Assembly (NCBI RefSeq): GCF_963675165.1
Contig: NC_087381.1
Location: 2,914,001-2,978,000, forward strand
Length of the DNA stretch: 64,000 nt
Reading direction: 5' to 3'
Source of the DNA: Halichondria panicea
Lineage: Eukaryota; Porifera; Demospongiae; Suberitida; Halichondriidae
This document shows positions 1 to 64,000 of the stretch, piece after piece. Position numbers and translations under genes: made by a program. Numbering within the stretch: position 1 is the stretch's first letter; the number at the start of each line of letters is the position of its first letter. Below the pieces are notes generated by a model. That model was not told the DNA's origin. It was given only the letters and a program-made list of their open reading frames with translations, and made no database searches.

Positions 1-127
1 AGTATGAAGTCGGTACGCTATATACGCTACTAATATACAGCTGTACTGTATCACTGTGCGTACGCTGTATGTCATTGGGTATACACTACTGGTAGCTGTA
101 CTCGTTTATTATGACTCACTCATGCAG

Positions 128-3100
128 GCTGGTGTGGAGTGCATTATGTGCGACTTTGTGATGAAAGAACTGGAGAAACTTCTTGGAGAAAACTCTACAG
201 AGGTAGATATTGTTCAATAGATATTATAGTGCTCGTCATGTTCAAGTGTGATGTGTATCGATCCACCTGCCCAGGCTGAAATCAAGGCTGCTCTGGATAA
301 AGTGTGCAGTTATCTACCAAAAACCGTTAACAGCACGGTCAGTTACAATTATGTGTACATTTACAAGTATTTTTCCGATTGTGCTGCTAACATACATGTA
401 CAATGTTGCTCTCGTGTACTTCATCTCAATTCTGTGTTCAGTGCGTATCCCTTGTGGACAATTATCTTGATGATATTGTTAAAGCAATCGTCAATGGTGC
501 TACTCCCGACGAAGTCTGTACAGTTATTAAACTGTGCACAACCTCCGCCAAATTCTCGTCTCTCAAAGTCTCATCTCCCAAGGTTTGTTAGTGTGGTGTG
601 TCATTTATGGTTGTGCATAGTGTACTCCTATAATTATATGCTTTCTAGTACAGCATTTTGATATAATATGCATTATACCTGTATACTGTGAGTATACTAT
701 AATTATGTCATTGGGTATACGCTACTGGCAGATGCACTCAGGTCATTTGTTACTCACTCTGCAGGCCAGTGTGGAGTGCGTTCTGTGTGAGTTTGTGATA
801 AAAGAAGTGGACAGTCTTATCGGAAACAACAACACTGAGGTATACATGTAGATACAATAATGAGCGAAGGGGAAACACTAATCCCCCCACTACCTCCCCT
901 GCAGGCTGCCATCACTTCTGCTCTGGAGAAAGTGTGCAGTATTCTACCAAAAACAATCCAGACTGAGGTAAGATATGCATGCGTATACTGCCGGTCTGGT
1001 GATAAAACTTCTTGTTTTACAAAGTTTATAATAGATAGAATATGTTCTTCAACCCGTTCCGTGTTTAGGCAATGCACCTGGTCTCATAATTTATTGTAGG
1101 TGATTTTCGTATGGTGAAAATTAAAGTTTGTACTTAGAGCATTCATACAAGAATTTAAATTTTCACAATTTAAATGCGCATGAATGTTGTACATGTACAT
1201 CAGTTTTGAGCTGTACAAAATTGAGTGGTTTACATGTACATGTATATAAAAAGTTGCACCAATTGAAAGCACTCTGTGATATATCATGCCCATGAGTGCA
1301 CATACGCACACCGAGGCATAATTACTCACTATACAGAATAATGTACCTAATACTTGCCTGTAGTGTGTGTACGTGTACATATTGCAAGCCTTTCATGTGG
1401 CTTAATTTGAAATTCGAAGAATATGTCAAATTCTTCAATACAATAGTAATTAACGTCGTGTCGTGTATGTATTCTATTTCCCAGTGTGTCTCCCTTGTGG
1501 ACCAGTATGCTGATGAGATCATTCAAGCACTCGTTAGTGGACTCTCACCTGACCAAGTGTGTACTACTATTAAGCTGTGCACATCAGTCAGCAAAGTATC
1601 GTCTCCCAAGGTTGGTTAGTGTGATTTCTCTATTATGGTTACTGTGAATGAGAGATTATCGCATCAACATTTTTGGCATTTAAATTAAAAGCATTTCGTT
1701 AGCGTTATTTGGTCAAATGACGTTGTGTCTTCTGTTAGCTACTTAAGCATTTTGTAGACCCTAATTTTTGTGGAGGATTGCTAACCCAGCGAAAATTTCA
1801 CGCTATACGGTACATACATGACTGTAGTACATGTACGTGTTTGCATGTGTACACATGTTCTAGCCTAGCAACGTAATGTAGAAGCTAGTACATGTATCTT
1901 CAGTAGCCAGAGAAGGTATAGAACACGCATCACGTGCACTGCAGTAATTCACATTAACCACTCAGATTTAGACAAGGATTAGTGCATGAAAAGTGTAGAT
2001 TTTCAATTCACTGTACATAGGCCAGTGCAGTCAGGTTAGTTGCAGTCTTCTATAATAACAGTTTACAATATTGGACGTGAGCTTGCTAGATAGCGCAACA
2101 GTAGATCTACCACAAGCACCAATAACTACTCTGAAATCTAAAGATCAAGGCATCAGAGTAAACATTGTATTAATTCTATTGCCATGTGACTGATGACCCA
2201 ATACAGTGGGTACGGCACGCTATATACAGATGCACTCAGATCATTTGTTACTCACTCTGCAGGCTGGTGTGGGGTGCATTCTGTGTGAGTTTGTGATAAA
2301 AGAAGTGGACAGTCTTATCGGAAACAACAACACTGAGGTATACATGTAGATGCAATAATGAGGGAAGGGGAAACACTAATCCCCCCCACTACCTCCCCTG
2401 CAGGCTGCCATCACTTCTGCTCTGGAGAAAGTGTGCAGTATTCTACCAAAAACAATCCAGACTGAGGTAAAGATGCATGCGTATACTGCCGGTCTGGTGA
2501 TAAAACTTCTTGTTTTACAAAGTTTATAATAGATAGAATATGTTCTTCAACCCGTTCCGTGTTTAGGCAATGCACCTGGTCTCATAATTTATTGTAGGTG
2601 ATTTTTGTATGGTGAAAATTAAAGTTCGTACTTAGAGCATTCATACAAGAATTTAAATTTCACAATTTAAATGCGCATGAATGTTGTACATGTACATCAG
2701 TTTTGAGCTGTACAAAATTGAGTGGTTTACATGTACATGTATATAAAAAGTTGCACCAATTGAAAGCACTCTGTGATATATCATGCCCATGAGTGCACAT
2801 ATGCACACCGAGGCATAATTACTCACTATACAGAATAATGTACCTAATACTTGCCTGTAGTGTGTGTACGTGTACATAATGCAAACCTTTCATGTGGCTT
2901 AATTTAAAATTCGAAGAATATTCAAATTCTTCAATTGATACATTGTACAATAGTACTTAACTTCGTGTTGTGTATGTATTCTATTTCCCAGTGTGTCTCC
3001 CTTGTGGATCAGTATGCTGATGAGATTATTCAAGCACTCGTTAATGGACTCTCACCTGACCAAGTGTGTACTACTATTAAGCTGTGCACATCAGTCAGCA

Positions 3101-6100
3101 AAGTATCGTCTCCCAAGGTTGGTTAGTGTGATTTCTCTATTATGGTTACTGTGAATGAGAGATTATCGCATCAATATTTTTGGCATTTAAATTAAAAGCA
3201 TTTCGTTAGCGTTATTTGGTCAAATGACGTTGTGTCTTCTGTTAGCTACTTAAGCATTTTGTAGACCTAATTTTTGTGGAGGATTGCTAACCCAGCGAAA
3301 ATTTCACGCTATACGGTACATACATGACTGTAGTACATGTACGTGTTTGCATGTGTACACATGTTCTAGCCTAGCAACGTGATGTAGAAGCTAGTACATG
3401 TATCTTCAGTAGCCAGAGAAGGTATAGAACACGCATCACGTGCACTGCAGTAATTCACATTAACCACACAGATTTAGACAAGGATTAGTGCATGAAAAGT
3501 GTAGATTTTCAATTCACTGTACATAGGCCAGTGCAGTCAGGTTAGTTGCAGTCTTCTATAATAATAGTTTACAATATTGGATGTGAGCTTGCTAGATAGC
3601 GCAACAGTAGATCTACCACAAGCACCAATAACTACTCTGAAATCTAAAGATCAAGGCATCAGAGTAAACATTGTATTAATTCTATTGCCATGTGACTGAT
3701 GACCCAATACAGTGGGTACGGCACGCTATATACAGATGCACTCAGATCATTTGTTACTCACTCTGCAGGCTGGTGTGGGGTGCATTCTGTGTGAGTTTGT
3801 GATAAAAGAAGTGGACAGTCTTATCGGAAACAACAACACTGAGGTATACATGTAGATGCAATAATGAGGGAAGGGGAAACACTATATTCCCCCCACCACC
3901 TCCCCTGCAGGCTGCCATCACTTCTGCTCTGGAGAAAGTGTGCAGTATTCTACCAAAAACAATCCAGACTGAGGTAAGATATGCATGCGTATACTGCCGG
4001 TCAGGTGATAAAACTTCTTGTTTTACAAAGTTTATAATAGATAGAATATGTTCTTCAACCCGTTCCGTGTTTAGGCAATGCACCTGGTCTCATAATTTAT
4101 TGTAGGTGATTTTCGTATGGTGAAAATTAAAGTTCGTACTTAGAGCATTCATACAAGAATTTAAATTTTCACAATTTAAATGCGCATGAATGTTGTACAT
4201 GTACATCAGTTTTGAGCTTTACAAAATTGAGTGGTTTACATGTACATGTATATAAAAAGTTGCACCAATTGAAAGCACTCTGTGATATATCATGCCCATG
4301 AGTGCACATATGCACACCGAGGCATAATTACTCACTATACAGAATAATGTACCTAATACTTGCCTGTAGTGTGTGTACGTGTACATAATGCAAACCTTTC
4401 ATGTGGCTTAATTTAAAATTCGAAGAATACTTCAAATTCTTCAATTGATACATTGTACAATAGTACTTAACTTCGTGTTGTGTATGTATTCTATTTCCCA
4501 GTGTGTCTCCCTTGTGGATCAGTATGCTGATGAGATTATTCAAGCACTCGTTAATGGACTCTCACCTGACCAAGTGTGTACTACTATTAAGCTGTGCACA
4601 TCAGTCAGCAAAGTATCGTCTCCCAAGGTTGGTTAGTGTGATTTCTCTATTATGGTTACTGTGAATGAGAGATTACCGCATCAATATTTTTGGCATTTAA
4701 ATTAAAAGCATTTCGTTAGCGTTATTTGGTCAAATGACGTTGTGTCTTCTGTTAGCTACTTAAGCATTTTGTAGACCTAATTTTTGTGGAGGATTGCTAA
4801 CCCAGCGAAAATTTCACGCTATACGGTACATACATGACTGTAGTACATGTACGTGTTTGCATGTGTACACATGTTCTAGCCTAGCAACGTGATGTAGAAG
4901 CTAGTACATGTATCTTCAGTAGCCAGAGAAGGTATAGAACACGCATCACGTGCACTGCAGTAATCCACATTAACCACACAGATTTAGACAAGGATTAGTG
5001 CATGAAAAGTGTAGATTTTCAATTCACTGTACATAGGCCAGTGCAGTCAGGTTAGTTGCAGTCTTCTATAACAGTTTACAATATTGGATGTGAGCTTGCT
5101 AGATAGCGCAACAGTAGATCTACCACAAGCACCAATAACTACTCTGAAATTTAAAGGTCAAGGCATCAGAGTAAACATTGTATTAATTCTATTGCCATGT
5201 GACTGATGACCCAATACAGTGGGTACGGCACGCTATATACAGATGCACTCAGATCATTTGTTACTCACTCTGCAGGCTGGTGTGGGGTGCATTCTGTGTG
5301 AGTTTGTGATAAAAGAAGTGGACAGTCTTATCGGAAACAACAACACTGAGGTATACATATAGATACAATAATGAGGGAAGGGGAAACACTAATCCCCCCC
5401 CCCACTACCTCCCCTGTAGGCTGCCATCACTTCTGCTCTGGAGAAAGTGTGCAGTATTCTACCCAAAACAATCCAGACTGAGGTAAGATGGTGCATGTGT
5501 GAACTACGTACATGGTGTTACCTATAATTATTATAATTATACATGACTGTAGTCTCTGCACAAATAAACTTACATGTACCTTTTGACCAGTTAGGTGGCA
5601 AACTGCCTGTCTTATTAGGTACACGTTTTTCAACCGACTTCATGCTTAGACACTTGGTTTTGTACCATATACATGTATAGTGGATAATTTTCTTATTTAA
5701 ACCATTCACTCGCCACTCGCCTTGTAAAGTTCAAATGCGTACACAGGTTACATGTACATCACCATTATTTTTTGAGCCGCACAAATTTGTCTCAAGTACA
5801 AAATTTACGTGTACATGTACAGGTATGTATTTGAAAATGTATGCCAAATACGGAAGTCTAGTATCAATTCCAGACAATAGTAATTAACGTCGTGTCGTGT
5901 ATGTATTCTATTTCCCAGTGTGTCTCCCTTGTGGACCAGTATGCTGATGAGATCATTCAAGCACTCGTTGATGGACTCTCACCTGACCAAGTGTGTACTA
6001 CTATTAAGCTGTGCACATCAGTCAGCAAAGTATCGTCTCCCAAGGTACATGTACATGTAATACTGCAATACTTCAAGCGTCACTATCCTGACCTGTACGA

Positions 6101-9100
6101 ATATTTGATACGAAAATTTGCACCAACGAAAATTATACCCTGTATAAGATTAGACATGGAGGTGCTTAGAGAAAGTCAAACTGCTATAATTATTATTATA
6201 CATGTATGTAACGAACGGTGAACCTGGGTTTATGAATGTACATGTTTTACTGAAGTGTTGTTGGTGATCCCTGATTGTAGGCTAGTGCCACGTGTGTGTT
6301 ATGTGAGTTTGCTATGAAAGAACTGGACAGTCTTCTTGAGAAAAACTCTACCGAGGTACACCTTTAGTTTCAGTATGGTGCATATGACTTCTCACTCACT
6401 TGTAAATGACATCTTTTTCTTCAGACTGAAATTGAGCAGGCTCTTGAAAAAGTGTGCAGTATTCTACCAGCCACCATACAGTCTGAGGTACGTACACTGT
6501 ACATGTATTGACATTAGTACAACAGCCATGAACTTGTGACTCTCTGCACAGTGCAAGACATTTATGACGCTCTATACTCCGGATATTATTGCTGCCCTTG
6601 AGCAAGAACTTGATCCGAAAACAGTCTGCACTGCTATTAAATTATGTACTAACTCTGCTGTCAGAGTAACGTCTCCCAAGGTGGGTTCAAGTTGGGTTCA
6701 AGTTGCTGTACTTATAAGCAGGTGCAAGAGTACATGATACTCATAAAATAATTGTTGTACATTTATAATGTACATGTATGTTTTCACGGTACAACCATGC
6801 GTACATGTATTTGTATTTGTTTAAGGCTACCATATAGCGGGTAATTTTCGGGGGACAAAATATTCGTGGTTGAGCAGTATTTAGTCATTTATTTTCGTGG
6901 TTGCTGCTTGCACTGCAGGTACAAGGTTAGCCTCCTTCACCGGCCTTCATAGAAAAGAAGGCCTGCTATCGACTGAGAATTATTGGATATTTTTCCCCGT
7001 AAAATTTCCTATAATACTGCAGAGAAAATATCCTAAAAGTCATGCAGAGCTATATAGCTAGTTAGCTAGAGACAGAGCTGTGTAGGTTTGTTGTACAGCT
7101 ATTTTCTTCCGGTAGCAGTAGTTAGTAGACTTTCACCAAAGTTAGTGTTAAATGGGCGTGGCCTGTCTATATAGGCTCTTGTCAGCTTTCACTCCGTTCA
7201 GACGATCGTTATCCACATTGTAGCAGGCTGTGAGTCCTTTGTTAACATAGCAGGCTAAGGGTAGCTATCAGAGAATGCTATCCGATGGGCTAGAAACCTT
7301 CAATCAAAGTTTCTATCTACTTCCTTCAATCCACTACTTCCGTTTGTTGTGATGTCATTATTTTACTGAGCATATACGATATTATCCAAATCCATTAGCG
7401 CATGCGCAAGCAGTCGATACCAGGCCCACTTCTCTAAGTGAAGTGCGGCCTGGGATCGAGGCTAGTACAAGGTAGGCAAGGTCGCTTCATTCATGGGTAA
7501 AATATTCGTGGTCATAGCTCCAACCATGAAAACCATGAATATGTTGTCCCCGAAAATTACCAACTACATGTACATGTAGTACAATGGACATGTATGTAGC
7601 TGATTTGCCAAATCAAAGCAATGTGTTTGTGTAATTATGTAGTTACACTGTACATGTTACGTACACGTATAACCAGTTTAACGTTGTATTGGAGTAACTG
7701 CTGTGTTGTCTTTAGGCTGGACCGTTGTGTGTTATCTGTGAGTATGTCATTGAAAAACTGGTCTCCTTGATAAATGGAAACATAACTGAGGTAAATGTAC
7801 ATGTAGATATACACACTTTTAGGGACATGTTACTGGAATGTTTGTCGAGGTTTCATTTGGGTGGAGCCTCGCTGCCATTCAACACATCACATACAGTTTT
7901 GTCACTTTTTATGTGTGCCTGTTATACTTTTTGCTGTGCGTGTAGGCTGCCATTGAGAAGGCTCTGGATGAAGTGTGTTCTGTGTTGCCTTCCAGTATTA
8001 AGGATGAAGTGAGTGAGGGACTCTAGTATATGAACTGTGTTATATGTACATGTACATGTATAAGCCCCTTGGTCTATTTAGTAAATCTTTTATTCGAGGC
8101 CTTTCTGATTATTGGACGTGTCCACACAACTCCCACCCACAACACACCCTCCCTCCATACCCCTCACATGCCCACCCACACACACAGTGCGTCACGTTTG
8201 TTGACAAGTACGCTCCCGAGATAGTGACTCTGCTACTGGATGGTGCAGCAACCAAGGCAATCTGTACCCTCCTCCACCTGTGCCTCTTTGAACAGCAACC
8301 ACTCGTCAAGAATCCTAAAGCAGGTACCCACCCACTGAAGTTTACTGGCCGTGATCACATACCACCTCATTTTTAACATTGCTACGCACATTGTATATAT
8401 ACAGTAGCGGTCAAAATGCAAGTACCCGTTCCGTTTACGTAGTACGTCCATAGTACGTTCAAAGCAGTATCAAAAGCGTTGAATTTACCGTACCGCTGCT
8501 AATTACCGTTGCACGTTGCAAGTACGTTTGCAGAAAAGTTTTAGAAAACGAACAAGAGGCAATCCTAGTCATCTCGAGTAGTCTAGCTACTTAGCTATGC
8601 TATGGCTATGTCTAGCTGTAAGTCTAGCTCTAGATCTACAACAAAGACATAAAACGCACCATTCACAAGTTCTTTAACCTTCTCATCAAAAAGGATGTCT
8701 GCAGTCTCTATAGAGTCCTATCTCTGTTCTACAAGGTTAGAAAACGCTAGCTAGCTAGCTATAATATCCAACAGCTAACTGCTGCAAAAGTTCTAGCTAG
8801 CTAGCTGCGTGCAGAGCTGCATGGGTGTGGCCGAACGAAAATTTAACAACAGTTGATTAGAAAAAAAATGCAACGGTACATAGCGTATTTTTAGCGTTTA
8901 TTTTACAACGTACCAGCGTACTACGGACGTACTACGTAAACAGAACGGGTACTTTTTTTGACCGCTACTGTACATTGTAGTTTACCGTGTAGCGGGTAAT
9001 TTTCGTGGGCAAGCTGACCTCAACGAATAATTTACCCACAAACACCTAGGCGTAGTTTACCGGAACACATCCAATGACTGAAAATGTACCTTATAATTAT

Positions 9101-10616
9101 AATACAAACATGTACATTGTACATGCATGCGCACACCTTGATATACTGCACTTGTTAGGCCCCACTTCAAATTTTTCCCTGAGCAATTGAATGATCTTTG
9201 ATTGTGTACTTAGTAGTAACCTACTGTACATGTACATGTATGTTCTGTGTGAGTAATTATATTTATAGCAACTGTATTATCATGTGACATCTTCGTTATT
9301 TGTATTGCAGCCACGGAGTGTGATGTTTGCAAGTTCACCATTAACTCCGTTAAGTCTCTGATCGACTCCAATTCTTCTGAGGTAAGCGTGATTGGCAATT
9401 TCCATACTGGTGGGTGGTCGTTTTCCATGCTACAACATGTACATGTATGTATAATAACGTACCAAGAAATTCACATTTTCTAATCGCTTTATGTTATACA
9501 TGTACATGTACATGTTGCAGACATGTTGTTTTGCCAAAATTGGGTTTAGGAAACAGAACTCTTTAGTCTGTATTTGTCATGTTATTGCATGGGAATGTGG
9601 GAATGGCTTATGCATACCAACAGGTGCACTATACCTTCAGTTTGTATTCACCCCCCCCCCCTCACACACACACACACAGAAAACAGTGGAGGGGGCACTA
9701 GAGAAGGCTTGCTCGCTGCTTCCCAAAGAGATCTCTGGAGAGGTGAGATAATTATGTGCATGTACATGTACATAGCATAGCATCGCTTTATCATTAAAAT
9801 AATTTTTTAGACTTAATTGATGTGGTTATAATTATTGCCTAGAAAACATTTATTTTAGCTACTTGTACATGTACAGCATAATTATAGTGCAAGTGTACAT
9901 GTACATGCACCTACCCACCACGTAATGAAAACACATTATCAGTATAATTATTCATGGTTTAATTTAATGACTGGATTGTCTGTCTGTGCAGTGTGAAGGC
10001 ATAGTGCAGGAGTATGGAGCTCCCATCATCCAACTGTTGGACAATGAGATCGACGCAACAAAGCTGTGTGAAGTGAGTTAGTACAGAGTTGAGTTACATG
10101 TACATGTAGCTTACTCTACTTCCATTTATACAAATGAAAGCACCCCAGGTGCTGATGCCTCGGTGAAGATGCCAAAGCTACATAACATATAGCTTAATTT
10201 TATACACACAATGAACATTTTCTGCATGCAAACTCAAAGAGTGGGTAATGATCGACCATGATTGTTGTTAAAAAGGATTGATGCCAAAGTTCAAATCTAA
10301 AATTAATGGCTGCCATCAGCAGAGCCTTGCAGCTCTTTTCTCACTCCTACAGCTACCAATAGCTAGCGTTCTAGTGCAGAGCTAACTACTAAGTAGAGTA
10401 GCAACACTCGGTAAACAAGTTTGGCTACGTGCTCTTCTGAAAAGGCTGCAATGGTATTCCAAGTAAGCAAAACTAGGCATAACTCGAGAACGAAGCATTA
10501 TTTTGCAAATCCATGAATTAAAATCCAAGAAAACATGACTAGAAGCCTATAGAAACTCTTACTTACACTTCATTGATCCTTGAGCAGCTGTAGCAGTCTA
10601 CACACACAGGCAGACA

Positions 10617-10657
<41 letters not shown>

Positions 10658-11372
10658 CCGTATACCTCGCTTGCGCATGCGCACCAAGGCATAATAAGAC
10701 TTTGCTTGTATTGTACTGCATGGGAACATGTACATGTACATCTACATATGCATACCGTATAGCGCGAAATTTTCGCTGATTTCGTGGGTTAGCAATCCTA
10801 CACAAAAATTAAGTCCATGAAAATTGTTCTTTAATTAGAATTATCTGCTATAACGTGACAAAGATTAAAGGCGTGGCTTCCGGTAAGCAGTCATTCCACG
10901 AACATTATGCTTAAATTAGAGGCCATTCCACGAAATATAAGTGCCTCGAAAATTTTGCGCTATACGGTAGTTGCCACGAAAATGTTTCTTCGATTCACCA
11001 AGGAATGCAATCTGATAGTGGCTGTTGCATGGATACTACTGCATAAATATACTATAGAGTCTTTTATTTTTTGTTGTTACGCTACATTTACTTCATGAAA
11101 AAATCTCACACAATTTGCTGACTCAGCATATTCGACATAATTTTAGAGGCACTGTAGAAGGTGTGTAATGTAGTATAATAATTATATTATATCATAGTTG
11201 GCCTTTCTTCATTGGTGGCCGGTGGCCGTTAAGAGGGGTTCCACTTCAACGTGTGTACTTAATGTGTTTGTACCCTCTGCAGGACGTTAAGCTGTGCAAG
11301 AAGAGCAACAAGAAAGCTGTCAACTTGCTCATGAAGCCGTGGCTCAAAATGGCTCGAGCCAGACAGCTCTAA
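128..11372 (+). CDS. Multi-saposin (saposin B-type) precursor, 3' part of gene
   Basis: Secreted or lysosomal precursor of the prosaposin type, normally cut into small sphingolipid-binding proteins. Exons (all GT-AG): 128-202, 275-337, 442-582; 765-839, 905-967, 1485-1610; 2263-2337, 2404-2466, 2992-3117; 3769-3843, 3911-3973, 4502-4627; 5276-5350, 5420-5482, 5919-6044; 6281-6355, 6425-6487, 6552-6680; 7716-7790, 7946-8008, 8188-8323; 9311-9381, 9680-9742, 9992-10072; 11283-11372. They sum to 727 codons including stop TAA at 11370. Each trio encodes one saposin-B domain with six cysteines: CxxC in the first exon, VCS in the second, and C, VC(T), KLC in the third. The eighth domain's third exon is split again before DVKLC. 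An N-x-S/T site sits at the end of the first exon of every domain. The start codon and signal peptide lie before the window. No saposin-A domain is seen at the C-terminus, which ends in a basic tail. Confidence 0.9.
765..5482 (+). repeat. Tandem ~1.5 kb duplications carrying saposin domains 2-5
   Basis: The first exons of domains 2, 3, 4 and 5 start at 765, 2263, 3769 and 5276, a period of 1498 to 1507 bases. Exons, introns and inter-domain DNA of the units starting at 765, 2263 and 3769 are almost identical, with differences of a few bases and short indels. The fourth unit matches through its second exon (to 5482), then its intron (5483-5918) is unrelated to the others, while its third exon (5919-6044) is again nearly identical. 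This is a young tandem duplication of a whole three-exon saposin module. Confidence 0.93.
6831..7563. repeat. Inverted-repeat element in a saposin intron (AGCGGGTAATTTTCG family)
   Basis: The left end reads ATAGCGGGTAATTTTCG and the right end GTCCCCGAAAATTAC, an imperfect inverted pair with TATTCGTGGT also inverted inside. The family recurs at 8986, 42641, 43421 and 43726. The right end lacks the usual CCGCTATA tail, so this copy is degraded. No coding sequence is seen inside. Confidence 0.5.
8402..8970. mobile_element. MITE with CAGTAGCGGTCA termini and TA target duplication
   Basis: Terminal inverted repeats start CAGTAGCGGTCAAAA at 8402 and end TTTTGACCGCTACTG at 8970. They continue inward for about 50 bases with matching GTACCCGTTC/GAACGGGTAC and ACGTAGTACGTCC/GGACGTACTACGT blocks. 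TA flanks both ends, as expected for Tc1/mariner-type insertion. No transposase is encoded, so it is non-autonomous. It lies in the saposin intron between 8323 and 9311. Confidence 0.8.
10263..10690 (+). repeat. Interspersed ~400-bp repeat, copy 1
   Basis: This shares blocks in the same order with 40958-41320 and 52440-52815: AATTAATGGCTGC, AGCAAAACTAG, CATAACTCGAGAA, TTTTGCAAATCCA, a CA-rich tract, then a CCTCGCTTGCGCATGCG stretch followed by GGCATAAT. No open frame is conserved. A partial copy of the distal end is at 48605-48700. It is probably a non-autonomous retroelement or MITE; the class is unknown. Confidence 0.6.
10617..10654 (+). repeat. (CA)n microsatellite
   Basis: Pure CA dinucleotide run inside the interspersed repeat, within the last large saposin intron. 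Other short CA/GT runs are at 8175-8186, 9663-9678, 15508-15524, 23979-23994 and 24065-24085, several of them next to splice acceptors. Confidence 0.9.
10754..10968. mobile_element. MITE with ACCGTATAGCGCGAAATTTTCG termini
   Basis: The left end begins ACCGTATAGCGCGAAATTTT and the right end finishes with its inverse, AAAATTTTGCGCTATACGGT. Inside are further inverted CACGAA/TTCGTGG blocks. It belongs to the same family as 47055-47271, and a fragment is at 1778-1808 and in the duplicated saposin units. No coding potential is seen. Confidence 0.75.
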
Positions 11373-11545
11373 CTCTAGCAATTTAAAAAGAACTTTAATT
11401 ACATGAACCCCATTGCTGCAGTTACATGTATAGTATTATTAACGTATGTGCGTGAACTTTTTTATAGTAAGTTATTGTCTCCAATTAACATGATAAGAAG
11501 TGTTGTTAATTAGTTCACACAGATCTAGATGTACACAATTTAAAT

Positions 11546-11551
11546 AATAAA
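11546..11551 (+). terminator. Polyadenylation signal AATAAA of the saposin gene
   Basis: AATAAA lies 174 bases after the saposin stop codon and only 28 bases before the stop codon of the convergent membrane-protein gene, so the two 3' UTRs probably overlap. Confidence 0.6.
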
Positions 11552-11578
11552 CTCTCTTGTGGTATAATAATAAGAAAT

Positions 11579-13488
11579 TTAAGAATTAATTTCCACAAGT
11601 CTAGAGGTCTCTTCAACCCCCGACTTCCTGTGACGGTTCACCTTATCCTCTGCATTGTTGTCTAGACTGAATGGGACGGACATGCCATGCCCCTTTACCC
11701 TCCCCCTCCCCCTCCCCACGGCACGTTCAGCCTCAGACAGTTGATACTCGGCAATTTTTGTCACATTTCCAGTCGCTGGACTCACAGCAATCTCTTCATC
11801 TTCTCTTGACTTATCAGTTTCTTTCTTTCGTAGGAACTTTTTCTGTACGATAAGTCCAATCATAAAGAACGTAAATGGTGGCAATAGAGAGAGTAGAAAA
11901 CCTCCCACCCCATTGCTATGTAGACCGTTGTCTAGAAATGCGAGATAAACCAGGGAAAATGAGACAACCACGGCGGCAGCTAACGCCCCGGTAACCACTG
12001 CACAAAACACTCGACAAACTGTTTTAACACTTAATTTTTTTCGAGGTGCGTTACAAGTGAGGAGCACGTATGAAGTGAGGAGTATGGATATTATGATGAC
12101 ACTGAATATTAGTGTAACGGTTGTGAAAGTTTCCGCTGGGGATACCACAATATGGAACAAGATAATAATTAAAGCAGTTATCACTCGATGAGTAAACCAT
12201 AAAATATTCAGCACCGCTATTGTATGAGCAAATCTACTTCCGTACACATTCGAGAAACAACAGCACAGTGCATGTACAACTTTGTCTGGCACATTGAGAA
12301 TAATGCTGAAATGTCTGGTTGTGTAGTACACAATAAAAGGTTCTGAGAGCAACACAAAAACAATAAGAAAAAGCTTTGCATAAAGAATATTATGCTCGAG
12401 ACTATCACCGAGTGTATATTGAAAGGCGTATAAATCAGCCATAAAACAGCCAATATTTGTGGCAGTCAATACTAAAGCCGTAGCCCAGTAGAGGCTTAAC
12501 ATGCGTGTACTCTCCTTGAGAATAGCAGTCGCTTTCTTGACGAGAAATGATGAGAAAGATTTGAGGAACACTCCGGCCATTAAAGTGAGGAAAACGTTAA
12601 TGGACACAAACAAGATGAGGATGCAAAGCTCGAGGTAAGAATCGTACTTTCTGCTAGAGAGGAACACATCACCTTTGTCTTGGTCTGACCGCTCGACCGA
12701 ATGATCGGAGCCTGCTCTCGCATAAGCCTTCACCTAAAAATTCAATAAACACTGTAAATACAATTATCATGCTGTCTGAATTAAGCATGCATGTGTAACA
12801 TTCTATGAAATTAAAAAAACCCAATGCAAAGTTAGATGGAATTCAGCACATATTTAGAAAGTACCGAGTACGTTTAATATCAGCTCACCCAGGCCATAAC
12901 AGACAACAGAGCCTGTGAAGCATCTGCCCTGCTAGGAAGAGCCTTCATTGTAGGCACGATGAGTGTGAAGCTCACTAAAGGATGGTGGTCTTCTTTCTCA
13001 CCAAACGCAGCTAGCAACTGCAACACACTCCAACTAACATAATCCAACTCCTTCAGCTTCTCGTGTATCGAAAGTACATACTGCCTCAGGTCATCACTGT
13101 ATAGATCGGCTGAAAGCTCTGGATACCAGTCCACCGGTACATTGGACCACCGGCACACAGTGCTACAGTTAAATGGTGTATTGGACTCGGTCTGGTTGTT
13201 TGGGCTCAAAACTGAGTCCACTAAAATACTTACACTGAAGGGTAGTCGAGCTACATTGAGGTGGTCTTTGGTTGGGAAGAATATTTGTTGGAGCTGATAT
13301 AAAACATTTGAGTCGTTAAGTAGAGCTCTTTCAAGTGTGCTGTGAAAGTAAGCAGCCTGACCGTGGTAGTTGAATGAGAGAGATGGGTCTGACAGACTTG
13401 AGGGGTTAGAGCTCTCGATAGGGGAACTTAGGGCTGATTGAATCCACAGGATTGTGAGCACACAGTACGGAAACAATGTTGACCTCAT
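11579..13488 (-). CDS. Unrecognised signal-peptide, seven-helix membrane protein
   Basis: Two exons on the minus strand: 13488-12889 (200 codons) and 12733-11579 (385 codons with TAA), with donor GTGAGC, acceptor TTTTTAG and phase 0, giving 584 aa. Residues 1-21 form a signal peptide (hydrophobic core ending near ALSS). About 220 luminal or extracellular residues follow, with N-x-S/T sites and a CSTVC pair. Then come about seven hydrophobic helices: near YLELCILILFVSI, LYWATALVLTA, LFLIVFVLLSE, ITALIIILFHIVV, FSVIIISILLTSYVLL, VVTGALAAAVVVSF and GFLLSLLPPFTFFMIGL. A basic, Ser-rich cytosolic tail closes the protein. The topology resembles a seven-transmembrane receptor, but I see no diagnostic motif of a known GPCR class. 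It is convergent with the saposin gene. Confidence 0.75.
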
Positions 13489-14357
13489 TATGCACTGTCA
13501 AATTCACTTGCAATGGTATAGCATACTCAGCAGACACTGGTACGTACTGTACGGCTAATCTACTTATGACGGTATAATAATTATGCCTAAGCTAGTGAAT
13601 GTTACTGTTAGTATAATTATACGGTGAATAGTGAATTGTACATCTTATTAGGAGGCATGCATAATAGGGTGACTATCATATGAACACAAGGGCTTGGAGT
13701 ATACTCCAGGGAAAGCTATTGTACATGCATGCAATCATGTGCTTGCTTGCATGGTTGCAAAAACAATGAGAATACTTCACGTTATTGTGCACAAAATACT
13801 AAGCCATTGGTTTGTGCAATATAACAGTTGATGAACGCCAGAGAAGAACATACATATACATGTATAGGAGGACACGTCCATCAAATGGATTGAGTGCTGG
13901 TAAGAAAAAGAGAGTCAAAAAGAACGTACTGAGAGTTAGCTAGAGTTGGGCAGTCCAAAGAGCCAGATACCTCCAGTGTCTCGAGAATGCTTGTCCTGTT
14001 GTGTGGTGTGGGGGGGGGGTATTTAACACAATTATAATTATTAATTTTATGATAATATACAGTGTAAATTTAGATGGGCCAGTACACGTACTGCATGACC
14101 CCTTTGCAGTGCCGAAAGTGACCAACAGAAATTAAGCGACTCCCAGAAACAATTATTGATGCCCTCCACAAGGAACTATACCCTTACCCATGCACGCACA
14201 AAGGGGAACTATATACCCTCCTCCACACATGACCACGTATACCACATAGGGTATGCATACCAACATTACATGTATGTCAGCTAGTGGAATCACTTTTATT
14301 GGCCAACTAACACATTCTACGATTAGTGAAAGTTTATGGGAGTAATTTCTATCAAAC
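13489..14357. other. Intergenic region, nothing identified
   Basis: This DNA separates two minus-strand genes and should contain the promoter of the seven-helix gene and the 3' UTR of THOC3. It contains a G run near 14010 and short AT-rich palindromes. I found no convincing exon or element. Confidence 0.5.
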
Positions 14358-17300
14358 TTATATGAAACTACAACATGCTGCATCATCTAAGCTGGTGATG
14401 CTGACCTTATCGTCACAGGCATAAGCCAGGAGGTTCTTCTTGGGATGCCAGGCCACGGTGAAGGTGGGGGCTTGAGTGGTGATCTGGTGTACCAGCTCTC
14501 CAGACTTTACGAAACCCTGTAAGGTGCGTGGGGGAACGGGGTTAATGAGTGGGTGTATAAGTACATGGGTATGTGGGGGAACGGGGTTAATGAGTGGGTG
14601 TATAAGTACATGAGTGCATATGGGCATGTGGGGGAACAGGGTTAATGAGTGGGTGTATAAGTACATGAGTGCGTGGGCATGTGGGGGAACGGGGTTAATG
14701 ATCGAGTGGGTGTATAAGTACATGAGTGCATATGGGCATGTGGGGTAACGGGGTTAATGAGTGGGTGTATAAGTACATGAGTGCATGGGCATGTGGGGCC
14801 GGTTGGAGACACAAAATGGTGTGGCAGTAACATGCACTAGATGACACGTACAGTACATGTATGACTGGCGGGGGTTTTAAGAGAAAAATAATCATAAGTA
14901 GAAGAGTGTCTGCCATAAATGAACAAAGTGAGTGGGACATTCGTGTATGGTGTGTGTACATGCATGTATATGTATATGTGTGCGTATGCTCACAATGTCA
15001 ATGAGGAGGTCTTCACTGGCCGAAGCTATCAGCTGACTGTCGTGGTTGAAGCTCAGCGTACGAACTGGCCAACTGTACACAGGGAGAGAAGACACATTTT
15101 CGATCAATACACAGGCTCTACTGAAGAACACGTTACATTAATTATACGTACGTGCACTTTGCTCTGTAATTATAATGACAAGACAAAGATACGATTATTG
15201 ATAAACTCACTCTAATCTTGAGAACGTTCTCACACACACCAGTTCCGAGGCGTCCCACAGACTGCAGATAGCATCAGCACTGCCAGTGGCAAAATACCTG
15301 CAATAGTGGAACACACTTACTAACTACATGCAGTACATGCAGGTATAATTACTGTGATTTAATTGCATGACTCTGAGCTAACTTTTGAGTTAACTTTTGA
15401 CAACAAAATGTGTTCAACTTACTTCCCTGTCTTGTCAAATTCCAGACAGATGCAGTTGGCAGGGTGGGCATTAATGGTGTGCAGAGGCTTCAGCTCTGGC
15501 CAGCTGTGTGTGTGTGTGTGTGTGGGGGGGGGGGGGCAATATTAGTCACATGTATAATAATAATACTTGAATTACATACACAACCCTAACCCTCAAAGTA
15601 CTGCACACACACACCGTAGCTAGAGGCACCCACAGCTAGGCCGATGAATATACAAACCGTAGAAACTGGATTACTAGCGCTTACTCAATTGTAAGCGTAT
15701 CGTTATTTTAAGCGCATGCTCAACTGCAGATGTTTGTACTTGAATTGAAGCAATTATGCGAAGGATATTAGTGAAAATTTAGCAGCTAATTTAGTGAGCT
15801 AACTTGCTTGTTCAGTGCATTGTAGCTGTATAGCTGGTGATATCTATCTAGAAGGACTCTTTGGGCACACTGCATATTACCTTGTCTGATCATGCTGAGA
15901 GAATGTGAGATTTGGACTTGGACCATTTTTACCCGAGGCGTGCGTGGGCGGCCACGGGTATAGATCTAGTTAGTGCTGCCTGCTTGCCTAGTTGCCATGC
16001 AGGCCTCATTCTCAAGCTATTTACAAACTGTAAAGTGGCCTCTCGGTTGTCAAAAATTCTTCTCACAAGACTCTACTCTCTCAGAATATCGTTCGAAATA
16101 TTGAAATGGCATGCGCTAATAATCCGGTTTCTACGATAGACTAGTAGTAGTACCTGTATATAACCACACAGCCGTTGCCATTGGTGAGGAAGAACTGATC
16201 ATTATCCTTGTTCCACGAGATCTCATTCACCTGCATGTAGATAGTTGTTATAATTAAAAGCATAACATACGTATGTTCAGTTATGATATAGATTGTTCAT
16301 GGGTTTCCTGTAACACTGCTTGGAAAGAAAGCAAAACGCTTTCAGGGAACCTTCTTTTTAAACACACCTCATACTTGAACTGTTCTTCTTGCTTGACCTT
16401 CATCGTCCGAAAGTCAATGAAACTGATTAAATCCTCCTGTAAAATAAACCAATACATATAGAGTCATTGCCTTTTGTCAAGCTACATGGCAATATTGATT
16501 TCTGTATTTTATCAGAGTGCTCCTTTTTAGAGAATAGAAATTCAACATGATCACTTGGTATTACGTTTATAATTACGTATAGCATTGTCAGAAGAAATAC
16601 ACTAATTTTGTTAGTGCTAGTTAATACTGACCTTGTTCCCCACTGCTATGGTGTGGCCATTAGGACTCCAGCAGATGTTGATGTTCTCACCCTTTGTGTT
16701 AATGGGCTGAGACGGCTTACCGGCTGCAACGGGGAGAGGGGGAGAAACTAAGATATAGAAGACAAAGAGAGAGTGGAATATTAAGGTCATTTGACTATAT
16801 ACATTTACGACTAAGGTACATGCGCATGTTTAGGCGAAGTTACTAATTAGTACAACATTTATTATAATAACATGTACAGTGGGACCTCCATTATCCGGAC
16901 ACCTAGGCAGGCCGGATAATCGAATAGATAAACCACGCCTTGATCCACCAACTTCATTGATAAACAGCAGTGCCACATGAAAATGGTTGTCTACGCATGC
17001 GCAAAAGATAAGCAGGCCTGTATCCATAGTAACAGCTACAATACGCATGCACATTTAAGGGGCACTACTCCCATTTTCTGAATTATCAACAACAAAAAAA
17101 TGCCAAGCTGGATAATCGAGGTTCCGAGAGTTCCAAAGAATTTATTAAATGAGTTAGAATGTCACTAAATTGTGGGCTTACTCCTGGCGTCCCAGATGCG
17201 GACGGTCTTGTCCCCTGAGGCAGTGACGAGGACCTCTGGCTTGGAGGGATGCCAACACAGCTGGTCCACACTACCAGAGTGCACCTTATAGTTGCCCTCC

Positions 17301-17742
17301 TTGCTCTAAAGGAACAGAGTAGAGTGCTTTAATCTGCAGCTACACTAGTGTGCTATGAAATTTAGCTAAACTGAGTGGATATACTTTATCTGGGCAGCGG
17401 AATAATTGAAACTGACATCATGTGATGACCACCCACTCACCAGTCTGTCTGACTCTAGTGTCCAAATTGTGACTGTCTTATCAAACGATCCACTCGCTAG
17501 ACGTGACCCATCCGAGCTCCAAGAGACAGAATGAACCTACAGCCAGCAAACAGTATTAATACCACTTAACATAATCTGAGACTCCATATCAAGGCTAAAA
17601 TCAGCTATGCGCAACATTAATTTCAGGTTTATTACACTCGTCGTACCTTTGACTGATGAGACACATATTCCTTGCTTCTCTTATTGCTCTCAAAGTGTGT
17701 CTTTAGCTCGCTATACTCTTTCTTAGCTTTGCTTTGCTGCAT
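14358..17742 (-). CDS. THOC3: THO complex subunit 3 (WD40 protein)
   Basis: WD40 beta-propeller subunit of the nuclear THO/TREX complex, which couples transcription to mRNA export. Exons on minus: 17742-17647, 17536-17441, 17305-17182, 16723-16632, 16436-16368, 16230-16154, 15503-15423, 15297-15211, 15072-14994 and 14516-14358; all phases close, giving about 319 aa. Recognisable family blocks include HSVSWSSDGSRLASGSFDKT, VDQLCWHPSKP, TASGDKTVRIWD, GENINICWSPNG, NEISWNKDND, INAHPANCICLEFD, YFATGSADAICSLWD, WPVRTLSFNHD and TFTVAWHPKKNLLAYACDDK. The N-terminus is shorter than in vertebrate THOC3. After ACDDK the reading continues 15 codons (VSITSL...) to TAA at 14358, unlike the usual C-terminal strand. 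A weak donor GTCAGC occurs right after DDK (exon end 14406), so an unfound last exon is possible. Its promoter is shared with UBE2D. Confidence 0.92.
14528..14800. repeat. Minisatellite, ~45-60 bp unit, ~5 copies
   Basis: Direct repeats of a unit containing GTGGGGGAACGGGGTTAATG and AGTGGGTGTATAAGTACATG, with variable spacer (ATGAGTGCATATGGGC present or absent). It lies in the THOC3 intron between the last two exons and starts a few bases upstream of the final exon's acceptor. The repeat is G-rich on + and C-rich in the transcript. Confidence 0.9.
16876..17127. repeat. Inverted-repeat element in a THOC3 intron
   Basis: The left end (ACCTCCATTATCCGG, and GGCCGGATAATCG just inside) is inverted relative to the right end (GCTGGATAATCGAGGTTCC). 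This is a MITE-like arrangement with no open frame. End points are approximate. Confidence 0.5.
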
Positions 17743-18030
17743 CTTCACTGCCACGAGGTTTGACAACGCCCATTCAGCTAGTACCACACCCATCTTCAGT
17801 CACGCCCATTTTTATAACCTCCTATGACACACCCACATATTATTGCCACACCCACGCTTGGTTACGTAATTGTCTCTATTTGGTCTGTCACGTGCACGCC
17901 CTTCTCCACATAGAAAAAAAGAACAGCTTGTCGCTGCTACTTTTATTTATTGGACATCTGGGTCTCTCTCACTATTGACTGACCCTTGAGAAATACTCAA
18001 GAAGGGCTACTCCTCACAAATTACAGAAAT
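17743..18030. promoter_or_regulatory. Shared divergent promoter of THOC3 and UBE2D
   Basis: The start codons of THOC3 (minus, 17742) and UBE2D (plus, 18031) are only 288 bases apart and point away from each other. Both are housekeeping genes, so the interval must hold both promoters and 5' UTRs. CCACACCC/ACACCCAC motifs recur between 17785 and 17855. No clear TATA box is placed well for either gene. Confidence 0.7.
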
Positions 18031-20356
<2,326 letters not shown>

Positions 20357-20586
20357 CATCAAGTGTCTCTCACACAAGCATAATTACATGGACAAACTAA
20401 AAATTTGAAAAAAAAACTATGTTCATTGTTGTCGATAGCGTGTAGAGTGTATTATTATGTTGTGCACCTTGCTGTGTATGCAAATTGATAGGAGCTGTGT
20501 AATAATTTTATCAAGCTGTACAGTATTATTATATAGTTTTGGTTACCTACCTTTAATGCTGGGATTTGGGTGCATGGGGGAAGGCC

Positions 20587-20592
20587 AATAAA
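20587..20592 (+). terminator. Polyadenylation signal AATAAA, UBE2D
   Basis: AATAAA about 230 bases after the UBE2D stop codon; the only good signal nearby on this strand. Confidence 0.5.
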
Positions 20593-21159
20593 CGTATTAT
20601 TTTTCAGACAGTAAGCCTACATGTACATGCATGTATATATAAAATTTATTTTTTTATTTTTATTATGATAAATTATAATGTGGAAGGACAGTTAGAAAAA
20701 ATAAACATGTACATATTTAGAGTTCTAAAGTTTTGTGAGACTTTGGGTATATATACATGTATAGTCTATTTGCACTCGAACCGTGTCTCCGCTTGGATCA
20801 GGTCCATTGGAGACTGGCAAATGTCTCTTCTGCGGGTGGAAGGAGAACCACGAACACAACGTATGGCTGATCTTGCCAATGAAAAGGCCAGACTGCATCT
20901 CATCCAGCCTACCACCTGACTCGACTGTAGCTTTCGTTTCTTTTTGTGGCTAGGTCTCCAGCCAGTCTCTTCACTACAAAACTGAGGCCTCCTTGCCCAT
21001 GCCTCCACATGCCGAGAAAACTAGAGGTGTGAAAGAGCCATGCTCAATTTCTTTCTCCGTATTCTCTTTTTTTTTCTCTCCATCTTCTGAAACACGGGTT
21101 TGGACCTAGCTTCTCGTGTGACTGTATAATTGGGTGGTTTTGCACAGCTTGGCCAGCGT
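20593..21159. other. Intergenic, no gene identified
   Basis: Between UBE2D and the tRNA. AT-rich at the start. A stop-free stretch exists on both strands around 20770-21000 but carries no recognisable domain or splice structure, so I leave it unannotated. Confidence 0.4.
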
Positions 21160-21251
21160 TCCCTAGTGGCCCAGTCGGTTAGAGCGTCGTACTTATAAGC
21201 AGTATTGGCTGAGTAATGCGAAGGTCGAGAGTTCGATCCTCTCCTAGGGAA
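21160..21251 (+). tRNA. tRNA-Ile (anticodon UAU) with ~18-nt intron
   Basis: Acceptor arms TCCCTAG (21160-21166) and CTAGGGA (21244-21250) pair fully, with discriminator A at 21251. The D arm is GCCC/GAGC around AGTCGGTTA. The anticodon stem TCGTA pairs with TGCGA, and the loop carries TAT at 21194-21196. The T arm is GAGAG-TTCGATC-CTCTC. About 18 extra bases, starting one base after the anticodon, form a canonical-position intron. Introns are usual in metazoan tRNA-Ile(UAU) genes. Internal A and B boxes are intact. Confidence 0.92.
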
Positions 21252-21254
21252 TTG

Positions 21255-21263
21255 TTTTTTTTT
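21255..21263 (+). terminator. RNA polymerase III T-run terminator
   Basis: Nine consecutive T residues start four bases after the tRNA discriminator base, the expected Pol III stop. Confidence 0.8.
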
Positions 21264-21750
21264 GTTTTCAACTTTTTTAAAGATTATTTTTTTGGAGCAT
21301 GTTAGTGTGCTTTTCTGCAATAAAGCTAAGAAAATACACACACAATACAATTAATGGTCATTCTGAAAGTTGATGTTGATCCCCCGGCCCCTTGCATGAA
21401 ATGACCTGTTGTGATGGCAATGCCACGTGGCTCCTTGGCGCATGCGCTTCTCGTGATCTAGTGCACATTCACGATCATTTATATCAAGGTCATTCGAGGG
21501 TTGTAACCAGCAGCTATATACCAAGCCTCTCTCTGTCTGTTCTAGCCGGTAAGGGTTGTGTAAAACTATCCATACGTGTAACGTATGTTTCATATACGAA
21601 GATATCTGTGTTGAAAGCTTTTATGTGGCCAAAACACCACTTCCCCATTGACCAATCTTTGAGCTTAGATTGCATCATTATTGTGTACCACTCATTTTAT
21701 TTTGACACTGACGAAAGTTTGTATTTCTGCCTCAGATTATATTTTTCAAC
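21264..21750. other. Region between tRNA and VDAC, VDAC promoter
   Basis: It holds the VDAC upstream region and 5' UTR. Reading frames on both strands are open by chance, but no domain is recognisable. A GGCGCATGCGC element is near 21438. Confidence 0.4.
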
Positions 21751-24700
21751 ATGTCTCAAATTCCACCATCCTTCGGAGATCTCGGGAAGTCTGCCCGCGA
21801 TCTGTTCGACAAGGAATATGGTGGGTTTTATTAGTGATGTTCCCTCACCTATACTGTACGTACACTCATGCTGTGTACCTGTACTGTGCTTATCAAAATA
21901 AGCCCCCTTTCTAATTATGCGCCACATGGACATTTCTACCATAAATTTTAAAATAATTTTGCTATTCTTGTTTTCATACACTTGCCTCGAAAACATAGCT
22001 TTATTAAAAAGCAGTGTTTTATTTAACGTATTCACAGACCAATGTAATCTACCTGAAGGGCTGACTCTTCTAATTAATGCAACCCTCATTAAAGTGTCTG
22101 TTTTAGCCTAATGTTAAAAAGCAAGGCGTGTTCTTCATGTCAAGCTGTTGTACTGGTACATGTGTTTCTATTGTTACCTTCATTGTCTGATTACATGATC
22201 TCTCTCTCTCTCTCTTTCTCTCGTATGTGTGCTCAGAGTTTGGCAAGGTGAAGCTGGGACTCAAGACCAAGACAGAGTCTGGAGTAGTAAGTACTCGTAA
22301 TGGTCGTATTGGTGAATTTTATCCATGAAATACATTAATTGCCTATAGCTGACTCAGTCGTATGTCCTCATCATACCAGTGGTTATCTGCTTTTTTTTAA
22401 TGCCCACTCTTTCGCTCACAGGAGTTTGAGACCAACGGCTCTCATGATCTCGAGAAGAACAGAACAAGTGGAAACCTCAAGACCAAGATCAAGTTTCCCG
22501 ACTATGGTGAGTGTTAATTAGAATATATCACCAAGAAATTATCTGTCTTGATTGCATGTTAATTTAATGACTGTGCATGTTTACTCAGTGGTTGCATTCC
22601 ATAGGTATTTGATTCGATTGTTGTGTTGTACAAAAATTAGTTGCTTGATCGTGAGTTTGAGTAATTGTGAATAATTTCAGATGCAATGCACAAGCAACCT
22701 TATGCCGTTATTATATTGTTGTAGCACTGGTAGTATAGGAATATACAATTCTTGTGCATGACACACGGTGGAATAATGTCATGGTTTTTGACCCCTCTCC
22801 CTTTTCCCTTCTGTGTAGGAGTGACGTTCTCTGAGAGCTGGAACACCAACTCAGAGCTGAACACAGAGCTGGCCTACGAACCTTGCTCCATTGATGGACT
22901 CAAGCTCACTCTCAACTCCTCCTTCCTGCCCTCCAGCGGGTGAGACACTAACCTCTCTCAGCTTTTGTGTTCAATATAATTATTACCCTTAATTCAATTC
23001 AGCCTTTGTGTTCTATAATTATACTACATTGTACGTAGCCTCACTTTAAGAGTTCATACGTACCAGAAGTATAGTCTTTGTGTACATGTACTAGCCTCGC
23101 TTATAATTATTAAGCTTGTACGTACCCCAAAGTGTAACCTATTTGTACTATGCAACACTGTAGCTTGTAATCACTACTAAACTCGATCTTCGTGTAACGG
23201 TAAAACTTTCAATAGCCTCGCTTACTAAGCTTGTACATACTTCGTATTATAGGACCTTCTCTGTATTGTAGACATGCTTAACCTGTTTGTTACTTGTGCG
23301 TAGTAATAACCCTAAAGTTTAGCATTTGTACCGTCGCTTATTAATGACTACTGTACAAATTGTTACTATGGGTTGCTGATACCTTTTTTATAGCACTTCT
23401 CAGCTGTCCGTATATCCTTTGTTTGTGACCTTTAAACTGTTCTTAGAGCTGCTGCCCTAATGTATCAAATAACAGGACGTTATTTCATTTGTTTAAGTTC
23501 CTGCTGTAGAGTAACTTCTATTCACCTACTATTATAGAGTCTGTTCTGTATTGTAGACATGTATGGCTTCAATAATGTCATGTGACTTGTTTAGTGTCGT
23601 GTTACTACTGTTTTCTCCGCTCCAGAAACAAGTCTGCCCAGTTCAAGACCAACTACAAACGTGACTATGTCAATGTGGATACTGATGTTGACCTCCAAAT
23701 GACTGGCCCCATCTTCAGGGGAGCAACTGTCTTCCAGTAAGTCTGTGAGAATTATATACTGTGTAGCACAAACTTTTCGAGGCACTTAACTTTAGTAGAA
23801 CTTCGTTTAAAAACATCTCGTTTAATACGCAATACATGCTGCGTCCGCTGTTAGCTAGATTGCTAACCCTCGAAAGCAGCAAAAAATGTAACGCTTCGAA
23901 AATTAAGCGCTATATACATAATATGTGTAGCATATAGAAGAAATGCCTTTGGTTGTGAATTGTATTCATGGCTGTAACACACACACACACACACCATTAA
24001 CTACTACATTTTGTATGCATAGTTACCAGTTGCGATAGGTAGCCACATTACAGTTTCACTTTCGTGTGTGTGTGTGTGTGTGTGCACCTAGCAACTATGA
24101 ATATTCTCATCTCATGTGGTGTTCTTCCACCCGCCCACTATCTGTGACCATTATGCACGTGTTGTGTGTCCTCCCCTTTAGGTACAACGGCTGGTATGGT
24201 GGTTACCAGGTGGGCTACAACACCTCCAACGCCAAGCTAACAGCCAACAATGTCGCCGTGGGTTACCAGGGCGCTGACTTCACTGTCAACACCAAACTGT
24301 GAGTGTTACTTTGTGTTCTACACGTAGCCATTTGTGAGAGACATTTTCGTGTACGTCAACTTCATCGGTTCATTTTTTGGTTCTATGCATCTACCATAAT
24401 TAGTATCCCATTGACTATTTCTGACTGTGTATGTTGGCTTCATGAAGTACATGTACACACATGTACAAGTGTATAGTTATTTGTACTTAGATCTCCTTCA
24501 AGGTGGTCTTTTTGGATTTTCTAAAATCTATTGTAATGCTTGATGAAGCAACCACATGCTTGACTTTAGTTTAGGTGTGTACAAGTGTATCCTTACACTG
24601 TCCCTTCTTTCTCTGTACAGGGCTGACATTGCCGACTGCCAGACAAGTGTGTTCCACAAGGCCAGTGACAAGACCGAGGTGGGACTCTCCACCAGGTACA

Positions 24701-25133
24701 ACCTGCAGACTAGCAATGTGTCTTTGGGACTGGCCACCAAGTACACCCTGAATGATGGAGCCATCTTGAAGGTGAGTGCTGGAGAGTAACTCGTGCATTC
24801 GTACTAGCTTATGCGTAAATGTATCTTGTGTGTTTTTGGCTTTATAATTATTGTTCTCGTGTAAGGATCCTTGACCCCCTTAAAATTAGAAAAGCTCTTC
24901 CCCAGTTTTTTCCTCTAATATGTACATACAATTTCTGCCCCCCTCAACCACACCCTATTTGACCCCTCCCCTCACATTCACAGGCCAAAGTAAACAACCA
25001 GGGACAGATTGGGATGGCCTACACCCAGAGCCTCCGTACTGGAGTCAAGCTCAACCTCTCCTGCCTTGTGGAGGGACGTAACATCAACGCTGGGGGCCAC
25101 AAGCTGGGAATGGCCATTGACTTTGAGTCATGA
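21751..25133 (+). CDS. VDAC: Voltage-dependent anion channel (mitochondrial porin)
   Basis: Outer mitochondrial membrane beta-barrel that passes ATP, ADP and other metabolites. Eight exons: 21751-21820, 22237-22286, 22422-22506, 22819-22939, 23626-23736, 24182-24298, 24621-24771, 24984-25133. Total 855 bases, 284 aa, the normal porin length of about 283. It starts MSQIPPSFGDLGKSARDLF, the amphipathic N-terminal helix of the family. Conserved blocks include KLGLKTKTESGVEF, SESWNTNSEL, the nucleotide-site motif GLKLTLNSSF, and the C-terminal INAGGHKLGMAIDFES, matching the eukaryotic porin signature. All phases close. It is the only porin in the window and looks fully functional. Confidence 0.97.
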
Positions 25134-25355
25134 TTGCTAGACAGGACTTCATGTACTGTATAGTGACTGTTAGCTTGAGCTCTAATGCTCCTATAGACCA
25201 TTATTGTTAACTTATTGTCAAGTAATTATAGTGATTATTGAGTTTTGTGAAAATAGTGATGGCTATGATTTTGTGGGAACACCTATATAGTTTAATTTGC
25301 ATGGTTTACAATTCCAATTGGTAATAACTATAATATAATTTATACCTCATTTATG

Positions 25356-26221
25356 CATAGATACACGAAAGAAAAGGATAGGCAAGGCCCCAAGTGATGC
25401 TAGGTAAATGCAGTGTGTGACGTCACACCCTCCGGTTGGAGGCAAGTTGTGCTCAAGAAAGTACACAATGATCCCTATATCTGCTTATTTTTCTCGTAGG
25501 GGGCCTAAAAGAGAAATTCAAAGCAATCAGGCATCATGCACACATACACCCAGCACTACTGATAGCTACAACTGCTATGTTAGTGCCGAGCTTTCTTTTA
25601 TTCAGCTTGATTTGTGTGAAAAAACACCAATTTGTCAGTTTATGTACCTCTATCTCCAATATGAAATAATTTTATAACATGTACGTTTCACAGAATTAAA
25701 GTGTGTTTATAACTGCATGGAACAAAGCATATTTTCCAGCTCTCAATGCAGTAAAGTAGTAGCAGCACCATGAAACGTTTGTCCAAAGTCCATAAAGTTT
25801 GCGTACCTCTCCTGCTCTTACTGTACATGGTACTCTAGTTTGAAGTGCTCTAAGATACAGTTTAGGTATTAGAAAGTGGAACACAAGTATCTTTATCTGT
25901 ATTGTGTGATCGAAGAGATGGCATTTGAAGGACTTGGGAACAGACCTGTTATGGTTTGTAGAGTGTACTGACACCCCCTTTGGAGCTCACTTTCTCATCA
26001 CTTTGCATATAGTAGCTCTAAAAGATTAATAGCCTATGTCTAAGTGTATCTGGTGTCTCCTCAAGAGCACAGTTTGCTATAATACTACAAACTAGTAATA
26101 TCTTTACTGACATTTTGAGTGCACACACCCCTTTTTGCTCATTACACGCCCCTTTTTAGCAACTCGCCTCATCCAACGGAAGTGCTGGGCGTTGCCTATC
26201 CCTTTCTTTTGTGTATCTATG
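25356..26221. mobile_element. Non-autonomous DNA transposon with ~33-bp terminal inverted repeats
   Basis: The left end CATAGATACACGAAAGAAAA (25356) is the inverse of the right end TCTTTTGTGTATCTATG (26221), and pairing continues through GGATAGGCAA/TTGCCTATCC. TTTATG occurs just outside both ends and may be the target duplication. Similar termini occur at 48793-51407. No transposase is seen. It fills most of the VDAC to gene A intergenic region. Confidence 0.75.
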
Positions 26222-26295
26222 ATTTATGGCACACACAAAATTAAAATAAAGGCTGAGTGCATGGCATTATGTGACAAATATGCATGTGTAATTCA

Positions 26296-29200
26296 TTAGT
26301 TCCTGTTGAACAGCACACTAGCTACATGGTATACCAATAGCATCTGGTATATAAGAAAGTGACCACACATTTTTGCTGTGTCCATTGCTGTTTCTCCCAT
26401 CTGCAAAACATGTTAAAAGATATGTTTTAACGTTGATTTGCAGCAAATTTACCTTATCCATAACTTTTGGATCGGCTCCATTTTTGAGGAGAACACTGAC
26501 AATCTCTCTTTGTCCCTTGATAACTGCTAGCTGTAGAGCTGTCGTTCCTCTGCAATTCTGTGCATTAATGTGAGCTTTTGCAGCAATCAGTAGTTCTACT
26601 ATAGCGAGATGATCTTCTTGGGCAGCTATCATTAAAGGAGAGAATCCACTCTGTAAAATAGAAGTTTAGAAAAGCATAATTATAGAGGAGATTGGTCACG
26701 ATTGTTAATTAATCTTCTAATTTTCTTTGTAACCGGCCTCCAAACTTGCAGAGAAAGTAGCTATCCTAGCTAAGCCAAAGGCTGCAAACGATCATAGCCT
26801 TTTATACTAGTAGAAAATGATGCTAATAATATACTCAGTGACACTAGAAAGTGACTAGCATAGTCACATATACTCGAAGCAATGAGCCAGAAACTAAGAT
26901 TAGTCACAACTTCCAGTTGTTGCTGCACTTTCCTCCTGTCTCAATGAGGCAGGTGTAGCAACGATAGTTTTAAATTACTACGATTCATAGACTAACAGGA
27001 GACGTAATACAACAGATAAACGATGCAAAATAAAATAAAAGTGCTGACTCAGTGGGGTTCCTTCCATGGCTTCTGTGCTGTGCATTTACTGTAGGAATTG
27101 GAGGTTACAGAAGATTAATTAACAATCGTGACCAACCTCCTCTGGTCCTTATAATAGCACAACATGCAGTCAGGACAAATAAAATTAGTTTACATGATAT
27201 GCATGAACTGATCACCTTGTCTGGCGTGCATACACTAGCTCCAGCAGTGATTAGCTGTTGAACAATATCTCTGTGCCCATGGAAACAGGCTAACCATAGG
27301 GCAGTACGTTTCTCCTGCAAAATTTCAACAGTAATGTTCGATGACACTAAAATTATTTTCGAGGATAAACACTAAACATAATTATGGGCTATTAAATGGT
27401 TAAAGCACTAAGTGACTCACTACGCCCTGAGTGTTTGGATCAGCTTTATTCTGTAGAAGAACCTTCACACACTTTAACATTCCTCGTCTAGCTGCTAGAT
27501 GAAGTGCCGTTACATTGTCCTATATGATTACAGTTTACAAATAGTTTATACAGACGTGGAAAATAATAATTACACCTTCATTTTTTCATCCACGTGCACA
27601 CCAGGCTCATTTAGTAAGAGCTGTAAAGCTTCACTCTGTCCAGACCTTGACGCAAGATGAAGTGGTGTTCTTTCAATCTATTATCAAAATTATTGTGTCG
27701 TCATTATAATATACATGCATCATGACATTGTGCATACGCACCTTGTCCCTGCAGTTAACATTGCATTTTACTTCTTTTAATAAGAATGTGACCATTTTTA
27801 AAACCCCTGATTCAGCAGCAATGTGGAGAGGGGAAGAACCATTGAGTTGATTTTCCTCATTGACATCAAGCAGATCATGTTGTGAAATCTCATCCATAAT
27901 GTACTTCACAACATCCACGCTGTCACTTGCACAACCATAATGTAGAGCAGAACATCCACGATTATCTCTACTAGACGGATCAACTTGCCAAATACCGATA
28001 AGGTACTTCAAAATATGTATATATAGGTGTCCATTGAGAGCAGCATGATGAAGTGGTGCTGCACCAGTGATGCATTGAGTTGCCGCATTGAATTCCATGT
28101 GTTCAGTGAAGTACCTAACAATGTTGAGATGTCCACAACTTGCTGCAATGTGAAGTAGAAAATGAACTTCCCCATTACAAGACTTAGAATCGTAGTTTAG
28201 AACTTCAATCAGGAACCGTACTTGGGTTATTACTCCATTGAACACGGCTAAATGAAGCTTATGAAACGGTATGCAAATGTGTACCGGGAAGGAGATAATG
28301 CCTGTTGGCGAAGCTGTGTCGTTAACCGGCAAGGTGTGAGTTGTTGATGATGTTTGGCTAGATGGCCCTGTGCTGTATCCAGAGTCTGAATGAAAACAGC
28401 TTGATTTCACTGCTATTGACTCATCGTCGAGTTCCAGATGTGGCTGAGTGCTTTGATTGTCATAGTTGTTGTCCAAGTCAGCATCTAAATTTACAAAAGA
28501 AACCGTGTAGCGTGATTGTGGTCAATGCATGCACAAGAAAACTTACCACTATCTGAACTGCATGAAATGGCATCCTAAAAAAAAGAGAGTATAAATAATG
28601 TCGTGCATATACAATCATCGCTAAAGATTTTATGTGCACAGTGAAATTTTAGTACCGTAAGACCTCGATTTAAAGCGACACTTTTTAACAATTACAAAGC
28701 CAGAGGTCGCTTCATTAGGAGGTTGAAAAATTTACATTGAAGTCCTGGTGTCCCATATTTAGAGGGTCGCATCTAATTAGAGGTAACTTTACAGAGTCTA
28801 ACTTGCCTCGATTTCAGGCCGCTTAAAAACAATGATTTTCCCAGAGGGCTACAGTCGAGGCTAGAGAGTGGCTACATTTACCTCTATTTCGAACGCGACA
28901 TTAAAAAATAATTGTCAACGCAGCTGTCGCTATTTTTAGAGGTCAGAAAATTGCTGAAGCTCCTGGGTGTCGCATATTTGGAGGGTCGCCTTAAATCGAG
29001 GTCTTACGATACTATAAAATTAATACTGATCAGCAGTTATTTTCGAGGCACTAAATTTTGCAGATTGCCCAAACAAAACATTTTCGAGGATAGCGGTTCA
29101 AATGACCACACCCCTACAGTAACACCAATTTTTGAGGCACTAAATTTTCGTATTCTGGGTCAATCCTCGAAAACCTCCTAAATTTAGTGCCTTGAAAATA

Positions 29201-32200
29201 ACCAGCTATACAGTAGTCAGTTAAAGTGGCCTTTCTTTCCCATTTTTCCCACGGCACTTATTCTTCCCTGATCTCAGATATAGAATATAAAGCCGAAAAT
29301 GTTACCTCATCTGTTTTCTTGGGCATAATATCATCGCATGATATACCAAGAGATGGGGACAAATGCTTAGGTAGAGGGGATTGTTGTCTCTCTCCATCCT
29401 TCTGTTTGGATGGTGGTTCAAGTAGCTTTTTCTCCTGAGATGTGGTTGTTTGTTGAGGATCCAGGTCTTCAGTTATGAGCGGCCCTCTTTCTTTAGATAT
29501 GGGATATAGCTGTGGTTTCTTTTCCTCGGTCGTAATATGTTGTTGCTCTTGTGTGTGGGATGACTGGGGCAGATTTTCATGAGGGGTGGGGGTTGGCTGA
29601 GCATCGATGTTTTCGTCTTCGTCTTGCCTGAGAAACATAAGCAGAACAAAATTTAATTACACTACCACATCATGAAGCTGACTTATGTACCTTTTGTTTT
29701 CCTTTTTGTCAAATGGGAGAAGCCTCGCTCCAATCGCATTGAGTGCCGACTGTTGAGAAGGGGACAGAGGGAAGATATGCTCAGCAACAGCTGCGGAAAC
29801 CAAGAAGTGTAACTCAACACAGCCTTTTCTGACGGAGCAAAGTTGTAAAGCATTGAATTCCAGACCTAAGATTTCAGCAAATTTGTCTTGTAGAACTATA
29901 ACCCCGTTTAGTGTTAATGTCGACTCTGTGCATTTGAGTTTAAACACTTTGGCTGTCTTACGAGACTTGCATGATGAAAAAGCAGATGGAGGAACTTCGA
30001 AAACACTTCTCTGGCAGAAGGTTTTTAAATCATCCAGGTATCGTTCAAGCATTTTGTGATCAATAGCAGAACCTGAGTGTTGAATAAGCAGCTCAATGAT
30101 TTGGTAGTTCAAAAATGAGATATAGTTGTAAGTTTGAAGTGTGGAGAATATTCTGGCAAGGCTTTTTGCCGCAAGGACTATCTCTTTGTGCTCAGTATCA
30201 AGTGCACTCACACCTTCATCGTTTGGAAGAACAGCACTCAATACACAATCTCGAAGATTATCTAAGGTATCTTGTCCTTCAATTGATTTCCGAATACATA
30301 CGGAGAATTCAGAAAACTTGATAATAATCTTTCGTGTATCAAGTATCAATTTTTCTTCCAAATACTTGACATCTTCATCATCAAGACCAGTAACGTCAAG
30401 ATAAGGAAAGAGGGAGGTAGTTTCGAGAGATTTTGTCTTCCTGGGGCAACCTTCTTTAGAGAAGAATTGTTGTGGAGAACACTCTTTGCAGTAAGGACAT
30501 ACAAAAATGTCACGATTATCAGTGGCAGAATGAAACGACTCATCTCCAGAAAAGACGTCTCCATCATCTGCTAGCTCAACTGGGTGGTCAGGTTGGAGTA
30601 TGTCACTCTTTTTTAGTGAGTCTTGCAACCACTTGGCAGAGGAGAGTGTTTCCTGGGTACAGCCTCCTGGTATACTGAATTCTGAGAATGGAGAATAATT
30701 TATATATAGTGACCAATATCATAGACCAACCACGTGGAATACTCACCTTCAAGTTCCTTGTGTGTGTCAGATGATTCTTGCATACTAGACGACTGAGCTG
30801 GAAGTGAATTGAATAAATCCTCAGTCCAGTTCTCTGATTTCAAAGATTGGGTCGTGGTTGTGTCATTCGGTATTGTACGTTCCTGCATGGAGATAATCAG
30901 GTAAGAGTATAGGTGTGGCTAATTATTCCAGGATAAAAATCATCACTGAAACATATAATTATAATAGTCTAGAGATACGAAGTGTACACACAAACTCACT
31001 TTTAAGTACTGACAGATTTGATCGGCAATCTCTTCCTTCCTTAACTTTACCAACATCTCCAGAAGCGTCTTGAATGTCGCTTGTTCAGGATTCTTTCCTT
31101 TCCAGATTTTCAAGCACTTAATCACGGCTAATTGATTAGTTTTTGCACCTTCGACATCGGTTTGTTTACCAGTGGTTAATTCCATCAAATCGACATAAAA
31201 ATCAACATTATCAAAATAGGCAGTGAAACAGGGTATGTCTACTTGTTGAATTTGACAGTCGACTTGAGAAGGACTGAGTTGATATTTGTCCAATAGCCCT
31301 TGAAGAACTGTACTCACTGCAGTTCATTGTAAACATAATAATTACTGTATAATTACAACAGGTTGTTAAACAGAAAACAGCGTAGGGCATGATTAATAAC
31401 ATTTTACGCACTGGTGACAAACATCGAAAGTGGTAAAAGGAAGTGAAATTAACTTGCATACCATACTGAGTTAAACCTGAATTAAGTAACTCCTTCCAGG
31501 TTAGAGGAGGTCCTGATTTCAACGGTGATCAAGTATTTCACGAAGACAGTTGCTGTCATCATTAGTCGACTGCTTTCTGATGCTATCTAGTGTGACAATA
31601 TGAGCTTGCCCAATATCTGCTCTGAGAGTAGCACAGCATGAGCTTCATTTAAATCATCCGGTGTGAGCACTATAATGTATATACCGTAGTTAAACGTTAA
31701 CGGGCGTCACCGTCCTCATCATTGCACGGAAAGAGAATGGGAACCAAGCCTATAGCTACAGTTTTGTTCTGGCCTGTTACACAATAGCAATATGAATCTC
31801 ATTATTTAAGTGGGTGTTAGCCAATAGTAATGCACCTATCAATGCAAATCCCCCCTACCCCCCTCCTAGTTGGGCGGAGTCCAACCACGCTTCGCTAGTG
31901 GTTGGGTCTCACGACAATATACGTTTTTGTTCCACTGGTACTTGAGGCAGAGTATGAATATTGTTTAATCTCAAGTGGCTGACAACCGCATGGCTCAGGG
32001 TGCGATACAATAATTATTTGTACGCTGTGTCTAGCTTGACTAGATCTATAGCTATAACTGTTTTAGGGTGCAAGAAAGACCCCAGAGTTTTTAGAGAAAG
32101 TGGAAGGATACTTCAGCCTGTAAAACAAGATTTAGTAGAGCCTAGAGGCATGCAGAAATAACCTTTTTTCATAATAGAGCTAGATCTAGCACAAAGAGAG

Positions 32201-34236
32201 CTATATAAGACTACCCTATAGGCTTCTGGAAAAGATGTTCGATTACCAGAGAAGGCACAGGTTTTGTCCAAATTAATCTTATTACACCAAAACTCAAAAC
32301 AACAAAAACAAGTCCTTTTAATACAAAGAATCTACAACTTCAAACTGTTCAAGCTTCATTTATAGATAGTAAGATAGACCATGGTTCTTTTCTAGTAGCC
32401 TAGATATCTGGCAGGAGCTGTTCATGCTGTTGCTGCATCTCTGGAGAAATACAGTGAGCCATCTTGCCTTGTCAGCTAAATTGAGCTGTAAGGTTTCTCT
32501 CTTGAACGCTGCAATCTGATTGGGCTGCAAGTTTTCTGCAGTTGGAACAAAAACGTATATTGTCGTGAGACCCAACCACTGCAAGTGGTTGGACTCCGCC
32601 CAACTACCCCCTCCCGGGACAAGGGGGGCTTTGTCAATTATATATATGAGGTGCAAAAGACTCTCCCCCGGGGCTATTTTATTTGACAAACCCCTGGCAA
32701 ATACCCGGGGCATGGCAGTTGAACACAATAATAATTGCAATATTTTAGTATACAGACGACTTTACAAGTTCCCACCCCTATAGGGCTAAGTTTTACTAAC
32801 AAAGCTCCCCCCTTGTCCTGGGAGGGGGGTAGTGGGGCTTTGCATTGATAGGTGCATAAGTGACTGTGTGCCTCTCAGTCAATAGCATGTACAAAATTCA
32901 CACGTGGTAAAGTTAAGTGGGTGTGTCCATTTGAAATACTGCAATCTGATTGGAGCCGGTGGAATTCCACGGGCAGAACAAAACTGTATTGGGTCCCGTT
33001 CTCCTTTCGTACAACAGTAGAGGGCGGCGCCGGATCTAGTTAAGTACCAAACCACCCATATCAAATAACCGCCCATCCCATACTTTTGCCTGAAATAGTG
33101 CCATCGCAGAAGCGCGCATGCGTATAATTAGGTCAAATGTCAACATGATGCAAGATTTTTCATTGATAAATAGCTATATACATCAGAAATATTGCTAGAG
33201 ACTTATGCGAATTTGACAGTCGACTTGAGAAGGACTGAGCTGATATTTGTCCAATAGCACTTGAAGAACTGTACTCACTGGTTGAGCAGATGATCCTAAT
33301 GACAGATATGCTATAACAATTGAATAGAAATTAATATCATTACACCAAATAGCACCATGCAATAAATAATTTACAAAACGTCGATAGAGATCCTCCTGTC
33401 TAATAATTGCTTTCCCAAAATTGTGTGATATTGAAGCAGTTTTTGGATAATTATAACAGCATGAGTGTAGGGCAATACATAAAATTGTACGCACTGACAA
33501 CAAATGTAAATGCAATTAGGAATCTTACGTATTAAATTAACAAGTATCTTGCATACCATACTGAGTATTAAGTAACTCCTTCCAGGTTAGAGGAGGCCCT
33601 GATTTCAAACGGTGATCAAGCATTTCACGAAGACAGGTGCTGTCATCATTAGCATACCGCTTTCTGATGCTATCTAGTATGACATCCTCAACATGTAGAG
33701 CTTGTCCAATCTCGAACCATTTGTTCTGAGAGTCGTACAGTTTAGTGTGAGCTTCGTTTAAATCATCCATTGTTAGTGCGTCATCTGTATATATAATACA
33801 AAAAACTGGCCAGCACTATTATTATATGTACATACCGCGGTACATGTAGCTACTGTATAAGAGTACCCCATGCATGTAGTTAATTGGTGCCAACATTAAA
33901 GCTATAATTACCCATTTGAGGCCCAGGATTGCTCTCAACGTCTCCAGCTAACAGCAAGAGGTGGGCAAGAGAGTGGAGCAACACAGCAATCAGTATCACC
34001 AGAAGACCAACGTTCCTTGTACGTTTTAGGAATTTGCTTTTATCTTGATAGCTCAGAAATGTGAGAATATACAATAAAAGCAATCCTCCTTGAACCACTT
34101 TCGCAGTAGTACCCACTGTGTCACTAAAGTGTAGAGGCTGGTGTTTTATCGAGGGAGCTTTACTGTGTGGTCGCGATCCCCTCCCACCACTGGACAGCCC
34201 AATGCGAGCTCTCCACAACTCTACAGAGATCCCCAT
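26296..34236 (-). CDS. Gene A: 2A-leader, double death domain, X domain, ankyrin-repeat protein
   Basis: Proposed exons on minus: 34236-33912, 33784-33557, 31316-31000, 30882-30747, 30681-29691, 29627-29306, 28574-28547, 28484-27742, 27677-27576, 27519-27424, 27314-27216, 26650-26453, 26400-26296. Total 3690 bases, 1229 aa, all phases consistent. Residues 1-106: leader with two hydrophobic helices ending in GDVESNPGP. About 109-184: death domain 1 (LTWKELLN). About 185-290: death domain 2 (LLEMLVKLRKEEIADQICQYL). 291-335: linker. 336-665: an insert with CPYC and further cysteines, then domain X. 666-773: Pro/Gln/Glu-rich. 783-1195: about ten ankyrin repeats. The last 34 residues form a hydrophobic tail. 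Use of the two 5'-most exons with the rest is inferred from phase. A decayed death-domain exon and a truncated one lie between them. The likely role is death/immune signalling; no enzymatic domain is visible. Confidence 0.72.
26684..27143. mobile_element. MITE in gene A intron (AGAGGAGATTGGTCACGATTG termini)
   Basis: The left end GAGGAGATTGGTCACGATTG and following TTAATTAATCTTC are inverted at the right end (GAAGATTAATTAACAATCG then TGACCAACCTCCTCT). Arms are at least 34 bases with one or two mismatches. It lies in the intron between ankyrin exons 27216 and 26650. It has no coding content. Confidence 0.75.
28656..29008. mobile_element. MITE with CGTAAGACCTCGATTTA termini
   Basis: CGTAAGACCTCGATTTAAAG at 28656 is mirrored by TTAAATCGAGGTCTTACG ending at 29008. 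GAGGTCGC/GGGTCGC blocks repeat inside. It lies in a gene A intron (28575-29305). Confidence 0.8.
29034..29206. mobile_element. Short MITE with TATTTTCGAGGCACTAAATTT termini
   Basis: TTATTTTCGAGGCACTAAAT on the left is mirrored by ATTTAGTGCCTTGAAAATAA on the right, about 170 bases overall, directly beside the preceding element in the same gene A intron. Fragments of the same family occur at 37550-37650. Confidence 0.65.
31464..31670 (-). pseudogene. Decayed death-domain-1 exon of gene A
   Basis: The minus-strand reading aligns with the intact exons at 33784-33557 and 55028-54801 (GATGATTTAAA, CTAGATAGCATCAGAAAGC, GATGACAGCA, CTAACCTGGAAGGAG), but short deletions break the frame: about nine bases near 31620, more near 31590, one base at CCGTTGAAATC (intact copies have CCGTTTGAAATC), plus an insertion near 31475. 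It cannot encode a death domain and is probably skipped. Confidence 0.85.
31831..32856. mobile_element. ~1.03 kb inverted-repeat element inside gene A
   Basis: TGCACCTATCAATGCAAA at 31831 is mirrored by TTTGCATTGATAGGTGCA ending at 32856. Further in, a second inverted pair (TTGGGCGGAGTCCAACCAC and GTGGTTGGACTCCGCCCAA, extending to GGAACAAAAACGTATATTG) spans about 70 bases near 31866-31935 and 32544-32610. It is a composite or nested foldback element without coding capacity, sitting between death-domain exons of gene A. Confidence 0.75.
33212..33295 (-). pseudogene. Truncated death-domain-2 exon
   Basis: The acceptor CATTAG at 33296 and the first 27 or so codons (SSAQPVSTVLQ, LSPSQVDCQI) match the intact exon 54548-54214, then identity stops abruptly near 33212 and no donor follows. 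It marks the end of the duplicated 5' module. If transcribed, it would have to be skipped in favour of 31316-31000. Confidence 0.85.
33912..34236 (-). other. 2A ribosome-skipping leader exon, gene A
   Basis: The ATG at 34236 opens 108 codons. The leader reads MGISVELWRARIG, then a basic/Ser stretch, hydrophobic helix GGLLLLYILTFLS, a basic loop (KFLKRTRN), hydrophobic helix GLLVILIAVLLHSLAHLLLL, then AGDVESNPGP. The last nine residues fit the 2A consensus D(V/I)ExNPG|P exactly, with the hydrophobic upstream tract that 2A needs. Skipping would fall between Gly105 and Pro106, and the downstream product would begin P-QMDDALTMDD and run into death domain 1. The donor GGTAATT is at 33911. An alternative 5'-UTR acceptor TATTCAG lies just before the ATG. 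Confidence 0.88.
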
Positions 34237-34756
34237 GTAGTCTAGCTGAATATTAGATTGTATATAGATCAAGCTAGCTCAATGAAAAATTATTGTGAGT
34301 ACTCACATACCTATATTTATGTGTCCTAGTGCACTACTCTGGATCTCACTGTACTGTGTGTTAATTTGGTAAAGATGGTTAATTCTCCTTATGCTTTAAT
34401 AGGAAATTTTATGGCTTCTGTAGTTTGGTAAAGAAGTTCTACTATGTAATTAATGGCACATTATACTGTTAAGGCGCCCCCAGCCTTCTAATAATAAGGT
34501 GCCATACACCTACAGATTTCCCCCGTAAGGCACCGTATATAAGGCTATTCCTTGTTTTGCATAGTAGCCTCGAAAACGTAATTACAGCAGCGCCTTATTT
34601 AGAGGAAGTATATACAGTAATACACTGTAGACAAAATAATAATAATAAGTATCGACAAACTAGCTAGCTATTATAGAGTGTATAATTATAGAGTCTATAC
34701 ATGTCACAACTAAAGCCGGCCGAGTGTGCATATAGTTAGCAATAATAATCCATACA
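34237..34756. other. Spacer between gene B stop and gene A start
   Basis: This should contain gene A's promoter and gene B's 3' UTR. From 34342 onward it is part of the duplication shared with 61075 onward. GTGAGTACTC near 34305-34296 could be the donor of a 5'-UTR intron of gene A. Confidence 0.4.
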
Positions 34757-37130
34757 CTAGTTCCTGTTGAACAGCACACTAGCTACTTGGTATACCAATA
34801 GCATCTGGTATATAAGAAAGTGACCACACCTTTTTGCTGTGTCCATTGCTGTTATTCCCATCTGCATAAAATTATGATAAAAGAGATGGTCTATAATTGT
34901 TGAAGTGAAGCATTTACCTTATCCGTAACTTTTGGATCCGCTCCATTTTTGAGGAGAACACTGACAATCTCTGTTTGCCCTGTGGCAACTGCTAAGTGTA
35001 AAGCTGTTACTCCTTGTGGTCTATTTTGGGCATTGACGTCAGCTTGGGCAGCAACCAGTAGTTTCACTATAGCGAGATGACCAAGTTGTGACGCTATCAT
35101 TAGAGGGCTCGCTCTCTCCTGTACATGCACATGACATTGCACCATTGAACCATCAATCGATTGAATAATTATACGTGCATGTATGTATACACCAATGACC
35201 AAACTTTCTACCAGTTTTTGTGTCAACATTAAAAATCTACACGTACACATTGCACGTTGTATATAAATTCAGTGAAAGCTAACTTTGATGTAAAAATTTA
35301 AACCGTTACTTTTATACCTTGTCAGCTATATTGGCGTCAGCTCCACTCTTGAGGAGTACACGGACACACTCCGTACGACCTCCAGTTGTGGCATGATATA
35401 GAGCCGTAGATCCAAATAGTGTTTGAGCATCAAGTGGAGCTTTTGCATCAATGAATAAAGCAACCACAGTGGGGTGACCAAAGTGAGCCGCTGCCATGAG
35501 AGCAGTGCCTCCAGTCTGCACAACACAAGCACAAGCAGACAATCAGTATATGTAATTATAATTAAGTGTCTTACTTCATCCTTTAGTTTGGGATTGGCTC
35601 CATTGTTTAGGAGAACACTGACACACTCTGTCTGACCGCCAATGGCAGCCAAATGGAGAGCTGTTCCAATTTGGACACCTCGTGCATTGACATGAACCTT
35701 TGCAGCAATTAACAGTTCCATAATCTTGACATGACCATCTCGAGCAGACATCATAAGAGTAGTGAACCCAATCTATATAATTACACAGCAAAAACACTTG
35801 TTATAGGAGATGCATCATCGTATTTTAGTGTTAAAATACAGAAATGTATGTCATTAAATTTCAAAAGATGCGTTTTATTTAACATGTTTTATGTTACTAT
35901 AACGAATATGTTTTACTGTGTATAATTATACAGTGCCAGAATAGTTAAACAATCATGATTCATCACTTAATTGTAACATGTTCACAGTCTTACAACCTTG
36001 TCTGTTGAATTTGGGGATGCTCCATTCTTGAGGAGAACACTAACACACTCTGATTGTCCTTTGAAAGCAGCCGTGTGGAGAGCTGTATGGCCAGACTGAG
36101 TGCGAGCTTCGATCTGAGCCTTGGCAGAGATAAGTTGTATCATAACTTCAGGATGACCTTCTTGAGCAGCGATTATTAGAGCTGTGAATCCACGCTGTAC
36201 AAAAATGATAAATTAATACAACTTACAAATGTAACAGGAGAGTTTTAATATGTAAAAAAGACTTACAATAGTATTTGCATTGACCCGAGCCCCATTCCTT
36301 ATGAGAACATCGACACATTTTGATCGTCCTTTACTAGCAGCCAGCATAAGAGGCGTTGAATCTTCTTTTAGAGAATGGCCTTCAATGTCAGCTTTAGCAG
36401 CAATCAGTAGCTCTACAACTCCAGCATGGCCCATAAGACAAGCAACCATAAGAGGAGTTAACTGCACACAAACAATTATGTTGATAGATAATTATTGTAC
36501 TCTACTTGGACCTTTGCATCATGCATGGCACACTCTCTATGCAGAGTGAGGCCCATGGTTTTTCAGCTGTTTATACTCAATGTGAAGGGAAGTACAGGAC
36601 ACGTATTATGATAGGCTTTCAATTATATGCACATGGTAAAAAAGATGGGTCAAGTCGACACCCCTTATAGTTAATTTTAAGAGATGTTGAACTTTTATTT
36701 GGCGATCATTATTGCTAAGCTCACCGTATTTGACAGATGAACACTTGCTCCAGCAGAGATCAACAGATTAACAATGTCTTCGGCCCCGTTTCTACTAGCC
36801 AACCAGAGAGGAGTCAATTTCTTCTACATAATTAGACAACTATATATACATTTTGACTTGCTTTCAAGTGATGACAAATCCTAAGACTTACAGAATCTAC
36901 AAAGCAGTAGACACTAAAATATAATCAAGGGCGTATAAAAAGAGAGAGGGCAAGCAACTGACTATCAACCCTATACGTGCGAGCAAAAACCAAAGCCACC
37001 GACTGGATATATTATACTATGACATTGTGCTGTACACAAAAATCTAGATATTACTGTTACAGTAGCTTTACACTGCCCCCTTCGGTTTTTGCTCGCAAGC
37101 TGTTGCATGCACGCCCTCTCTGATTTTATA
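34342..37130. repeat. Segmental duplication, copy in gene B (partner 61075-63910)
   Basis: Intergenic DNA and the last seven ankyrin-encoding or terminal exons, with their introns, align with 61075-63910 in the same order and orientation with high identity. Shared landmarks include CTGTACTGTGTGTTAATTTGG, the terminal exon, and TTTTGCTCGCAAGCTGT near the far end. Confidence 0.85.
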
Positions 37131-40100
37131 CGCTCTTTATATAATTACTCACAAAGCTTTGAACATCTGGATTGGCCCCTTTTTGAAGAAGAATTTGCAC
37201 ACACTCCAAGTTTCCTAGTCCGGCTGCAACGTGTAGTGCTGTGAAATCGTCCTGGTGTGGTATAAAATGTGATTGTTATGATCTACAAAAACTGCTCATG
37301 CATGTACATGTATATAATGTACCTTCATCAACGAGTCAACTTGTATGCCAGGTTCTTTCAATAACAGCTTTAGCGCTTCAGTGTGGCCATATATTGCAGC
37401 ATTCTGAAAAGGCAACCTCCCTTTCTGCACAAAGTAGCAGACAACGTTGTACATGTACATAACAATTATTATAGCAAAAAGGCCGCATGTAGCTAGCTGT
37501 AAGTTCAAGCTTCTTAGCACTTTTATTTGACAATTAACCCGCATAATTTTTAAGGTACTAAATTCTCGCGAATTTCTCAAACAAATTTTACAATACCCCT
37601 GAAGTAAACCAATTTTCGAGGTCAATCCTCGAAAACCTCGAAAATAACTTGTGCTGTAAACGCAGCGCTATGGCATCCAGGTGACAAACAAACAAACCAA
37701 CGAATACTCGTGCCAGGCCACGTGCCTTGGGTAATGATGACTAACCTTGTCTTTGCTTTGCAGGTCACATTCAGCTATCATTTGAAAGGAAAGTTTAAGC
37801 TCCTTCAGCAGAAATTGAATCAAATCCAGGTTACCAGATTCAGCAGCAAAATGGATAGGTGCATTTCCATCGATGGCCTTCTCATTCACATCGAGTAGTT
37901 CGTGTTGTTGAATCTCAGACATCAAGTACTTTACTACATCGATGTTCCCACTTCTGCAGGCATTGTGTAGTGGAGAGCAATGATTGTTGTCCACACTCGT
38001 GGGATCGACCAGTTGACTGCCGACAAGGTACGTAACAATATGTAGATGTCCATTGAGCGCGGCAAAATGAAGTGGCGTTTTTTTGTTCGTGGATTCAGTT
38101 GCCGGATTGAATTTTCTGTCTTCAATAAAGTACCTAACAATATTGAGATGTCCATAAGCTGCTGCAGTGTGAAGTAGAAATTGACCTTGCTCAACAGAAT
38201 TGTTGCAGTATAGAACTTCAATCAGGAACCGAACTTGGGTTATTTCTCCATTAAATACGGCTGAATGAAGCTTGATTGGTGGTGGTACTTCATTCCATTT
38301 GGCATGAAGGTGTATGTATGCTGGGAAGGAGTTAATGACTGACAGCAAACTTGTCGCACGTAAAGCTATGTCGTTCAACTGCAGGAGAAAAATAATTATG
38401 ATCGACAAACATGGTGGCTGGCTGTAGGGTAAAATACCTGTGGATCTGCGTCGAGGTCAATTTCAAATTCGGTATGTACTGTCGATGAGGTTTGGCTAGG
38501 TAGACAATTGGATAACACAGTATTATATCCAGAATCAGAATGAGAACTCTTTGATTTCACAGCTATTGACTCATTGTCAAGTTCCACAGATGGCTGAGCA
38601 CTTTGATTGTCATCGTTGTCCGAGTCAGCATCTGAGAGTACGAGAACAGAACCCGTGCAGCTAGATTATAGTGCATGCATGTACACTCCATCAAGCACCT
38701 AGTATATATGTATATCTGTCAATGCTTCAAAAAAGTGTACGTAAAACTTACCACTATCTGTACTGTGAGAATTGTCATCCTAATTAAAAAAGAAAGACAG
38801 TAAGTACACCATACGATTGCACACACATGCATGCATCAATGATAACATTACATCACTGATCATATCCAGCTTTACATCTTAATGGTAAAATAGAGAAACT
38901 TATAATTATATACCTGTAGTTGGAAATGATAGTCCCCGCAGTCCAATTGGATTACCCCAAGATCTCTTATTTCTGCTTCTTGATTGGGTGTGAGTGGGAA
39001 GATGTCGGGAGGAATAAAAGAGGGTACCTCAAACACAAGTTGAACGCAGCCTTCATTAATTCCACGAAGTAATAACGCATTTGCTTCGACTTTGAGTATT
39101 TTTGCTAGATTTTCTTCAAATTGTTTCAAGTAGAGAAGCTCACATTTGTCGTAAGTAGAGTCGAGCTTCACGATCATCTTAGTGCTATCTTCTCTGTAGC
39201 CCGAACCAAACTTTTTCGGGTACTGAATCCTTCGTTTAGCATATTTTTCAAATTCTTTCACATAAGCTATTAAGTTATCCTGGTCCTCCTTACTTCCAAG
39301 ATGGTCAGTGAGATATTTAATCAAGCCATACGAAAAATATGAAACGTAGTCTCGGATAATATCCCATACATCGTAGAAATCGCTAGCTGCACGTAATTCT
39401 TCTCGCTTGTCTCGAAACAAACACTGGTTAGGGCCTTTAAATACTTTCTGGTAGCAGCTCACATCCATTAAACAAGACGTCAGCTTCTTCAAAACAATTC
39501 GAGTTTCCAAAGACTGCTGAAGTTGGAGCACAAACGTTGAGAAAGCTTTATCCATTTCTAGCGAGTCTAGTTCCCACTTGGCAGAGGAGGGTGTTTCTTG
39601 GGTATAACGTCTTGAAACACTGGAATCTGAGAATAGGGTACAAGAGTGAGACATCTAAATGTTTCTGACCCCCCAGTCTTGCAGTAATCTTGAGGGAGCT
39701 ACGTAAATGCCTGTTCACTAACTACTATGGTCAATAGGTTTTGCATGCAAGCAAAAAAAAGTTGTGACAGCGCTTTGTTTGCAGCTAATGCTAGCATTTA
39801 GTGTTCAAGAGACAGGGGGTATTATGAGACAGGGGGGGGACAGGGGGATATTATGAGACAGGGGGTATTATGAGACAGGGGGATATTATGAGACAGGGGG
39901 GTATTATGAGACAGGGGGGGCATTATGAGACAGGGGGATATTATGAGACAGGGGGGCATTATGAGACGGGGGTATTATGAGACACCATTGCAATTAACGC
40001 TAATTGGCTACTCTAACATATCTGATACTAAAATAATTATAGTGATTATTCTGTCCTATAAAAACTGTTACTCCTGTTTTAACAGGTAGTTAATTTTACT

Positions 40101-40730
40101 ACAAAACATAATTGATTCCGTCTCATAATACCTTCTTATACCCTACATGTATATATACAATAATTACGGTGATTGATAGTGTATAATGTGTAACTCTATA
40201 TTAAAAGAACTTCAACTCAGCGGCATGTGAGAAACAAAATCTCGATCTCAATACTAGACTGACCGTCAGGTGAGTTAGATGCTCCTTGAATACTAGACTG
40301 TGTTGGAAGTGAGGTGATGATATCCTCCTGTCAAAGAAGGAGTGGTGGTGTCATTAGGCAACGTAAACCATGAGGTAAGGCTAAGCATCACTGAAGCACC
40401 GGTATAATTGTTATAGAGTGTACACACAAGGTCACCTTCAAGTACTGACAGATTTGATCGGCAATCTCTTCCTTCCTTAACTTTACCAACATCTCCAGAA
40501 GGGTCATGAATGTCACTTGTTCAGGATTCTTTCCTTTCCAGAGTTTCAAGCACTTAATCATGGATAATTGATTAGCTTCTGCACCTTTGACATCGGTTTG
40601 TTCACCAGGGGTTAATTCCATCACATCGACATAGAAACCAACATTATCAAAAAAGGCAGCCAAATATGGTATGTGCGTTTGTTGAATTTGACAGTCGACT
40701 TGAGAAGGACTGAGTTGATATTTGTCCAAT
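34757..40730 (-). CDS. Gene B: death domain, X domain, ~18 ankyrin repeats (5' end lost at gap)
   Basis: Exons on minus: 40730(gap)-40436, 40327-40264, 39626-38914, 38779-38752, 38634-38438, 38378-37746, 37424-37323, 37251-37153, 36823-36725, 36461-36267, 36194-35997, 35772-35575, 35515-35318, 35118-34918, 34861-34757 (TAG). The first visible residues are DKYQLSPSQVDCQIQQ of death domain 2, directly at the N run, so the 2A leader and death domain 1 are not visible. Domain X runs from about DSLEMDKAFS to the end of exon 39626-38914. After a Ser/Asp-rich linker come five ankyrin repeats in one exon, three single-repeat exons and five double-repeat exons, then the hydrophobic tail ending FNRN. 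It is close to C in death and X domains and to D in the ankyrin part. Confidence 0.82.
39809..39984. repeat. G-rich minisatellite, ~17-18 bp unit
   Basis: About ten units of GAGACAGGGGG(G)TATTAT with the G run varying from four to seven and some TATT/CATT exchange. It lies in the gene B intron between linker exon 40264 and X exon 39626. Regular G runs on the + strand could form G-quadruplexes. The nearby TCTCATAATACC (40122) is the inverse of the unit. Confidence 0.92.
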
Positions 40731-40930
40731 NNNNNNNNNNNNNNNNNNNNNNNNNNNNNNNNNNNNNNNNNNNNNNNNNNNNNNNNNNNNNNNNNNNNNN
40801 NNNNNNNNNNNNNNNNNNNNNNNNNNNNNNNNNNNNNNNNNNNNNNNNNNNNNNNNNNNNNNNNNNNNNNNNNNNNNNNNNNNNNNNNNNNNNNNNNNNN
40901 NNNNNNNNNNNNNNNNNNNNNNNNNNNNNN
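40731..40930. other. Assembly gap, 200 N
   Basis: Exactly 200 undetermined bases, probably a placeholder of unknown true size. It cuts gene B inside death-domain-2 exon. Paralogue near-identity in this exon (copies at 31316, 33295, 54548) is a likely cause. Confidence 0.98.
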
Positions 40931-40957
40931 GAATCTGCAGTAAACAAGTGGGAACTA

Positions 40958-41320
40958 ATCGGCTACAGCTAAAAATGATGCCAAAAGTTCAAAGTCCATA
41001 ATTAATGGCTGCTACAGGTGTAACTTTTTCAGCCTTATTTCTCATTTTTGCAGCTATACTAATAGCTATATATATAATTATAGTGCAGAGCTACCTATAC
41101 TGGGTAGAATAGCCAATAGATTTTGCTACACACGAGTCTGAAGAGACCTTTAAAGTAAGCAAAACTAGCTATAATGCAAACAAAGCTTTATTTTGCAAAT
41201 CCACAAATAGAAAACGTTACTTGCAGTTCATTCATTAATGAGAGCAGCTGTATATATATATATAGCAGCCTAGACATGCAGGCAGACAGACACACAAACC
41301 GTATATACCTCGCTTACGCA
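40958..41320 (+). repeat. Interspersed ~400-bp repeat, copy 2
   Basis: It shares AATTAATGGCTGC, AGCAAAACTAG, TTTTGCAAATCCAC, GGCAGACAGACACAC and CCTCGCTTACGCATGCG with copies at 10263 and 52440 in the same order. It starts right after the assembly gap. Confidence 0.65.
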
Positions 41321-41349
41321 TGCGTAATGCATATAAATATGTATGCTAG

Positions 41350-41761
41350 TATATGTGAACGCATCAAGTAAAAATTAGGAATTAGACACAATCTACTTTT
41401 ACTGTTTTTTTTTTTATAGAACCATTTTTTAACATCTAAAGAAGGTGTATACCCATTTTGGAACAAATCAATTGAGTACTTGTCATACAGAATTCAGTTA
41501 GAAGCATACAAGTAAAATAATAGACAATTGCACTAACACTCTATTTAACCCCTAATTGATATGACCTTTGACCTTATCAATTTAATTATAATTAACATGT
41601 AACAATTATGTAGGAAGTGGTAAAAATGGTTTCCCAAAAAATTCCAAGAAGCCATCCTGCTTACAAACCATGTACTGCAATGTGTTGAACTTTTAAAGCT
41701 TCATATTTCAAAACCGGAAATGTGTCTAATTCCTAATTTTTACTTGATGCATTCACATATA
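41350..41761. mobile_element. MITE with ~45-bp terminal inverted repeats
   Basis: TATATGTGAACGCATCAAGT at 41350 followed by AAAAATTAGGAATTAGACAC is mirrored by GTGTCTAATTCCTAATTTTT and ACTTGATGCATTCACATATA ending at 41761, with one mismatch. It has no coding capacity. It lies downstream of gene C. Confidence 0.85.
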
Positions 41762-42245
41762 CCTATAAATTGGGTGAATTGAAGTGTACAAACAAAATTA
41801 ATGCAAAAACAATGTAAAAAAATGGGGCCAAGTATAGGGTAGGCTATAAGCCGCGCTCACAACACAAAAAAGGACACAAATATACATAGGAGTGTTTATT
41901 TTATAGCTGATATTGGCATGGTTTGAGTGAGGTCCAGCCGCATTACTCTTCTCTTCTAATCAAGTGTTCATGCAGGCTTATTGCAGGCATTTCATTGGAG
42001 AGAGTAAAAAGCCAATTAATCTCACAATAGACGATAAAATTTAGCACCAAACAATAGGCCGGTACGCCCTCAACTGATCCTTCATTTACAGTATTTTATA
42101 CATAATACAATGCCGGAGTACATTAAGGGGAGTAAGCAACTATATTATTATACTATTATACAACCTATAAGTAAGTTGAAGGAGAAGAGTAGTACTATAT
42201 AGCTGGACCTTACTCGAACCATGCCATGCAATAAATAACCACTAA
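41762..42245. other. Downstream of gene C, nothing identified
   Basis: No ankyrin terminal exon like those of A, B and D is found here, and no other gene or element is recognised. Confidence 0.4.
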
Positions 42246-45200
42246 TTAACCTATTATATGCAACTCTTGTTTGCATTCTTTTTCAATTGGTGTTTGAGCG
42301 GCCAACCTAATTATTCTTGCCCCCATTAATGTTTTTACACTTATTATAGTAATACAGTGTCTCACTTCATCTTTTAATTTGAGATCGGCTCCATTCTTTA
42401 GGAGAACACTGACACAGTCCGTCTGACCACCAATGGCAGCCAAATGCAGGGCTGTTCCATTTTTACCTTGTGCGTTGACATGAACATTTGCAGCAATCAA
42501 AAGTTCAACAATTTTGACGTGACCATCTCGAGCAGACATCATGAGAGTAGTGTATCCCATCTATATAGTGACGTTACAGTGTTAAAAAAAAAAAAACGTT
42601 AAAAACTATGTATAACAATGTATGTATTGAGTATCTGACTACCGTATAGCGGGTAATCTTTGTGGGATAAAAATTTCGTTTAGTCTCGTTGCCTGCACTA
42701 CATTCCTACATTCCGGTAAGCCACGCCTACGTTAAAATTTCGTGGAGGTCAGCTTGCCCACGAAAATAACGAGTATTTAACCCCACGAAAATGACCCGCT
42801 ATATGGTATAGTAACTATAATTATGTTCGTATATACAGTGATGCAACAACAAATTATGTTTTTACTATGATTGTAGTCTTACATTGTCCGTTGAATTTGG
42901 GGATGCTCCATTCTTGAGGAGAGTACTAACACACTCCAATTGTCCTTTGAGAGCAGCCTTGTAGAGAGCTGTATGGCCATACTGATTGCGAGCTTTGATC
43001 TGAGCCCTGGCAGAGATAAGTTGCATCACAACTTCAGGATGACCTTTTTGAGCAGCAGACATTAGAGCAGTGAATCCAAGCTATACAAAAATAATGCATG
43101 CGTCACAGAAAAATGTATTGCCGTACTCTATTACAGAGATTGCAGCTACCCTATGTAAGTGCATGTTACGCAGCAGCTCTATAGGTACATGGTGGGAATA
43201 GGGTGTTCGATTTACCAGTATCAAATTCACGCCTGCATCTAGGGGAAATTATACTCCACATTAATTGAGAAGTACGTAAGTCTACTCAGGGCTTAGCAAT
43301 TAATGAATCCAATTGTCAGTATACAACAATGGTAAAAGCTATAGGTATAAAAATTCTAGTCAATCAAGCTGAGTGCATGTGATTCATGTACACATAATTA
43401 TACAGACATCAAAACTTCATACCGTATAGCGGGTTATTTTTATGGGGTAAAAATTCGTTATTTTCGTGGTCAAGCTGACCTCCACGAAATTTTAACGTAG
43501 GCATGGCTTACTGTAACGTATGAATGCAGTGCAGGCAACGAGACTAAACGAAATTTATATATATATACTCACGGAAATCACCGTTTTAGAATTTTTTACC
43601 CCACGACAATTACTCGCTATACGGTATAATTATATACAGTGGAAACAAAAAAGCTACACAACATTTTGCGCAGATGGTACAGAGAATGAGTTCTACATGT
43701 AGCTCAGGAGTGCGCGTGGCCGATTACCGTATAGCGGGTATATTTCGAGGGTATTAATGTTCGCGGTTTTCGCCTGTACCGCGAAAATTTATACCCACGA
43801 AAATTTATGAATAGTAGGCGTGTTCAGTATTATAGATTCGAGGCTAATGGTGTGGAGGTACAGCTGCATGTTGATGTGCGCATGCGCCAAAAGGCTGGAA
43901 CTCAGACCACGAAAATAAAATCCGCGAAAATTTATACCCTCGAAATATACCCGCTATACGGTATTCGTTTGGATCAACCCTTCGTGCCTATTTTAACGCT
44001 TTCCATCAAGTTTTTTTAAAATATAAAACCCCATACACCGCTATAATAATGCAAGGCTGTATCAAGCGGTCAGGTTTGGCCTGACCACTTTTTGTAGCCG
44101 AGTAGGTAATGGTTGTCATTCTTGAAAATTGCATGATCGTTTCCTGGTATAATGGTCGTCAATAATTGTTACTGATAATGCCGCATGCTGATTAATGAGG
44201 AAAGTGATGACCTTTTTTTTAGGTAAAATTCACTGCTGTATCCAAAAGTTTCAATAGCAGAAAAAAAAGACCTTTAATTGTAAGTTGGCCTGACCACTTT
44301 AAACTTGCTTGCTACACCCCTGTAATGTATGTAAGTAATCAATAATGACCGGCACCTTTTCAATGAAGTGCATGGTTGTAGAATAACTTCTTTTTTTTGA
44401 GTGCAAATGACATGCACTACATTATAATTATGCAAATCTGTAATCGGAGAATTTTGTCAAGACTTACTTTGGTCGTTGCATTGACCCGAGCCCCATTCCT
44501 TATGAGAGCATCGACACACTTTGTTTGTCCTATTCCAGCAGCCAGCATAAGAGGGGTTGAATCTTTTAGAGAACGACCTTCAATGTCAGCTTTAGCAGCA
44601 ATCAGTAGCTCCACAACTCTAGCATGGCCCTCAAGACAAGCAACCATAAGAGGAGTGAATCCAGAATACTGCACACACAAAAATGGATATCATGTGATAA
44701 CGTAAGTTATAGAATAGCTACTGGCCTTTGAATGGATACAAATTGCTCTATATATCGTATAGAGCGCGATATTTTCATGGCACTTAAGTTTCGTGGAATG
44801 ACCTCTAAAAGCATTTACGTAGTTGAATAAATTGTGTGAGTTGACTGCTTACAGAAATACTAAGAATCTTCTGATCCTATGAAGATCCCATCACAAAACT
44901 TATACAAGGTGACTGGGAAATAGTACCTAAAGACTTAGTTTGGTAAAAAAAGGGTACCATTTTTGAGTAATGCTTAACAATAATGACTTTTGACCCTTTA
45001 ACGAGTACCCACCCCCTTTAAGCACGTCACCTGAAAGGCCATATATCATAAGGAGTACGGTGTACAGTTTTTATCTGTCATGGCAGAAGTTATGCTCTAA
45101 GAAGCGTAGGTGCATGCATGGGTCACCTAATTTTGGTGAATTTTCAAGGGCTCAGAACTAAAAAGCCATACGACATATGTTGTTAAAATTGGGTGTGGTT

Positions 45201-48200
45201 ATATGGTAAGGTATGTATATGCCAAGTTTCGTTAAAATCGGAGGGGGTGCTCAATTTTTTTGTGTTGAGTTGACATGGAATGTCCTAAGTAGAAGCTAAT
45301 AGAAGCTATACAGCTGCAAAGACACGCACACACAGAGCTTTATACTGTATTCTTCGTGTGACTATATATACGCCTCGATGCATAATAATACTCACATGAA
45401 CATTTGGATTCGCCCCTTTCTGAAGAAAAAGTTGTACACACTCCAAGTGCCCTTGTACGACTGCCAAGTATAGAGATGTGAGATTGTCCTGTATATAATT
45501 ATAATAGTCGTGTACAATACACGTACGTGTGGAGTGATTGAATTACCCTACATGTATGTACGATATCTCACTATGTACCTTCATCAACGAGTCCACTTGT
45601 ACGCCAGGTTCCTTCAATAACAGTTTTAGAGCTTCAGTGTGGCCATATATTGCAGCATTCTGAAAAGGCAACCTTCCTTTCTGCAAAGTAAATAAATATA
45701 TTATTATTAGGAGCAATAAGCCACCAATAAAACAAAATGTTAGTTGCACTTTCCACGGTGCGATGATGACTAACCTCGTCTTTGCTTTGCAGGTCACACT
45801 CAGCTCTCACTTGAAAGGAATGTTTAAGCTCCTTCAGCAGAAATCGTATCAAACTCGGGTTACCACTTCCAGCAGCAAAATGGATAGGTGTAATTCCATC
45901 GATGGATTTCTCATTCACATCGAGTAATTGGTGCTGTTGAATCTCAGATATCAAGTACTTTACTACATCAATGTTCCCACTTCTGCAGGCATTGTGTAGT
46001 GGAGAGCAATCATTGTTATCCAGACAACTACTTGTAGGATCCACTTGCTGAGTACCGACAAGGTACTTAACGATGTGTAGATGTCCATTAAGAGCAGCTA
46101 GATGAAGTGGTGTTTCTTTGTTCATGGATTCAGTTGCTGCATTGATTTTCTTATCTTCGATGAAGTACCTAACAAAGTTAAGATCTCCACAAGCTGCTGC
46201 AGTGTGAAGTAGAGAATGACCTTGCTGATTACAAGAATCAGAGTCGCAGTGTAGAACTTCAATCAGGAACCGTACTTGGGTCATTTCTCCATTGAACACG
46301 GCTGAATGAATCTTGAGAGGTAGTACTTCATTCCATTTGGCATAAAACTGTATGGACAAGTTTACTGGGAACGAGTTAATTCCAGACAGCAAACTTGTCA
46401 GACGCGTAGCTATGTCGTTAACCTGCAAAAAAGGCATAACTTATGATCAACTGACATGCATGGTGACTGTATAAAGTAAAATACCTCTGGGTCTGTGTCG
46501 AAGTCAATTTCAAGTCCGGTATGTACTGCTGATGAGGTTTGATTAGATGGCACAGTATTGTATCCAGAGTCAGAATTCGAACTGCTTGATTTCACGGCTA
46601 TTGACTCATTGTCGAATATCACAGATGGCTGATTGCTTTGATTGTCATCATTGTCCGAGTCAGCATCTGAGAGTATGCATGAGAACAGAAATCGCATGAG
46701 TTATATAGTGTTCTTATCATGCAAGCAGCTATATAATTTAGGGTTACTATTATAGACGGGTAGTAATTTTAGCGTTTCAGATTAATTTTTCTCAGTTTTT
46801 AAAGGATTTGAAACAAATTCGTTAGCTGCATGCACAATATTTTGTCAATAAGTATGACTGGTTTAAGGTTGAATGGAAACTTTGGAGGGCTAGCTTGCTT
46901 AGTTAGCATACTCTCAAAAGTAAATTTTCATGAAAAAGAAAAGAAAAAAGTTTTAATGAGATTCATAATAAATTAATGAGTTATTAGCATGGACACAATT
47001 TAGCGTAAATTACAAATTCGCTAAAATACGCTAAAATTAGTACCCATTTGTAATACCGTAAAGTCCGAAATTTTCATGGCACTTATATTTCGTGGAATGG
47101 CACAATGTTCGTAGAATGACTGCTTACCGGAAGCCACGCCTTTAATCTTTGCACGTTATAGCAGATAATTCTAATTAAAGAGCAATTTTCGTGGACTTAA
47201 GTTTCGTGTAGCATTGCTAACCCAAGAAATCAGCGAAAATTAAGTCCATCGAAAATTTCGCGCTATACGGTAGTAACACTATATGGTAATAGTTTTATAT
47301 GTAAAATTAATGCTTTAGAAAACTTACGTACCACTATCTGAACCTTGAGAATTGGCATCCTACATGTTAGAAAGATAATAATTATGCATTAAATGTCAGT
47401 GATCGTCAAAATTATCTTTATGGGTACACCCATGCATTACCGTACATTCGTAAAATACGCCCATGTTGAATATACGTCTGCCCCCTCTTTTGCTACAAAG
47501 TTCTTTTGCACGAGGATATTTTGACTATCCTTGTGCCTAAAATTCTTACAGAAAATGGTGGGTGTATTTTCACGAGGGTACAGTAAGGATAACTTTACAG
47601 TACTCATCATTCAGATACGTATCTCAATAGTACATCGGACAGATATATTTACCTGTACTTCGAAATGATAGTCCCCGCAGTCCAATTGGATTACCCCAAG
47701 ATCTCTTATTTCTGCTTCTTGATTGGGTGTGAGTGGGAAGATGTCGGGAGGAATGAAAGAGGGTACCTCGAACACAAGTTGAACGCAGCCTTCATTAATT
47801 CCACAAAGTATTAATATTTTTACATCAACTTCAAGTATTTTTGCTAGATTTTCTTCAAATTGTTTCAAGTAGAGAAGCTCACATTTGTCATAAGTAGAGT
47901 CAAGCTTCACAATCATCTTAGTACTATCATCTCTGGAACCACAATCAAACTTCGTCGGGTACTGAACCCTTCGTTTCGCATACTCTTTAAACTCTTTAAC
48001 ATAGACTAAAAAGTTGTCCTTGTCTTCATCACTTCCAAGATGGTCAGTGAGATGCTCAATCAATCCATACGAAAAATATGAAAAATAGCCACGGATAACA
48101 TCCCATACATCATAGATATCGCTCGCCTTTTGTAGATCCTCTCGTTTCTCCCAAAACAAACACTGGTTAGGGCTTTTGAACACTTGCTTGTAGCAGCTCA

Positions 48201-51200
48201 CATCCATTAAACAAGTGGTCAACTGCTTTAAAACAATTCGACTTTCCAAAGACTTCCGAAGTTTCATTACCAAATTTGAGAACTTTTTATCCATTTCTAG
48301 TGAGTCCAGCTCCCACTTGGCCCATTTGGCAGAGGTGAGTTTTTCCTTCGTACATTTTCCTGATACCACATTAGATTCTGAGAATAGAGAAATGATTGAC
48401 GGTGAATAAAAGCACCACAGGTACTGATGCCTCGGTGGAGGTGTCAAAGCTACGTAACATAAAGCTACCAAGAGTTCATAAAGAGCACTGTATAGTATGG
48501 CAGCTGTAGTACAAACCACAGTACGTTACATACTATGTCACTCTCAAACCACATTTTAAGTGGGTGTATAGGTGTAGTGGTTAATTATGACATATCAGCA
48601 TACACATGCATACGTGGCAGCTGCATGTAGCAGTCTACACACACACAAACACACTACTGTATACCTCGCTTACGCGGACGTACCGAGGCATAATGAAGAC
48701 GTGTCAAAGCTACGTAACATAAAGCTACTAGCTAATAACGAGCTGCGCTGTGCTAATGCCTCTGCCTTTCGCTCAAAAGTATTGGAGTGTTATAGCATAT
48801 AGATAAACGAATAGAAAGGAATTGGAAACGCCTCACGTGATCGATTGCAATCTCAACATGTAACGTCACACCCTCAAAATATAGGCTAGTTACACTCCAG
48901 AATCTATGCACTGGTGAGCTCTGCCGCTTTTCTCTTCAGCCGATTTCTACAGGGGAAATCCAGATATGCACTGGGTTTCTAGCATCCACATGGTTTCCCA
49001 GATAGCTCCAGCTGATGTTCTAATGCTCACTGGCTGGGTTTGTGCTCAAAACAGCTACATTCAGTTTAAGGTTTTGTTCCTATAGCTCACTTTCGCAAGT
49101 CTATTACTTACTGAATGCTGCATTATATGAAAGCCTATATTCAGGGAATAACCATCAATGCTGCATTCTATTATAATTGGTAACTACTTGTAGTAAATTT
49201 TCTCTATCATGTTTCCGTTCCTTCACAGTGACTTCTAAGTTAGGGTGAGTATAGCGTTTAACGTGTGTTTATAGTAGAACAGGAATATGACATTTATTTT
49301 TTGTATTGCTTTAACACCTGGATATGAGCCATGAATACGTTTCGTTACATACATTTTTGACGCTGTGTGTGTATATATCCTCCGTAATAATTGTAAGTAT
49401 GTCATGTTTGTACGTACGTATTGTGTTAATTTTGTGATTCATAATTAATAATTATTACAGAGGAGTTATCAATGACAAGCCTCTCCCAGAGACCCAGGAA
49501 AAAATGTTTATACAATCTTACAACAATGTATTAGACAATAATAATCGATCTAATTAATTTTTCAAAACAATTAAAAATTATGTCCAATGTTGTAGTGTCT
49601 CTCTACCTTTAATACACTTTGCTTCTTGCTTCGAGCAAAATTGTACTAGTGTAACTACATCTATTATTTTAACAAGTTGGACACAACAACATATCCTCCT
49701 CTCATTATCAGTTACACACAATTATCATTATCAATTATAAGTTCAGCAGATGCATCTTCTTCTTCAGGGATGTAAACAGTAGCATGCTCCACTAGAGTTG
49801 AACCTCCATTACAGTCTATTGACATTCTAGTCCCACATAATTTTACAGATTCTATAGGGTCGTTGTCAGAGGAGGTTGGACACGCATCATCATGGCGCCT
49901 TCAGTCATGTGATAATTATAAACCTTTATAGAATTCTTTTGAGGTCAAAGGTGAGAATGTAAAAGCTTGTCAGTGCAAGTAAGAGCTAGAGAACGCTAAA
50001 GAGAAATAGATTAATGGTGCTCTGACCTCCTCTGCTCATATAGATCATAATCCTGTTAGATAAAAATTGGAAAAGTGCCAAAAAAATCTAAATACTAGTC
50101 TAGATCCATCTTGGACTATATTTTCAGCAGGGTGAGAGGGCGGTGGGAATGCTACTGATATCACTACACTAACAAATGACGTGTACGGAATTTTTGGACT
50201 AGACCACTTCTGGCTACTTGCAGTGTCTCTGTACAGCCTGCAGAACAGTGGAGAATCGAGGTGCCTAATGGTGCCTAATCGGTCATTTTAATTAGATTCT
50301 TATGAGCGCACGTGATAAAACCTGACGATGGATGACGCGCGTCCAACCTCCTCTGGGTCGTTGTTATGGGCTTGCAGCGGAAAAAGAGTTAATTTCTCAA
50401 CATTTAACCCTTTCCCCGTTGAAGCCGTCATATGACGGCCACTCTAGTGGTCATTTTCAAAAATTCTTTGTGCACGCTGTGTTCGAGCTATGTGCACGCT
50501 GTAGGTACCAGCACATGCGCATTGAGCTGCTCTTTCACATGGTATCTTTAATATGCTCCCTTGTGGTACGCTTTGTACAGTAATGTCAAAAGAAAAGTGA
50601 CCGTTTGATAATGTTTCAAGATCTTTGTAAGTACAACCTCAGTGGGGTTCTAGAGTAGCTAGACAGTGAGAATATCGATGCTTACGGCCTTGTTGAGTGA
50701 GAGGACAGTGACTGGGATCATAGCTAGATAAGAAGCTACCTTAAGCTAGAGCCTGAAGGCCTGAGGAAGAAGCTCTTGTGATGTACCAACTTCTTGGATC
50801 TGGTATAAGTCTAGAGTAGCATCTGTAGTCTTGATAGCTTCAGTATAACTGTATTTAGGCTAGTTAGTACAGCATTGGACATCATGAGCCACCATTGAAC
50901 TTGTAAACTGTGTGTAGGTGCATGGAGAAAACATTTCCCGGGAAAAGGGTGTCTGCTGATACGACCTCGCAGAGAACGTTTTGCAGATCCTGATTGAACC
51001 ATGTCACCGTGAGAACATTGAGAACACTTATTTAGCATAATTATTTAGCCACTCTGTGCCCTCATACAATAAAATTATTACATAATTGTGAATGTTTGTA
51101 AACAATTGCTAATTAGTGGGGGTGGTCAGTTGCTAGGTAACGAAGATGGTGTCAAGATACCTCTGGGGTCTGCGCTACCTGTAGGAAATAGTTACAAGTC

Positions 51201-54200
51201 ATTTCAATGTATGGTTCATGATATATGAATTTTAAAACAAATTGTGATTTATTCTGTATTTTCTTGTTTTAAAAAACGGGGAAAGGGTTAACCTCCCCCG
51301 CACGGAATTTCACACATCTAATAGAGCTTCCTGTCATGTGACCGTAATAATACATTGGCCAGATAGGTGTTTCCAATCCATTCCTATTCGTTTTTCTATG
51401 GTTATAGTAGGGGGAATAAGTTTTTCTATAATGAATCTTAAATTAAAATATTTGCATTTTAAAAGAAAGTGATTATCTATTACGAGTGATGCAAGCTGCC
51501 CTGTGCTAATGCCTCTCTCCTTTGTTTTGCTTTTGCTCAAAAACTATTAGAAGAGGTGAAGAGGTATAATGTTACGTTATTATTGTTGATTGCAATTGTT
51601 GACAGAATTGAATTCCCCACAAGAGAGGGAAACAGAAGCCTATCTGATGGCTTGATAAATAATCTTCAACAATACTGATCGAAGCAACGAGTGTTGCAAG
51701 CGTGCGCTTGCTAATGCCTCTCGCCATGTTATACTTTCGCTCAAAGAGTATTAGTGTTATAGTAGTTTCTATAATATTAAAAGTTAGCTTATCTATATAA
51801 AGTCACTGAGAAGAAAAGACTTACCTATTTACATGCATCTATTGTTGTATTATGTGGCTTACCAGGACCTCAAGAAAGAAGAAAATTGATTCTTCTAGGA
51901 TCTGTAGTTCAGTGTATAAAATATCTAAGAAGAAAAGACTTGTGTACGTGCATATTGTTATCTATATAATAGTTAGACACTGTTTTGGAGGTGTCTATGG
52001 GATTTAGAAGCCCAAAGGCACTGATTTAGTATCCCGAGCGTAGCGAGGGTACTAAAGTGGCTGAGGGCTTCTAAATCACATGGACACCGACAAAACAGTG
52101 TCTAACTCATTTAGATACTAGTGCGCATGCGCAAACGCTTGACTACAATACAATTACTTGACAACGGAATACTATAGGTATACTAAGTAAATTTGCAGGT
52201 ATACTAAGCCCCATAGTATACCTGCTCTGAGGCACTTTTCCCATGTACTTCCCATGTACTTCCCATGTAGATCTTATCAACTAGTGTCTAAATTGTTATA
52301 TGGTAGTGTTTTGTGGCTTACCAGGCCTTCAAGAAAAAGATGATTCTGCCAGGATGATAGATCTGGATATCACACATGAGGAATGAGCGCGCATGCGCAT
52401 TACATCCACAGGAATAACTAAAGGGTGTGTCCAAAGAGATCAATTTCACAAATGGCTACTGCTAGCTAGCTGTTTTAACAGATACTTTCTGAGTCTTGTA
52501 GCTAACAAAAAGCTAGCGCTTTAGTGCAAGGTTAACTCATATGTTGAATAGAAAGTTTGTGCGGACAGATGATGCTATGAAAGATTCTGAAGAGACTGCA
52601 ACAGCCTTCAATGTGAGTCAAACTAGCCATAACTCGAGAAAGAAGCTTTAGTTTGCTAATCCACGAATCAAAATCCAAGAGAACGTGGCTAGAAGCGTAT
52701 AGAAGCTGTTAGTTTTCGTCGCATTGCAACCGTTGAGCAGTTACAGCTGGAACAGACACACACACAGTCCGCTTTATCGTATCCCTCGTGCGGCTACGCC
52801 TCGAGGCATAATTATATAAGTATAATTATAACTGAGAAGAAAAGACTTACGTACTAATTGTATATGTCACCGTTTATGGAATGTTATCAGTGACAATAAT
52901 ACCAAGGGCGTATGAAGAGAAGAGGGCATGCAACTACAATCTATCAAATTACAAATGGGAGGGGCGTGTGCACTAAAAATAGATTGCACGTGCACTTACT
53001 CCATAATAGTCACCAAGCAAGCTAGCTAGCTAGCACTGTACTGTTAGGTAGAGTTAGCCACAAAAGTGAAGAGAAGGACCAATGCTATAGACTAGAAGTA
53101 GCCATTGATCAATTCTAAGCTCTTCTAAATTAATTTTGCGGTACATTTCTAGTATAACAGTGTTCACGCCCACTATCACGCCTATTTACGTGTGGGCGGT
53201 TGGCTAAATATAGTATATCCTGCTGACTCATCAGTTTTTTGACGACTACGCAGTATACATTGCGAGTTGCATGCCGTCTTCTCTTCATACGCCCTTGATA
53301 ATACCCACCAGAAAATACTAACCCTGACACTGCAAAAAGGACACTGAAGTTGCAGAATCAGACCCCCCACAAAAACTTACCCTCCAGAAAATCATACCCA
53401 AAGTTAAACAGGTAAAATACACCCGTGCACAAAAATTATTACCCTCGAGGAAATCATATCGTGTTGGTGCCTGGATATAGCAGGGCCGTAGACAGCGGGG
53501 AGCCAGGGGGGGCCAACTGCCCCCCTGGCATTCTAGACGTGTCAAATTTATTGATTTGCACATCCAATGCTTTAGTGATTAGAATCATGAAATGTATATG
53601 TGGGCAGGGCTATCTGATGCGCATTTGACTGCGGAAAATAAGTTACGACCTTTTTTTAAGGAAAAATTCTGAGCTCCACAGGAAGCAGGAGCACCTTCCT
53701 AGTTCAAGCTACCTTGTTTTAGCTGCTCTAAGTTGGTGCCATACTCAGAGAACATGAAATAACAGTTGACGTGCTTTAATTTTGGAAAAAATATACTAGA
53801 GAGGTATAGTGCTATTACTATAAATAAATGCAGACAGAATAGCTGAAGCACTCCTGTTTTAATCAGCTGTCTCATATAATTGGTTCCGTCTCATAATACC
53901 TTCTTATACAATAATGATATATATACAATAATGATAGCTAGTGTATAATTATGTGTAACTCTATATTAAAAGAACTTCAACTCAGCGGCATGTGAGAAAC
54001 AAAATCTCGTTCTTAATACTAAACTTACCTTCAGGTGAGTTAGATGCTCCTTGAATACTAGACTGTGTTGGAAGTGAGGTGATGATATCCTCCTGTGTCA
54101 AAGAAGGAGTGGTGGTGTCATTAGGCAACGTAAACCATGAGTTATGGTTAAGCATCACTGAAGCACCGGTATATAATTATAATTATTGTTATAGAGTGTA

Positions 54201-55485
54201 CACACAAACTCACTTTTAAGTACTGACAGATTTGATCGGCAATCTCTTCCTTCCTTAACTTTACCAACATCTCCAGAAGGGTCAAGAATGTCGCTCGTGC
54301 AGGATTCTTTCCTTTCCAGAGTTTCAAGCACTTGATCACGGCTAATTGATTAGCTTCTGCACCTTTGACATCGGTTTGTTCACCAGGGGTTAATTCCATC
54401 ACATCGACATAGAAACCAACATTATCAAAAAAGGCAGCCAAATATGGTATGTGCGTTTGTTGAATTTGACAGTCGACTTGAGAAGGACTGAGTTGATATT
54501 TGTCCAATAGCACTTGAAGAACTGTACTCACTGGTTGAGCAGATGATCCTAATGACAGATATGCTATAACAATTGAATAGTAATTAATATCATTACACCA
54601 AATAGCACCATGCAATAAATAATGTACAAAACGTCGATAGAGATCCTCCTGTCTAATAATTGCTTTCCCAGATATTGAAGCAGTTTTTGGATAATTATAA
54701 CAGCATGAGTGTAGGGCAATACATAAAATTGTACGCACTGACAACAAACGCAAATGCAATTAGGAATCTTACGTATTAAATTAACAAGTATCTTGCATAC
54801 CATACTGAGTATTAAGTAACTCCTTCCAGGTTAGAGGAGGCCATGATTTCAAACGGTGATCAAGCATTTCACGAAGACAGGTGCTGTCATCCTTAGCATA
54901 CTGCTTTCTGATGCTATCTAGTACGACATCCTCAACATGTAGAGCTTGTCCAATCTCAAACCATCTGTTCCGAGAGTCGTACAGTTTAGTGTGAGCTTCG
55001 TTTAAATCATCCATTGTTAGTGTGTCATCTGTATATATAATACAAAAAACTGACCGGCACTATAATTATATGTACATACCGCGGTACATGTAGCTACTGT
55101 ATAAGAGTACCCCCATGCATGCATGTAGTTAATTGGCGCCAACATTAAAGCTATAATTACCCATTTGAGGCCCAGGATTGCTCTCAACGTCTCCAGCTAA
55201 CAGCAAGAGGTGGGCAAGAGAGTGGAGCAACACAGCAATCGATATCACCAGAAGACCAACGTTCCTTGTACGTTTTAGGAATTCAGTTTTATCTTGAGAG
55301 CTCAGAAATGTGAGAATATACAATAAAAGCAATCCTCCTTGAACCACTTTCGCAGTAGTACCCACTGTATCACTGAAGTGTAGAGGCTGGTGTTTTGTCG
55401 AGGGAGCTTTACTGTGTGGTCGCGATCCCCTCCCACCACTAAACAGCCCAATGCGAGCTCTCCACAACTCTACAGTGATCCCCAT
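42246..55485 (-). CDS. Gene C: 2A-leader, double death domain, X domain, ~13 ankyrin repeats
   Basis: Exons on minus: 55485-55161, 55028-54801, 54548-54214, 54092-54029, 48377-47653, 47359-47332, 46666-46485, 46422-45775, 45680-45579, 45488-45396, 44668-44468, 43080-42883, 42560-42366. These total 3324 bases (1108 codons), in phase throughout; reading on from 42366 reaches a stop at 42246. Residues 1-106: leader ending GDVESNPGP. 109-184: death domain 1. 185-296: death domain 2. 297-317: linker. 318-559: domain X. 569-629: Ser/Asp-rich. 630-1108: five ankyrin repeats in one exon, then single and paired repeats. The intron 54028-48378 is about 5.65 kb and filled with transposons, unusually long here; that it is spliced is inferred from phase and paralogue order. 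The conserved hydrophobic terminal exon of A, B and D is missing, so the 3' end may be truncated or misassembled. Confidence 0.72.
42641..42807. mobile_element. MITE, ACCGTATAGCGGGTAAT family, copy a
   Basis: ACCGTATAGCGGGTAATCTTTG at the left is mirrored by CGAAAATGACCCGCTATATGGT at the right. TTTCGT/ACGAAA blocks pair inside. It is in a gene C intron. Confidence 0.8.
43421..43625. mobile_element. MITE, ACCGTATAGCGGGTTAT family, copy b
   Basis: ACCGTATAGCGGGTTATTTT is mirrored by AATTACTCGCTATACGGT. The interior repeats GTGGTCAAGCTGACCTCCACG, found inverted in copy a. It is in the gene C intron 43081-44467. Confidence 0.8.
43726..43962. mobile_element. MITE, ACCGTATAGCGGGTATATTTCG family, copy c
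   Basis: ACCGTATAGCGGGTATATTT at the left and AAATATACCCGCTATACGGT at the right form a perfect pair. A second inverted block (CGCGAAAATTTATACCC) lies on both sides inside. Same gene C intron as copy b. Confidence 0.85.
46758..47044. mobile_element. MITE with GGGTAGTAATTTTAGCG termini
   Basis: GGGTAGTAATTTTAGCG is mirrored by CGCTAAAATTAGTACCC at the right end. It lies in the gene C intron before X-linked exon 46666 and abuts the next element. Confidence 0.7.
47055..47271. mobile_element. MITE, CGAAATTTTC family
   Basis: ACCGTAAAGTCCGAAATTTTC at the left pairs with GAAAATTTCGCGCTATACGGT at the right. The interior is closely like 10754-10968 but in inverse orientation (shared TTCGTGG and CTAACCCA blocks). 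Confidence 0.75.
49867..50355. mobile_element. MITE with CAGAGGAGGTTGGAC termini and 9-bp target duplication
   Basis: CAGAGGAGGTTGGACACGC is mirrored by GCGCGTCCAACCTCCTCTG. The direct repeat GGTCGTTGT flanks both ends (49858-49866 and 50356-50364), consistent with an 8-9 bp target duplication as made by hAT-like or related transposases. No coding sequence. Confidence 0.85.
50404..51291. mobile_element. piggyBac-like MITE (TTAACCCTTTCCCCGTT termini)
   Basis: TTAACCCTTTCCCCGTT at the left and AACGGGGAAAGGGTTAA at the right form a perfect pair with TTAA at both outer ends, the target site of piggyBac elements. About 890 bases, no transposase, hence non-autonomous. Confidence 0.8.
51973..52291. 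repeat. Small element with TTAGACACT ends, copy 1
   Basis: TTAGACACT opens it and AGTGTCTAA closes it. The first 110 bases themselves contain a foldback (CTATGGGATTTAGAAGCC against GGCTTCTAAATCACATGG). A second copy is at 62507-62795. Confidence 0.65.
52440..52815 (+). repeat. Interspersed ~400-bp repeat, copy 3
   Basis: It shares AGTCAAACTAGCCATAACTC, GCTAATCCACGAATC, AATCCAAGAGAACGTGGCTAG, a CA tract and GCCTCGAGGCATAAT with the copies at 10263 and 40958. It is in the long gene C intron. Confidence 0.65.
55161..55485 (-). other. 2A ribosome-skipping leader exon, gene C
   Basis: Same 108-codon length as the gene A copy, with scattered substitutions (for example GITVELW, GLFSGG, SSQDKTEF, VISIAVLL). 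The two hydrophobic helices and AGDVESNPGP are intact. It is followed by donor GGTAATT and, in phase, by death-domain exon 55028-54801. Conservation of the motif while flanking residues vary supports function. Confidence 0.88.
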
Positions 55486-55636
55486 GTAGCTGAATATAAG
55501 ATTGTACATAGATCAAGTTAGCTCAATGAAAAATTATTATGAGTACTCACCTAGAGCATAGATAAAGAAGAGAGGGATTGGCAACGAAAGTCAAAACGTA
55601 GACTTTTGTGCAGGGGGTGTGGTTAAATCTCTCTCT

Positions 55637-55716
55637 GCGCCTAAAGTTATAAGCGCTATTATATTAGCGCTTATAGCTAGATAAGCTAATATAATAGCGC
55701 TTATAACTTTAGGCGC
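55637..55716. repeat. Perfect 32-bp-arm palindrome
   Basis: Arms 55637-55668 and 55685-55716 are exact inverse complements, beginning GCGCCTAAAGTTATAAGCGC and ending with the mirror, around a 16-base loop. AGCGCT/GCGCTT motifs continue just outside. It lies about 150 bases upstream of gene C's start codon. Confidence 0.95.
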
Positions 55717-56128
55717 TATATACTAGCGCTTTTAGCCAGAATATTGCTGACTCAGCACTTTACAACCTCACAAAGAAACAAGTGTAGCTCCGCTTTGCAG
55801 GGTCGCCTGATTCTGGGAATTGCTCCACTCTGTACTGCACTCTATCTAGATTGTACTCAGCTTGTGTCAGTTAGCTCTAGTTGTGTAGTTTGGCAAAAAC
55901 GGCGATCGGTACGTTCTGACTAAAATCGAAAAATTCGGTGGTTTTTTTCAAGTTATCACTGCTCGGACTGGAAGCGACTTGGCCTATCTAAGTTTTCGCT
56001 GGATAATAGGCCCATGGCCATCTGTTAGTGTGTGTAATTAGTTTGAATCAGTCTTGTTTTGTTTGTGCGTTACACGCCCTTTTACCTGACGCAATTTGAT
56101 GTCTGACGGAGTTTGGCGACTTACTCTA

Positions 56129-57369
56129 CAGTGCAACAACCAAAGAGAGTAGATTTTTTTTTATATTATTTTTTTTCACATTTTGTGGCATATCTTCTGA
56201 AGTAAAAGTGATATGATCTATTTGAGTGCAGGTACTGAAAGTTCAATTATTGGCGCTTCCATTGGACCACCACCTGTTACATCATATGACATCATCACTA
56301 TGAAATGGCTGTCTGAAGATGTGTACCTCCGAAAATATGTTAGGAATAGAAGTAGCTTATTTGTTTGAGTTAAGATCTGAAATTTATTGTGTATGTACCT
56401 GACTATATTGCTCATCTTTTGAGCTTCAACGGAAGTCTGGGCTGCTAGTAAGTTCTGAGAAATACTGAATTTTGTTGTTTTTTGGTGGCAAATATGTTAG
56501 GAATACAACTTTCGATTTTATGCTAGTTAAGGTCTGATTTTTGAGGAGCATGTACTACAATAGCATAGAATTCATCTGTACTAACTTACAGGAGCTAGAC
56601 AAGTTTCATCTTTGCTAGAGCGGCCCTTCTTGTCAAAAATGGTGATTTTGCTCCGTTTTGCTACTTTTGCTGACGTATGCAATGATATTCATTGATTTGT
56701 GACATCACAAATCATCTTGTTGTTATTTGCTACATCCAAAGGTCATGTGATGTCTACCTGCAAATACACAGTTGGTGTTGGTCATTCTGTGTCACAGGGG
56801 CGTGGTAATTGAGCTTACTACGTAGCCAAATCGCCCCAAAAGTCATAAAAAGCACTGTTTTTGACAAGATGGGCTGCTCTAGCAAAGAAGAGGCTAGCCT
56901 AACTCCTGTAAGTTAGTACAGATGAAAAGTACACTATTGTAGTACATGCTGCTCAAAAATCAGACCTTAACTAATATAAAATCGAAAGTTGTATTCCTAA
57001 CATATTTGCCACCAAAAAACAACAAAATGCAGTATTTCTCAGAACTTACTAGTAGCCCAGACTTCTGTTGAAGCTCAAAAGATGAGCAATATACTCAGGT
57101 ACATACACAACAAATTTCAGATCTTAACTCAAACAAATAAGCTACTTCTATTCCTAACATATTTTCGGAAGTACACATCTTCAGACAGCCATTTTATACT
57201 AATGATGTCATGTGATGTAACAGGTGGTGGTCCAATGGAAGCGCCAATAGTTGAACTTTCAGTACCTGCACTCAAATAGATCATATCACTTTTACTTTAG
57301 AAGATATGCCACAAAATGTAAAAAATGTGTACCAAAAAAAAAAATCTACTCTCTTTGGTTGTTGCACTG
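56129..57369. mobile_element. 1.24 kb foldback element with ~510-bp arms and TA target duplication
   Basis: CAGTGCAACAACCAAAGAGA opens it and TCTCTTTGGTTGTTGCACTG closes it, flanked by TA on both sides. Arms extend to about 56645 on the left and from about 56860 on the right with high but imperfect identity, so mirrored reading frames of about 65 codons appear on opposite strands and are not genes. The unique centre is about 215 bases. Confidence 0.92.
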
Positions 57370-60299
57370 TATATGAATTTTAATATGGTGTCCTATCTCA
57401 CTGCACTAGCACTGCACTACTCAGTCGATCGGATGGCCAGCGACCGTTTTATATTTTTTAGCCGGAAGTACTTCCTGTTTCTTTTATTTTGCGGTTATAG
57501 GTCCCGTTTTTCTGAGCTATCTTCTAGCTTGTTTATCTTTCTTACTGCGAAAGGTATGATCTTCTAAACAGCTCCAAAGTGCTTTTCAGTCTTCCAGGAG
57601 TCGAATGATACTAATAAAGTATCTAGTTTTGCTAGCTGCTTGCCTCTAGCCCCGTTTTTGTACATACTGCACAATTTTGTACCTCAGCAGGTGTTTGCAC
57701 TGTTCAAAATCGCGTTTCCCAATACGGGCATGCCACAAAATTTGCACAGGGCAGAGACAAAAGTCAAAGATATTATTGCAAAAAAAATCTGGTTGTTCCA
57801 GCAAAAAAACAAAAAGTTAGAGCATGCTAAATTTACCACTTAAAATTCATGTGGTCATAGTGTGGTAACAAGTGGCAAACAATTTAACAACACAAAGGTT
57901 TGTTCAGAATAGTATGACAAGTTACAAAAGTTATCAGCTAACTAAATAGAGCAATGTAGAACATTCAGAGCAAAATAAACCAATCTAGCAACACAAAAAT
58001 GGACGCTACGGAAGTCAACTGATTATATTACACTACGTGAGGCCAGTTCAATCCAGTGTGCATCCAGGACAATCATGTCGCACTCTCCCATGTCAGCCAT
58101 GTATCCTCTGTGAGAACGCAAAAAATTATGTCCGTAAGTATTTTCACCCCAAAAGCCTTCTTTGGATATCAAGTCTGACAGTTGTGTTATGTAGGAGCTG
58201 CCGGATTCCGTCGCAGTAATAGTAGATTCATACCTAAACCGAAAAAAGAAAGTGATGTTATTATAAGGTCAGCACAGTGCAATGTGAGTGACTGCAGTGA
58301 GATCAGTTCGCTAAAATAATTGATGATTGTTCAACAGCAATGTGTTAGAACTAGAGTTGATTCTAGCAACAGAGACCACTTAACCAATTTGTTATGATCT
58401 TATTATGCTGATTCATTCCTGAAGCTTTCTTTAGAGAGAGTGTGCTTTACCTGTTACAAAGTCACATCTAATTGTACTTAAAACACACTCGGGGCTCACT
58501 TCAAAGTATTGATGAAGACCTCATTAACCCGAGGCCTCGCGAGCGACTTGTCCTAGAGGGAACGGCGCGCTGCGGTGCCATGGGTTATACTAGTCTGTCT
58601 GTATGTCGTTCTGTGTATTCTGAGTCTACTCACTCGGATGCTATGGTACCGTGTTTGTACCATGGATAGCCTCAACACAACAAGATACAGTAGTAATTTT
58701 AAATTTAATGTTAATTAAGCTTTGTTGTCGAATAAAAGCTAAAAAGCTCGAACTTTAACATTAGCCTAGATGTGCACACGGCTTTAACTCGAGGTTGTAG
58801 ACTCACTAAACCTCAAATAACGCTGATGGTTTGCACTTGGATGCTCTATATAGTTTTTACATCGCTATCCACAAATGAAATAACGGTTCAGCTGTAGTTG
58901 CGATTCATAGGAGAACTAAAAAACAGACTGCTCTATTGTTATATCTGTAGTGCACGAAATGTTTAAAGGTCTCAGTTCTTACAGTACACTATTCACTAAG
59001 TTATACTTACTTCAAGAAGCACACGTTTGCCAACCCAAATTAACCCTTAATAAGAGCTCAACACAGTGTATGGCTTGATCTTATGAACAGACATTAGAAA
59101 CGTTCATGTTGGGGTTTATTGTGTATGGGGCCAAGCAACCTCATTATAATTATACCCACCACTTCAGCTTCATGGATGGTAACAACCTCAAGATAGACTG
59201 GGATAGCGACAACAACGTCACTCTAGCTAGGTGTAAAAAAAGAACAGTACTGTACTGTGCACCTGGATACAAATGCCAAGACTGTGCTAACTTACCTTTA
59301 CAGTTAAGTACGTAGCACCAGCACCTTGCATGGAGCAGCCGAGTAGCTCAGAATCAGAAACAGATTCTAGAGAAGATAATTATAGTTAAGCAAGTATTTT
59401 TCCATATAGTTTAGCCAATACAATATATAAGAACCAGACAGCCCCTAGTATGATCTTATGACAATATTCAAGCACCAGACAGTCCCGATTATGACCGAGA
59501 TGACATGGATGAACAATTTGTTGTATAAAGTTATGTTTTATATTGACTAACTTCGTACTTTCATAAAACGATAACTACAACTGGGAACAAAACAGAGATT
59601 ACAGTATAGCAAAGGGCAGCTCTTCTTCTATCTCCTAACAAAATGTTATAGTAAAATTTTATTGGGAAACGCATTTTTGAACACTGAGTAAACAGCCGCT
59701 ATTGTGGGACAACCTTGAGTGAGTATTGCTATGCTAGTGTATCTCTCAACTTACTTGGAAATAATAGGTGAACTTGGTACCATCCTGTTCCTTGAAGGTT
59801 AGTTCACAATACTAGCGCTAAGAGATATTGAATAGTGAGCCCATTTCTTAAATATAATAGCTCAAACAACACTGATAAAATTCTGACATTTTGTTGCTTG
59901 CAAACAAATGATGTAATGCGAAATGCATATTAAATTAACTGCTAGGCAATAACGTGGACTTCCGGTGCCTTGGACTAGACTGTACTCTGGATCTTACCAG
60001 AGGAGGGTGGACAGGGTCAAAAGGTCACTAATGAATCATCACGTGAGCTTAGAGTTATGTTTTGTGCAGTAAATTTGCAAGTTTGACTGCACATCGCGCC
60101 CTGATTCTTGTGATAAAGTAGCCCCTTCATGTTACTGCTGCTGCAAATTAGTTAACTTTTAGCTACTGCGCCCCTCCAGAGAAATCGTGCAATGCCTAAA
60201 AGGGGTACGGTGACCTCTCACAAAGGTCGTAGTTCTGTCATGTCAAACTGACCTCTGACCTTTATAAAGTAGGAGCTACCCGTGTAGAGTGAATGTATA
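57370..60299. other. Spacer between genes C and D, nothing identified
   Basis: About 2.9 kb with only short open frames, none with a recognisable domain or splice pattern. GACAG(C/T)CCC repeats occur near 59437-59490. I cannot assign any function. Confidence 0.45.
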
Positions 60300-60848
60300 C
60301 AGCGGTTTTCAGAGTTAATGTCTAGAGCGGAAGTCACTTGTCACGTGATATTCCCAAACATGGACAACATCACGGGAGCACAAATATTGCTGAGTCAGGC
60401 AAGTTTTTGTACATTCAGTTTTCAATATAAATTTTATAGACAAAATTACTCGTTACTAGTTAATCAGAGAAGTCTGAAATAGGAGTGTAGCTTTCCAGTA
60501 TTATAAGGAACTATTATAAGGAACTGGTTGAAGTGGCTTGCCCCGGCCTGACTACTCATTTTGTGTTGCTGCAAGCTGATGAGTCATACAGACAGTAGCA
60601 TCTCTCTTAGCTCCAGACATCCAGTCTTGTGTTGCTAATATTAGCTCACAAAACTATTTGAACTGCTTACAATTTCAAAGATAGCTTCAGCGGGCAAAGG
60701 CTATTTCCAAAGGTTAATTTTCTCCTAAATCATGTATTGGAAAAAAATCGGTTTGGAATGAGGTAGAATTCAATCTTGTTACGTAATGGTTCACGTGACA
60801 AGTACTTCCGCTCTAGACATTGCAAATGCAAGAACTCTGAAAACCGCT
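60300..60848. mobile_element. MITE with CAGCGGTTTTCAGAGTT termini and TA target duplication
   Basis: CAGCGGTTTTCAGAGTT at 60300 is mirrored by AACTCTGAAAACCGCTG ending at 60848, with TA outside each end. AATGTCTAGAGCGGAAGT and ACTTCCGCTCTAGACATT pair just inside. No coding content. Confidence 0.85.
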
Positions 60849-61002
60849 GTAGCTCAGCTATAATCATCATCTAAGTATACTCTTGTTTCCAGAATGAAAA
60901 GGTGGCCTGCTGGCTAGAAGAGCTTGATAAAAGTAGGTTCAAGGTTCAAGTATTTAATAAAGACTACGTCATTATTAACTTTTTGGCTTGCATTGGTGAC
61001 CA

Positions 61003-61061
61003 ACTAGCCTCGATTCCAGGCCGATTAAAAGTATTTTAATCGGCCTTGAATTGAGGCTAGT
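61003..61061. repeat. 28-bp-arm hairpin
   Basis: ACTAGCCTCGATTCCAGGCC and GATTAAAA are mirrored by TTTTAATC and GGCCTTGAATTGAGGCTAGT around a three-base loop, with GGTGACCAA and TGACCAAC outside. Relatives (GCCTCGATTTCAGGCCG) occur near 28804. Confidence 0.85.
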
Positions 61062-61074
61062 GACCAACCTCCTC

Positions 61075-63910
61075 TGCGATATCACTGTACTGTGTGTTAA
61101 TTTGGTAAAGATGGTTAATTCTGCTTTAATAGTAAATTTTATGGCTTCTGTGGTTTGGTAAAGAAGTTCTGCTATATATGTAATTTTAATGGCACATAAA
61201 GTCATTATACCGTTAAGACACCCTCGGCCTTCTAGTGCCATACACCTACAGATTTCCCCCCACAAGGCACTGACCATAATTATATATAAGGCTATTCCTT
61301 GTTTTGCATAGTAGCCTCGAAAACGTAATTACAGCAGTACCTTATCTAGAAGAAGTATATACAGTAATACACTGTAGACAAAATAATAATAATAAGTATC
61401 GACAAACTAGCTAGCTATTATAGAGTCTATACATGTCACAACTAAAGCCGGCCGAGGTGTGCATATAGTTAGCAATAATAATCCATACACTAGTTCCTGT
61501 TGAACAGTACACTAGCTACTTGGTATACCAATAGCATCTGGTATATAAGAAAGTGACCACACCTTTTTGCTGTGTCCATTGCTGTTATGCATAAAATCTG
61601 CATAAAATTATGATAAAAGAGATGCTGCTATAATTGTTGAAGTGAAGCATTTACCTTATCCGTAACTTTTGGATCGGCTCCATTTTTAAGGAGAATACTG
61701 ACAATCTCTATTTTCCCTGTGACAACTGCTATGTGTAAAGCTGTTGTTCCTCTGACATTCTGGGCATTGACGTGAGCTTTGGCAGCAACCAATAGTTCCA
61801 CTATAGCGAGATGACCATTTTGTGACGCTATCATTAGAGGGCTCCCTCTCTCCTGTACATGCACATGACATTCCATTGAACCATCAATCGATTCAATGAT
61901 TATACGTGCATGCACGTTAAATGAATACAATGACCAAATTTTCTACCAGTTCTTATGTCAACATTAAAAATCTGCACGTATACATTGCACGTTGTATAAA
62001 TTCAGTGAAAGCTAACTTCGATGTAAAAATTTAAACCGTTTACTTTTTATACCTTGTCAGCTATATTGGCGTCAGCTCCACTCTTGAGGAGTACACGGAC
62101 ACACTCTGTATGACCTTTATTAGTGGCTTGATATAGAGCCGTACATCCATTCAGTGTTTGAGCATCAAGTGGAGCTTTTGCATCAAGGAATAAAGCAACC
62201 ACAGTGGGGTGACCAAAGTAAGCCGCTGCCATGAGAGCAGTGCCTCCATTCTGCACAACACAAGCAGACAATCAGTATGTAATTATAATGAAGTGTCTTA
62301 CTTCATCTTTTAGTTTGGGATTGGCTCCATTGTTTAGGAGAACACTGACGCACTCCGTCTGACCGCCAATGGCAGCCAAATGGAGAGCTGTTCTATTTTG
62401 GACACCTCGTGCATTGACATGAACCTTTGCAGCAATTAACAGTTCCACAATCTTGACATGACCATCTCGAGCAGACATCATAAGAGTAGTGAACCTCATC
62501 TATATAATATTTTGGAGGTGTCTATGGGATTTAGAAGCCCAAAGGCACTGATTTAGTATCACGAGCATATGCTTCTAAATCACATGGACACCAAAAAAAC
62601 AGTGTCTAACTCGTTTATATACTAGTGCAAATGCGCAAACCTTGCCCTCGAGGCTTAACTACAATACAATTACTTGACTACTGCATGGTTAATATATAAT
62701 TATGCTAAGTAAGTTGCAGGTCCCATGCATAGTATACCTCCTCTGCCATGTACATGCATGCCCATTTAGATCTTATAAACTATAAGTGTCTAAATATATA
62801 CAGTGCTAGAACAGTTAAACGATGTACTATCATACATTGTCTGTTGAATTTGGGGATGCTCCATTCTTGAGGAGAACACTAACACACTCCGATTGTCCTT
62901 TGAAGGCAGCCATGTAGAGAGCTGTATGGCCAAGCAGATTGCGAGCTTTGATCTGAGCCTTGGCAGAGATAAGTTGTATCACAACTTCAGGATGACCTTC
63001 TTGAGCAGCAGCCATTAGAGCTGTGAATCCACCCTATACAAAAATGATACATAATAGTACAACTTACAAGTGTAACAGGAGAGTTTTAATATGTAAAAAA
63101 GACTTACGTTAGTCTTTGCATTGACCCGAGCTCCATTCCTTATGAGAACATCGACACACTTTGTTCGTCCTCTACCAGCAGCTAGCATAAGAGGCGTTGA
63201 ATCTTTTAGAGAACGACCTTCAATTTGAGCTTTGGCAGCGATTAGTAGCTCCACAACTCTAGCATGGCCTTCAAGACACGCAACCATAAGAGGAGTGAAC
63301 CCGGCATACTGCACACAAAAATTGAATTATTTTAGTTGTACCCATATATAATTATTTGACATTTGCATCATTCATGGTACACTCTCTATATGCAGAGTGA
63401 GGCCCACGGTTTTTCAGCTGTTGTGAGGGAAAGTACGGGACACGTATTATGATAGGCTCTTCAATTATATGCACACGGTATAGAAGGTGGGCCGGGTCGA
63501 CGCTCCCTATAGTTAATATTGATGTTGAACCTTTATTTCGTGATATTTATATTGCTAGGCTCACCGTATTTGACAGATGAACACTTGCTCCAGCAGAGAT
63601 CAACAGATTAACAATATCTTTGGCCCCGTTTCTACTAGCCAACCAGAGAGGAGTGAATTTCTTCTACATAATTATTGAGACAACTATACATTTTGACTTG
63701 CTTACAAGTTACAGAATCTACACATAACTTATAGACACTAAAATATACAATCAAGGGCTTACAAAAAAGAGAGGGCATGAAACTGACTATCCACCTACGT
63801 GCGAGCAAAAACTAACCACAGACCGGATACTGTACACAAAAATCTAGATATTACTACTGCCCCTTTGGTTTTTGCTCGCAAGCTGTCGCATGCCCTTTCT
63901 CGCTCTTGAT
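61075..63910. repeat. Segmental duplication, copy in gene D (partner 34342-37130)
   Basis: Exons, introns and downstream DNA match the gene B copy in order and orientation. The main difference is replacement of the intron around 62507-62795 by a transposable-element copy. Confidence 0.85.
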
Positions 63911-64000
63911 ATATCGCATACATGCTCTTGATATATACCGTACTCTACTGAGATTACGCCCACCCTATTGCATGCTACAAAGCAGCTACAGGTGGGATGG
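61490..64000 (-). CDS. Gene D: 3' ankyrin-repeat exons of a fourth paralogue (5' end outside window)
   Basis: Exons on minus: 63663-63565, 63308-63108, 63033-62836, 62499-62302, 62250-62053, 61852-61655, 61597-61490 (TAG). Each internal exon is phase 0 and encodes one or two 33-residue ankyrin repeats, eleven in view, such as GFTPLMVACLEGHARVVELL and TALHLAAIGGQTECVSVLL. The terminal exon encodes the conserved tail TAMDTAKRCGHF...FNRN. The upstream death and X domains, if present, lie past 64000. Its closest relative is gene B. The first four residues of the last exon (ILCI) differ from the MG(E/I)T of A and B because of a small local duplication of TTTTATGCA. Confidence 0.85.
62507..62795. 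mobile_element. TTAGACACT-type element inserted in gene D intron, copy 2
   Basis: It carries GGAGGTGTCTATGGGATTTA, AGCCCAAAGGCACTGATTT, CACATGGACACC and AGTGTCTAA in the same order as 51973-52291. The left terminus is clipped. It is absent from the matching gene B intron (35773-35996), so it arrived after the B/D duplication. Confidence 0.75.

What the first reader, a model, noticed from the sequence alone, without database searches (positions are those of the whole stretch)
33912..34236. A 2A ribosome-skipping peptide at the head of a sponge death-domain/ankyrin gene
The leader exon ends in LLLLAGDVESNPGP, an exact match to the 2A consensus DxExNPG|P with the required hydrophobic stretch before it. 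Splicing in phase joins it directly to a death domain, so this is a cellular gene rather than a viral polyprotein. Translation should give two products from one mRNA: a ~105-residue peptide with two membrane helices, and a cytosolic death/X/ankyrin protein starting with proline. If skipping fails, the whole protein is membrane-tethered. 2A-like leaders that toggle targeting are known for sea-urchin NLR-like proteins; use on a double-death-domain ankyrin receptor is, to my knowledge, little described.
Basis: partly seen in the sequence, partly recalled or inferred. Interest (0 to 1): 0.9.

Follow-up and report, generated by a model that had tools for sequence, protein, structure and literature searches.

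The report
Ribosome-skipping leader on sponge death-domain receptors
A sponge gene for a putative immune receptor starts with a short membrane peptide ending in a textbook ribosome-skipping signal, and the same kind of leader precedes dozens of other death-domain genes in this genome, so a trick known mainly from viruses may be widely used by an animal's own immune-type genes.

Summary
Exon 34236-33912 (minus) encodes 105 residues ending LLLLAGDVESNPG|P and splices in phase 1 to a death domain; a near-identical second leader lies at 55485-55161. Thirteen in-phase exons join into a 1,230-residue leader / two-death-domain / ankyrin protein, and a public Halichondria panicea model of a paralogue has the same junction. 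The genome holds 116 DxExNPGP sites, reversed control 1; at least 115 of 116 D[V/I/M]ExNPG sites are followed by P. Of 115 located sites, 88 precede a death or CARD-like domain and 9 a death-like one. Bodies include ankyrin, NACHT and GTPase types. No reverse transcriptase appeared in 104 downstream frames. Best reading: a working 2A/StopGo leader that yields a small membrane peptide and a cytosolic receptor, with unskipped product entering the secretory route. Skipping is inferred, not shown. Sea-urchin NLRs are the precedent; scale, sponge host and non-NLR bodies look new, but a 2025 survey of eukaryotic 2As could not be read.

The parts
33912..34236 (-). Leader exon: 105 residues upstream of the skip point, then P-Q-M and one base of a split codon (phase 1)
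   Evidence: same exon in paralogues and in public model P0001
33919..33942 (-). 2A/StopGo octapeptide DVESNPG|P
   Evidence: 116 DxExNPGP sites in the genome
33943..33960 (-). Hexapeptide LLLLAG before the octapeptide, like the LLLLSG-like upstream class of viral 2As
   Evidence: class from PMC12846837 section 10
33949..34005 (-). Strong hydrophobic stretch, leader residues 78-96
   Evidence: hydropathy 2.73
34051..34089 (-). Marginal hydrophobic stretch, leader residues 50-62
   Evidence: no 19-residue window above 1.6 in this copy; 1.51 in P0001
33785..33911 (-). Phase-1 intron between leader and first death domain
   Evidence: GT-AG; a donor-like GT in phase 1 follows 39 of 41 sequenced 2A sites
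33557..33784 (-). Exon of first death domain (DD1; lacks the last helix region of its relatives)
   Evidence: no Pfam match on its own; the family profile matches FADD at E 6e-4
31000..31316 (-). Exon with second death domain
   Evidence: Pfam Death 27.3 bits, cut-off 22.6; splice in phase
30747..30882 (-). Linker exon
29691..30681 (-). Exon of unknown domain (no Pfam match in this copy)
29306..29627 (-). Linker exon, followed by a 28-nt exon 28574-28547
27742..28484 (-). Exon with first ankyrin repeats; further exons at 27677-27576, 27519-27421, 27314-27216, 26650-26453 and from 26400
   Evidence: Pfam ankyrin in the frame 28521-27673; model
55161..55485 (-). Second 2A leader exon in the window (MGITVELW...LLLLAGDVESNPGP)
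54801..55028 (-). Death-domain exon following the second leader

Best explanation
This is a cellular 2A (StopGo) leader. The ribosome makes the 105-residue leader; its C-terminal LLLLAGDVESNPG holds the peptidyl-transferase centre so that no bond forms to the next proline, the leader is released, and translation goes on. One mRNA then gives (1) a small basic, hydrophobic leader peptide and (2) a cytosolic death-domain/ankyrin receptor starting Pro-Gln-Met. The few unskipped chains keep the hydrophobic leader and are routed to the secretory pathway, probably with the body on the lumenal side. Seen in the sequence: motif, context, exon joint, conservation, repeated use before death-fold domains. 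Inferred: skipping, its efficiency, localisation, a role in immunity. Probability that the motif skips in the animal about 0.85; that dual targeting is its purpose about 0.55.
For: Exact motif and context. L-rich upstream motifs ending (A/S/C)G with D next are a defined viral 2A class; one of the two L-rich motifs was assayed and active (PMC12846837 section 10). 40 of 41 sequenced sites here end (A/S/C)G. Genome: 116 DxExNPGP sites, reversed control 1; D[V/I/M]ExNPG also 116, and at least 115 of these are followed by P; freeing N adds 1 and freeing G adds 2, no more than the reversed controls of 3 and 3. 25 of 27 uninterrupted leader copies have a listed 2A behind them, 1 of 3 interrupted ones. 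In 17 close leaders the octapeptide changes only between V and I; pooled pN/pS 0.16 against 0.38 for the whole leader. 88 of 115 located sites precede a death or CARD-like domain within 1.5 kb, 9 more a death-like one; 0 of 150 death-domain hits have a listed 2A within 1.5 kb antisense or downstream. Of 14 public H. panicea proteins, 11 (P0001, P0004-P0013) carry a 2A. A sea-urchin N-terminal 2A skipped at about 80% in vitro, and its NPGP mutant, fused to mCherry, went to the Golgi (PMC4981915).
Against: No translation or RNA data were available; public models are predictions. Not every D(V/I)ExNPGP is active, and activity must be assayed (PMC11512398 passage). Copies are related by duplication, so 116 sites are not 116 independent events. 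The last 25 codons of the leader as a whole are no more constrained than the rest (pN/pS 0.42 against 0.37). Freeing D adds 7 sites and freeing E adds 14 (reversed controls 2 and 2), so variants at these places exist. The window gene has a damaged exon in its second intron and may be decaying downstream. Flank charge is positive in 26, zero in 6 and negative in 5 of 37 sites, so the topology argument does not hold for all. Pfam does not recognise DD1, and labels part of the same domain in P0004 as a UBR1-like winged helix (27.8 bits, cut-off 27). 3 of 14 public proteins have no 2A, and 86 of 150 scored death-domain hits have no listed 2A upstream. 16 of 115 sites have no assigned downstream domain.
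Confidence: 0.82

Rival explanations
1. The leader is an ordinary signal or membrane anchor; NPGP is kept for another reason and no skipping occurs, so the receptor is membrane-bound or exported.
For: The leader ends in a strong hydrophobic stretch; transmembrane segments have been reported in sponge NLR architectures (PMC12909245 passage).
Against: In the 100 printed sites position 2 is only V or I, and N, G and the last P show no variants above the reversed controls, as in the known 2A consensus; a plain anchor would not need an invariant NPGP.
Confidence: 0.1
2. The 2A belongs to a retrotransposon or virus inserted near host genes; the host gene does not use it.
For: 2A sequences are common in RNA viruses and known in non-LTR retrotransposons (PMC4981915).
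Against: Pfam on 104 downstream reading frames of 41 sites (up to three frames of 80 residues or more each) found Death in 11, ankyrin in 6, NACHT in 2 and no reverse transcriptase; one frame is Crypton-like. A donor-like GT in phase 1 follows 39 of 41 sites. A scan of IMG/VR by six leader peptides gave 29 stretches, none a relative by tblastn.
Confidence: 0.04
3. The 2A mostly stops translation: the leader is made and the receptor seldom, i.e. a throttle on receptor dose.
For: Some natural 2As release the upstream product without detectable downstream product (PMC11512398 passage); receptor overdose could be toxic (inference).
Against: That phenotype was seen in certain picornavirus 2As; nothing here tests it.
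Confidence: 0.15
4. In this particular copy the gene is a decaying duplicate and the 2A is a relic.
For: A copy of exon 3 is cut by a stop near 33195 and a degraded death-domain exon lies at about 31660-31480.
Against: A full in-phase path around the damage exists; leader and first death domain are open and close to paralogues.
Confidence: 0.25

Closest known systems
N-terminal 2A signal sequences of sea-urchin NLRs (SpNLR2A; Roulston 2016, PMC4981915)
   Same: 2A at the N-terminal end of a death-domain immune receptor; hydrophobic leader; predicted cytosolic versus exocytic products
   Different: Sponge; leader of 105 to about 200 residues, with its own conserved N-terminus, instead of 26; death domain in a separate exon after a phase-1 intron; bodies beyond NACHT
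Viral 2A/StopGo sequences with LLLLSG-like upstream motif (PMC12846837)
   Same: Octapeptide and (A/S/C)G-D context
   Different: Cellular spliced gene, not a polyprotein
2A-like sequences of non-LTR retrotransposons (Odon 2013, seen only as a reference entry, not read)
   Same: Octapeptide
   Different: No reverse transcriptase found in the downstream frames tested here
Systematic survey of eukaryotic and viral 2A sequences (Rao 2025, not held; known from its reference entry and one passage)
   Same: May already list these proteins
   Different: Cannot tell

Membership tests
2A / StopGo sequences | Core octapeptide D(V/I)ExNPGP | tested here: met
2A / StopGo sequences | Suitable upstream context (L-rich, ending (A/S/C)G before D) | tested here: met
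   LLLLAG
2A / StopGo sequences | Releases upstream product and continues, abolished by NPGP mutation | not testable with these tools
   needs a translation assay
SpNLR-type N-terminal 2A signal sequence | 2A at the end of an N-terminal hydrophobic leader in a cellular gene | tested here: met
SpNLR-type N-terminal 2A signal sequence | Body is an NLR (NACHT) | tested here: not met
   No NACHT in the window gene's scanned frames or first 667 residues; relatives on C14 do have NACHT
SpNLR-type N-terminal 2A signal sequence | Unskipped product enters the exocytic pathway | not testable with these tools
   needs localisation
Death-domain family | Match to Pfam Death above cut-off, second domain | tested here: met
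   27.3 bits against 22.6; the same domain of P0001 is below it, 18.9
Death-domain family | Match to Pfam Death above cut-off, first domain (behind the 2A) | tested here: not met
   No Pfam match; relatives 13.9-15.9 bits or none; but its 12-sequence profile finds FADD, PIDD and CRADD in the PDB, best E 6e-4
Non-LTR retrotransposon | Reverse transcriptase behind the 2A | tested here: not met

The most novel reading that the evidence does not exclude
In this sponge the 2A leader is a shared, shuffled first module of a whole repertoire of death-fold receptors (ankyrin, NACHT, Roc-like, dynamin-like), so translational skipping is a standing rule for expressing an animal immune repertoire, and E-to-K variants (DVKPNPGP, 8 sites) would be constitutively leader-bound paralogues that tune the share of exported receptor.
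Probability: 0.45. Interest if true: 0.85.

Novelty: new variant of a known kind. Interest (0 to 1): 0.7.

Why it matters
[quoted passage not shown] Here one animal genome carries 116 sites, most of them before death-fold domains. It suggests that an N-terminal 2A was used by, or arose independently in, innate receptors of sponges and echinoderms, gives a natural series of 2A variants for assay, and offers another, testable reading of the transmembrane segments reported for sponge NLRs.

Tried and rejected
Retrotransposon or viral origin of this copy: not supported. A chance motif: rejected. An N-myristoylation reading of the MG start was considered from a recalled consensus and dropped; no call tested it. 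Three protein searches returned only H. panicea proteins: 3 with E <= 1 of 2,550 candidates, 1 with E <= 10 of 57 candidates for the 2A stretch in proteins of about 716-2,278 aa, 11 with E <= 10 of 261; this says little about sponges whose proteins are not in that collection. The CARD identity of the domain behind the C1/C2/C7 leaders could not be confirmed (Pfam E 0.16 for one piece; no CARD among the 5 PDB hits), so it is called CARD-like. The single-sequence AlphaFold2 model of DD1 was poor (pLDDT 69.8, pTM 0.36) and was not used. Rao 2025 and Odon 2013 are not held. Ten paper searches showed no paper on 2A in sponge genes among the rows listed; several listed only part of what matched (for example 15 of 765, 10 of 332), I judged by titles and abstract starts, and the library holds open-licence papers only.

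Full report
WHAT IS THERE. On the minus strand, exon 34236-33912 encodes MGISVELWRARIGLSSGGRGSRPHSK...GLLVILIAVLLHSLAHLLLLAGDVESNPG|PQM and ends in phase 1. The degenerate DNA pattern for DVExNPGP has two exact hits in the window, 0.01 expected from shuffles. The second is a paralogous leader at 55485-55161 followed by the same kind of death-domain exon. Following splice signals from the first leader I could join 13 exons, all GT-AG and in phase, into a 1,230-residue protein: leader, death domain 1, death domain 2, an unknown stretch, linkers, ankyrin repeats. Pfam finds Death in the second domain (27.3 bits, cut-off 22.6) and ankyrin repeats. The first domain is missed by Pfam, but a 12-sequence profile of its family, with invariant W, G, L and T positions, finds FADD, PIDD and CRADD in the PDB (best E 6e-4).

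IDENTITY AND GENE MODEL. A protein search with residues 1-290 returned three proteins, all from Halichondria panicea; the best, P0001 (1,302 aa, labelled tankyrase-1-like isoform X5), covers 100% of that stretch at 86% identity and lies on a contig of the same length, 7,597,148, as C5 here. P0001 contains leader, 2A and death domain in one frame; its leader is that of the paralogue at C5:3068289. So the leader-to-death-domain joint is predicted by a public annotation as well, though not for this copy. I could not see RNA reads. In the window copy the exon after death domain 1 is interrupted by a stop near 33195 and a degraded death-domain exon lies at about 31660-31480; my model uses the intact exon at 31316-31000.

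GENOME-WIDE. The genome (131 Mb, 39 contigs) has 91 DVExNPGP sites (reversed control 0) and 116 DxExNPGP sites (control 1). I then freed one codon at a time with V/I/M at position 2. Last P free: 116 (control 2); N free: 117 (control 3); G free: 118 (control 3); D free: 123 (control 2); E free: 130 (control 2). The first P was not freed. For the last P: the 100 printed rows agree with those, and 15 further sites are known, so at least 115 of 116 are followed by P; the equal totals suggest the last one is too. In the 100 printed rows position 2 is V (76) or I (24), although any codon was allowed. One G-free extra, DVESNPEP, lies behind a leader copy with three in-frame stops. Freeing E shows 14 more: 8 DVKPNPGP in the C2 array, 4 DIQSNPGP and 2 others; 3 of the 8 DVKPNPGP sites have a CARD-like hit 76-142 nt behind them.

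LEADER CONSERVATION. The 81 residues upstream of the 2A find 31 places at E <= 10. I set aside one weak match (E 0.0135). Of the rest, 27 have no stop inside, and 25 of these have a listed 2A right behind; the two others (C5:3029411, C4:4050687) match only part of the leader. Of 3 interrupted copies one keeps the 2A. In 17 close leaders (two distant ones of 19 left out) pooled pN/pS is 0.38 for the leader, 0.27 for its first 30 columns, 0.42 for the last 25 and 0.16 for the octapeptide, where the only amino-acid change is between V and I. Pairs are not independent, so these are descriptive. The conserved start suggests that the released leader itself does something (inference).

WHAT FOLLOWS THE 2A. 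Of 41 distinct 2A sites with sequence in hand, 40 have a death-domain or CARD-like profile hit within 3 kb behind them; L029 has none. The death profile was built from C5, C14 and one other contig's members, so it is independent for the rest; the CARD-like profile was built from five of the loci it then labels. As a control, 2 of 42 three-kilobase window tiles hit the death profile, and these lie behind the two leaders. With the window's own death domain as query, 150 hits were scored of 529 candidates; 64 of 150 have a listed 2A within 1.5 kb upstream on the same strand, none has one antisense or downstream, and 86 have none. Adding a C14 death domain, a CARD-like domain and the L029 piece as queries, 97 of 115 located sites have such a domain behind them: 74 death, 14 CARD-like, 9 of the L029 type (the script was given 88 death-domain places picked, 17 of 127 CARD-like and 9 of 17 L029-type places, which can only miss, not add). 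The L029 type has no Pfam match and is called death-like only by eye. Of the 88 death and CARD-like cases 82 lie within 200 nt, median 111. Two more sites (C2:7823380, C13:4058165) are added, giving 99 of 115. A donor-like GT lies 4, 7 or 10 nt after the last proline codon at 39 of 41 sites, in phase 1 in all 39; two sites have none. These donors were picked by pattern, and only the window gene, L051 and the public models give a joined frame.

RECEPTOR BODIES. Locus L051/L052 on C14 reads leader, DVEANPGP, phase-1 intron, death domain, then a frame of about 1,085 residues with a NACHT-type P-loop (NACHT by eye in this locus). Eleven public H. panicea proteins were found with that leader and death domain as query; ten of them, P0004 to P0013, contain a 2A, P0014 does not; P0002 and P0003 do not either. 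Seven proteins were scanned with Pfam (P0001, P0004, P0006, P0008-P0011): NACHT in P0008 and P0009, dynamin-type GTPase in P0010, sub-threshold Roc matches in P0004 and P0011, ankyrin in P0001; P0012 and P0013 carry a precomputed label PF05729, the accession that names NACHT. In these proteins Pfam's best Death stretch, where there is one, is a later domain, not the one behind the 2A, and part of that first domain in P0004 is labelled UBR1-like winged helix (27.8 bits, cut-off 27). The leaders before the 2A are 166-207 residues in P0004-P0013 with one to three hydrophobic stretches. Leucine-rich repeats in the NACHT proteins and ZU5 in P0006 are my reading by eye. Across 104 downstream frames of 41 sites Pfam found Death (11), ankyrin (6), TRADD-like_N (3, best E 9e-4), NACHT (2) and no reverse transcriptase among 22 families.

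HOW IT LIKELY WORKS. 2A peptides jam the ribosome so that the glycine-proline bond is skipped. The PNAS 2026 paper (abstract, section 10, reference list and passages seen) defines upstream classes; L-rich motifs 2 and 6 end (A/S/C)G and go with D at the first core position and S at x, and motif 6 was assayed and active. The window sequence LLLLAG-DVESNPGP fits that class; 25 of 41 sites have LLLLAG. For the sea-urchin NLR leader, skipping was about 80% in vitro, P to A abolished it, and the mutant fused to mCherry went mainly to the Golgi (PMC4981915: abstract, first parts of introduction and results, and discussion seen). By analogy the window gene should give a free leader and a cytosolic receptor, and a minor exocytic form. 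The basic flank before the hydrophobic stretch (+4 in this copy) and the acidic motif behind it predict a lumenal body for the unskipped form, but over 37 sites the flank is positive in 26, zero in 6 and negative in 5. In C14 leaders, hydrophobic stretches lie far enough upstream to be engaged by the membrane machinery before the 2A is reached (inference).

KNOWN OR NEW. The mechanism and the idea of an N-terminal 2A on an immune receptor are known from sea urchin. I did not see, among the rows listed by my paper searches (named in Tried and rejected), 2A in sponge genes, on ankyrin or GTPase bodies, or at this scale. A 2025 Cell Reports survey of eukaryotic and viral 2As could not be opened and may include these. 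I therefore call it a new variant of a known kind. A sponge NLR paper reports transmembrane segments in NLRs (PMC12909245, passages seen); whether those are 2A leaders is an open, testable question.

Noticed in passing
G000 contig C2, 7761821 to 7860244 (8 places): DVKPNPGP, a natural E-to-K variant of the 2A core, repeated in the C2 array; 3 of 8 have a CARD-like hit 76-142 nt behind, 5 lie about 2.1 kb upstream of an intact 2A.
   Followed up: partly
G000 contig C5:2648825-2649127: Leader copy with three in-frame stops whose 2A reads DVESNPEP: a decayed relative of the window leader.
   Followed up: partly
G000 contig C1:4741111, 4781053, 8762162 and C13:2878457: DIQSNPGP with identical DNA at four places; not tied to a gene here.
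   Followed up: no
window 33556-31317: Long second intron holds a broken copy of the next exon, a degraded death-domain exon (about 31660-31480) and repeat-like sequence; traces of tandem duplication (by eye).
   Followed up: partly
window 34760-36212: Last ankyrin exons of a neighbouring paralogue, ending LLVYQVASVLFNRN, close to the end of the window gene.
   Followed up: no
window 56450-57000: Imperfect inverted repeat upstream of the second leader, like a small non-autonomous transposon (by eye).
   Followed up: no
alignment A2, one of 104 frames; place not identified: DUF3504, QRICH1 and phage-integrase each match one frame, which suggests a Crypton-like tyrosine recombinase near a 2A locus.
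   Followed up: no
alignment A2, three of 104 frames; places not identified: Weak match to TRADD-like N-terminal domain (best E 9e-4); possibly the unknown stretch between death domains and ankyrin repeats.
   Followed up: no
L047 and L002 leaders: Other leader families also start with a WRxR(I/T)G motif (MDDLQTWRARIGLY, MPISAEEWRVRTGL), so the leader N-terminus may be an old shared element.
   Followed up: no
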